From contig NC_052355.1 in NCBI RefSeq assembly GCF_009727055.1, positions 4,284,210 through 4,348,209 of the forward strand: 64,000 bases of DNA, given 5' to 3'. Source of the DNA: Benincasa hispida (taxonomy: Eukaryota; Streptophyta; Magnoliopsida; Cucurbitales; Cucurbitaceae). The position numbers were made by a program, and so were the translations under genes. The notes below the pieces were generated by a model that ran no database searches, was not told where the DNA came from, and saw only the letters and a program-made list of their open reading frames with translations. Positions 1 through 64,000 of this stretch are shown one piece after another (positions within the stretch are counted from its first letter, which is position 1; each line of letters starts with the position of its first letter).

Positions 1-520
1 TGGGGCCCCTTGTTCAAGACCTAGAGTCAGCACTTAGGGAACAAACCTCTCTACTATCTCTAAAAGCGGGTATGAGTGAATTCCATCTTGCACCTTATGT
101 CCCAGCTATCTACTCGGTCTTACCCCTAAAATGGAGGTTTATTGAGCCGGTGCTATTGAGCCAACCCTCACCTCTGTAAATCTTAGAATAATCCTGAATA
201 AACAGGAATTCATAGTTAGCTCAGGATTAAGGCCAAGTTACCAAGGTCATCTCTTTGAAATAGTCAGTCTTAAAACAGTAAACAACATTATAAAGTAAGA
301 GTGACTTATTTCGTTGTCCGATATTGTGCAAACTCATTGCACAGGACGATCCCATTCCTCATGTCATGACATGTACGAATTAGGATCACTCGTCTGTAGC
401 ACTTTACAACTCCTGTTAACAATACAGTGTAACGCTCGGATCCTTACACCTTATGATCTGACCGCTACGACATGCATACTTAGACTTTTCTATCATTAGA
501 TGAGTTTTGTTGAAATTTCA
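1..520 (-). mobile_element. Ty1/copia LTR fragment, cut by the window edge
   Basis: The text from base 1 closely matches 7692-8120, both starting gggccccttgttcaagac and running through the cacaggacga/cacaggatgc block. It therefore belongs to the same LTR family as the LTR at 6465-8406, in the same orientation. It fades near 500. Confidence 0.7.
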
Positions 521-852
521 AAGAACATATCTAAATTTTATTAATTAGGTAGAAAAACTATATAAAAATTTATTTATCAAAACATCAGGATCCATAAAAC
601 ATTAGCGTGGTGGTACAAAATGCATGTGTCTATAATAGTGAGTTTGATGGTTGGCCATTTGAGCGACGTTCCAACTCTGCCCCCTACGCTGTGTTCTTAC
701 CTACAAAGTCTGTAAAAATATAGGATGAGTACATAATATACCCAGTAAGTAGTTCTCACGTAGGGAGTTGACCAAATGCACAATCACAAAAAACATGTCA
801 TAAAAAACATATGTTTGGGACCGAAAACGGTATAATAACTTGTGGTGGTCGA

Positions 853-1258
853 TTATGCTTCCAACCATAAATCTCTCCGCCTTGATAGGAAGATGAGGAC
901 CTAAGCGAAACTAACCCACTTGATGATTAGCGGGTCTGCAGTCAGTAGGGCCAGAGTCGCATCCAACATCAACCATTAGCATTAAACGTTATGCTTCAAA
1001 AATAAATCTCTCCGCCCTGATAGAAAGATGAGAACCTAAGCAAAAACTAACCCATCTGATTATTAGCGGGTCATGCAGTCAGTAGGGCCAGAGTCGCATC
1101 CAACATCAACCATTAGCATTAAACGTTATGCTTCCAGATAAATCTTTCCGCCCTGATAGGAAGATGAGGACTTAAGCGGAAACTAACCCATCTGATGATT
1201 AGCGGGTCATACAGTCAGTAGGGCCAGAGTCGCATCCAACATCAACCATTAGCATAAC
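853..1258. repeat. Three tandem copies of a ~136-bp unit
   Basis: Units begin at about 853, 989 and 1126, each opening with ttatgcttc and ending with the block cgcatccaacatcaaccatt. They differ by a few substitutions and small indels. The array separates the LTR piece at 1-520 from an oppositely oriented LTR piece at 1480-2832. Confidence 0.85.
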
Positions 1259-1479
1259 CATAAGATTAGACTGGAAGCATAACTTACACCTAATTAAAAC
1301 TTGGTTTTAACGTAATCGTGAACAAACATAATGCATGGGGTCCCTTGTAGAGAAACGTGTTCTAAACATGTAATGCAATATAATAATTAACATAACCATG
1401 CAATATAATAAAAGTACACTACCATAGAACATTTAAAGAGAGGGTGAGATAAACTACTTACGCTTGACTGTGATCTAAT

Positions 1480-2832
1480 TATTCCTTATTATTCTTTATG
1501 AATTTAATCAGACAAGAGTTTTCCCTTTTTAAAATCAAAAGAAGAAATTTGTGGGCAGCACTTTACCCGAGCTTTTCTCTTTTAATCTCACCCCACCGTC
1601 TCATTGGCCCAAGAGAGACTCAGTTTGATGATCGGATCGCAAACCAATTGTTCATTAGAGGATCATTGGGACTTAAGGAACAAAAGGTAATCTCAGGGGT
1701 AAAACAACCATTTAACCCAGCCGTTATTTGGAAACACTTGTGAAGGGTTAACTTACCAATTATGGTTATATCGAGTGGAAATAATATATCTACAGTGAGG
1801 AGAGTGCAATTATGGGCTTTAGTGGAGTGACCCAGTAGTTAACGAATGGGGGTTGATTTGGTATAGTTTAGCCAATTAATCTCGAATCGTTAGAACCCAT
1901 GATCTGTAGGTCCGCGAGGTCCCCCTACTAGCTCACAAATGGATTAAACTTAGAGTAGAGTGATAAGTTAATTTGAAACGTTTAAATTCGAATTAAAGGA
2001 ATTAGTAATTATATGTGATATAATTATGCGTTTAATTTTGAAATTAAACAAAATTGGAGAATCAATTAATATTTAAATATGATTTAAATATTAAATTCAT
2101 GGATAGGGATTCATGATGGTAGAATTTGTGTTAAATTAATTTAATATTTGATATTGAATTAATTAGAATTAATTAAATTGTTTAATTGATTATTTATTAT
2201 TAATTTTATTAGAAAATTAATTATGGAATTAATTTTGTAAAATTAATAAAGATTTCATTTTTTAAAATAAAAATTAATTTTAGAAATCAATTAGAAAATA
2301 AAAAATTGAAAAGAGATAGAAAATGGAAAATCCCAAAAAGTGGGATTTTTCCACTTTCCAACCAAGAAGCTCACACACACTCCCCGATGTTTTTCAATCA
2401 ATCTTCCAAGCATGAGGTGCAATTCATGCAACAATTCCTTTTCATGAAAGTCATGCAAAAAATACTGAAGATTAAAGTTGAAATCGGGCATGCATTTAGA
2501 ATGGATTAAGCTAAAAATTCTTCAAAGGTTGAAGAAAAGTTTTCAGTTGATAAACCAGAACCTATTCTCCATTTTTTCTTAATTCAAGCTCATTTTGAGT
2601 CCTACAACTCAATCTAAGGCACCAAGAGGATAGTAGGGAAGGCCTTGAGGTGGTTCACAAACTAATTTGGAGAAGATTTGCAGCTGAGATTCAAGAATCA
2701 TGTGTTTCTTCAAAGGTGTGTCTTGTAACTCTCTTATTAATTTATGAGCATGCTTAATTTATAGCCAAAATTAATGAATTAGCATGCTTAATGATCCATT
2801 TTTCTTCCGCTACGTGTTTTCTAACTCTAACA
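1480..2832 (+). mobile_element. Ty1/copia LTR fragment, inverted relative to 6465-8406
   Basis: Read in reverse complement, this stretch matches the LTR at 6465-8406. Shared blocks include the turn over tgagctagtagg, the atcatgggct block and the terminal catgctta / aagcattcta region. The LTR tip ends in aaca at 2832. Its orientation means that either a second, opposite insertion or an inversion happened here. Confidence 0.65.
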
Positions 2833-3925
2833 GTTACAATGTCTGCTTAGAGACAAAATAATCAGTGTTGCGACGCTACGAAGACTGGCGGAAGGCCAAC
2901 GCCGCACGCACGCAATCTAGCGTCAGAGGGAGTGCCATGACGCCTCCTTAACGCTCTCCAACTTGCCCTGCAGTGTTGCAGCGTTGTGGGAAGCCTATAA
3001 ATAGGACGTTCGGGTCCAACCTTCAAGACACTCTCAATACAATTCAGGATAGAGTAAAATGCACAAGTTAGTCCGGTTTTAGGAGCCATTGAAGTCGAAT
3101 TGTTGAACAATTGTCGCCATAGTCAGCCTCGATTCTCTTTTGATCATTGTAATCCCGATATGTCTTTTAGAGGCTAGGTAATTTTCTTGGGATAGTTTGT
3201 ATGTCTTGATTCTTGAAGGTTTACTAGTTAAATTTAATAAATTATTGTGAACCCTTTGGGTGTATTTGTTTTAATATTAATAGAGTTTCTTTGATTTTTT
3301 CTGATAAATTAATTTATTGAAATTCTTGTAAGCAAAATCATTCTAGCCTATGCATTATTGATTGATTATGTTGCACATATTAGGATCGCATGTCTAGGGT
3401 CTAGACTTTTTCTGGCCAAACTCATGTATGCCCTAGTATAATCTTTCCCAATAAATCATGCTATAAGATATGACTTTTCCAGCTTGTAGTATGTCTGAAC
3501 GATTGAACCTTTTTTTTTAATTCTTTTCAGTTTTAACTTGTATGTGGCTGAGAAGGAAAAGTTTTAAACTAAATTAATGTTGGTTTGAATTTTTATCAAA
3601 ATTGGATAATTGGACTATTATAATTTCTAATAGGTTGAGGGGTTCACAAGATTGGTAAAATTAACTAGTGCCTAATGATAGAAAATAAAAAGCATACAAA
3701 CTAATCCCAAGATTTTCTCATCAACTTGATTCAACCCTTTTCTATGCTAATTTTTTTTTCTCTCTGTTTGTTTGCTTATTTTACAAAAGCACAAATCCAT
3801 CAAAACCCCTTTTCACGTAGAATTCGTAAATTATCCTAGCTGATTCAACAATCTCTCTATGGATTCGACCCCGATCTTACCGATTTACTGCATTTGTAGT
3901 ACAAGTCTTGGATCGGTGAAAATAA
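2833..3925 (+). mobile_element. Gypsy-like LTR fragment (Athila/Tat style)
   Basis: This stretch lacks coding sense. It has a TATA-like ctataaatagg at about 2995 and ends with a tctatggattcgacccc block at about 3856, typical of the inner edge of large plant gypsy LTRs. It separates two copia pieces. Boundaries are approximate. Confidence 0.45.
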
Positions 3926-4421
3926 ATTACCTTTGCTCAGGCCAGGGGCGGTTACGACAACACCAGTCCCGCATTCCGATCCCTTCTTGTAAAGTGATGG
4001 ATCCTCAACCTTATCATCTAATATGACAGTCCTCCCACTACGTCGAGGCTCTTTCAACATTTGAGAAGGATGTGTTTGACTAGATGAAGCAACATCAACA
4101 ACTCTTGTTGAAGTGCTCGCCTTTTCAACAACTTTTGTTGAAGTTTCAGTAGTTTCTCTGGAAATTTCATTTAATACAATTTGGCTCCTTGGCTTATGTT
4201 CTCTAATGTGGTTTTCTACTAAGAAAGTAGCATTTGTTGATACAAATACTTTGTTTTCTTTTTGATCGAAGAACATACCACCTCTTATTTCTTTAGAATA
4301 ACTTACATATAGGCGTTATCTTAAACATGGTTCCAATTTCTTTGGATTTGCCACAAGCACATGTGTTGAACATCCCCAAATCCTAAGATGCCATAAACTA
4401 CTTTTACGACCTCTTCATAAT

Positions 4422-5020
4422 TCAAAAGGTGTTCCAGTAACAATCTTTGATGGAACTTAGTTTAAAAGGTAAGTTGCAGTCTCCGCTACATAACCTCATA
4501 ACGAGATAGGTAGAGAAGTACAACTCATCATAGAGCGAATCCTTCCAATAGGGTTCTATTTCTCCTTTCTGATACATCGTTTTGTTGAGGTGTACCAAGG
4601 GTTGAGAGTTGAGATTGGTGATTCTATACTCTCTCATATAGTTCTGGAATTCAATATCCATGTACTTTCCACCTCGATCTAATCGAAGTGTTTTAATCTT
4701 TTTACCTAACAAATTTTCAACTTTAGCCTTATGCTCCTTGAATTTTTCAAGTGTGTCAGGCTTATGTTGCATTAGGTAAACATGCCTATATCTTGAATAA
4801 TCATCCGTAAAAGTGACAAAATATTCAAACCCTCCTCTAACTTTTACACTCATCGGACCACAAAGGTCTAAGTGTATAAACTCCAAGGGTTCTTTGGCTC
4901 TATAACCTTTTCCAGCAAAAGGTCGTTTTGTCATTTTTCCTTCTAAACAAGATTCACATACAAGTAGAATTTTCTTCTGAGATTAATGTGTCCTAGTCTT
5001 AGATGCCAAAGATGAGCATC
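4422..5020 (-). pseudogene. Copia integrase fragment
   Basis: The open part 4934-4422 has GYRAKEPLEFIHLDLCGPM, TFTDDYSRY and LRLDRGGKY. Upstream, around 5015-4940, the HHCC region can be read as HLWHLRLGHINLRR followed by a stop. The third catalytic residue region is degenerate. Confidence 0.8.
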
Positions 5021-5735
5021 TTTAGGAGAAATTTTTCCTTTTTTTTTTTTTTTTTTTACTTTTAGTGGTTATAGTGTTGAACATTTCAATATCATAGAGC
5101 ATTTTAGATACTAACAACCTTAGTACATATAAGTTGTTTTCGTTTGTTGTAGAACAAATATCAATATCATTTTTCAAGAAAAATGCTTTATTCCGAATAA
5201 AAGATACATTAAAGGAGTGTTCTAACAAACATGAAACTAAACTCAATTTCCTTTTAAAATTAGGAACATAGTAAACATTGTCTAACAATATAAACTTTGA
5301 TTCAAAAAACAACTTCAAACTCCCAACTATAATCGTTGAGACAACCTCCCTTGTTCCAATCCGTATCCCCGTTGCCAACTATTTCCAAGAACTAGTTCCA
5401 ACAAAAAGTGAAAACATGATTAGTAGCTCCTGAATCAAGTATCCAGGTATGGTTATCATTTTCCACCAAACACGATCATATTTACCTTCTTTTTTCTTCT
5501 TTTTCTCAGTTAAATATTTTGGGCACTTCCTTTTCCAATGCCCATCTTGGTTGCAATGATAACAGTTTCCTTTTATAACTTTGACCTTCTTGCCATTTCA
5601 GGTAACAGCAACAGTGGTGGCTTTATTCCTCTTTTCCACCCTTCTTCTTTTTCCACTTCTTCACACCAAATTAAGAGGGAGACCCAATTTAGTTCTAGAA
5701 GTTGAACGTCTTATGAAATTGAAACTTTCATTCAT

Positions 5736-6077
5736 CTAAGCGGTATTGAAATGGTTCAACATGTTCCCTAGCAGATGATCCTTCAGCCATCCGCACACTA
5801 AAGATGAACTTAAGAGCATCATGCGTGGCTTGTGAGGAAGTTTTTCTAAACATGTAAGTAATGATTTCATGATCTGGCGTGCAATGATCATGGTCTCATG
5901 CCTTTTGGCCAAGACTTCAGATAAGCCTACCAAAATATAGACATTTTCTTTATCATTGGCCTTGGTCCACTTCTCATAAGCATCACGAACACTTTGTGAT
6001 GCATTGTACCTAGGGGCTGGAGGACATTCCTCCATGAGAATGAATTTGAGGTCATCAATTACCAAAACCGTATTCAT
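5736..6077 (-). pseudogene. Copia gag fragment
   Basis: A 113-codon open stretch opens MNTVLVIDDLKFILMEECPP and carries an ARQIMKSLLTCL segment typical of plant copia gag. It is the capsid part only. The zinc knuckle continues in another frame at 5575-5520. Confidence 0.75.
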
Positions 6078-6464
6078 CGTATTTTTTCAAGGTGTACAAT
6101 TTTCTCCAGATAATTTTTTGGTGCCAAACAAAGTAACGATTGAGATAGACATGTTGATATAAAAACAAATTACTTATATTAGACACTTGTGCAAAAATTC
6201 ATTTTTCATTTTAATGCAATCAATTTGGCAAAAATTAATGAACCCCAACATCATTGAATTTTGCAATGATACATTTACTGATTTGGAATAAATACCACCC
6301 CAGGTTGTACAGTTATTCCTATCACTGAAGTGAAACATTCTCAAACAAATATTATCTCAAAATAACTCCTTATTCATATAGTATTTAATTACCATTCATT
6401 TGGTCAATAAATCATTAACTGCCTTAATGTTTTACCGTAAGAGTGACCCTTCAACCTTATAACT

Positions 6465-8406
6465 TGTTGGATTCAGGAGGCAAGCAACAGAAGCAAAATA
6501 GGATCATTAAGCATTCTAATTCCTTAATTTTGGCTTCAAACTAAGCATGCTCATAAACTACAAATATAGTTTCAACACTAACCTTTGAAGTACCGTTGAT
6601 TCACGATCTTTAGCTACAATCTCCTTCTTCTTTGTATGTGAACCACCACAAGATCTTCTCTACTATTCTCTTGCAATCTTAGATTGAGTTGTGGGACTCA
6701 AAACAAGCTTGAATCGAAGGGAATTGAAGATGAGGTTACTGGTTTTACACAGTGTGAAGAACACTTCTTCAAACACAAATTCTCAGCATAGCAACGATTG
6801 CTCTACCCATTCCACTCAAAATTTCAGCTTTATATTGCATGACTTTCAAAGAACTAATAGCCTTGCATGAATCATAGCTCATGCTTGAATAATTGAGCTA
6901 AAGAAAAGTAGAATTGCGTGTGAGCTGCTACAATTTGAAAGTGGACAAATCCCACTTTTGAGATTTTTTCCATTTTCAAATTTCCTTTGATTTTTCTTTT
7001 TAATTTTGATTTCCAAAATCAAAAATCATTTCAACAAAAAAATTGAAATTTTATTAATTTTATAAAATTAATTCAATAATTAATTTTCTAATAAAATTAA
7101 TAAATTAATTGAATAATTTTATTAATTTAATATCAAATATTAAATTAGTTCGTCACCAATTCCATTACCATGAATCTTTATTCATGAATTTAATATTTAA
7201 ATCATATTTAAATATTAATCACTTCTCCAATTTCGTTTAATTCCAAAATTAAACGTGTAATTATATCACATATAATTACTTATTCTCTTAATTCTAAATT
7301 GAACGTTTCAAATCAATTTATCACGCTACTTTAAGGCTAATCCGTTTGTGAGCTAGTAGGGGAACCTAGTGGACCTACAAATCATGGGCTCCAACGATCC
7401 AAGATTAATTGGCTAAACTCTTTACACCGAATTAACCGCCATTTGTTAACTACTGGGTCACTTCACTAAAGCTCAGAGTTGCACTCCCCTCACTGTAGAT
7501 ATATTATGTCCACTCGATATAACCATGATTAGTAAGTTAACCCTTCACAGGTTGTTCGTAATTACGGTTGGGTCAAAACACTGTTTTACCCCCGATATTA
7601 CCTCTTGTTCCTTAAGTCCCACTGATCCTCTAATGAACAATTGGTTTGTGATCCGATCATCAAACCGAGTCCCTCTCGAGCCAATGAGAGGGTGGGGCCC
7701 CTTGTTCAAGACCTAGAGTCAGCACTTAAGGGAACAACCTCTCTACTATCCCTGAAAGTGGGTAGGAGAGAATTCCATCTTTCACCATATGTCCCTAGCT
7801 ACCTACCCGATCCTACCCCTAAAATGGGAGGCTTATTGAGCCGGCGTTGTTGACCTAACCCTCACCTATGAAAATCTAAGGATAATCCCGAATAAACAGG
7901 AGTTCATAGTTAGCTTAGGATTAAGGTCAAGTTACCTAAGTCATCATTGTGAAATAGTCAGTCTTAAACAGTAAACAACGTTATAAAGTAAGAGTGATTT
8001 ATTTCGTGGTCTGATCTTATGTAAACTCATTGCACAGGATGCCCCCACTTCTCATGTCACTACATGTACGAATCAGGATCACTTCTTTTGTAGCACTTTA
8101 CAACTCTTTTCAACAACTATAGAGTGGGTCGCATCCGATAATGTTACTAGTATAAGGCACCCAACCTTATTCATATACTATAGATCATTCTGACTATTTA
8201 CTCGAACCTGATCCACGTTTATATCTCCACATAAAGTTCAAGTACTCATATAATAGTTATGGATCTTTTAGTTTATTGGATTTATTTCTAAAACAAAATA
8301 GGCAATTCATATATTCAATAACAGCTTATTGAATTTTCAAAATAAGTTTATTGTTTACATACCAAGAGTTTTAGTACATAAAACCCAATATAAACTCGCT
8401 CCAACA
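6465..8406 (-). mobile_element. Ty1/copia LTR, about 1.94 kb
   Basis: The segment begins tgttgg at 6465 and ends ccaaca at 8406, an inverted TG/CA terminus pair. Blocks inside it recur at 1-520, 1480-2832 (inverted) and 18000-19767. No 5-bp duplication flanks it, so at least one side joins internal sequence or has been rearranged. Confidence 0.7.
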
Positions 8407-10075
8407 AATTTGCCTCAGGGAAGAACATAATTGGTGCAATTGGTTATAGCGGTCTTATCCATTTCTAGAGTTTGTAATGCCCTTCCCCATGCAAATACCT
8501 TCCTAAGGGAGGGTGCACCTAGGGCACCACGAGACCATGCATGAAGGGAAAAATTACAAACTAATGAAAGAGACCACAGGATATGTCATCACGTGTCCTT
8601 CTCCCACTTACTATATACACTTTCTCTATTCACCTTGATATTAACCCATGCAAATACCTTCTTAAGGGAGGGTGCGCATAGGGCACCACGAGGCCGAACA
8701 TGAATCTCACTCTGTGAATTCTTTAGTAGAACGTGGGTGGAAAAATGACATATCATATATATCTTTTTCCTTCCACTAAGTGTTCTACCTTTTGGGTTTA
8801 TTGACTTAGAATATAAAGTATTGAATAGTTTAATAATATGTGTTTTTGTTCATTAAACTCTTTTAATGAAAAATAATCACTTATTGCATGCTTATAAAAT
8901 ATTTGCCTAATTCACCTTCTAGGTTCGTTCCCAACTAGAGGTGTTTTGTTTCCGTCAACTTAAAAACCTCAGTCTAGACAAGACGTTCCTTAGATAAAGG
9001 TCCCTTATGAACAATTATTTTATAAATTTAATCTTTTAACCAAGTTCATTTTAATCCTATCAAAACGAATTAAAAGATTAACTTGTTTCTAATCTCATTA
9101 GAAATGCACTTAATATAACTCTAGGTGAATCAATTTCAAACCATTTAAAAAGAAATTGTACTTATGTTTACATGCAAATTTTGATTATTGATTTTAATCT
9201 AATTCATTGAACTTATAACCTTTATTAAAACAATGAATTTGTTAAAATCCTTTTTTCGTTTGCCTTATGACGACTTTGATTAAATATAACATTTATATTA
9301 ATCTAAATAATGTCATGCTCAATGCAAAGTTCATTTTTCATCTAATTATAACGCTTATAATTATCACACATGAAAAAATAAACATACATATTAATTTCTC
9401 TACATCATACATTATAACATTTGTAATGCATAAATATGCTTACTCAAAACATGCATTCAAATAATATAACAATTATGTTACAATGCATGAGCATGCTTAT
9501 ATTAATCATGTAACCATATAACATTTATATGATGTATCATCATGTTTATCCTGGGGTGGGATTTTAAAACTATATGGCATACATTATGCAACATATAAAA
9601 CACACAGTTAAATAATACATCTCATGCATATAAAACTAGATAAAAGCTATGATAGACCAAATATTAACACCCTAATTTTAACAAAATTAAAGTTACAAAG
9701 GACAACTACCATTCTTCCGTTGGTAGAGACTTGCGATCAACTATCTACCAGGTACCTTCCATGACGCACAAACTGAGATGAACGAGGGATTTCTACTAAA
9801 CTCCACGCATGGCAAGCGAAGTGCTCGATGTATAGGTTTCAAGTACCACAAGAGTTGAACAATGAAGCTCAACGCATGGCCATCATCCTTTCACATGCGA
9901 CTGTGCCCTAAGTTCCTTCACCGCATGGGCATCGACTTGCTGCATGGGTATGCTATATGTCACATGGGTTTCGAGTACAACATGCATTGGACAATGAAGC
10001 TCAACGCTTGGGCATCATCCCTCCGCATGCAACTATGAGCGTTGCATCCACCGCGCCTAAGTCCCTTCATCATAT
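8407..10075 (-). mobile_element. Copia-associated non-coding internal segment, copy 1
   Basis: There are no open frames of note. The order of blocks is shared with 13830-15750: a gggagggtgc / gggggacacg motif, ccaccttgatatt, the gtttccgtcaacyt block, and the ggtgggattt block near 9555 and 14940. It is probably the long untranslated leader or tail of the same copia lineage. Confidence 0.55.
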
Positions 10076-10079
10076 ATGT

Positions 10080-10441
10080 CCCCAACATAAATGATCAGGA
10101 TCAGACCATCTGTGACAAGTCACAACACTTGTGACCATTCCACAAAGCGGGCCGCATCCGTAGCATTACCAGGATAAGGTTTCCCTCCTATATCTATATA
10201 CTACAGACCATTTTGGTTATCTCTCAAGACATGATCCACTTGTATGTCACCACATACATGCTTAAGTTACATACAGATAACCAGGGATTTTATGTTTATT
10301 GGTTTGTGGTAAAGCAAATAAAACACATAACTGAGCATAAAAGAATATGTGAAGTAAATATCATATATTATACAACACAAGCGTTCGTACAAACTGTTTA
10401 CAAACTACAGGACACGAGACTTTAGAGCATCAACCCCAACA
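10080..10441 (-). mobile_element. Copia LTR end (family B)
   Basis: The segment ends caaccccaaca at 10441 and is followed by atctcccacttgttc, which in minus orientation is a polypurine tract ending just before an LTR start. The same LTR text recurs at 28326-28648. It is the 3' LTR side of the RT-RNase H remnant to its right. Confidence 0.7.
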
Positions 10442-12225
10442 ATCTCCCACTTGTTCTAAAGCAAAGTGGGGTGTACATAAAACTAATACAAAACAATAAA
10501 CTAAGGCATAAAAGCCCAGTATAAGAAAATCTCCCACTTGCCCTAGACCAGCCGCAGACGATCCTGTAGACCCATGCTCCGTAGGTGACCCTTAAACACT
10601 GTAGCCATGAGAGCCTTCGTAAACGGGTCAGCAACATTGGGCTTCGAAGCGATCTTCGTGACGATCACGTCTCCTCGATACACTATCTCGCGGATCAGAT
10701 GATACTTTCGCTCTATGTGTTTCCCGCGCCTGTGACTCCTCGACTCCTTAGAGTTTGCCACTGCCCCACTATTATCACAATAGAGGGTAATGGGCCTAGA
10801 CATATCTGGAACAACTTCCAATTCTGTCAAGAACTTCCTGAGCTAGACGGCCTTCTTAGCAGCTTCACAAGCCGCTACGTACTCTTCCTCCATAATGGAG
10901 TCAGCGATGCACCCCTGCTTTAATACTACAGCTCCTCTATTAAGAGTAAAGACTGACCCTGATGTGGACTTGCGAGAGTCCTTATCAGTCTGAAAGTTAG
11001 AATCCATGTATCTAGTAAGGATCAAATCCCTAGAACTATATACAAACATGTAGTCCGTCGTTATACTTAGGGATGTTCTTCACTACGGTTCAGTGATCCT
11101 GGCCAAGGTTAGACTGATACCTATTAACTATGCCCACAGTGTAGCAGATGTCTAGACGAGTACAGAGCATCACATACATCAAACTGCCAATGGCAGATGC
11201 GTATGGGACCCATCTCATCTCCTCAACCTCTTGAGGCGTCTTAGGACACATGTACTTAAACAAATTGACTCCATGCCTGAATGGTAGTAAGCCCCTCTTG
11301 GAGTCTTTCATCGAGTACTTGAGCAACATCTTGTCAATGTACGATGTCTGAGACAGTGCTAGCACTTTGTTATTGCGATCCCAAAAGATCTATATACCTA
11401 GAATAAACTGAGCCTCTCCCAAATATTTCATTTGGAATTGGGTCACTAGCCAGTTCTTAACTGCAGTTAGTAGACCTACATCATTTCCAATGAGTAGGAT
11501 ATCGTCTACGTACAACACTAAGAAGAATACTGAAGCGTTGATGATCTTCTTGTAGACACAAGGTTCATCAACGTTTTGGTCAAAGCCATACGACTTGATC
11601 GCAATATCAAACCGTATGTTCCAAGATCGAGACACCTGTTTCAACCTATAAATGGACCGATTCAATTTGCAATTTTTTTGCTCTTGACCTTGGGCTATGA
11701 ATCCCTCAGGTTGCACCATGTAAATGCTCTCCTCAAGATTGCCATTTAGAAAGGCCGTCTTGACATCCATTTGCCAAATCTCATAATTATAATAAGCCGC
11801 AATGGACAGGTGGATGTGGATCAACTTTAACATGGAAACAAGCGAGAAAGTCTCCTCATAGTCGATTCCCTCTACCTGGGTATAACCCTTTGCCACAAGT
11901 TAAACTTGAAGGTCTGTACCTTCCCATCAGCACCACGTTTGCACTTATAGATCCATTTACAACCTATAGATCTCACCCCATCAGGTTGATCTACAAGGTC
12001 CCATACTGAGTTGAAGTACATCGACTCCATCTCGAGATCCATGGCCTTAACCCATTCATCCCGGTGAACATCCTTCATTTCCTTCTGATAAGACAACATA
12101 TCCTCAACGTCACCATCTGCTACCATAGCAAGGATTTTCGTGAAACCCAGATAGCGAACGGGCAGGTTCGCAACTTGATGCGTGGTTAATGCAATGTGAT
12201 GGTGGAGTATGCGTTGTGCATGCAA
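10442..12225 (-). pseudogene. Ty1/copia reverse transcriptase and RNase H remnant
   Basis: In minus-strand order, 12225-11872 holds the RT lead-in (EMESMYFNSVWDLVD, GCKWIYKCKRG). 11896-11390 holds the RT core with WQMDVKTAFLNGNL and the catalytic box LYVDDIL. 11365-11090 holds the connection (YIDKMLLKYSM, ASAIGSLMY). 11049-10543 holds RNase H (YMDSNFQTDKDSRKSTSG, EEEYVAACEAAK). Each step needs a frameshift, so the copy is dead. Gag, protease and integrase are missing here. Confidence 0.9.
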
Positions 12226-13830
12226 GTTTTCTTAGCAAGATCCAAATATAAACACTACTAAGTTGCCTGGTAAGCCCAAGGTCAAACGTAGGGACTATGA
12301 CACAGTATACGATGGTAATTTCAGATCTCTTTGCATTGACAAATAAAACAATACGTTGGTTGGTATGTTGTTTTAAGTATAAAGTCTATACGGCGGATTT
12401 GAGAAAAGAGTTAATAATATGAAAGTACAATGAGTATGTAAGGGAACGGGTTGAGAAAGGATTTAGCTAACACTTCCTAAGATTGCATTCATGTTATGTG
12501 ATCATGCTACATATATATAATAGCAAGTCATCACTCAATGCAAATACTATAACTCTAGTCTTAGAACGCATGCGATGTATGTGATGATGTCTATAGGACT
12601 TATGTCTAAGCCTCTATTCTTGTCTATGCGATGATGAATGACACATACATACACAAGGCGACCGCAAACTACCATAACCTATTTCTAGGCTGCATGCGAT
12701 GCATGTTTGCAAACAGAGCTTATCTCTAAATCTCTATCTCTTGCTTATGCAGATCTAATCTTGCTTTCTCAAGTCTAGATTCTAACCTAGCTCTCTCAAG
12801 TCTTAGGTTCTTTCTTTAGACTCTCTCTCAATTAGCTCTAAAGGGGTGATGGACGCAACATAAGACAAGATGATCGCATGCAATGAAGATCTTAGGTCAT
12901 GTTAGCTAAGTGCTTCTCAACCCATTCGAAAGTTTAGTTACTCATGTGTAATGTAAAGAGAGTGAACAGATGTAGAAATGCAGGTTCCATTCTATAAATG
13001 AAATCAAAATACATAATGACAACGGGGAATAAAGATAAGGAGTCTGGTAGCAATTTCTTGCTTCCAAAGGCTTTTACACTATTTTTCTCTACTCTGCTCA
13101 AAGAATATTCTTGCTCTCGCAAGAGTCGACCCTTTCTCTATTTTCCACGCTCCCTAGCACTCTCTCAAGCTGACCAGGACGATCTTCTGGCGTCTTCTCT
13201 CTTCTCTCGTCTCCGCCTTCTAAGTATAAGAAAACTATGAACAAAGACTAACTATCTTCTATATGGTGAACTCTCTATATGGCTCGAGTAGAATAGAACC
13301 GAATCGAACTCATTTAACGAAGGTGGCCTTCGGTATTTATAGAGCTTTAGGGTGAAGAGCTTTTTCTTTCAAATGATTGCACTGATGGGATGTCATTAAT
13401 TCTCTGTTTAATGCGCCAAATAATTGTCACCGAAAAGTTGAATGTACTTGCTATAGTGTAGTTAACGGCTTGTCAACTAAATTCGGATTCGACCGTCATC
13501 AGCTTTCTGTCCCATCGTGATTTTTTAAGCTTTCACCTTGATTTGTCGGCTCTATGTGGCCACCTTCTTAAGCAGATTTTTCCGAACGCAAACTATCACA
13601 TTGCCTTGCGGTAGCAATCTCTTAATGCGCTCGGACACTAATTTCCTTGGATCGTAATTCCGCCTTGCGCCAACGCATTTTCCTGCACAAAATACATAAG
13701 TTAGCTACTTTAATACGATGGACCCATGCGATCGCAATGTTATAAACTTAATGCTTTTGGATGCAATTTTATATATTTTTACTGTCGCAATCCTACATTG
13801 TTTTATATATTTGCGTTGTAATAACGTGAA
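12226..13830 (-). mobile_element. Gypsy-like LTR inserted next to the copia RT
   Basis: Read on the minus strand, the tail around 12300-12230 (ccctacgtttgacctt, ending near gatcttgc) matches in style the inner edge of the plus-strand LTR ending near 26760 (tgttcaacctcggattaccc). It cuts the copia RT frame at about 12226, and copia-like leader sequence resumes at about 13830. Edges are approximate. Confidence 0.45.
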
Positions 13831-15743
13831 TTTCTGCCATCCTTTAGGGGAACACTTCCACGGTGCCTCAAGGTGATGCGCAGTAACTTTATTCAACCTA
13901 ACGAGTGAGACTGAGAGATATGCTGTCACACTTCCCGCTCCTACTTACTATGAACACTCTCTCCATCCACCTTGATATTGACCTACCTAAACACCATCCA
14001 TTAGGGGGACACGCCAAAGGTGCCTCGAGGTCGAAGGTAGATCTCACGGTGTGGACTATTTAAAAGAAACGTGAAAGGTTTAAGTGAAGCATCTTATGCC
14101 CCAAATACCTCTCATTGAATGTTCTACCTAGGGGTTCATTAACCTAAACAATCTGGCTACTAATTTTAGTCTAAGTCGTCTTTTTAAACTCTGCTCATAG
14201 ACAACATTTGTCTATGAAATATAAAAAAGTTCAAGTAGTCACATTTAAACACTTTAATGGACTACCCTTAACTTGCATGCATGTATCAAATCTATCTAAT
14301 TCACCTTTCCAGGTAAGTTCCTAGGTAGGGGTGTTACGTTTCCGTCAACCTAAATACCCCAGCCTAGACAGAACCCGCCTTAGACAAAAGGTCCCATATA
14401 GATAGATTTGCTACACTTTATCCTTTTATTAGTCAATTTAATCCTATTAAACTGATTAAAAGATTAAAGCCTTAGGGTTACTAATCATATTAAAACTATG
14501 ATCTTAGGTCTATGTGATCCAATTTTTTAATATTTTAAAACCATGAATTAAACCTAAGTAAGCATGCATGTCTTTCTTATTTCTTTTAGTTCTAATTTCT
14601 CTTGAACTTTTAAAAAGAAACAACTAAAAAACCATTGTGCATAATGAGGTGTTTATAACACTTATAAAGAAACCTATGTGTCATGCTTCATGCAATGTCC
14701 GGTTATTACTATACATAACTTTTATATAACGCGTAATAACCAAGCAAACATGCTATCATTAACCCGTATACTATAACAATTATAATATAAAGATGATGCA
14801 TGTCAATGCTTTTTATGCATGCATAAATATAACTCTTATATTATATGATGCATGAGCATGCTCTTACATAATTAAATCATGCTTCTCTAAATTATAACAA
14901 TTACAATAGAGAGATAATGCATGACCAATGCATAACCTAAGGTGGGATTTACTATATGTTCATACCATATGACATATAAAAACCATACATCGCATGTAAT
15001 ACATTAAGGATTAATGGACCGGGATGAGCCTTTACAAAAATCAGAATGAAATAACCCTATCTATTACATTTTTAATCGAGCAAATCGGTTCACAAGCGAA
15101 CCGGGTCTTGAACCGCCAGGAGGACTCCATCGTGTAGTAAACGCCAAAGGTAGACAATCGCCTAATGCGCACTAGACGATAGACGCAAAAACTAAACGAT
15201 CATGCATATGACTACGAGACTGTGAAGCATGATCGTCTATGCGATCGCTTAATGCGGCGACAGGTAAACAATTTACCTTGTGTTACTAAGAGATCGTCTA
15301 GTCAGTTACTAAGCAATGAAGCTTGTTGAGCTAAACGATTGTCTAGTGCACGTGCACATAAAACGATTCGCGAGCATCCCATCATCTACATGACCCGATA
15401 CTCAGTGATCGCTTACCCCATCGTCTACACGACGCGATCAACCCTTGATCGACTCTTTCCTCGAAGAATTGCAACGCTTGCTCCGATCTTCTTCACGAAC
15501 GACTTGAGACTCATACAAACCTTAAATTACAGACTCGATAATGATTATTAATGCCCAAAAATGTAGGGGCCTTTACAAACAACCACAAATGTAAAAGAAT
15601 TAAATCAAATCGAGGCTAACATCCATGAAAACATCCATTAATCCGCACATCCATAAAAAAAAACAATTAAACAGAGTAGACATGCACCCACCAAGAATGT
15701 ATATGTAATTCGTTGCAATAATGAAATTGGAATATCAGAACCT
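13830..15743 (-). mobile_element. Copia-associated non-coding internal segment, copy 2
   Basis: This stretch parallels 8407-10075 block for block and ends, in minus orientation, at a primer binding site. That makes it the 5' untranslated leader of a copia element whose 5' LTR lies to the right. No coding sequence survives in it. Confidence 0.6.
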
Positions 15744-15756
15744 GGCTCTGATACCA
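15744..15756 (-). promoter_or_regulatory. Primer binding site (initiator Met tRNA), element X
   Basis: The minus strand reads TGGTATCAGAGCC, the standard plant retrotransposon site complementary to the 3' end of initiator tRNA-Met. It sits two bases from an LTR-type TG/CA edge at 15759. Confidence 0.85.
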
Positions 15757-15758
15757 AT

Positions 15759-16090
15759 TGAAGATGACATGGGCAAGAATATCCCCAACAGCATGGGCAT
15801 CGACTCTCCGCATGGCTATGCTACCTACTGCATGGGTTTGCCTTCAGCCTTGGATGTGCCGACGTATGGTATGCGTTGATGCGCTTACCTTCAAGCTTTG
15901 TATGCTACCTGTCACGTGGGTTTGCGTTCAGCCTTGTAAGTGTCGACACATGGTATGCATTGACACGCTTACCTTCAAACTCCTTTGCTTTGCAAGGCCA
16001 TTACACCATTGCATGGAATGCATCCCACCGTAAGCCATCATCGCATGCCATCTTGATGCAAGTCATCATTGTATGCCAAGATACTAGGCG
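15759..16090 (-). mobile_element. Truncated LTR of element X
   Basis: The stretch starts at the LTR edge next to the primer binding site. It contains repeated gcatgggcatcgact / catgggttt words also seen at 9900-10060. It ends where another leader begins at about 16090. Confidence 0.45.
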
Positions 16091-16383
16091 CCGTGAGACA
16101 TAAGCAAATTCTCTATTTTGCTCTAAAAAATTGGGCTCCAGACAGTTTCATTTCTAACCCTAAACGACCCAAAAATACAGACTCGATTGCAAAAATAAAA
16201 TGCCCAAACAATAGGCCCTTAAAATTTTCAAATCAACATAATATTTTACAATTTATGGTACCAATAAATGAAATTATCTATCAAGCGAACCTCATACATA
16301 TTCAAGCAAAATGCAGAAAAATAACCCACTTCATGAACTAATTTTTGTTTCAAAAACAAAAAATCCACATGCAAGAAAAACTG

Positions 16384-16395
16384 TCTCTGATACCA
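16384..16395 (-). promoter_or_regulatory. Primer binding site, element Y
   Basis: The minus strand reads TGGTATCAGAGA, one base off the tRNA-Met consensus. It lies two bases from the LTR edge at 16398. Confidence 0.8.
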
Positions 16396-16397
16396 AT

Positions 16398-19300
16398 TGA
16401 AGGAATCTAATTCCCGTGGAAGCATGTGAACGTCTTGCATTTAGACATTTTATTTTTATGGAAACAAAAATAGTAAAATGAAACATGCATTTGTAGGATA
16501 ACCACTCAAATAAAACTATAAGCATGCTAGAAAAGAGGAAGAAGAGAAAAAATCAAAAATCACCTTTGTTGATTCTTCTAGCTTTCCTCTTCCACCATTA
16601 TCAACGATCTCAAACTTCTCCAATGAAGGGCACAACCAACAAAGTTAACTTGCTATTCTCTACGATTCCAAAAAACTTGGAAGAGTGGTCTCCAAGGACT
16701 TTTGAGGAGGAAAATGGTAGAGAATTTTTAGAAAGAAGTTAGAGAGAAGGTGGAGGCTTGGAGGCTAGGTTTTTTCTTTTTGTGTAATTAAAAAACTCTT
16801 GTCCTAAATAGGCTATAAGGATATATTTATATGGAGAAGAGTTAACCCCTTCCCCAAGTATTTCTCTTTATACTCTTAGCACTAATTAATTAAATAATCT
16901 TTATTTAATTAATTGGCACATTAATTAAATGACCATATATTAAATCTTATTTAATATAAATTTAATTAATTATCATAAATACCATATTTATACTAACCTC
17001 CAATCTCCATTGTTTTTTAATCAATTAATTAACCATAAATTAATCAATTAAATAACTATATTAAATCATATTTAATATGGAGTTAATTAATATATATATA
17101 TCACATATTTATATGTGTACATCTCTTTATGAATCCAATTCATTTAAATCTTTTATTTCTATCTTATTCAAATATATCTCTCTTACATAATTTGGATTAT
17201 AGATCATAACTATAATTAACCATTATATATTAATCTCATTAATATAAAATTCTCTCATTTTATTTGAACACTTTAAATCATTCTTCATTATTATCCTTTA
17301 GTGAGCTAACAAAGGGACCTTATGGACCTACACATTAGAAGCTCTAATGATATGAGATTAATTGATTAAATTCTTTGAATCCAATTAATCAATATTCATT
17401 AACTACTGATCATTCCACTAAAGATCGATAATTACACTCTTCGCACTTTAGATATATTTTTGTGTCCATGGTTATAACAAATCAACAAAAGGATGACCCT
17501 TCACAAGTGCTCATAACTACAGGTGGGTCATTTTGACCCTTGTAGTTACATCTAACTCCTTAAGTACCACTGATTCCTCTAATGAACAAACAGTTTATAG
17601 TCCAACTATAAACTAACACCTCTCGGGCCAGTGAGAGGTTGAGGCCTTATTGTTCAAGACCTGAAACCAGCTATTAAGGGAGCAATTTATCTACTTTTCT
17701 AAGGAATGTGAATGAGTGAATTCCATCTTGTGTAGCTGTGTTCCCAGCTCCATAATTAGAAAAATCTTCAAAATGGTAGACTTATTGAGTCGGCTATCAT
17801 GGCTACTCTCACCCATACAGATCAAAGGATTGCTATCATAAACAGGATTAAGTTCAAGTCTCCTATGGCCATCCTAGTGAAATATTAGTTTCTTCAAGTT
17901 ACGGTGTTATAAAGAGAAACTAATTATTTCGTGGCCTGGTCTATGTATAAACTTCTTTAGACAGGATACCCCCATTCACATATCTTTACATGTGTAAGAT
18001 TTAAACAATATGCAGCGGAAGTATCGAGGATCTATAAGCATTCTAATTCACTAATTTTGGCAAAAACTAAAGCATGTGCTTCTTAAAAAGTGGGTTTTTA
18101 GAACATACCTTTGATGAACTCTCCAAAAAAACGTTTGTACAGCTACTGTCTTTGATACCATCATGAACCACCTCAAAGCCTTCCCTACTATGCTCTTGGA
18201 GCTTTAGGCAGAGTTGTGGGACTCAAGAACAGCTTGAAGATATGAAGAAGCAAGAGAAGATCATAGAAGCCGATTTGAAGAAGATAGTTTCTTCTTTGCA
18301 GAAAATTTTCTCTCAAAATTCTGCATTCCTCCTCCTCCAACAACTCCAATCTTCTTTATATATATTAGATGAACATGCAAAGAGATGGAGTGTATGGCTT
18401 GCAGCTCATGCTTGGAGAATCAAAGTAGATAGGATAATGGCTTTTGTATGAGCATAAACATGGTAATGGAGAAAATTCATTTTACGTTTTGTGCAACCAT
18501 GCAAAACGTTTTTCCATTTTCTTTTAAAAAAATGATTTTCAACCATTTAAATTCAAAATTTTATTTTCTTAAATTAATTTCATAAAAATTTTAAAAAAAA
18601 ATAATTAATTAATTTAATATCAAATATTAAATTAATTTTTGCACAATAATCATCTTCATACATTTAAATCATATTTAAGTATTTATTCTCTTGTTCCGTT
18701 TAATTTGAACGTTTCAAATTAATTTCTCAAGTTACCCTAAAGCTTATCCATTTATGAGCTAGTAGGAGGACCTCGCGGATCTATAGATCATGGGCTCTAA
18801 CGATCCGAGATTAATCGACTAAACTATCTAACCCCAATTCGTTAACTAATGGGTGATTCCACTAAAGCCCATAGCTGAACTCCCTTCATTGTAGATATAT
18901 TATGTCCACTCGATATAACCATGATTAGTAAGTTAGCCTTTCACAAGTTGCTTGTAATAATGGCTGGGTCGAATCCCTGTTTTACCCTCGAAATTACCTC
19001 TTGTTTCTTAAGTTCCACTAATCCCCTAATGAACAATTAATTTGTGATCCAATCAACAAATCAAATCCCTCTCAGGCCAATGAGAGGGTGAGGCCTCTTG
19101 TTCAAGACCCAGAATCAACACTTGAAGGGAACAACCTCTCTACTAACCCTAATTGGGTAGGAGTAAGTTCCCTCTTGCACCCTATGTTCCCAGCTATTCA
19201 TCCGGTCTTATCCTCAAAATGGTAAGCTTATTGAGTAGAGGCAATTGGTCTACTCTCACTATTTGCAGATTAAAAGATAATCCCGAACAAACAGGAGTTC

Positions 19301-20098
19301 ATAGTTAGCTCAGGTTTAAGGTTAAGTTACCTAGATCATCGCTTTGAAATAATCAGTATTAAACAGTAAACAACGTTATAAAGTAAGAGTGACAGGTTTC
19401 GTGGTCCGATCTTGCACAAAACTCATTTGCACAGGACACCCCCACTCCTCATGTCTCAACATGCACGAATTAGGATCACTTCGTATGTAGCACTTTACAA
19501 CTCTTTGTAACAACTATAGAGTGGACCACAGTGTTACCAGAATAAGTACCCAACCTTATTCATATATTATAGATCATTTTGACAATTTACTCGAACCTGA
19601 TCCACTTGTATGTCTCCACATAAAGTTCAAGTACACATATAATAGTCAAGGGACTTAGGTTTATTGGATCTCTAAAAAATACAATATATTCAACAACAAC
19701 TGTATTGAATTCTCATAATAAGTTCTAATGTTTACAAACCACGAGTTTTAGGACATAAAACCCAACAACATGAACAATATGGTTCATATTGTTTGTAACA
19801 CTTACATCTCATATAATAATTACAAAGTGGGTCGTATCCATAATGTTACCAGGATAAGGCACCGAACCTTCATCTATTTACTGCAGACCTTTTAGGTTAT
19901 TACTTGGACATGAACCACATGTATGTCCACAACATACTGTTCAACTAACATCATATAACCTTGGATCTTAGTTTTTTGGATTGAATTAATGTTGTCTAAA
20001 TGTCCAATAAAATACCTCTTATTTTATTAGATAAATAAGTTGTATTAGCAAAAATACAAACCACAAGATATACTAGATTTAGGATATCAATCCCAACA
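16398..20098 (-). mobile_element. LTR of element Y, split by a nested solo LTR
   Basis: The outer edges are tgaaggaatc at 16398 and tcccaaca at 20098. Removing the nested 17993-19767 insertion and one 5-bp duplication leaves about 1.9 kb, a normal length for this lineage. The right edge abuts the 3' part of a gypsy element at 20099. Confidence 0.7.
17993..19767 (-). mobile_element. Solo LTR, 1775 bp, copia family A
   Basis: It begins tgtaagattt and ends acccaaca. The 5-bp sequence acatg lies directly before it (17988-17992) and directly after it (19768-19772). Its internal text matches 6465-8406. An LTR with its own perfect duplication and no internal region is a solo LTR left by recombination between the two LTRs of an element. 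Confidence 0.88.
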
Positions 20099-20703
20099 CT
20101 TACTTCTTGATCGTCCCAAGCAAGGTTAAATTCATTTAATCATGTTTTTTTTTACTCAGTTTACACGTATCTAATCTAAAGTCTTAATAGTCATTTAAGC
20201 AATGCAAACAATCACTTAATAATCCAAAGTCAAGTATTCATTTGAACCTCATTGTAAAAGGATTTTCAAGTAAGATCATGTATGAATGAAAGCAATGCTT
20301 TGAAATTTTAAAATCAAAGAAAACCCAAAAAAAAATTTTTATCCTACTTCCATTTCATTTTTTCTCTACTCTGTCTCAGTTATCGGACCAAGGCATACCA
20401 AACTTGCAAAAAAGAAGGCAACACTAAGACAGTGGTGCCTAACTCATGCACACAAAAAAATAGAGGGCATTTGTTTTACCAAGAGGGCTGGCTACATTTC
20501 ACACACCCATTGTAGCGATTCAATCCGCTCTTTTCTCACAAGATCCTCACTTATCACAACAGGGTAGCTCTTTTCACCTTTATCCATGCACACACGCACA
20601 CTTTTTTTTTTTTTTTTAATGCAAGCTAACATTTTTTTAAGATTAACTTACTCTTTTTTTTTATAGGAACTATTTTGCTTCTTCTTTTTTTTCTTTCTTT
20701 CTT

Positions 20704-20705
<2 letters not shown>

Positions 20706-20749
<44 letters not shown>
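20706..20749. repeat. 44-base T run
   Basis: A long homopolymer within the gypsy 3' non-coding region. Its length is likely unreliable in the assembly. Confidence 0.9.
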
Positions 20750-20753
<4 letters not shown>

Positions 20754-22750
20754 ACACACACTAAGCTTCTTTTATTCACTTTGTCTAGTTTTGCTCTACA
20801 ATAACAAAGGTTACTCTAAAGCCAAAGGTGGGTCTTTCAAAGTGACATTGAAAATCCAAGAAAGATAATCTGTTTCTAAGATTCTAAGATTTGAATATTT
20901 TTTAGCTAAGTTTTTATTATGCATGAAATTGCATGAAAATATTTTTAAAATGGGCTCAAAATCATGAAATATTTTTTCACTTAAAGATCATGAAAGCATA
21001 AACTAAATAAGTGTATCATTAACTCTCATTGAAAAGAAACGAAAAACTAGGCAAATGTCATGCATTGATCATTCATTCAAACAACCATTCATTGATTTGG
21101 AGCAAAAAAATGGATCATAATTAATATGGGAAAATACCCAAAATATCATGGAGTACCACAGAAGCCCAAATTCAGAGTCACAAATTTATTCATCAATTCT
21201 AAGCAAAACTAAAGATAGTATACATGCAAAATAATCATGCTTAACCACACCCACTCCCAATTTTCAGAGCAAACATTATCCTCAATATGTTATGCTACAA
21301 ATTAAAGATCAAGGACAAAAGAAAAGGGAGGGAACAAAAAAAACTCCCCTGGATTTAGATGCGTGCTAAGGTTGAACATGATGCATTTCTAGCAATGTAT
21401 GTGATTATGTTGTCAAGAGAAAGAAAGTCATTCAAAGTTCTCTTAGTTCTTTCATTCTTTGAAAAATAATGATGAAAACTAAAAATCTGAAAGGATTAAA
21501 AAAAAGCTATTAAATTTGACGTGCGGGTGCCTCCAGAAAGCGTAAATTTTTATCGTTGGTTGCTCGACATTGGTGATTACAAGCTCATTTGTAAGAGGGT
21601 TAAGTTAAAGCTAAGCTCAAGTGAGCAAAGAAAACTTACCCTTCATTGAAAATTTTGGGCCTATGTTCATTAACCTTGAACTCCTCTTTCTCATCAAGGG
21701 ACATGGAAGTTCTCATTCTTCTTAGGACCTTTCTTCTTCAGACTTTTGAAGCATGAACCCAATAAATTGCTCTTCAAACAAGTAGGGAGTGCCTTGAGCT
21801 CAACCCTTGTTACCTGAGGAACAAAAGAATGAGAAGATTTATTTTTGCTTTTGCTAAAATCAAGTGAAGAATTTGAAACTTCTTTTAAAGGATTTTCATT
21901 ATTGCAAAAAACATTTGAAGAATTTGAAACAACTTTACAAGAATTATCTTTATTGAAAAAATTCATAGAAGAGGGTGAAACATTTTTGAAAGATACATCA
22001 AAATCGAAGTCAATAAACGAAGTCATCAGTTTATTAGAATAGTCATCAACAGACATTATAATCTCATCAATCACACCATGGGTTTCAACAAAACACAAGG
22101 ACAAGTGTTCCCCTGGAAATTTCATAGCATCATGGATATTGAACAAAAACTATATCACCATCAAATTCAATAGAGAGAACCTTTATCTCATCTATTTTGG
22201 TTTTCACGGTTTTCATAAACGGTCTCCCTAGAAGAATGGTAGGGGTCGATGGGGAAGCTGACTCATCTATTTTTAGAATGTAAAAATCAACTAGGAATAT
22301 TAAGTCATCTACTTTAACTAGCCTGTCTTTTACTACCCCTAGTGGTTGGATAAAGGATTTGTCGGTTAGTTATATACAAATGGTGGTCTTTTGTAAATCA
22401 TTCAATTTAATGTCCTCGTAAATATGAAAAGGCATTATGTTTATGGAGGCACCTAAATCAAGCATAGCATGCAAAAAAATTTCTCTCCTATAACACATGG
22501 AAGAGTGAACATACCAAGACCTTGGCATTTCTTAGGCATGTTCTTTTTAAGCATAGCAGTTACATTGTTACTCACACAACTCTTTCCTTATCCTTACCTC
22601 TCTTCTTCTTTATGCAGAACTACTTGAGAAAATTTTCCATTCAGGAGTGGTATGTTGATATGCACTATTTGAAACATTTCAATGAGCTTCTTGCCTCTAT
22701 CTTCTTGCTTAGGTCTAACCAACTTACTGGGGGAAAGGTGCTTTAGCTAC

Positions 22751-23194
22751 TTAAGTCTCAATTAAAGGTGAGGGTGATGTTTTTATCTTAGGACTTGATG
22801 ATGCTTTTGTTTCATTTTCTTTCCCTTGTCTTACCTCTTCTTGTGTTGTGACAAAAGATTGAACAGGGTTGGTAACTGGCATGGAAGAGGTAAAAGAGAT
22901 CTCCTTAGCACTTCTCAATGTGGTTGCACTTAGCTGAGCAGGCAATTTTCCCGATGCCTTGCTCTCAAGTCTACTTATTGTCGTCGCCAGTTGTGTAATT
23001 TGGGTTCCCAGGTTTCTAAATCTAGCTTTTGTTTCTTGTAGAAGAGACTTTGTTTCTTGTGAGAGTTGAATCAAATCCTTTTGCATTTGATGAATATCTT
23101 GTTGAAATTTGAGAGAGTGGTCAGCAAAAGTCTTAACTATATCCTTTACTAACATACTTGGGGATGAAGAAGATGATTGCCTTGACCTCCCCAT
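22751..23194 (-). pseudogene. Gypsy polyprotein linker, coiled-coil rich
   Basis: A 147-codon open stretch is rich in Gln, Lys and Ser, with QQDIHQMQKDLIQLSQETKS and a heptad-like RFRNLGTQITQLATTISRLE. It lies between the zinc knuckle and the protease, as in Athila-like elements. Confidence 0.6.
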
Positions 23195-23282
23195 TTGAAG
23201 TTGGTATGGTCACGCCACCCGGAGTTATATGTGTTAGAATGGGGTCGTACTTCCTTTGGAATCCTACCATTGCATTCACCTC

Positions 23283-23858
23283 TTACTTAGCTTGTGGATA
23301 AGCTTCAGAGGAATGTCCACTTAGTCCGCAATCTCCGCATGTCTTGATTTGAGGAGTTCTGCCTTGGGCCATCTGTGTCATAAGAGTAGTCAAATTAGAT
23401 AATTTTGCTCTCAATTCACTTACCTCCTTGCAGTTCGAAGGGTCTAAGTCTGTGGCTCGTGTTCCAAAATTTTGGGAGTTCTCCACCATGGTGGAGATCA
23501 ATAGACTAGCCTCTAATGGGGTTTTATTGACTAGAGCTCCTCCGGGCACCGCATCGATTGTACTCCATTCTAAAGTAAGTAAACCGGAATAAAAGTATTG
23601 GATGAGGCATTGATCCAAAATTTGGTGATGGGGGAAGCTTGCACATAGTTGTTTGTAGCGCTCCCAATACTCAAATAAGATATCCCCCACTGCTTCCTTA
23701 TCCCGTAGATCTCCTTTCGTATGTTATGGGCTCTTGAAGCCATAGGAACTTTTCTAGGAACTTCTTCTTGAAAGCATTCTAAGTAGTTATTAAGCCAAGC
23801 AAAAGATAGTCTAGCCAATCATTGGCGCCATCCTTTAAGAAGAAAGGGAAGGCCCTTA
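23283..23858 (-). pseudogene. Gypsy gag, C-terminal part
   Basis: The open part 23690-23283 reads EYWERYKQLCASFPHHQI, then IQYFYSGL, NKTPLEASLLISTM, and ends near CGDCGLSGHSSEAYP, a degenerate zinc knuckle. Upstream codons to 23858 read FLKDGANDWLDYL in a shifted frame. These are standard plant gypsy gag landmarks. Confidence 0.85.
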
Positions 23859-25186
23859 TGTCACATCCCCTCCCAAGTTCTATTCCCCAAACCCGAAAGA
23901 AGATGTGAAGACAGCTGACACCACCCTTGTGATATCAACTGTCCAACCATAACCAACACATCAGATAACTAACACGCATATTTTAATTAACCTTTAAAGA
24001 AATTACAAATGTTCATTCTAAATACATTTCCATTTCTAGTTAACCTTAATGACTTTCAATAGTAACCAGATCTGAGGTTTCGCTCCGTGAGAGAGTGGCA
24101 ATCCAGACCTTGAATGGCTTTTCCAGAACGTCCTTCTAGTCTGTTACCTAGGAGGAAGGGAATAAAACATTGGTAAATGTTAACTAAAAGCCCAGTGAGT
24201 AGTATATTTTATAACAAAATACGTTTGTTCTAGAAATTCATTTTTGGAAGCCAATTTCACAATCAACCAATCATAATACATAAAAATGTAACTCTTCCAA
24301 CCTGATAACTGGCTACTCCTGACATGATCATGTATTTTTCAGGTATTCCGATGAATTCCCCAATATGAATGTTGAGGAAACAATCCCAGTACCCTTATAG
24401 CCCGCCGAATGTGCACATGTCGATAATTTCCTGTTAGACGTGCTTGAGACACGCTAACAATTTACTATGGTACAATTCCAATTTCCAATGCAATTCATGT
24501 TATGCAAAACAATAAGAATCAAATCAATAAATAAAATCCAGGAAGACACATTTCCTAGTCATGTCAACTTTCCAAATCCTTATATATATATATATATATA
24601 TATTATATAATCCAAAAACATATGAAAGTAGAAAACCACTCACGTCCTTTTGTTGAGATTTGCTACAATCTTTCTCAAGCAGCTCCTGGTCCTGTTTCCT
24701 CGAATTCTACTTATTTAAAGGAAATCCAAAATTAGCCCAAAATTCCTTAAATAATTTTATTTCGGTCTTAAATATCCTCAAATTAAATAACTTGACTTAC
24801 CCACTTCAACCTACTAAAAAATAGTTGCAACCTTTGAAAATACAGCTTTTGAGGTTATTTATTGATGGAACTCTTATACAAGAGTACCTTTGAGTGGAAG
24901 CGGATCTTTCCAAACGCATTGTGACAGAATTACCACATTTACATTCAAACAAATAGATATGCATCAAACTACTAAATTACCAATATGCTTAAAGATAAAT
25001 AAACAAGAGAACGAGTAAACTTACCAAATGAAGTCTCTCTTCAGTAGAAATCTTGCTCTCTCCACGAATGGATGCTCTCGCTCTCACTGGAATGATAAGA
25101 TATCATTCAACACAACTCTGGTCGTTTACCACGAACGGCCACCACACGAACAGACGAAGAATGGGGACGACACCACCACTTGGAAC
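23859..25186. mobile_element. Solo LTR-like insertion in the gypsy gag
   Basis: The insertion starts tgtcacatccc and is bounded by ccctta on both sides (23853-23858 and 25186-25191). When it is skipped, the gag frame continues through the join as LRLLRAF then FLKDGANDW. The right end reads ggaa(c) rather than the usual CA, so the exact terminus is uncertain. It also holds a (TA)n run at about 24584-24604. The length, about 1.33 kb, and the lack of coding sequence fit a solo LTR. Confidence 0.7.
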
Positions 25187-25237
25187 CCTTAGTAATCTCA
25201 GAGTGAGAATCCAAAGAGTGAGCTCTATTCGGATTTG

Positions 25238-26795
25238 TGATAACTGATAGAAATGTCAGTTATTATAAGCATTTTATTTAGAATTATAAGGGCTAACAGG
25301 TAGAAAACGCAGTGATAATACTTAGAATTTGTGACAAATTGAGTTTTGCGTCGATAAGCACATAAAACCTCACTGACCCAATATTATGCATTATTTCGTG
25401 TCAAAATGTCTATTTTTGTAGCTATCACAGGAATCAAACGCATGCGTTTGTAATAAGCAATCACAGACAAACGCATGAACTAAAGTCAGGCGACCGCAAA
25501 AGACAAACGCAGATGGCAACTCCATGCGTCCAACGCATGGAAGTTACGGTAAATGCATGCGTCCAACACATGGAGAACGTGGTGAACAAATAGAGATTGC
25601 GGCCACGGAGTGACAGCCATAATAGAAGATCACAAGATGGGTATAATGCATTGATAACTAAATTAAGCTCGGACGCATACCTAGGGATATCAACAAGATA
25701 AGGTGATGTGACAACGCCCATACCGCGAAAAAAGCAGCAGTGAGCGGTACCTTCATCATTATAGCCGTCGGCGTCCAAATTCTATAAATAGCCCTTGAGA
25801 CCTTCATTTTAAGACATTCGAGCTTCTGCCTCAAGGCAGAAGTTTGTGATCACATATGAGAGCTTGAAAGAGATTTCTAGTGAGAATTCTTCATCTCCAC
25901 AATCCAGACTGAGTGACGATCGGATCATTCGTCGGTGATAGAGCTCGAGAGAGACATCTTCACCATTCAACCATGGCACCACCGGCAACCTTGACGCAGA
26001 GTCCTTCATCTCCCTTCTAATCTTTGTATTGTATTACATTTTAGCTTGAGATATTAAGATATTTTGTGATCAATGCAAATCTTAATTCCTTCATTACCAT
26101 TTTCTTCATCATCTTCATCTCTATATCATAGTTTATCTTCAGCTTTATTTATCAAAGTCAATCGCATGCTTAATCATGTAGCCTAGAGATAGGATGCATG
26201 TAGCAACCCACCGAGAGGTGTGTGTTGTGCGAGTATAGTGAGTTAATCCTCTTTTCTTGGTGAAAGGCTGTGGCAACGCCTGTCTATGAGATGCTGCATT
26301 GCTTGTCTATAAGTTAAGAAGCCGCGTCTAACTGCCTAAGAAGGTAAGGGATGGAACGCACTAAGCAAGGTTCGTATTGTTCCTAGAGATAGGCACAATC
26401 TTATGCTCCACGCAACCATGCACTATAGAGATATAGTCATACGGCTGACCACCTAGTGGTGTGATGCGTTAGTGCAACGAGCTGGGATTACTCGAGCGAT
26501 TTAAGACAGTAAACATTACTATGCGTTAATGGTTTTTGTGTTTCTACCTATTCTCATTACAAGTCTTCTATTGCTCAATCTGTTTAGTTAGGAGTAGGAG
26601 TAGTATATAAAACATTTAAACCTTCTTCGCTTTATTTTTATTCTTATTCATCGCCTCAAACGCATCACCTCACAAATATTACTGAGTGACAAGTTCCCGT
26701 GTTCAACCTCGGATTACCCAAGAAACTTGCATTTGTGTTATACTTGGCGCAAGCGTAAGAAAACATGTGATAGGAACGTGTGGTCATTGCATGCT
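25238..26795 (+). mobile_element. Gypsy (Athila/Tat-like) LTR
   Basis: It starts tgataactgatag at 25238, has a TATA-like ctataaatagc near 25782, and ends near the block tgttcaacctcgg ... acttggcgcaagcg at 26700-26755, typical of the 3' end of LTRs in this class. A few short open frames inside it carry no recognisable domain. Confidence 0.6.
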
Positions 26796-26859
26796 GAGAT
26801 TAACACATCATCATTCTGACGCATGACCTCAGACGCATGGGAGTAAACGCATCAGTTAT

Positions 26860-28648
26860 GTCTAATGCATGATTGCATGTTCAAACCCATCCGTCCTTAA
26901 CAATAATAAAATAAAACAAAATGCGTCCCTAAAATTATATCAACAATTTGGTAGAGGGGAGGAGGAAAAGAAATCGTATACAATGATCAAGCAAGTGGGA
27001 GAAAGGTGCGTTTATCATATAGACAAAGTGCTTGATCGTTTAGGTGAGGTACACGATCGTGTAGGAAAAGGTAAGCGATCATCTATATGATCATTTTGTA
27101 AAAGCTCGACACTAAGCGGTCATTTAGGAAAAGGTAAGTGATCATTTAAAAAGAAGTGCATGTGTAGGCGATCGTCTTGTAAACTCGAGCTACGGTATAG
27201 GCTCTCAATTCACTAAGCGATGGGCAACAAACACACCGTGAGCAATTAACCGTGTCCTTTGCAAAATGAAAATAATTTTTGTTTTATTTTTCAGTTACAA
27301 AAATCGAATGGAATTTCCCACTAACTCACAGTTACAGAGAAAATGGCAACCAATTATCCCATAATTTCCAAATTAATAAATAATAAATATAATCATATTA
27401 TATTCATTAACCTATAGTTTAATATCATATATCAACCATAGTGTTTTCTCCTCCACTAGATATAAATCATATTTATATTCATTTTTCTCCAATTAATGTA
27501 TCTCATACATAAAGTTAATCATATCATATTTAATTAACCAGTTCAATTATATCATAAATAATCGAACTCCCTCTTGTCAATTTGAACATTTCAAACTGAT
27601 TCAGAAACTAATTCTCAACTTGAATCCAAGCTACCAAGGGGACCTTATGAACCTATGGCTCGAAGCTCCAACGGTACGTGAATAGCTGACTAAACTCTTT
27701 AGCCATGAGATCCACCATCCGTTAACTGTCAGGCATTCCACTAAAGATCGATAGCTAAACTCTTCTTAACACAGATATATTTCTGTGTTCATCAGATATA
27801 ACCAATCATGAGTACGATAACCTTCACAGATGCTCGTAAGTACAACTAGGTCAATTTACCGTTTTGCCCCTGTAGTTACATCTCACTCCTCAAGTACCAC
27901 TGATCCCTCTAATGAACAATACAACATAGTCCAACTATATGTGAACATCTCTCGAGGTGTGTGGCGCCACATCGTTCAAGCCCTAAGATCAGCTCTTAAG
28001 GTAGCTATCTATCTACTTACCCCTGCTTTGGGGAAGGAGTGAATTCCATCTTGTGTAGCTGAGTTCCCAGCTTCCAAATCAAATAAATCCTCAAAGTGGT
28101 AGGTTTATGTCAGTGACCTGGCCACTCGCACCCATGCAAATCAAAGGTCTGCTCTCAATGGCAGGAGTTCCCAATTCACTCAAGATTGAAGTCATGTTAC
28201 CTATGGTCATCCTAGTGAAATGAAGTCTCTGTCATGAATGGTGTTATATAACTAGACGTTAAAACTTCATGGTCAGGTCTTATACAAACTCTTTGTATAG
28301 AACGCCCCCGCTTGCATGTCCCCTACACGAATGATCAAGATCAAACCATCTGTGACAAGTCACAATACTTGTAACCATTCCACAAAGCGGGCCGCATCCA
28401 TAGCATTATCAGAATAAGGTTCTCTCCTATATCCATATACTACAGATCATTTTGGTTATCACTTAAGGCATAATCCACTTGTATGTCACCCATACATGCT
28501 TAAGTTACATAAAGACAACTAGGGATTTTAGTTTATTGGTTTGTGGTAAAGCAAATAAAACATCCAAATACGCAAAGTCAAGAAGTGAAGTAAATATCAT
28601 ATATTATATATCACAAGTATTCGTACAAACTGTTTACAAATTACAAAA
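26860..28648 (-). mobile_element. Copia family-B LTR fragment
   Basis: 28326-28648 matches 10080-10415 closely (ctgtgacaagtcaca, the rcaaagcgggccgcatcc block, gtacaaactgtttacaaa). The part before it holds blocks typical of these LTRs, such as tactaagtaccactgatc-like text near 27890. The terminal 25 bases of the LTR are missing at 28648, where gypsy-like sequence begins. Confidence 0.6.
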
Positions 28649-29581
28649 GAGGTTTAAGGTAAATCATTTCTTGTGTGTATTTACGGCCTTGATACTTCTC
28701 CCCATTTTTAGTGTTTGCGTATGATCTTGATGATAATATCTATGCTCTCCAATATTTAGATTTGTTAAGATAAGCGCTTAGGACTAAGTTTTAGGAACTT
28801 TGCCTGAGGAAACATTTCTTAAACTTAGTATGTGCGCAAGTTTTACCTCAAACCTCTTTTGTAAAAGTTTTCTAAGGATATCTCACAACTCGATTTCAGT
28901 AATGAGGACTTTTTGCCTTCAAAATTTGGGAGTGAGAGAGGTTTGAGCTAATCAATTCAAACTTGTAAAATTCTTTTTATTTCTTACAAAAAAAAAAAAA
29001 AAAAAAAAAAAAACCTTAGCTAATAAGAGTTGAATTGAGATTAGCACCTACTCGTAGTTGGATGTTCATATGACACCCGTATGGACAAACCAAAACAAAA
29101 GTGAGTAACCATGATCAACACGAATTCCAATACCTAGATCAAAATGAAAAGAAAATATAACTAAGGCAAGAGAAAAGTTGAGAAGGGCACTTACTCGTAG
29201 TTGGATGTTCGCATGATACCTGTATGGGCAAGCCAAAATGAAGATGAGAAGCCCGGATCAACACATGAGTTAAAAGATTGTAAAATAAGAAGGTAATAAA
29301 GAGTGATTTTATATTTTTGAATTATGAGCACATTTCTGAAAAGAGAATAAGAAATTTTGGAAATGATTAAGGAAATTTTGAGGAATAAGTTTGCCACATC
29401 TAAAGTTAGGAAATATTTCTGTAGGGAGGTGAATAAAGCTTTGAGGAGAGCTACTGGTCAAATAAATCCTATGCAAGGAAGCATGTTGAGAGGTCTAGTT
29501 AACGCATTGAATTAAGTGCCATATTTATACTAAGACTTTAAATACAGATTGAGGACAAACATTGTTTTAAATTTGGGGGTG
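28649..29581 (+). mobile_element. Gypsy 3' non-coding internal region with polypurine tract
   Basis: The text ends with atttgggggtg (29571-29581) directly before an LTR start, a classic polypurine tract. It contains a 26-A run (28988-29013) and two copies of a ~145-bp unit (ctcgtagttggatgtt at about 29050 and 29195). There is no coding sense. Confidence 0.6.
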
Positions 29582-31170
29582 TGATAACTTGTAGAATTAC
29601 AAGTGATTGTATCTCATTCTTTAGAATAATTAGAAAATTGTAGAGAAAAATGTGTTAAGTTGATATGAAATTCATAACAAATAATCCTACTCTACGTTCA
29701 TGCATTTACAAAACGCATAATCTCAGAAATTACAAAATTGTTCATTGTTGAACACGTGATTTGAATGAAATGAAGTAAAAATGGCCAAGGAAGTAAGAGT
29801 TGCAGCTTTGAACACATACAAGAGATCAATTTGGCGCCAATTTTGCAACGCAAAAAACCACGCGATGAGATGAATCATGAAGAGAGAAAACGATAAATGT
29901 GTAAGCGGTTGATGTCACATCAAGATGCAAGTTGGTATCTGAATTGAGACATTCACAACAAAACCAATGAATCTATGAAGCAAGTAGCCGACGCAACAGG
30001 ACATGAAATTAAATGTAAGGTGTCTGTGTATCATTAGAGATAGGCGAAGAAACTTCTTTTTTTACATCTATAAACAGTCCATTGAAGATTTGTAAGTATG
30101 AGATCAACTCAAACTTCTTGCCAAGAAATTAGTCAGAGCTCTGTTCATTTTCCACCTAAAGCCCATCATTGCCACCACTCCATGATTTTTTTTTTTTTTT
30201 TTTTTTGAAGAATTTCAAGTGAGAGCTAAGTTTTCTTCTATGAAAAAAGAGAAGAGAGACCACCATTACCGTTGCAACAACATTAAAGCCAAAGGGAACA
30301 AGAAACTATAACATGTGGCTTGACATTTTCATTTCTTGTTTTTTCATTACATTTTTCTTGGTATCTTCATTATGTATCAAGTTGTAGAGATTGAAAAACT
30401 CTTTATTCTTAATATGAATGCAATTTCTTCCATATTCTATCCATTTACATCTCTTTTCATAAGCATGAACAACTAAATTCTTAATCGGTTGAGGAAGATA
30501 AACTAGCATATTCACTAAATTGTGTATAAGTAGGCATTCATCTTATTTAATACATACGTAGTCAGTTGCCAAAATCAAATCGAGGGATTGGTCTAAGTAG
30601 AAACAATCAATTGCTTTAGAGAGTGTGATTACGAAACTCGTTAAACCATAAAAGAAGTAACTTTAGAGATAAAGTTAACATGTTACAATCAAAACTCATC
30701 GCATGTATCCTAGAGATAGAACATTGTGACTAAAAACATTGAGAGGTAAAGTCCGTTACTTTATAAGTTTATAACATGAATGCATGACTTATGCACTACT
30801 TAAAAAATTGTTAGTGAATCTTTCTCAAATCCTATCTAGTTATTGATACTTTTTCCATTTTCAACACATACTGCAATATAATGATTGTAATTGTCATCAC
30901 ATTCGCCATCATTTGACACATCACCATTCACACTTATCATCAACCACTCCACTATACTTATAAGTGGTTCATTAATTAGAAAATAACATTTTCATCGTAT
31001 AATTGAAAACCCACTGCATTAAGATCAATCGCTTCATCACACTTTAGTCATATGTCTTTGTGTTCAGCCTCAAACCTCAGTATTTAGACTTGCACTTTGG
31101 TCTAAACATTGTGCTTAAAGTAAACTATTCATCTCATTTGCAAAGCACGATATAAGGTTATCATTCACTG
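29582..31170 (+). mobile_element. Gypsy-like 3' LTR downstream of COG3
   Basis: It starts tgataacttgtag right after the polypurine tract. It ends with a tgttcagcctcaaacct ... agacttgcact block near 31060-31100, the usual LTR tail in this class. The exact right end is unclear. It lies about 450 bp past the COG3 stop codon. Confidence 0.5.
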
Positions 31171-31617
31171 CACCATTCAAAAACACAACAAAACTCAAAA
31201 ATCAATGGTAAATAATGAATTATTCCCGAGAAAATATAAAAGATTACGTTCCTAAATAGTAGTAGACCATTGGTTTAAGGACTAAGCATATAAATGATTT
31301 CAACAATGAGCAAACTGTACTGTGAAGGGTAAAAAATCAATTATTCTGGAGAAAATACTTGAAACAAAGTTATTTCTGTAAATATGATGAGAAAATGGCA
31401 TTTTGACTTCCCAAGCAATGTTTCGAAAACGAAAAGGCAAGTAGTGCAAGTGTAAGTGAATCAGATATGTTCATCAAATGTAAGAGCATGAAGGCTAGAC
31501 ATAGAATTGCAAAACCCTGTTTGATCCCAAATAAAACTACACCTTCATACAAAAAAATAAACATTTGCGAAGATGAACTCTGCCGATGGATGCCGCTGTT
31601 CAAATTTGGCCAGGAAT
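31171..31617. other. COG3 3' flank, probably 3' UTR
   Basis: About 450 bp between the COG3 stop codon and the nearest LTR. I see no domain, RNA gene or clear poly(A) signal. It is the expected place for the COG3 3' UTR, on the minus strand. Confidence 0.4.
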
Positions 31618-31738
31618 CTAGAGGAGATTATCAAGTTGAGTTTGCAAAACATGTATGGGAGTCATATTGATTGCTTCAGAAGAGTACTCTGCCTTTATCA
31701 AATTTTGTACTTGTAGATGAGCTTCCACAATGTTGACT
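31618..31738 (-). CDS. COG3: COG3 exon l (terminal, stop codon)
   Basis: This 121-nt exon completes a split Lys codon, reads [20 protein letters not shown] and then [11 protein letters not shown], and ends in TAG at 31618-31620. The acceptor is cttgcag. I see no convincing poly(A) signal in the downstream 400 bp. Confidence 0.9.
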
Positions 31739-32239
31739 CTGCAAGAATTCCGAGCAAAAGTCTTAGCTGATTGCTTAGTAAGGGAGAGAGAGATCAAGGG
31801 ATGGAACTAATTCATGCACATCAAACATTAATTTTCGAAGTCCTATAATTACCGCAACAGGAGTAAAAAAACAAATCAAGAACAGGGCTGAGGATATTGT
31901 TGATATAAAATATATGGTGTTGAATCACCTATAATACTAACCTAACCTGTGAGTGTTTGGGCCAATTTACGCAAACCTCGACAAATCTCATAGGAAAACC
32001 TATCTGACTCTACAACATCTAGATATCAAAGAAACCCATAAAATATTAAATCCTAGGTAGGTGGCCTCAAAATGGATTGAAACCAAGATCTCTTAGCCCT
32101 TTATCAAGGTCATGCCCCCTCTTTATACTAAGTCATAGCTTGGATAGCACAAGCTATTCAACGATCACATAGTATGAATTAATATCTCATATTTGAGTTG
32201 AGTTTACTCATTAAACTTTGGTAGTAAATACTGTTTCTT

Positions 32240-32280
<41 letters not shown>

Positions 32281-35200
32281 AAAAACAAAAACCAAACCTT
32301 TGCAACCTTTGCAATTCTGGTAGAATATATGATCATCCTATTATGTGGATTTAAACTTCAAGTTAAGAAACTTGTAGTTTATCTCAGGTGGTGTTCAAGG
32401 CAATCTGCCATCTAACCCAAACCTTAAGATCGATTCTCAAGGGATTTGTAACCTAAAGGTTCTTGATTCCAAGGGTTCTTATTTCAATATCCTATGGAGC
32501 TCATAACGTTACCCCATCCCATAGAAAACTGCAACTTTTACCTAGCTGCCTTAGTAGTCCATCTTTAGCTCTCAAATAACTGTGCGCACTGGGAGTGCCA
32601 AAAATAATATATTTATTTTTGGTCTCACTTTCTCTCTTTGAGAAGGATTAGATTTCTTAGATAGAAGAAAAAACCCATTACAAATAAGGAAAGGAGATAA
32701 AATTCTAGCAAATATAATACAATCAATACAAAAGTATCGATTAACACCAAAGGAATAACCAACATGACCTAACTTGGCTCTTCCAGAAGGTGGAATTTTG
32801 AAAAAGTGAAGTAAGAAAATTCATCTACGATTACGCTGATACAATATTCTAAAGGGTCATTGTCAGGTTTAATACATGGTTTCAAATTCAGACAAGCATT
32901 CAGAGCTCAACACGTGATATTTCTAATCAAGTCTGTCTGCTCTATGGTCACAAATTATAATTTCAAAATTTCACAAATTATATCAACTTACTTTATAGGA
33001 TTGAAAAGAATCATCCTTGTGGTAGGGTTCTGCAGATAAAGTTTCATTTTTTCCATAACCATAGGCAACTGTTGCTGAATAGCAGTATTAACCTGTTTGA
33101 GAAGAAAAGAACACAATCAGAGAAGCTAAACGGCAATAAATATTTTTTCAAGTCATTCTAATTTTTCATAGCTATAGGGCACTATCAATTAAACGTCACA
33201 ACAATATGGTCCTGGGACGGAAAAAATAGACAGGAACATATTATGTCATCTTAATTGCACGTGACCAATCCAAAAACTACACTAGTAATTTTCAGAGATT
33301 TGCATTCTGGCAGCACCTTAAAGACTGCACATAAAATTTAACAGAAGAGACCTATTGTATATAATTTTTCTAAGAGATTCTTCCTTTAATACTACTGATT
33401 CTTCCACATTCTTTAAGTTATACAACATACCTTTTGAATTAATTCGGCCACCTTATCTGGAGTGGCAAAAGCCTGGTCCCTTAATGGTTTCTCCAAGACC
33501 GGTTCTAACTTTTGGTTCTGATTGCCTGAAGATAATGTCACTTTGACAGCAGTCACCTAAAAAGAACAAGCTAACAGAATTAAAAGTCATAAATATAACT
33601 TTATGATCCGTAGGTAAATAAAACATAAAGAAGAAAAACTCATTACCGGAACTCTTTTATTATTCCTTTGTAATTTGATTGCACCAATTTTTGTTTTCTA
33701 TCTCTTGTACTTTTTGGGCTGTTTTTTCATTATATCAAATGAAAATCTCTCATAAAAAAGTTACTTCACTGGAAATCTATGTTTCCTTTAAAAGAAAAAG
33801 AAATGAAAAAAGGGGGAAAAAAAACTCATTTGAGAGCTTTTGACCTTCAGAATTGGATTTTCAAGAAACCAAACCTCTTCATATATATATATATATATAT
33901 AAAGGAAACCAAACCTCTTGGAAGTTAGAAAGAAAAGGAAAAAAAGGAGATAAACTCGTCAAACCCATGTCAACAGAAAATCATCTTGAGAAGTATTGGT
34001 AAAGTGAAAAATAACAAAGAACGGTGGAAAAACTTGCAATAATGGAACGGAAACCCAAGAACCAAAAGTACAATAAACTGCCAAAGCCATTTTTAACCCA
34101 AACACAGTAAAGACAACCAAACTCACTCAAAGGAGAAGACATTCTCTGTAAGCAAATGGAAAAACGACAACTTCTCTGCCAAATGCTCCAAAGAATTTTC
34201 AAACAGGAGACAACAAAGAAACAATTCCAAACCAAGAAAACCATGATTCCGACTGAGAAAACTAACCAGAAAGAAATAGAGAAAGGATCTATTTCATTCA
34301 TGTAGCACTAAAGCAATTATCGCAAATATGAAAGTTAAAGTTGGTTTTGTTGCAAAGTTGCTGATATATTACATTTTCCTTTTTAGGCCTGTACTTGATA
34401 TTTTAGTTTGATAGGCCTTGTTTTTTATAATATGGAAGATTTCTCATGATCTCACATGTTTTGCTCGTCTGATGTTGGAGCATCTCAAAGCCTCATCCTA
34501 TCCACTCTTTACCATCATTTTGCAGGCTCCTTTATTCACGTTTATGTATCATTTAGGATGTTTACTTTTCTTCTATCGACGTTCTCTTCATTTTTTTCTT
34601 TTTCTTTTTCTTACGAGAATTATGTACTTTGAGCATTCATTCTTTCATGTCATCAATGAAAAGTTTTAAGGTACTGGTACTTGTGTTCGTGCTCTCCTTC
34701 TTTAGGGCAAACAAAATTCCCCAACCTTAAGGTGCTGGTACTCTCCCTTCTCCCTCCACAGGATTTCCCAAGATAAAAGCCTGAAACTGAAAAAACGTTC
34801 CCTCTCCTTATTTATAGACTCTCTCCATAACAAACTCAGTACAAACTCTCCCTCACTACATGGTCCCCACTCAGATAATTCCCAACCTCACTCAGCTATC
34901 ACGCAAGTAACGAACTTGCCTCCCCTTCTTTACCATCTTCCCCCTCCTGTGATATTGATGTATAATTGGTGGCCTAACATATTTCTCAAAATTAATTACC
35001 ACGTCTCTAACCTCCAACTGATTGGTTAAAATGTATCCTTACTATCAAATGGAAGATTCAAATAGTTGGGCAGAAGAAATAATTTCAGGATTTAGAAGGA
35101 AGATCAATGAGCATGAGAGAATGCTAGACATCTTCTAGTCTTCCAATAACAAAAAATTGTTATTCTCATCTTCTCATTAGAACTAATTGGACATCTTTTC

Positions 35201-38200
35201 TTTCCTAGAAGAAGACTATGAATGGGTAGGGCAAGTTCCCCCTCTATTTAACCATTTTTTATTCAGTACAAGTACAACTATTTCTTATCCCATCATCATC
35301 ATCATCATCATTATTATTATTAATTTGAAGAAATTTCTTAACCCGTTACTATTCACAAACAAAGGAAAAAAAGAAGAAAAGAAAAAAGGCATCTATAATA
35401 GCACAAATCAATATCAATCAAACACGGTCAACTATCTTAAAGCTTCCCCCATTAGTATCCATAACCAAATCCAGAGGTCCAGCCTAAACCAGCAGTTAGG
35501 CGAGTTTCAGCATTTGGGAAAAAAGACAAACCTTGGTCACGAACGAGAGCATGGGATCCACAACCAGCTTAGTGACAGACATAATAAACTCTTCACAAGT
35601 CGCCTTTAAGTTCTTCTCTAGATCCTGCAGAGTAAATAAATAGAAAAAGTTCATTGCATGGGACATAAATGAAGCTAGCATTGTGCTAATATTTAATCAC
35701 CAAAATATAACCATAGCTTAAACATTATTAATGCACCGTTGAAGAAAATTATATCAACCATGCCCTTTTTTTCCTCAATGCAATGGACATGGTAACTACA
35801 AGATTGCTAGTAAGAAAGGACATTGCTAGCAAATTGAATGTTAATAAGAAATATACATTTTGCTAAGCTCCACATGTGAGATTTTGATGTAGCCTAAAGA
35901 GATAAAAGAAGAGATATCTCCAAGAATTAAATCAAAGTCTTTATTATGAATCACAAAGTTGTCAATACAACCCCCGTGCTTCTTGCATCAGATTTGATGG
36001 CACGAAACAAGTCCCATTTGAAAAGAAATAGATTACCTTCTTGGCATCAATTTGACTCTCCAAAACTCGGGGGGATAACGTCCTTGCCAATGAAGTTGAT
36101 TTAGTCCAGTCAAACAGAGAGGCTTGACCTCTAAGAATTCTTCTAAGATGCTCCTGGAAAATGATAGTCCATTAATGTTGTATCCAATCAACAATTTTAA
36201 GTCAGCTACAAAGTTATAACTAAAAAGAAACTAAGAAACCAATACTTACTAAACAGCGAATTCACACTATAATCAATAGAATAGCTAACTGCAGAAGTCT
36301 CGTGACTAGTGTTTTTGGTATGACTTCTGCATTTATTCAAGATCTCTACCGTGCACATTGGTTTGGTCTTCACCCTCTGGGTTTCTTTTTGTGATCTTGG
36401 TCCATCTCATTTGCAATCTATTGGTTTCTCCGACATACTCGAGGATTATCGTTTTCAGTTGCTACTAGTCTTTTGTTCAGAATTGGCTTTAAAGTTCTTG
36501 TGATCTTTAGCAGTGGAAAAAAGGTTTGTTTTTGGTTTGTTAGATTTAAATGATTTTAGTAATGTTAGGCCACCGATATTGTTTCAATAGCAACGAAAGG
36601 GTAAAAATGTAATTGAGGGGTAAAGGGGACCATGAGAGTTGTAAGGGAGGGAATGTAAATAAACAACAGAATTTGTGCGGGGACCATGAGAGTTTAGTTA
36701 CTTCTCGAGAGTGAGAAGGGGACGTTTGCACTGCCTTCGGGCTTGCTTTCTTTCAATTGAATATCAAAGTAAGAGAAACCTCATAAATTGGTATCAGAGC
36801 TAGCGTAGCGAAATACTGAAGAATGTCTGGAAGCAATGGATCAGGTGATTGGAGCAATGAAAATAGAATTGATGTGATTGCCAAGAATCGAAGATACACT
36901 TGCATTGTTAGTGAAGAGTATTGAGAAATTGAGCGTTCAAGCACATAATCAGCAGAAAATGATTTCGAAAACTGTTTTGGAACGATTACTCGATTCTTCG
37001 AATTTGCAAGAACCGATTGACGGAGGGAATGAGAGAGTAGAACCGAAGAATTCCTCAAACGACGAATGAACAAAGCGGCAGGAAGGAAGATCGGAGTAAA
37101 TTCAAGAAGGTAGAAATGCCGGTCTTCAATGGAGTGGATCCGGATTCGTGATTGTTTCGTGTGGATCGGTATTTTCAGATCCATAAGCTCACCGATTCTG
37201 AGAAATTAACAGTTATGTGGCATTAGATTGGTATAGATCCAAGGAGGAGCGTGTGTTCAAGAATTGGAACAACCTTAAGATGAGATTGTTGAAGTGATTT
37301 CGTTCATTGCAGAAAGGGATGGTGTGTGGCCAATTTTTGGCGATCAAACAAGAAACGACTATCGAAGCCTATCGAAATCTGTTCAATAAACTGGTCACAC
37401 CGCTGCCACATTTATCAAAGGTAGTATTCGAGAATACGTTCATCAATGGGTTTGAACTGTGGATCAAAGCTAAAGTAGAGTGTTTAGGAACCAGTTGGTC
37501 AGGCTAGTATGATGCAGATAGCCCAATTCGTAGAGAACCGGGAGCTAACTCGAATCGAGGCTGGTATGAAGAGCCCAAAGACAGGTATGATCCCAACTCC
37601 TACTATTAAAAATGTTATGCCTAATTCTGGAAAAGAGATAATGAAATCGAACGAGGCAATGCCAATTCGAATGATCACGTAGCGAGGGAGTTCGCTGATC
37701 GACGAAAAGGCTGTTTGGCGCTAGGTTTCAGTCTCAAAAGGAACGAATGATATTCCCCAGGACATCGATGTAAGGAGAAAGGATCTATTTCATTCATGTA
37801 GCACTAAAGCTACTCAAACTTAGTTTTCAAAATGGGTGATGGAAAAGGTGAAAGGGATCTTACAGAAGAAGTTGTTGATTGATGTCAAAGCTCTTAACTT
37901 CGATCTTTTTTTTTTAGAAAAAGGCCCACTTTGCCGAATGGCAAAAGTGAGACACTGAGACAGACGGACGGACGACAATCCAATACCTTTGAGTATGAAC
38001 TTGACAGATGGCAAGAGTGAGAGCTGAGAGAGAGATGAGCCAACGATGACTATGAGAATGAGAGAGACGGGCACCAGCTGCGAGTATTGAGAGTGAGAGG
38101 GGGGGCGGTGGCTACGGTAAGACAATGAAGGAGATTGACCTAATTATATATATATGTACTTCATTTTGTTATTTTTTAAATTAATGCAGTTCGGTTCGGT

Positions 38201-41200
38201 TTTAACTCGGTTTTTGGTTTTGAAACCAAACCGAACCACATAATTTGGTTTTAAAATTATACTAAACTGAATTGGACCGCAAAATTCGATTTCAGTGAAT
38301 TTGGTTTTGTAAATGGTTCGGTTTTTATGGTTTCAATGGACAACCCTAGTAGAGACCGCCAATTATGGAGTCATTATGGGAACGGGAATTGCTGTGAAGG
38401 GAAAAGGTGTATGCAATGAGGTGGAATTAATGATAGGAGACATAAGAAAAATTGAGAGCTTTCTGCCATTGGAGCTCGAAAGGGTGGATGTTATCTTGGG
38501 GATGTAGTGGTTGTATAAGTTAGGCATTACTGACATAAATTGGCGCGTGCTTTCAATGAAGGTTATGCACGAGGGTAGACAAGTTGAATTGAAAGGGGAT
38601 GTCTGAAGCGAATTGTGAAGTCTTGGGATGGAAGCGATCAAGGGTATTTGATTGAATATAGGGCGATAAGTGTAAAGTTGATTGAAGAACTTGTGGAAAT
38701 TTCAAGCAGCATTGTAGCAGAATTGGATGAGCTGACTCAATGGGGTTCATCTATTGATAGTGTACTTGATGAATATAACAGTGTATCAACGGGGTTCATC
38801 AAGGGCGACTGTTGTATAAAGGAAGAATGGTGACAATGAAAACTTCTTCCTTGTTGCCAACTATGTTACATACTTATCATGACTCTATGCTTGAGGGCCA
38901 CTCAGGATTCTTACGAACCTACAAGAGATTGATGGGGGAATTGTATTGGAAAGGAATGAAGTTGGATGTTAGACAATATGTTTAGGAATGTACTGTGTGC
39001 CAATGAAATAAAACATTGGCTACATCTCCTGCAGGGTTATTAATGCCTCTAGAGGTTCCTGAATGAGAATGGAATGACATCTCAATGGACTTTATTGAGG
39101 GCCTACCGAAAGCTCAAGGGTTTTAGGTGATTTTTGTCGTCGTTGATAGATTGAGTAAATATGCTCATTTCTTGGAATTGAAACATTTTTACAATGCTAA
39201 ATCTGTAGTCAAGGTGTTTGTTAAGGAGATTATACACTTATATGGATTTCCCAAATCCAATGTGTCTGATCGAGATAAGGTGTTCATGAGCGGGGTTTGG
39301 AATGAAATGTTCAAAATGGCTGGAACAAGATTGCATAGGAGTATGGTGTATTATCCACAATCAGATGGACAAACAGAGGTGGGTATCAAAGTGTTGAAAC
39401 GTATCTGAGATGTTTTCGTAATGAGAAGCCGAAGCAGTGGGTGGCATGGCATGGCTTCATTGGGTGAAGTATTGGTACAACAGTACTTTTCATGGGTCAA
39501 TTGGTATAACTCCTTTCCAGGCATTGTATGGTCAAACACCTCCTCCCTTGCTCTTCTATGGGTGGCATGGCTTCTTGTATGGTATAGTTGTGTACAAATT
39601 TTCAAGACCACAAGAGATGGAAGTGTTAAGATATTCATATAATTAAATTTACTTAAACATTTAACTTGATTGGTGATTTAACCTAATGGGACTTTAGCCA
39701 TACACACAAAAAGAGATTTCCTCGACTTGTGAAAAAAAAAAAATGCAGACAGAGAGTTTTCTGAAAACAAGGATGAACAATAAGTTTTTAATAAGGTGAA
39801 GAGTCATCAAACGTAGAGGAAAGATGGACTCCAAGTTACCAACCAGGACATGAGAGAAATCAAGTTCCTTGTGAGTTGCAGAAAATTCTACATCAAAACT
39901 CGCAATCTGAAAAGCAAAATAAAAGAGTGAAAAATCAAATAAGTCAGGTAGAAGAAGAGGATAGGACTAGAACTAGAAGGTACCTGCTCCCTTAGAATGA
40001 GGAAGTGCTTTATCAAGAAAAGTTGCCCATCCATAGGTGACGATCTTTTTGCAATAAGTTTACTTGCTTTCTGGAGAAGATAAAAGGAAGCACATTACAA
40101 AGAAGGCATAAAATTCGCTGGAGAACTTGGGGGAGACCAAAGAGTAGAAATCATGAACAACATCAGTGAAATCAGATCGTAACAAAAATGGATCAAATCT
40201 CTTCTATTATAAGATTTTGAATATCTAATTCGACCTTTGAAAAAATTTAATTGGCTGTCTTACTTGAATAGATGTAGAACAAACTTCCACAGCTTCCTGG
40301 AACATATCAGACAAACAGTAAATCAAACCTGCCAGGATACCGTAGGAAGTTGAGACTGATTACTTGAGTACCTGGGCTAAACCAGTGAATACAACTGGTT
40401 CTAGGCAACGATACAACTTTGAAAGGTATGATAAAGTTTTCTCTAGAGGTGGATACCAAGCCTTAGGTGCACCTTGATTCATGCCAACCTACAATAGAAT
40501 AAACCCCAGTTTTTTATTATGATATAATCTGTCTGGTAAACTGAACTTTTTGATTGAAAAATAAATTAAAAGGGCAAAGAAACCAATTTAAGGAGTCTAC
40601 CTAATCCCCTTATAGCATTACCAAGTTTTTTTCAATATCAATTTCATCGATTAAATGAAATGATACAATAGATATTTAATCCAAAAAGATTATGAGATAC
40701 TTCTCAAACTAGAAGGGAGATAATTTAAACTATAATTGTTGGATAGAGCTAATTTTGTACACTAATAAAGAGCCATAAAAACAGATGAATCAAGGACTTA
40801 TTGTGGAGAATTTTCATTGTCTTAGATAATCCCAGAGTTCCATTCTAAGAGAAAATGCCAGAGGCAAAAGGTTTAAGGATTTTTATAAACAGATCAATAC
40901 TTGTCATTGATATAATAAAAAAAGTCTAATGCGCAAAAATACAAGATACCAAAAACAACAAAAAGTACCATGCAAATAATACATAAGTTAAACCGAAGAA
41001 ATGAAAGCATTCCAATTCAAAACAAATGTCCTAAATGGAATAATTTGCCTCCAACTACAAATTTCCTTCCTAACCACCTCAGCAAAATCCATCTTAAGAG
41101 GCTCCCTAACTGCCTTCAAGAAGCATCCAAACGACCTTCCAACTCTTCCAAATCCAGTAAATTTATTTGACCAAAAATCTCTTTTTTCTTCAGACAATTA

Positions 41201-42409
41201 TCTCCAAAAAAAACCCCTATTCCAAGACTAGATCGGTCCTTTTAAAAATGTCAGCTTTACCATAAAACAATACCCTTCCCATTCACCTGAGAAGAGGTGC
41301 TCCACCACGAAGAGGAGCTACACTCAAACTTTGGGTTTACAGAAACCACTTTGTTCCTCACAAAATAGCCTCACGGTTTGATAAGCATAGCTCGGTAGTT
41401 AGCACGTCCTCCATCCCTTGGGGTTGGAGATTCAAATCCTCAGACCACAGTTCAGCAGAAAAATGTTAAATCATCAATCAACTGAAAAAACTTAAGCTAA
41501 TAGTTTGTGGTAGATATAATTATATCAGTACTTCAACAATTCTTCTTACTTGTAGGCTTAATAGATACTTTAACATTTTGATACTGTGGTAAATTTAATT
41601 ACATAAATACTTCTAACACTAGAAAAAATGTTGAACTGAGATTTATAAGATTAATACCAAGGCCGTTGAAGTTTTGGTTGTCTGAAGTCATCCATTCTAA
41701 TGTTATCCTTTTTGTGGTCAGGATATGAAAGAGATGAAAAATTATTGGGTTATGAACTTGTCAAAAAGTTCTGCTATTTTGTTCACTTCTTTGTTGAAGT
41801 CAATAGGGAGCTCAAATGTTGGAAGCGGCTTATGTATTTGCTGTTGATGTTTAGTTGGAAGAGGCTTTGTTGTTTCTACATGCTGGATTCTCGCTTCGTT
41901 CATGCTGGCTCCTCTTGCATATCTTGGTCCAAAGTCCATAAAAGATCAATTATTGTTTTTTTTCTTACTTTTGCTGTTAAACTTTCATGTTCTCTGGTTC
42001 TGTGTTGGCTTTCGAGAAATGTTCTCAGCTTTATCTCCAGCTTGGTGGTTCTGTTGATTCTTCAGAATTTATTTGTTGTTGTGTTGCAGTTGGTGATGCT
42101 TCTCTGGTTCGAGCCTGGTTTTCAATTTTTGTTTTGATGAAGTTTCTAGCAGTTTTATTCTTTTGTCTGATGTAAACGTTAGCTAGCATAAAGAATCGTA
42201 ATTCTTGTTACTTTTAGCTCTTCTGTTCCTCGTTTTTTTCTTCTCTCCAATTCAAGAATTCTCTGATTCCAGAAGGTTGATGTTACACTTAATAATAGGT
42301 AGTAAGTCCACCACCTTACCCATCTACAAGACTTTGTTTCTTTCTTTTTCAATTGTCTGGACATCATTTCCATCACAGTGCCAAGGATTTCTTTTTCTTT
42401 TTCTTTTTC

Positions 42410-42442
<33 letters not shown>

Positions 42443-45400
42443 TGTAAAGCTATGAAACTTTTTATTGAAAAATGAAAAAGTTTAATGCTCCAAATACAAG
42501 GAAACAAAAAAAGGAAAAGGAGAAAATACCTTGGGGAAATGAGAGCAACAAGTACAACGCAAAAAATAAAGAATAGAGTCCAAGACTTCAAAAACTAATT
42601 AATATTCCATGAGGCAAAGATCCTTCCAACCGAAGAGACTTCCAGCAAAGGGCAAAACTTGTAACTTAACAGTTTAAGAATTATGACTGCAGATGAAGCA
42701 TTCAAGACAAGAAAATCTTTTCGAGCTGAAGCATAAAAAACGGCCAAAGCCCATAAAAGGCGAGCTTTTCAAATACCAATCAGGTCTGAGGGAAAAATGT
42801 AACCACAACTCTTCATTTGCTAATTCCTTTGAATCTCCAGAAAGAATATCCCCCCTTTGGGAAATTCCAAGGCAGACAGCTAATTCACAACCCATTAAGA
42901 TAACCTGCCTCCAGATTTTCCAATGTATCAAAAAGGCCCGGCTAAATTCTTTAGGACTCCAAAAAGATTAGATGAGAAAACCAGCCACTTCCTCCTTTGA
43001 CTCTTGAACTAAAACAAAGGATGTCTAAAAATCATATTAACTATTGACTCATATGAATATATATAACAGTACCCATATCAAGTACATAAAACTTAAAAGA
43101 TATAAGAATATCATATATCGTTCTTTTTAGTATGCATCATCTCGTTAAATTTTTTTTAAATAATGAAAAATGATAAAGCATAAATTAGAATTTATGATGT
43201 CTTGATTGCGTAGGTATTAAAGCCAGCAGAGAACAGAGTCATCTGAAAATAGCATAAACTCCAACGAGCATTCAACAGGAGTGTACAAGAAAAAGGAGTT
43301 CAAAATTAGGGTAAGAAGATTTACAGAACTATTTTCAGTCATTTCCACTGCAGTTTTCTCAAGCTTTTCTGGATACTCCAAGTCTTCATCGGAAGGAAAA
43401 TAATTTGCAATCTACAAAAGAAAGTAATGAAAAATTATTTTCCATTTTTAAACTTCAAAAATATCGCTGGTGCTGTAGTGTATATTAATAAAAATAATTA
43501 CAAATAAATAAATTACAAAAGGAAAAGAAACCTACCCCCAATAAAAGTTAAAACTGTATTAGAAGAAAATCCTTAATACTATAGCATGTTAAACCAGTGT
43601 ATTACTTGGACCACTACTGATGCTGCATTAGAGGTGGAGTCGTAGCAGCGTTATGCTCTAGTTTTGTGTTTATTTGATCTTTTTTATGAATAAGAAACAA
43701 ACATTTTCTTTGAATAAATGACAAGAAACTAATGCTCAATGCAGAGAAGCTTCAAAACAGAGAGAAATAAAGAATGCAATATAGAAAAAATACATAAGAA
43801 GTATGCACCCTAAAGTGAATAAATAAAAACTAAGATAACGAGCCCCCATAAGAAATTATGATAGCAACTGGAGCAGAGCAGCCAAGGCAGCCAAGAGAGA
43901 ACAAGACTACAGAATTATCTGAGAATAGAAGTCCACTTCAAAACTCCAAGAGACAAAAAAGATCCCAACAGACAAACTTCATAAATGTTGCGAAAAGAAC
44001 TGCTAAGAGGAGGACTTTCAACAAAGGTCTGAACTTTGGGGTGTGTGCTATCATTAGGAATCTTTGAAGAGAAAGGAACAACCGAGTGTTTAGAGTTGGA
44101 CAAGGAGCCTAGCGACATTTGGACCCTTATTAGATTCCATGTTTTTCTTTGGGTTTCGACTTCGATAAATATCTAAAAAAAAAATAAAGCTTAAGGATGC
44201 TCTAAAAAACCAATCCAACAATGATAAATGTCTTGAATTGAGAATCCTTCTGCTAAAGGATGCTCTAAAAAAAACAATCTAACAACGATAAATGTCTTGA
44301 ATTGAGAATCATTTTTCCTTTTAAATGAAAACAAGCCTCTTCATTGAATTAATGAAATGAGTCCATTGCTCAAAGTAGATTCAAGTCATGAATTTACTTT
44401 TAATAGATAGGAATTAAAGTACTTCATCGAATGAAAATTTATTCTATGCGGCCTTGGTTCAAATGGAGAATGGCTAAAATTGGTAAGTTACATTTGAAAT
44501 TTGAGAAATGGTTTCATGAAAAGCATAGTAAAGCAGATTTCTCGGAGGATAAATTAAAATCATGAACCTTAAAATGTTGAATTGCAGCTCATACTACATA
44601 GAAGTGAAAAGGAACTTGTGTGTGGAAGGAACTTGTGTGTGGCTTTCTTTCAGCTAAAATTAAAAATTTAATATAGAAGGTAAAATAGTTTTCTCAGTTT
44701 TGGGGACATTACTTCAGTCGCTCAATCTCCTCCACACCGATTTAAAAAGGAAATTAACTTTAGTGTCAATTTAAATTCTTTGGATTTATTCCAAACTAAA
44801 ATGGTGCGTTCAACCATGATTGAACCAAGACTTCACTGCCCTCTGAGTCATGAACGTCTGACCTCTCCATCTAGTAAACCTCTGGTTCATCCCACATTTT
44901 CGTCCTATCAGACCTAGCACAATTTTTTTTTGTCTATTCATTGCACTTGTCACACAATTGCTCCAGACCTTCGAATAGTTTAAGATCTACTTGGCTCAAG
45001 TTGTAGTTGGGTTCAATTCACAGTCTTGTTTGGCAATATCCAATTCAATTCAATACCTAGTCCAATTTGGGTTTGCTATTCAGTTCGAGCCAATATTAAT
45101 TTGAATCAAAATCTACTTCACTACAATCCTCAATGGTTTCAAAATCTCATTTAGTTGGCTTAGGGCCTGTTTGGTTCGCAATCCAGATTATGTTTTATGT
45201 TTTCAGATTCACTTGATTCAATGAATATGTGTTTAGCAGACAACCTAAATTCTGTTTCTGAAAACTATTTTCAGATTCTGTGATCCAAATAGTGTAAATT
45301 TTGAAAACAACATTTTTATGTTTTCGTTATACCCAAAATTTGAATTTTAAAATTTAAAATGCAGAATTATATTAAATAAAGTTAAAAACATTTAGAAATA

Positions 45401-48400
45401 TAGTATATGTCATGTTATAAACTCAATTCAACTTTTAAAAAATTAAAATATTTATTATGTAATATATTACAAATTATGTTAAATTCCAAATTGGGTCCCT
45501 ATGGTTTGGATAAAGTTAAAAATTAATTCACATGGTTTTAAAATTTAGATTTTAGTTCTTATGGTTTGATATAACTTCATACATAGTCTCTATGATTTGT
45601 TAAATCCTTTTAAATAATCCCTACCATAGGGACTATTTATGAAGCTTTTATCAAACCATTGGCGGTAAATTCTAATTAATCATAAGACCTAAATTTTAAG
45701 TTCTTCCAAACTGTAGGGACAAAAATTTCAATTTATCCTATAAATTTTATATTATTACAAAATAATAATTTACAATTTTTTTAAGAACAAAACATGTTCA
45801 TAAATAAATTAATAATAGTTTATTATCAACTAATATTTAGTGGGTAATTACAACTAGTTTGCAATTGTTTAAATTAAAATATAGTTTTCTGAATTTTGCT
45901 ACCAAACACATCTGAAAACATGAAATACAATTCTATTTTTATTTAATTCTTTGTTTTCAAATTTATGTTTTCAAATTGTCTACCAAACAGGCCCTTATAT
46001 ATCCAGTCAGCTCGATTCAACATCTCACAGGTGGGTCAAACATTACTATTTTCTTTACTCAATCATTACTACCATGTCAAAGGAAACATTCATCCAATTT
46101 TAAAATTTGCTACCAACCAATAACTTCTGTATTTCCTTGGCACAAACAGGTAATTATCCTCATGCCTTCTCTAGTCATAATTCTTCTCCCTGGATTATCT
46201 ATTATAGACCTCTAATCGTATCACTAATTCTTATTTCTTTGACTCATATTCTCTTTCATATTGCAATGAAAAATAGAATTGCACGATAGTTGTTCATCTA
46301 TTTTAAGCTGAAATTCATAAGCAATTTATTTCTCCTTAATTCAAAATATAGGTTATGGGTGCATGGTCCAAGTAATACAAGAGTCCACATGGAGAGGAGA
46401 TGTATTAAGAGTAAGAACTGTCAGTCAATTAGTTTTAGTTTTATTTTTCTTTCTTTTCAATGTCAAGTTCCTTGTGAAATATCTTTCAGAAGCCTCCCCA
46501 CTTGATAAACAATTGGAGAAAGCACTATGGAAGTCGAACAGTCCTCGTCTTGTGAATATCACAGTGTGGATTATGTTATTTGGGGAATTGAATTGCTCTG
46601 ATGTGATGCAAAAGAAGCTGTCTTCTCATTGTCTTTCCCCACAAATATGCCCCCTTTGTATGGCTGCTTAAGAGGACTTGCAATATCTGTTTTTTGACTG
46701 CTGTTATGCGAGCAATTGTTGGATAAGACTATTCTCGATTTTTGAATTAAATTGGGTGTTTGGAAACAATTTTCGTTCTAATGTAATGCAGATTCTGCTG
46801 GGCACCACTATGAGGAAGAAGGCTAAATTACTTTAGACCAATGCTGTGAAGTTGTTGCTCGCGGATCTTTGGTTTGAGAGAAATCAACGTGTCTTCCATG
46901 ACAAGAGATTGGCCTGGTTCGATCGGTTTGAGACAGCCCAACTGAATGCATCTTCTTGGTGCTCACTTTCTAAACTTTTTGCTGAATACTCAATTCAAGA
47001 GTTAAGCCTGAATTGGAGGGCATTCATTTTTCCAGATTATTAGAGTCTCTTCAGAGTACTACTATTCATGTTGATTGCACGGTGTAATGATCATTATTAT
47101 TGGAATAGTTTATTATGCTTCGTTTGTAACCATTGCTCGGGTTGTAATATGCTTTTGTTGGTTTTCAGCTTGTCTATGTTATTCTTTTTCTATTTATTTT
47201 GAAAATGATGATGGTGCTATGGGAGTGTCAACCTAGTTGAGATGCTCAAGTGCACCTCCTAATCTTTTTGTCAAATCTTGAAAGTTGTTAATCTTGTACT
47301 ATGAGCTGTCTCATTTCATTACCTTAATGCCTTAATGAAGAGACTGTTTTCTTTTAAAAAAAAAAAAACATATTGGAGAATGAATCTAAACCTCTCTAAC
47401 CTTTTGGTCAAGGGTGTAATGTCTTTATTAGTTGAATTATGTTCATGTTGACCACTTAGAGTCACATTATTGATAATAAGGGATGATCAGGATCATTTAA
47501 AAATATTTAGTTTAGTAAGAGATTAAAATAATATATTCTGAAGTCTTAGGACAAAAATAAAAGATCAAATAACATTCCTACAATAAGTTATATAGCCATT
47601 GGAGAGTATAACAGACCAAAGGACAAGTGCAAATACTAGAATTAAAATTACCTCATCACGGATGTGTGTTCGAGCACGAAATGTTAGTCGTTCATGAACG
47701 TCAGCAAGAATCCTTTGAAGTGTGGGACGTAATCCAACTAACGACTCCCCCTGTTGAATGAGTTGTTCTCCCAAAACTTCAACTTTAAGAATATCGACTA
47801 GTTCACACAGAAAGTCCAAACTTGTTTCATGAACAAGTCTAGGACGCAATGTATCATACAGGTAAGTAGACCTGCACAAACAGTTCTAAACATTTAATAT
47901 GTTTGTGCAACATAGGAAAAGGTAAGCCACATCCAAATTATGCAAAAAGCTAAAAAGAAATGAGTTTTTCTTTTTAAAGGAGACAAAAACTTTTCATTGA
48001 TATAATGAAAAGAGTCTAATGCTCTCAGATCACATAGAGACACAATAATGTAAAAAGACGAGATAAGACCATCTTAGAAAGAAGTTGATAATAGGAAATC
48101 AAAGAATAAGGATTATAGCTATTTGGAAACAAGTTTCCGAGAGTATTAAAAACAAAGAAAATCTGAAAAAATATTTCAAATCAAGGAAACAAGTTTCAAT
48201 GTGGTATCCTAAGAGGCCTTGAGGCCACTATTATGCTGTTTGGTGATTCCATTGGGGTTCTTGAGTCTTCAAAGTCTTCAAGTGTTAAATATTAAAAAAT
48301 TGTTTTATTGCAGCCTATCCTCTGCTCGATACTCGAAAAAAAGAAAGAATCACTTCCTTCTTTTCTTCCAACCTCTCAGTCAAATACATTGAACCCAGAT

Positions 48401-51400
48401 ATTGTTGAAGACATTGTCTCAAGTTTTTTGGTCTCTTTCGATAAGCAAGCACCCTTTCCAAATATTTCAACACTTGATCCTTCTCGACCTCTTCTTTCCG
48501 GGTCTTGCACACTACAAAGTGTCCTCTCCAATAGATTTTGGAGTGGCCTCTCCAAAGGTATTAATCATTTGACAAAAGCTCCCACATATTCTCATACTAG
48601 CGATGATGAAATAGATGCTAAATCTAAAGTCAGTTTAAGTGGTGTGGATTCTATCTATCAGCCTATGGAAAATAATGGTGTTGATATTGAAGATTTTTGT
48701 TTCTCAAAATAGAAACAAAATTGACAATATTGAGGCTAAAGATTCTTTTCTTGAAGACCTAAGTGATTATTTTATTTTATTTTATTATTTTTTGTTTTTT
48801 TGGAAAGAAAACAAAATTTTAGATTGATATAATGAAAAGAGACTAATTATGAAATGTCGTATGCCTTTTATGCACCTTTCCTATCTTAGTGCCATGTGTC
48901 AATGGAACACCGAAACTCCAGTTCACCTATTTATGCATGGTTCCTTTGCATCTCACTCTGGCAGCTTATTCTTGAAGCTTTTGGGGTGGTCAATTCCTTC
49001 ACCAAACAATATTTTTTTATTTTCTCGCTTCACTTCTGGTTGATCATCCTTTTGGTGGTACAAAGAAGACGCTTTGGTTGGCCTTCGTGCAGTCTTTCTT
49101 TCGGAACCTTTGGGGCAGTGTAACAGACGTCTTTCCAAAGACGCTTTTCGTCTTTTGATCGTTTTATAGAATTAGTGTTATCTACTGTTTTTCTTTGATG
49201 CAAAACTAAGCATCCTTTTTCTCACTTCAGCTTAACTTATTTTTTTTTGAAAAGGAAACAAGTTTATTTATTCATTAAGAAAATGAAGTGAGACTAATGC
49301 TCAAATTACAAGGAAATCAAAAGGATCAGCAGGTACACCCGGGCATCTCAACTAGGTTGACACCCCCTTAGCACCCATCACATCCTAACACTAGAAAATC
49401 CTCTAAATTAAAGCAATACAAAGGGATACAATTCTAAAAGCGAGAGAAAAAAAAACCGGCTGGACAATTAAGGGAGAAAAAGAAAAAACACAGCATTGAG
49501 AACTAAAATTTCTAAGAAGTTTGAACTTCAGAATGCCGGAGAAAGAAATGAATGCCAATTTAGACTAATTTCCTGACTAGAGTATGTTGCGAAGGAGCTT
49601 GAGAGGGAGCACCAAAGAGAGGCTTTCAACTTGGCTGCTTCATATCTTGAGAACCATGGAGTTTCCTTGTCTTGGAAGACTCTTTGATTCCGCTCAAACT
49701 ACAATTCAGCTAACACATCCTTTACAGCATTGACCCACAGAATTTGACGAGTTTTCTTGAGAACCGGACCTATCAACAGCTGCTGTACATTTAGACTAAA
49801 GTCTACTCCGAAGGCCCAGCTCAAGTTAAAGACATTGAAGAGTGAAAACCAGCAGCTTTGTGCATAAAGGCAGTTGAAAAAAAGGTGTTGGAGGTCTTCC
49901 CCATCCTTTTTACACAAAGCACATATATTGGGAGAGATGTAGTGGGAGACAAGCTTCTTTTGCAGCACGTTTGAGCAGTTTAGGGTTCCAAAAACCATTA
50001 TCCAAAGGACTATATTTATTCTCCTCGGACTTTTGAATTTCCAAAGAGCTTGACTTAGGAGGCGATCAATTCGAGGGGCTTTGCGAATGCATTTGGTTAA
50101 GGATTTAACTGAGAAAATTCCATTGAATTCCAAACACCAAACCTCTGAGTCAGGGCAATCTTGCACCTTTAGGTGAGAGATGAGACTTAACAAATCTTGA
50201 AATTCAGTAATCTCTTCATCTTTCAAAAGTCTTCTAAAAGAAATGCTCCAAGAGTTGGTGTTGTGATCCCAATGCTCCAACACAGAACCATTTGGTTGAA
50301 TGGACAATCTGAATAAGCTGGAGAATCTGGACAATAGGGGGGGATTGCCTAGCCAAGCATCTAACCATAAAGCAATTTTAAGTCCATTGCCTAATAAAAA
50401 AAACCGACAGATTTTCCACTTTCAACCAAGCCCTTGAAATGCTGACCCAGGGGCTTTTAAGACTGCTCCCTACCTTACCGGATGTATGACTCCCAAATCT
50501 GTTACTACCATGAATACTTGTGTTGAAATACGTTGAATTAGCCCTAAGGGCATTTTTGTAATTTATACTATATTTGCTAAATTAGGGTTTCACCTCATTC
50601 TATTTATATTTGAGGTTGGGGTCTATTGTATGTATGACATTAAAATAATAAGTCCTTTTCTATCATGGTTTTTCTTCCCTGAATTAGGGTTTTCCACCTA
50701 AACTCCTTGTGTCGTTTTCTTTCTCTTCTATTTCAATAACTTGTGACCACTCTGCACCAAAGGGAAGAGCCTTCATGCGGGAATCTCCAGCCCCATTTTG
50801 CTAAAAGAGCCAGATTTTTCTCTTTCAAGCCTCCCAAACCAAGGCCTCCTTCTTCTTGAGATTTAGGCACATGCTCCCATTTGGCTAAATGATTTAGTTT
50901 CCTCCCTTTGTGGCCTTCCTAAAAGAAATTCCTCAAAATTCTTTTTAGGATGGATAACACTTTTTTTTTGTATCAAGAAGGAAGACATATAGTAAGTGGG
51001 GAGGTTTGAAAGAACTGACTTACAAAGAGTTGCTCTTCCTCCTCTTGAAATATTGTATCTTCTCCATTTGTCAAGAGTGCCATGAAGTTTATCAATAACT
51101 GGCTGCCAGAAAACTGTCTTTTTCGGATAACCCCCCAATGGAAGACCGAGATAGACTAGGGGAAGCTTCTGCTTTACAATTGAACTTGGCTGCCATCTTA
51201 TTCAGCATGCCTAGGTCTATATTTACACCACATAGAGATGATTTCTCCTAATTAATTTTCTGACTAGAGCACCATTCAAAAAGATCAAGGGTGGCTCGAA
51301 GAGAATCTAGCATAGCATCATCATATTTGCAAAAGATAAGAGTGTCATCAGCAAATTGCAAAATTGAGACATGGACTTTGTCCTTTCCTACCAAGAAGCC

Positions 51401-54400
51401 TTCAAAACTTCCTTTCTCATGTAACCGGTTGATTAAGGCATTTAACACTTCTCCTACAAGGATGAAAAGGAAAGGAGAAAGGGGGTCTCCTTGCCTAATT
51501 ACTCTAGTTGCAACTATCCTTCCACAAGGCCTTCCATTGATAAAAATTGAGAACTTTGGATTGGTGATGCAGCCCATTATCCAAGAGATCCATTTTGAGT
51601 TGAAATTCTTACCATATAGTACCTTTACTAGGAAGGACCAGTCCACTCTATCAAAGGCTTTCTCCAAATCAAGCTTTAGAATCCAACATTTCTTCCCTTT
51701 CGATCTATAATCCTCAACTGCTTCATTTGCTATCCGGATGGGGTCTAGGATCTGTCTTCCCTCAATAAAGACACTTTGAGTAAGGGCTACTATGCTTGGC
51801 ATGATTCTTTTTAGTCTCTCAGCTAAAACTTTTGCAACTATTTTATACAAGAGGGTTGTGAAGCTGATTGGTCTGAAATCTTTGACTTTCACTACATCGG
51901 ACTTTTTTGGAATTAGGCAAATAAAGTTCTCTTTAATACAAGAATTGAGTTTACCATTGCTATAGAAATCATCAAACGTTTTTGTAAGGTTATCTTTCGG
52001 ATGAGACCAAAATTGGATGAAGAATTCTGGTGTGAAGCCATCCGGTCCTTGTGCCTTGTTTCTTCCCAACCCTTTCACTGCCAGCTTGATTTCTAGTGCA
52101 GAAAATCTTATCACAAGCTGCTCATTTTGGCTTCTTGAGACTCTAGACCAGTCAAGGTTAAGGGGAATGGCTCGAGGACCATCACTTTTTGAGTACAATG
52201 AGGAGTAAAAGCCCAAAATGAGGTCTTCAATGTCCTAGGTGGATCTGGTTGAAAAATCTTGGTCGTTGAGCAATTCTACAATCAGATTTTTCCTTTTTCT
52301 AGCAAAAAGGAATCTAGGGAAGAAAGAGGTATTCTCGTCTTCTTCTTTTAACCACTTTAACTTACATTTTTGAATGAGACTTCTTTCTTCCTGTGGATAT
52401 AAGGCCAACAGCTCTGCTTTCAAGGAAAAGGATGCTTCTTCAACCCTGTTCTGTGAAAAAACCTCATCTATCAGTGAATCTTTTCTTTGAAGTCCATTTA
52501 GTAAGCTTTCCTCCTTCGACTTCAACTCTTTTCAATATTCATGAAACCATTTCTTAAGAGCTGATTTAGTTTTTCTCAAGTTTGTGGAGAGAGCAATACC
52601 TGTCCAATGATGTTTTTCCCCCTTAGAGTTTTTTCAATCAATTTGCAGCACTCCTTATTGCTCAACCAGCTATTACAAAAGCGAAACGGTGAGGGCCCCC
52701 ACTCAAATGCTCCTGCTTCTAAGATAAGAGGAAAGTGATCTGACATGGTTCTAGCTTGTCTTGCAACCCTTGAATTATCAAAAACATCTTCCCATGTACT
52801 TGATACAAGAAAACGGTCTAAGAGAGATTTGGAAACTACATCTCCTTCCCTAGACCATGTGAATTGACCATTTGAGAGTGGAATTTCCAGCAGATTGTTT
52901 AACCTGATGAACTTGTTGAAGTTATTCATATCCCTCGTTGCTCTTCCTACTGGGTATCTCTCATGTCTTCTTCGAATGCTGTTGAAATCCCCACCAATAC
53001 ACTAGGGATCATCAAATTTCTCAGCCAGGGAGGATAATTCAGCCCACAATCTTCTCCTTTCTCGATAATCACAAGGGCCATAAACATTTGTAATCCAACA
53101 AAGCTTTTTATTTATTGTTTGACACTTGATTGAAAGAGAGAATTCATTTTTAGAGATGCTGGAAACTAGAATTTTGCTTTCATCCCACATTGTGAGTAAT
53201 CCATTCGATTTTCCTTTAGCTTCAACAAAGGCCCACCCTGCCTCTTTTGAGCTCCAAAGGCTTTTGATAAAGGAGCCCTCAAAACTGTCTTTTTTTGTTT
53301 CTTAAACAAGGACGATATCCGGATTGACTTTTTTCAGAAGTAGTCTTTTTGAAGAATCCCCTAAGCCTCTTGTGTTCCAAGTAACTATCTTCATTCAGGA
53401 CCACAGAGGATTCTTAAATTCTTCCCCCTTTGATCAGGCCAAGACGAAGTCACACTCTTTTATGATGGAGTGTAAGGACTGGGGAACATCTGACATTTTT
53501 AGAGGGGGGATGAGGAGGTTGTTTTCACTAACTTGTGTAGGATCGTCTGGAGGAAGGAAAAGCTGACTCAGGGAGAAATCAAGGCCCACTTGGCAATCTT
53601 CGAGGTCCTTGTTGTCCTCAACATCTTTAAGGTCCAGTTCCTCACTGCTCACACTAGACAACAAATCATCTTCCGAGTCTTATGAGATTGGAGAAGGAGA
53701 TATAAACTTGTTACAGCTCGGATCTTGACCTTCTGGGGAAGATTTTTCACTTCGGATGTAGTGTAGAAAAGGTAAGAGCATAGAACTCTCCCTACCTAGG
53801 CCCGAGGTTTGAGGATTTGCTTGGAGGTTAGCTTAACTTACTTCAAGAAGATCCGGATTGGAGATGGCTGACCAAGGATTTTGAAAGGACGTGTGATTTC
53901 TGATAAAATGTCTGGGAAAAGGCCGAAGCCCATATGACTTTCTTTTTGCTGTAGTAAAGGACTTGAATGACTAGTTCCTTTTCAAATTTTGGAGCCGTTT
54001 GTGAGAGATTGGGTTAGTAACCGAGGCCTCCCCCTTCTTCGTGAGATTAACTTGGACACCAAACTTCTCATTATTGTTTGGAGACGAACTGACTTCCTGA
54101 AAAGAAAAAGCCGGACCGGCTTTTCTTATTTTTTGCAAACCAACTTTGGCGCCTTTTTGAGAAGTTGAAGAGTCATGATCCTTAGTCTTCCTTTCACTAT
54201 TAAACTCTTTCTTCGCTAAAAGAGGATCTGAAGAGGGTAACTGGGGAAACTCAACCGACAGAGGGCAGAGGCAGGGTCGGGGGGGCGGCTCAGAAGACGA
54301 ACGGCCCCTTGACTTTTTGGCCTTGAACAGGCTCCCTCTCTTCCTGGTCTCTTTTCCATCAACAAAAACTCCTAGACTTCTGGAGAATTTAATTTTGCGG

Positions 54401-57400
54401 TTGGAGGGGAGGAAATTTAAATTTAGACTTAATGGATCACATAAAATGCCCTCATCTCTCATAACTTCATTCAGGCGAATTAAATCAATGGGATTTGTAG
54501 AGTCGGACTCAAATAATTCACCTCTAACCTTGTTTGGAGGGTTGGATGACAAAATATCACCAAAATTCAAATAGATGGAGCCCCTTCTTTCATCTGAGAC
54601 TTTTATTGTTGCTGGGACAAAACCGCAAAGATTCTCCTCGACTTTGATTTTGGCCTCTGAGACATTGATCAAATTTAGTGTATCCATTGCTATGCTCGAA
54701 GGTTTGCTTGCACCAGTAGTCAAGGGGTAAGTTCTTAATTGAAATCCAACCACCATACCCTTTGGCGTACGATGGTCTACCATGGATGGATTTGTTCCAT
54801 CTTTCGAACTTCAGGTGGAAGGAGCCGAACTTCTGCCATTTGCCTAGGTTTTCAATCAGCTCATCCAAAGAGGCTCGTTCCATTGTCACCAGAAAATGTT
54901 CTGCAAATAAAGGATTGATAATAACATTAGATTGGAAGTGGTCTTTGAGTGTTTTACTAATATCGAGCCAATTGTCAAACTCAAAGAGGCGTGAGACAAT
55001 CCATAAGTTGTTAAAGTCAAGTTGGAGCACATCAGAATGCTTGATAATCCATTGGTGATGCCTACTCTGTTTTCTGAACAACGAAACAGGGAATCTCAGG
55101 TTCCTTGAGGATCTCTGTGGCTGTTTAAAAGGGGGGTTATCTGAATGAGAGATGCTCAAGGGTGACCTGCCAGCTTTTGAAGGGGGGAGGGTAGTCTTAG
55201 AAGGAAGAATATAGGACGAGGAATCCTTGAGGCAGCCGCTGACCATATCGTTGAACTCTTGCCAACCGGAAGTACCATCACCAAAAGGGATGTGGATATT
55301 TTTTCTTCCACCCGTTGAGGGCCAGACCGCACATTCTACAAACCAACCTGTGCTATCTCGGAATTTTGATAGGCGGATGACACACTGATCTACTCTTTCC
55401 TTAAGAAGGAAAAATTCAAAAGATGGACCATACAACAATCTCTTCAGGCTACTATCTAACCATTGCGCCATTGATGTTGAGAAAAGAACTTTTTGCCCTT
55501 TTTCCATATCTTCTATGAAAAACCCGTTACTCTCCACATACAAAAGAAATGAACACCAATTTTGCAACTCTTCACCTCCATGAATTCTGAGTCTGACCGA
55601 TAACTGAATGGCACCAGAGAAGTGATGAAATGTGGGGTGAGGGGAGGCAAATCCGACTGGTTGGAGAAGTTTCAGCTGGGGAGGAAGGTCAAAATCGGTG
55701 AGGAAGGAGGATGGGAGGGGGGAGAGGGGATTTCAGCTTATCTTATTGATGCTCTAATTGGAGACTTTTATTGTAGACACCTATTGGTGTTGAGTTTATC
55801 CCTTTATTGAAATTCATCAATGAAATGTTTCTATCTCCAGGAGAGGAAAAAAAAATGAAAAGAGACTAATCCTCAAAGATGCAATTACCCTAATTCTTCA
55901 AGACCTAAGTCATTAATTTTTAAAAAAATATGTGTGTGAGTGGAATTTTGAACCTCTAACATTTTGGTCGAGGATATATGCCTTTTTTAAAAAAATGGAA
56001 ACAAACTTTTCATTGATATAATGAAAAGAGACTATTGCTCAAAGTACAGAGCTCAATTTGGAATGGGTTAATATATGCCTTAACTAATTCTTTTGACAAT
56101 TATTGTCTGAAAGGATTTAGAGGAACTTTACAATAAGGCTCTCACATGGTTAGTTCGTTGGAAGTCTAGTCATCTCAAGGCTTCCTTGTGGTGTTGTTCT
56201 TCCAGGCATTTTTTAAATTATTTCTATTCACAATCTTTGTCTGAATTAGATTGCTTTAATCTAACTTAATTATCCTTTTAATTTTATTTTGTTATCATGT
56301 CTTTGTAATTTGAACATTAGCCTATTTTCATTTCTTCAATGAAAAGTTCCGCTTCCTTTACAATCCCCCCCCCCAAAAAAAAAAAAGAGCAGCGTGTGTT
56401 AAGAAGAAGGGGGTAAGGGTTAGCTTAACCCTCGTTTTGCTATAGTAGCACTCCACCCGTCAATGACCACCTCCTGAGGCTAACTCCAGCAATCACACTG
56501 GTGGTCCACTCCAACAAAGACCATCTTCCATGCCCAATTTCGACAACCACCACCTCTGATGGATACTTCGGCAACCAGTCTATAGTGTTTAATAGTCTTC
56601 TCTTACGGTAATTTGACATTAATGAGAACACTTTAAGTGTATAGCAAACTAAACAAACTTGCATATAAAAACGTTTTTTGAGAAAATGTTACCAAACCCA
56701 CGAGTGTTTTTATTTTAAATCATTTTTATAAAGTGTTTAAATAAATAAAAAAAATTGAATCCTTTTATTTCGAGTGTTAGTCTCTTTTCATTTTATCAAT
56801 AAAAAGTTGCATTTCCTTTCCAAAAAGGAATGAAAATGACTATTTGAACAACATTTTTTCTTAGTCAATCCAAACATGCCCTAATATAGGGCTTGTTTCA
56901 TGGATTCCATCAAAGTTTAAAACAAGAAAACTATGTATATATGGAAGAAAAAAAAGTCATCCATAAAAGTGAAGAGAATAGGATGAGAAATCTCCCAAAT
57001 TATCATTTACAACAATTTATACATTTTAATTCAATTCATATAATACAATAACTTATTTTAGTATTGCAATCTCCTCAAAAAATATGTTGATCAACCTTTC
57101 TTCAGAATGATAACTACCGTCATTTTTTTAAAATCACGTATCTAAGTTGACAATATTTTTTGTCACCGTGATGATGGCCTATAGTTGGCAATTATCACTC
57201 CTAGATATATGTTTTCATGCAATATTGGGAAATTAGAGAATTAGTAGCTTTTATACTCCTACAAATATAGGGTTCTCTTACTTAATAAATTAAATGAATT
57301 TTTACCTTCGTCTCAGTATTTTGTGTATGTTCAACAATATTGGCACATCCCCAAAATGACCAAATAGACAGAGAATAACGTAACTTAAAATTCAACAAAT

Positions 57401-57953
57401 TTTTAAAATTGGTAGAATGAATCTTTCTGTTTTCATTTACAAAATTATGATATTGAAGGTACTAGTAAAACAAAATTATGATATTGAAGGTACTAGTAGT
57501 CTAATACTTGTATAATACAATACCCAAAAAAACCCCGGAAACAACCCTAAACCCATACTTAAGAACTTCATGTTAAACAAATCAACTCCTCAAACACATA
57601 AACCCTAAACATCTACAAATAACTTACGCCCGATACATAGACTCCTAAACCCAAACTAGACCCAAACTAAGATAGTATGCACCCAAGCAAAAACTATCTA
57701 AACCAAAGACTAAAATAGTTTGCACTCCAAACACGGACTACCCAACTTCACAAACTATTGTAACCTCAGAGATTATAATAATCACAAACTATTATTACCA
57801 ACTGTGGCCCCAACCAGCCCCTTGACGATTAAAAAATAAAATAAATAGTAGACAGTTTACTTACAATGGATCTATTAAAGGTGCCAAACTTGAAACATTA
57901 TCTGAGGAAGACGGAAAAAAATGATGAAAGAGCTGGTGCTCAAGCTGACACAC
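31618..57953 (-). CDS. COG3: COG3, conserved oligomeric Golgi complex subunit 3, partial (12 C-terminal exons)
   Basis: COG3 belongs to lobe A of the COG tethering complex, which tethers retrograde vesicles at the Golgi. The exons are 57865-57953, 47652-47871, 43325-43411, 40372-40488, 40264-40296, 39984-40070, 39844-39906, 36037-36153, 35532-35624, 33431-33556, 32992-33092 and 31618-31738. They total 1254 nt, encode 417 residues plus a stop, and join in one open frame across eleven GT-AG introns. Recognisable stretches, matched from memory of the plant COG3 family, are [86 protein letters not shown] and a C-terminal LQTQLDNLL. The family is usually about 780 residues, so the N-terminal half, including the Sec34 domain, must lie beyond the right edge. 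The introns are loaded with transposons but no coding exon is hit. The frame supports a functional gene; expression is unknown. Confidence 0.93.
31739..32991 (-). other. COG3 intron k/l with repeat remnant
   Basis: A 1.25-kb intron. It carries a 35-A run at 32245-32279 preceded by degraded repeat sequence (ggattgaaaccaagatctct near 32075) resembling a common plant dispersed repeat. No coding sequence. Confidence 0.55.
32992..33092 (-). CDS. COG3: COG3 exon k
   Basis: This 101-nt exon reads [20 protein letters not shown] and then [13 protein letters not shown]. It ends in phase 2 before donor gtaagt. Confidence 0.92.
33431..33556 (-). CDS. COG3: COG3 exon j
   Basis: This 126-nt exon reads [19 protein letters not shown] and then [15 protein letters not shown]. 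The acceptor is ttttag and the donor gtatgt. Confidence 0.93.
33557..35531 (-). other. COG3 intron i/j with LINE-tail-like remnants
   Basis: A 2-kb intron holding an (AT)n run at about 33883-33900, a LINE-like 3' tail at 34630-34670 (tcatcaatgaaaagt), a 36-bp sequence repeated exactly at 37775, and an (ATC)n/(ATT)n run at 35284-35320. Nothing in it looks coding. Confidence 0.5.
35532..35624 (-). CDS. COG3: COG3 exon i
   Basis: This 93-nt exon reads [19 protein letters not shown] and then [12 protein letters not shown]. The acceptor is ctgcag and the donor gtttgt. Confidence 0.94.
36037..36153 (-). CDS. COG3: COG3 exon h
   Basis: This 117-nt exon reads [19 protein letters not shown] and then [15 protein letters not shown]. 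The acceptor is ttccag and the donor gtaatc. Confidence 0.93.
36789..36800 (+). promoter_or_regulatory. Gypsy primer binding site
   Basis: TGGTATCAGAGC, complementary to initiator tRNA-Met, five bases after the LTR edge at 36783. Confidence 0.85.
37775..38345. mobile_element. Foreign segment inside the gypsy element, DNA-transposon-like end
   Basis: It begins with a 36-bp sequence identical to 34279-34314 and ends in a run of ggttcggtttt / aaaccgaacc words and ttgtaaatgg ... acaaccctag, a pattern common at the ends of plant hAT-like elements. I cannot pair two termini, so the class is tentative. Confidence 0.35.
39127..39408 (+). pseudogene. Gypsy integrase core fragment
   Basis: It reads [20 protein letters not shown], then [19 protein letters not shown] and [12 protein letters not shown]. 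The second catalytic Asp (SDRD) and the Glu of QTE are present; the first Asp (MDFIEGLP) lies just upstream, before an in-frame stop. Confidence 0.85.
39844..39906 (-). CDS. COG3: COG3 exon g
   Basis: This 63-nt exon reads [20 protein letters not shown] and ends in Leu. The acceptor is ttttcag and the donor gttggt. The 3.7-kb intron after it carries a Ty3/gypsy remnant. Confidence 0.9.
39984..40070 (-). CDS. COG3: COG3 exon f
   Basis: This 87-nt exon reads [18 protein letters not shown] and then [11 protein letters not shown]. The acceptor is tctccag and the donor gtacct. Confidence 0.92.
40264..40296 (-). CDS. COG3: COG3 exon e (33-nt micro-exon)
   Basis: This exon has 11 codons, [11 protein letters not shown], between acceptor ttccag and donor gtaaga. 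It is too short for an ORF search and is placed by phase and by the conserved EAVEVC motif. Confidence 0.9.
40372..40488 (-). CDS. COG3: COG3 exon d
   Basis: This 117-nt exon reads [19 protein letters not shown] and then [17 protein letters not shown]. It ends at donor gtactc. A 75-bp intron follows. Confidence 0.92.
41380..41460 (+). mobile_element. tRNA-like SINE fragment
   Basis: tagctcggtag (41388-41398) fits an RNA polymerase III A box and ggttggagattcaaatcc (41422-41439) fits a B box, at tRNA-like spacing. There is no cloverleaf that would make it a working tRNA. A SINE or a degraded tRNA-derived repeat is the likely source. Confidence 0.45.
43325..43411 (-). CDS. COG3: COG3 exon c
   Basis: This 87-nt exon reads [19 protein letters not shown] and then a variable acidic linker. 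The acceptor is tttgtag and the donor gtaaat; both ends are in phase 0. Confidence 0.9.
44193..44310. repeat. Two tandem copies of a ~63-bp unit in a COG3 intron
   Basis: The string aaggatgctctaaaaaa followed by gataaatgtcttgaattgag occurs at 44193 and 44256 with few differences. It is a local tandem duplication. Confidence 0.8.
45163..45994. mobile_element. Tourist-like (PIF/Harbinger) MITE, 832 bp
   Basis: The ends are perfect 13-bp inverted repeats, GGGCCTGTTTGGT at 45163 and its complement ending at 45994. The trinucleotide TTA flanks both sides (45160-45162 and 45995-45997), the duplication made by PIF/Harbinger transposases. No coding frame is present, so it is non-autonomous. It lies in the COG3 b/c intron. 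Confidence 0.88.
45493..45720. mobile_element. Inverted-repeat element nested in the MITE
   Basis: It starts gggtccctatggtttgg and ends ccaaactgtagggac, roughly 15-bp imperfect inverted termini. A further inverted word (ccctaccataggga) lies near its middle. It is probably a second small element inside the first. Confidence 0.5.
46360..47369 (+). mobile_element. 5'-truncated LINE, 3' end with zf-RVT region
   Basis: It reads [40 protein letters not shown] and CPLC, then [20 protein letters not shown], the C-terminal zf-RVT part of plant LINE ORF2, with stops. A tail ending in a run of A at 47357-47369 closes it. Equivalent text lies at 49699-50334 (minus) and 61662-62194 (plus). It lies antisense to COG3 in intron b/c. 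Confidence 0.85.
47652..47871 (-). CDS. COG3: COG3 exon b
   Basis: This 220-nt exon reads [16 protein letters not shown], then [27 protein letters not shown] and RARTHIRDE. The acceptor is gtgcag and the donor gtaatt. It is the best conserved block seen and the one that identifies the gene. Confidence 0.94.
47985..48240 (-). mobile_element. Short LINE 3'-tail fragment
   Basis: The minus strand carries the recurrent LINE-type tail (cttttcattgatataatgaa on the plus strand at 47992) just left of degenerate sequence. No coding part is left. It lies in the large a/b intron. Confidence 0.4.
48308..48712 (+). CDS. Unrecognised open frame, 134 codons, in a COG3 intron
   Basis: The frame runs from [18 protein letters not shown] to [13 protein letters not shown]. 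It is Ser-rich, with no transmembrane segment or motif that I recognise. The bases before it (ttgttttattgcag) look like a splice acceptor, so it could be a captured exon of another gene or part of an older repeat. It lies upstream of a plus-strand LINE fragment. I do not claim a function. Confidence 0.25.
   Translation: MQPILCSILEKKKESLPSFLPTSQSNTLNPDIVEDIVSSFLVSFDKQAPFPNISTLDPSRPLLSGSCTLQSVLSNRFWSGLSKGINHLTKAPTYSHTSDDEIDAKSKVSLSGVDSIYQPMENNGVDIEDFCFSK
48840..49241 (+). mobile_element. Older LINE 3' fragment, split by the next LINE
   Basis: It reads [14 protein letters not shown] and then frame-shifted text like a zf-RVT domain ([14 protein letters not shown]). The sequence resumes at 55748 after the minus-strand LINE and ends there in a LINE-type tail at about 55800-55840. 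Confidence 0.65.
49699..51138 (-). pseudogene. LINE ORF2, C-terminal connection and zf-RVT
   Basis: 51138-50863 reads [20 protein letters not shown] and [18 protein letters not shown]. 50334-49699 reads [20 protein letters not shown], then [20 protein letters not shown] and [19 protein letters not shown], the zinc-ribbon-like zf-RVT. The solo LTR at 50521-50738 splits it. Confidence 0.88.
50521..50738 (+). mobile_element. 218-bp solo LTR inside the LINE
   Basis: It starts TGTTGAAATA and ends TATTTCAATA, imperfect inverted ends. The pentamer acttg flanks both sides exactly (50516-50520 and 50739-50743). A TATA-like tatttatattt lies at about 50600. The LINE frame resumes on both sides (GSSLW, then the VVT and SIHG block), so it is a clean later insertion. 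Confidence 0.88.
51248..52216 (-). pseudogene. LINE ORF2, reverse transcriptase domain
   Basis: A 322-codon open stretch reads [70 protein letters not shown] and the catalytic box FADDTLIF (near 51355-51332). All main RT blocks are visible. It is cut off from the endonuclease and the C-terminal part by stops. Confidence 0.93.
52576..53340 (-). pseudogene. LINE ORF2, endonuclease domain
   Basis: It reads [20 protein letters not shown], then an in-frame stop, GGDFNSIRR and [20 protein letters not shown], then [15 protein letters not shown]. These are hallmarks of the apurinic-type endonuclease (GGDFN, SDHFPL). Stops at about 53003 and elsewhere make it a pseudogene. Confidence 0.85.
53971..55567 (-). 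pseudogene. LINE ORF1 (DUF4283), frameshifted
   Basis: The first frame, 55567-54590, opens [16 protein letters not shown], contains [18 protein letters not shown] and the DUF4283 block [34 protein letters not shown] and [17 protein letters not shown] frameshift near 54700 moves to 54783-53971, reading [18 protein letters not shown]. The protein is the RNA-binding chaperone part of the LINE machinery. Confidence 0.82.
57440..57498. repeat. Two tandem copies of a 31-bp unit
   Basis: caaaattatgatattgaagg followed by tactagta occurs at 57440 and again at 57471. Local tandem duplication near a COG3 exon. Confidence 0.8.
57865..57953 (-). CDS. COG3: COG3 exon a (first in window)
   Basis: This 89-nt exon reads [15 protein letters not shown] through [10 protein letters not shown]. 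The acceptor is ttgtag and the donor gtaagt. It ends two bases into a Leu codon that is completed by the next exon, so the junction reads DPL-STYLYD as in plant COG3. The intron upstream of it is longer than 6 kb and runs out of the window. Confidence 0.92.
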
Positions 57954-58387
57954 CTACAATTGGCATTAATAAGGAAACACTTGAAATCAGTATTTAAACC
58001 ATAGATCATCAATTTACATTTTGAAAACACAACTTCAGACAAAATGATTAGTTACAAGATTAAATGAGAAGAAAAAAAATATAGCCAGTCAAACATCAGT
58101 TCACTCCTAAAAAAAGTAGCAGTAGTTTTCACTCAATACAAACTTCAACACTACAATCAACTACATTGAACGTTCTGTTGGGATCCAATGCATGAGTCCT
58201 GGAATGGATCCTTGCTTGAATATCATTGACGTTCATCAGGGCTTTTCCCAGAGAAGTAGGGAAGGACTTCTAGAAAAAAAGATAGGTCTCATTTTGACCT
58301 TTTTCCCAATGGACCAAAGCAGATTCAAAGTTATATTTTCCCACTCAATTGTTGTCTTTGAATCCCTCAGCCCATTGGAAGCTTTCA

Positions 58388-58646
58388 TCTATGTAATTAA
58401 ATTTGTCTTCACCCATCAACATAACCTTTTGGGTCAATTAGCAATTTAAAATTATATCAGAGCAGGTTGGTTCAGGAGGTTTTGTATTCAAACCCCTACA
58501 TTGTTATTTCCTTCCCAATTAATATTGATTTCTACTTGTTGGATTTTCTTCATATTTGAAACCCACAAGTGAGGATTATTAGATGATATAATTAAATTTT
58601 CCTTCACCCATCAGCTTAAACTTTTGGATCAATTGGCAATTTAAGA
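58388..58646 (+). mobile_element. TRIM-like miniature LTR retrotransposon
   Basis: Two near-identical short repeats (attaaatttgtcttcaccca at about 58397 and attaaattttccttcaccca at about 58590, each running to gcaattta) flank a ~140-bp centre. Right after the first repeat comes attatatcagagcagg, a decayed primer binding site. Before the second comes acccacaagtgagg, a purine-rich tract. Short LTRs, a binding site, a tract and no genes are the TRIM hallmarks. Confidence 0.7.
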
Positions 58647-59105
58647 GAAGCACTATCCAAAAATCGAGGAAAAGGAATCCCCAGATGGGTGAGATGCATG
58701 CATTTCTTCTGTTATTGTAGATCTGGCAAAAAAAGAGAGAGGTACCGTAAGGCCCTCAATAGTCCGTACTTACTGCAGGAGGGGTAATCCTGGCATTACA
58801 GCCGTAAACATACAAGGGAATAGTGTAAGGGCCTCAAAGCTTGTGGAGGAAGTTTTTACTGTTTATAATACCTTTTTGTGTATCTGTCGGGATGGTATGG
58901 TAATTTTGTACATCAATATTGTCTTGTAGTGGAGAGAACCAACTCTCTCAAATAGCTGGTGGGAAACATCTGTATTGTGAGACATTTTGACTCTTCAAAT
59001 TCTAGTTTTTTAGACGCCTCTTGATCTTTCAACACTTGAAAAGTCCCCTCAAGATTAATGGAATTTGAAAAGGTATAGTCCAACTTTCGTTTTTCAAGAG
59101 AATTT

Positions 59106-60172
59106 TGTTATGGGAATCTAATGTAAGAAGAATAGGAGTTAATTCGGTAATTAAGCAATATTCTAGGTTAATTTCCTTTTTACCACCACTTGTAATAAAA
59201 CTCTATAAATAGCAACATTCCCTTCTTGTATGAAACACATTATCATTCTAATAAAGACTTCTTTGGATTCTTGGAGAGAATTCTCCTTTTATCTCTTTAG
59301 GCTACATCAATATGATATCGGAGCAACCATCTGGGACCAACGTTGACTACCACCAAATGAAGACCAAGAAGCTCTTCGTAATGCCGATCACAAGAGAGAG
59401 CTTCGTGAGTTGTGCTTGTTACTAACCAAGGTCCATCTAATTAGGGAGGAACCCCTTGAAATTCCAAGAAAGAAAGAAGAAACCAAAGATTTTTCAAGAT
59501 TTTGCAAGAATGGACTATTGTTGATCAAAGAAGATGTCTAAGAAAAATTACAGCAAATGGAATGCGCAAGAAAATCAAATTTACTTCCAAAAACAATGCT
59601 GAAATTCTATCTCAAGTGATTTAGAAGAATTCCAACCTACTAATTTTGCCCATGCCCGATTTTCTCAAAGAACATATCATCATCTACATTGGAAATTTGA
59701 TTCTAGTGATTTTAATGATTCCGATAATGTTTCTAAGGCAGTTTGGAATGGAATAAGAAAGCAACAATATCGAAAAAGGGCCTAACGATCCAATCAAACT
59801 CATTTTTCAAGAAATTGACGTAAAAATTGAGAGTTAGATGAATTAAAGAATCATCCAAAATCATCAAGAATAGATGTTTACAACCCAAGAAGAACGTTCA
59901 AGACTCGAAATTCCTCTTTTGGTTATGAAACATGATCACGAAAGGTTGATTCAAGAGAATCAATGGATGAGTCCTATACCCATCATGAGATTAAAACATA
60001 TTAAAGAATCCAACAAAATGACTACTGGAATGGAAGACATCTAATTGGAAAATCCTCCTGGAATGGAAGACAAATCTAATGGCAATCTAGTCTGTAAGTT
60101 GAGAAAGTCTTTGTATGGTTTAAAACAATCTTCGCGAGCATGGTTTGACAGATTCACCAAAGTACTGATTAA
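59106..60172 (+). mobile_element. Internally deleted Ty1/copia element
   Basis: A 201-bp LTR (59106-59306, tgttatggg to gctaca; TATA-like ctctataaatagc at 59201) is followed by a decayed tRNA-Met primer binding site (tgatatcggagc, 59313-59324). Degraded internal sequence ends in an RT piece at 60064-60170 reading VCKLRKSLYGLKQSSRAWFD. Gag to early RT is deleted or eroded and no 3' LTR follows. Antisense to COG3. Confidence 0.75.
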
Positions 60173-60529
60173 AGGTGCTTACTATCAATGTCAATTATAG
60201 GTTGCTCACCTCTCTCCTCTCTTTCCCCTCCCCTTCATCTCCAGTCATCTTCTCTTCTCCAACAAATAAAAATCTAAACATTCATCAGCACTCCAGTCAA
60301 AATTGGATCGAATTTCGGAACTACTTCAGGAGCAAGTCAATAACTTCTTTATATAGAAAAAGTGTGAGGTAAGTTCTCTCTTCTCTCTCCTCTCTTCCCT
60401 CTTCCCTCTCCTCTCTCCTCCCTTCCCTCCATTCTACGGCCACATTCCGACATTAGTTACTCTCCTCAGCCTTCATTTTCCGTCTCCGGAGGTTAACTAG
60501 TCAACCTGTCCCTCAATGGAAGTCGAAAG

Positions 60530-61702
60530 TTGCAAAGTGAATGGTTATTTCTTCTGTATGTGGTCCAAATCTGGTTGGTTCTACATCAAGGATTTGGAAA
60601 CTCGCAGGGTTCTTCCTCTCTCAAAGGTGTAGCTGAGTTGGTTTGTGGTACAAGTCTTAGAACTTTAGACTCCTCGAGCAAACTATTCCTTCTTAAAAAA
60701 GACAAAGGATGTGATGGAGTCAAAAAAATTTCCAAATTCAGGGATCTCTCCAGATGGGTTTTAAGACTTGTAGTATGGCCTTCTTCTACTGGTGGACGCT
60801 CCTACATCCATATCCAAGAAGGCCCTGAGCAAAAAGGATGGCTTTCCTTCTTTGGAATGCTTAAAAACTTTTTAAAGAAAAGTGAGAATGCAAGTCAGTT
60901 ACCAAAGAAGCCTCTATCAGATCTCAATTTTCTCACCAAGGACTCCCTAGTATCAAACTCACAAAGTTCATTTAGAACAAGTTTCGTGGATGTAGTGAAA
61001 GGAAAAGGAATCATCAATCGACCTACCTCAGACCCACAGCCATTGGTAGTAAAGCAAATCAAGAAGTCTTTTTGGGTGCAGAAGAACCATGAAGTTTACA
61101 AAGAAGATTTTAATAATTTATGGATCATCTCGAAACTTTTTGCATTCAATGAATGGAAGGAGATAGCAAAAATGTTGAAACAAGCCTTTCATACGACTGT
61201 CATTCTCAATCCCCTGTTTGCAGACAAAGCCTTAATCAAAGTAGACCAAGGAGATCTGGAAGAATTGATTGAAGAAACAGGCAAATGGCAGTCAATTGGG
61301 CCTTATCACCTACTCTTTGAAAGATGGAACAAAGAAAAACATGATTCTATCTTGAATCATTGGGATCCTCAAACTCTTTCATGGTCTACTCCCCTTAAAA
61401 ACATATTTCCTTCCTTGTTCGGAATTGCCACCAACCAAAATGGTTCTGTCTTGAATCATTGGGATCCTCAAACTCTTTCATGGTCTTTATATTTCAGAAG
61501 ACTTTTAAAGGAAAAAGAAATTTCAGAATTCCAAAATCTGCTATCCTTGGTGTCCAAGAAGGAGCCTTTAAACAGCCCAGATTCTCGTACATGGTCCCTA
61601 GAAGCCTGTGGTTCCTTCACAATAAAATCATTAATTAAACATCTTTCTTTGGCCTTACCTCTTGACATTTGTCTTCAAAAAAGCTATATGGAAGTCCAAT
61701 AG
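60530..61702 (+). CDS. Chimeric LINE ORF1-ORF2 frame, 390 codons
   Basis: The frame begins MQSEWLFLLYVVQIWLVLHQ. It includes the ORF1 blocks VVWPSSTGGRSYIHIQEG and FNNLWIISKLFAFNEWKEI, and DUF4283 up to LLFERWNKEKHDSI. It then passes straight into ORF2 C-terminal text, LNHWDPQTLSWS, LLKEKEISEFQNLLSLVS and LEACGSFTIKSL. The join keeps the reading frame. The zf-RVT continues in another frame at 61662-62003 and 62009-62194. The fusion probably arose by a deletion or template jump. Whether it is translated is unknown. Confidence 0.7.
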   Translation: MQSEWLFLLYVVQIWLVLHQGFGNSQGSSSLKGVAELVCGTSLRTLDSSSKLFLLKKDKGCDGVKKISKFRDLSRWVLRLVVWPSSTGGRSYIHIQEGPEQKGWLSFFGMLKNFLKKSENASQLPKKPLSDLNFLTKDSLVSNSQSSFRTSFVDVVKGKGIINRPTSDPQPLVVKQIKKSFWVQKNHEVYKEDFNNLWIISKLFAFNEWKEIAKMLKQAFHTTVILNPLFADKALIKVDQGDLEELIEETGKWQSIGPYHLLFERWNKEKHDSILNHWDPQTLSWSTPLKNIFPSLFGIATNQNGSVLNHWDPQTLSWSLYFRRLLKEKEISEFQNLLSLVSKKEPLNSPDSRTWSLEACGSFTIKSLIKHLSLALPLDICLQKSYMEVQ

Positions 61703-62194
61703 CCCTCGAAGAGTGAACATTACAATATGGATCATGCTTTTTGGAGCCCTAAACTGCTCTCCAGTCTTGCAACAAAAACTACCCTCCCATTTTCTTTCTC
61801 CCAATCAATGTGCTTTATGCAAATCAGAAGGGGAAGATCTACAACACATATTCTTCGACTGTATTTATTCCAGAAACTATTGGAGATCTCTTTTTAAAAG
61901 CTTCAATATTTGTTGGATATTCGACATAGAAGCAATGTGCAGTAGATTCTTATTGGACCTTTTCTCAAGAAATCTTCAAATCTGTTATGGATTAATGCAA
62001 TAAAAGCCTTGCTCATTGAATTATGGTTTGAAAGAAATCAAAGAGTTTTCCAAGACAAAGAAATTCCTTGGTTCGTTCGATTTGAAGCTGCCAAATGTAA
62101 CGCTTTACAATGGTGCTCTCTATCTAAAGTATTTGTAGCATACTCTCTCCAAGATATATGTTTAAAGTGGCAAGCTTTCATCCATTCGGAATGA
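61662..62194 (+). pseudogene. LINE zf-RVT remnant
   Basis: 61662-62003 reads RRVNITIWIMLFGALNCSPV and NQCALCKSEGEDLQHIFFDC. 62009-62194 reads [20 protein letters not shown]. The two are separated by one stop. This is the 3' coding end of the inner LINE. Confidence 0.85.
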
Positions 62195-63446
62195 CAGACA
62201 CATAAAGTGAAGGGTCCCTTTTCCAGCCAAGAGTGGTCTAGCAGCTTAGATTCTTGTTTTTGTTTTTCACTCGCTTTGTATTAAGTTCTTTGAAGGATGT
62301 TTTCAACACCTCTTTTGCTTTTTGGTCGATTTGTCAGAGTTACTCTTAACATTGATATTTGAGTTAGTTTGGTTTGGATATGATGAGGGCGCTAAGGGGG
62401 TGTCAACCTAGTTGAGATCCTTTTTTATATATCGCTTTGTTTCAAGCACACATCTCTTGTACTTTCTTTTTATTCATTAATAAAAAGTCTTGTTTCCTTT
62501 AAAAAAAAAAAAAGTCGATAACTTCTTTATTCGAAAATCTAAAGATGACATGGGGGTCGTAAAACTCTCAAAATTTAAAGATATCTCAGGGTGGGTGATG
62601 AGATGTGTCGTTTTGCCTGCTTCCGGTGGTCGATCATTTATTCCTGTGTCAATGGGTCCGCAACTTCAGGGTTGGATGTCATTCTCTGGTATGTTGAGAG
62701 GTTTTTTAACCAGGTAAGAAGGTGAAACGGCTGGGAAATTGACAAGGGTGGAATTGGTTGAATTGTCGGCATTGCCTCCAAAAAACGCTAAGGTGAATGT
62801 GATGGAATATCTGAATAAGGATAAGAAAGCTTTTCTTCAAAGTAATCACCCAACTTCTAAGGAGCAGCAGGCCCCGTTTCTGCATCAGTAAAAGAGAGCA
62901 TTCCTTTTTCGATAAAAGGAATGCATATCCTCCTATTGGGTACATAAAAATAATGTTGTGTTCAAGGAAGATTTTAGTAGTCTGTGGGTTATATCAAGGC
63001 TGTTTTTGTTTAATGATTGGAAGGACATTTCAAAACTCCTAAAGGACTATTTTCAAACCAAGGTAAATCATCAATCCTCTGTTTGCAGACAAGGCATTTA
63101 TTTAGAATACCTTCAGGAAATCTGGAAGAGATGGTTGAGAATCCGGGTAAGTGGCAGATGTTTGGGCCTTTTCATCTTCTTTTCGAAAAATGGGATAGCT
63201 TCAAGCATAGTAGGCCAGAAATAGTAAAAGGTTTTGGTGGTTGGATCATAAAAAAATTGCCTCTTGATTAATGGAGCAATAGCGTTAAGAACAGGAGAGC
63301 TTATTTTGGAGGGCTTGAAAGCATTACATACTTTGAACATGATCAACTACTCGGAAGCTAAGATTAAGGTTAGACAAATTTTATGCGGTTATATGCTGGC
63401 TAAGAAGCACAAACACAAATACGGATATATGATAGGGATACGATAC

Positions 63447-63607
63447 GATATGGCGATATGTTAATTTCTAAAAAGCTAAGATACGGATACGTTGAAGATA
63501 TGTTATATATCTGTCTCTTATACACATCTAGATGTGTATAAGAGACAGTATGATATGGCGATATGTTAATTTCTAAAAAGCTAAGATACGGATACGTTGA
63601 AGATATG

Positions 63608-63615
<8 letters not shown>
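63447..63615. repeat. 64-bp exact direct repeat around an adapter-like palindrome
   Basis: 63447-63510 and 63552-63615 are identical, both opening gatatggcgatatgttaatt and ending atgttatatat. Between them lie the 38-bp palindrome and three extra bases (tat). The pattern is what a chimeric, adapter-joined read leaves in an assembly. Confidence 0.9.
63511..63548. other. Tn5/Nextera mosaic-end junction (probable assembly contaminant)
   Basis: The first half is CTGTCTCTTATACACATCT and the second half is its exact reverse complement, the 19-bp mosaic end recognised by Tn5 transposase. Head-to-head copies make the junction adapter of Nextera mate-pair libraries. Plant genomes are not known to contain it naturally. 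It should be treated as adapter sequence. Confidence 0.93.

Positions 63616-63646
<31 letters not shown>
63608..63646. repeat. (TA)n microsatellite
   Basis: A 39-base alternating TA run directly after the adapter-flanking repeat. It probably made the local assembly unstable. Confidence 0.95.
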
Positions 63647-63648
<2 letters not shown>

Positions 63649-63670
63649 GTCTAATTAATTGCTATAATAC

Positions 63671-64000
63671 TTATTTCTGCAGGGACATTTTCAGAAGATG
63701 CTTCCTTTGAGAAAATGGCTTAGAACGAACCACATCAACATAAGATCTCAAAGGACCAAAGCCAAAATTCTTCGCACCTGATTCGTTATAAACTTCAACT
63801 TCTCGTGTGCTTTTAATTCGAACAGACGGAGAAGCAGGGGATGAAGCAATACAGTCAGTGATGATACCTTTGAATGCCAACCAGCCCTTCTTGTTAGCTA
63901 CTAATGGAACGTGTATATAACCTTTCTTCCTCCCGTCTCCGGCCAAACCACACATTCCATAGACCATCCATCCTGAGAACGAAACTTCAAAAGACGAATT
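63671..64000 (-). mobile_element. LINE ORF1 fragment running off the right edge
   Basis: The minus strand reads DGRKKGYIHVPLVANKKGWL, then FGPLRSYVDVVRSKPFSQ. This matches the VWPxTGGRxxIHI region and spacer of the ORF1s at 55567 and 60530. It is in the opposite orientation to the outer LINE before it. Confidence 0.75.

Follow-up and report, generated by a model that had tools for sequence, protein, structure and literature searches.

Near the downstream end of a stretch of 64,000 nucleotides from wax gourd (Benincasa hispida; C7:4284210-4348209), referred to here in its whole length as the window, lies a short and perfectly symmetrical sequence. It raises the question of whether it belongs to the plant or was left behind by the laboratory procedures behind the assembly. 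Positions 63511-63548 read CTGTCTCTTATACACATCTAGATGTGTATAAGAGACAG, a perfect 38-bp palindrome with arms of 19 nt, 100% complementarity, and a spacer of 0. The halves, CTGTCTCTTATACACATCT and AGATGTGTATAAGAGACAG, are both exact 19-bp Tn5 mosaic ends placed head to head, so that the sequence-only reading of the palindrome was exact in structure and position. When the mosaic-end 19-mer was searched with up to two mismatches, one match per strand occurred in the window, both within the palindrome, and no match occurred in 100 dinucleotide shuffles of the window. The other spacer-free perfect palindromes of the window with arms of at least 9 were (TA)n tracts and two palindromes with arms of 10 and 9.

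With a probability of about 98%, positions 63511-63548 are a Nextera-type junction adapter of a mate-pair library that escaped trimming and was built into a largely short-read assembly. The palindrome is a laboratory artefact and no genuine part of the plant genome, and its use is that of a quality flag. In mate-pair chemistry, Tn5 adds a 19-bp mosaic end to both ends of long fragments, and circularization joins two mosaic ends into a 38-bp palindrome. The Nextera junction has the sequence of the palindrome, and a head-to-head order is expected from the ligation of two adapter-bearing ends. All 38 of 38 bases are identical to a biotin-labelled ring adapter printed in PMC7357533, the one paper with this 38-mer in the literature searched, where it served to circularize fragments of ~4 kb that were sheared by ultrasound, without tagmentation. 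In passages of PMC6298255, the Nextera Mate Pair workflow consists of a tagmentation step that adds biotinylated junction adapters, then strand displacement and streptavidin capture, with junction adapters trimmed by NxTrim; the adapter sequence is absent from these passages. The difference from a normal junction adapter is that this one stands inside an assembly, where trimming was due, and that the duplication surrounding it is read as a product of assembly.

The scale of the phenomenon was assessed in the whole assembly (1791 contigs with a total of 912,946,352 bases), where the 38-mer occurred 9,991 times at unrelated places, compared to 0 occurrences of the reversed control, with only exact copies counted. 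This amounts to one copy per 91 kb on average, which makes a single copy in a window of 64 kb ordinary. Matches to the single mosaic-end 19-mer numbered 10,766 on the forward and 10,764 on the reverse strand, so that ~93% of the 19-mers were found in full head-to-head junctions. Roughly 775 mosaic ends per strand were not part of a complete, exact 38-bp junction, and some of these lay near one (e.g., at C1:649754 and C1:2390224).

Since the 19-bp mosaic end is common to shotgun and mate-pair Nextera chemistry, untrimmed adapter from ordinary Nextera shotgun libraries could be considered instead of a mate-pair junction, and the ~775 19-mers per strand that stand outside a full junction would fit such an origin. 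However, read-through of shotgun fragments would bring read-1 or read-2 tails with it, while the 33-mer composed of the Nextera read-1 tail and the mosaic end had 0 exact matches in the whole assembly. In the window, neither the Nextera read-1 14-mer, the read-2 15-mer, nor the TruSeq 13-mer occurred within two mismatches. The head-to-head form is furthermore the rule, accounting for 9,991 of 10,766 forward matches, and it comes without shotgun tails (read-1 exact and genome-wide, read-2 within the window). A shotgun origin is therefore very improbable. A TruSeq 33-mer likewise had 0 exact matches in the whole assembly, and carry-over of either shotgun Nextera read-1 or TruSeq adapters was rejected on these searches. 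It follows that the adapter of a circularization junction entered the assembly, and not these two. The claim of the sequence-only reading that a mate-pair junction adapter had been carried into the contig thus gained support from the identity with the printed ring adapter, the 9,991 copies, and the absence of both 33-mers. Linkers of the 454 and loxP types were also discarded, as their best matches in the window had 17-18 mismatches.

A real insertion of a Tn5-type element, or of an engineered, payload-free mini-transposon with mosaic ends, would place the ends in the same order, with CTGTCTCTTATACACATCT as the left end and the complement of CTGTCTCTTATACACATCT as the right end. Natural Tn5/IS50 ends have the same length of 19 bp and the same general sequence. 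The mosaic end, however, is a designed hybrid of two natural Tn5 ends, and of its 19 positions 3 differ from the outside end and 4 from the inside end. Between the two ends at 63511-63548 there is 0 bp, and thus neither cargo nor a transposase. Tn5 insertion leaves a target duplication of 9 bp. Copies of the palindrome were compared in a non-random plant sample of 51 of the 9,991 junctions, namely the one of the window and 50 that lie in 40 stretches within the first 6.1 Mb of C1. An exact 9-bp duplication adjoining the palindrome occurred at none of these 51, and the duplication at the site in the window was 64-67 bp long. At one sampled junction (L141), a direct duplication of 10 bp, close to the 9 bp of Tn5, adjoins both sides of the palindrome. 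A total of 9,991 identical copies would in addition require a burst of an element without coding capacity. A real insertion in the plant genome is accordingly extremely improbable, and a native transposon was rejected for the lack of exact 9-bp duplications in the sample and of cargo.

The immediate surroundings of the palindrome are duplicated. An exact direct repeat of 64 bp occupies 63447-63510 (+), where it adjoins the palindrome, and 63552-63615 (+), where it runs into a (TA)n tract, with an offset of 105. The three bases TAT at 63549-63551 (+) separate the palindrome from the second copy, and two of the three match the TAC that precedes the first copy at 63444-63446. Taken together, the repeat and these bases imply an overlap of 67 bp with 99% identity and an excess of 105 bp. 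The two identical 64-bp local copies put forward from the sequence alone were confirmed, and the excess agrees with the ~105 bp that had been estimated in the same way. A natural tandem repeat was dismissed, as Tandem Repeats Finder at default score listed only a (TA)19 microsatellite just downstream (63609-63646, +) and no array over the 64-bp unit. The window contains no N bases.

The (TA)19 tract could plausibly have made a contig break off, or left a gap, at this place. For a junction adapter to be incorporated there, reads crossing the junction would have been left untrimmed and used in building or closing contigs. At the weak spot beside (TA)19, one junction-bearing sequence may have run up to the side of 63510, while a second began on the side of 63549, its true starting point being 67 bp farther upstream. 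The palindrome, identical in both sequences, could then have been taken as their overlap, and the two joined. Such a false join through the palindrome would leave 67 bp of local sequence twice with the adapter in between, giving the 105 excess bases. The overlap of the joined ends would decide whether local sequence is doubled, as with 67 bp here, or not.

The sampled junctions show how far this overlap model may extend. Three of the 51 plant junctions had repeated 60-bp flanks, leaving 48 distinct ones. At 19 of these, the sequences on the two sides of the junction shared an exact block of 20 bp or more within a distance of 300 bp; at 29 they did not. The model would therefore cover only part of the sites, unless the 29 block-free junctions are joins with zero or negative overlap. 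Among the 33 plant stretches with a single junction, the site in the window included, 15 had a direct block of at least 20 bp across it, compared to 0/33 for inverted blocks and 0/99 for flanks swapped between sites. A control within the stretches was positive at 0 points, but with just three usable points it says little. In 12 of the 15 stretches the left copy adjoined the palindrome, and in four both copies did. N gaps were not seen next to the sampled junctions, and only one of the 41 sampled plant stretches contained an N, a single base.

A block of at least 20 bp was present at 42 of 140 prokaryotic junctions, with seven more near stretch ends left out. Of 97 prokaryotic stretches with a single junction, 22 had such a block and 13 had it adjoining both sides. 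The corresponding controls were positive in 1/97 stretches for inverted blocks, 3/291 for swapped flanks, and 12/291 for control points within the stretches, N runs being left unmasked throughout the prokaryotic stretches. One of the 97 stretches (L065) carried an exact 9-bp duplication.

These structures also bear on whether the same artefact arose by another joining step, in which the two adapter-bearing ends of a short fragment X joined each other and reads of the form X-J-X, J being the junction, were unrolled once or more by the assembler. Exact X-J-X structures, with X of at least 20 bp adjoining J on both sides, occurred in 4/33 plant and 13/97 prokaryotic single-junction stretches. One plant stretch (L170) had the structure X-J-X-J-X, and another (L146, G000:C1:2860251-2862789) contained four junctions at an exact spacing of 167 bp, an array resembling an assembly loop that was unrolled repeatedly. 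A loop through a short self-closed fragment would account for both the exact X-J-X and the multi-junction cases. Against self-closure stand the 29 of 48 plant junctions without a shared block, as well as two stretches from one Enterococcus assembly (L040 and L070), in which X is only 20 bp and, by general knowledge, too short for a double-stranded circle. At the site in the window, three bases with one mismatch separate J from the second copy. Self-closure as the joining step at this site is on balance unlikely, although it retains some weight, and it is rather doubtful that the X-J-X duplications as such go back to short fragments with adapter ends that closed on themselves and were unrolled in assembly. 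If they did, the duplication lengths over the 9,991 sites would represent the size spectrum of very small DNA circles in mate-pair libraries.

Outside the plant, the exact 38-mer was found in seven IMG/VR stretches, at least 120 GTDB genome stretches, and five of 72,556 plasmid records. Among the 80 GTDB stretches listed, many came from the same few assemblies. The palindrome is common, base for base, to a plant, cyanobacteria, enterococci, and streptomycetes, which points to a reagent. Among the matches listed (L008-L127), several junctions each were embedded in bacterial reference genomes, including Enterococcus sp. 10A9_DIV0425 and 8G7_MSG3316 and Collinsella ihumii GD8. The same applied, again among the matches listed, to Scytonema tolypothrichoides VB-61278, Ideonella MAG2, and others. 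The plasmids carrying the 38-mer were NZ_CP032357.1, NZ_MT039157.1, NZ_KY978628.1, NZ_MF589339.1, and NZ_MF918372.1. The plasmid count was 14 places, and as the query is self-complementary, each site was perhaps counted on both strands.

The likely source paper for the wax gourd genome is PMC6856369, which gives a size of 913 Mb and five mate-pair libraries (2 and 8 kb) prepared by the "Illumina standard protocol". It describes assembly with ALLPATHS-LG, after which PBJelly was used to fill gaps from PacBio reads. The resulting 2197 scaffolds, 397 of them anchored, do not correspond exactly to the 1791 contigs searched here. "Nextera" and "adapter" each have 0 mentions in its main text. No report of junction-adapter contamination in this assembly was found in the literature searched, which is not proof of absence.

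The palindrome matters as data hygiene and is without biology of its own. At 38 bases each, the 9,991 copies have added ~380 kb of synthetic DNA to a plant assembly of chromosome scale (with contigs of 96 and 52 Mb), and part of the sampled sites also carry extra local duplication. Variant calls may be expected to contain false insertions and gene models to be broken, and a false palindromic repeat family may be expected as well, as may false matches to other contaminated records such as those in GTDB, IMG/VR, and plasmid collections. Beyond what had been proposed for this site before, the analysis adds the scale (9,991 copies) and the type of the adapter, and it speaks strongly against a transposon.

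The palindrome has one open frame (window positions 63513-63548), which by hand translation gives VSYTHLDVYKRQ. With an open frame, adapter carry-over could give false peptides in predicted proteins; the peptide VSYTHLDVYKRQ had no occurrence in the literature searched. At an E-value of 0.01, Pfam matches were absent from three neighbouring ORFs, at 60530-61702, at 62958-63224, and, on the minus strand, at 63671-64000. A reverse-transcriptase zinc-binding domain (zf-RVT, PF13966, E 3.7e-12) was identified at 61662-62003 (+) with ORFs at 60530-62194 around it, and this region together with the surrounding ORFs is likely a retrotransposon remnant.
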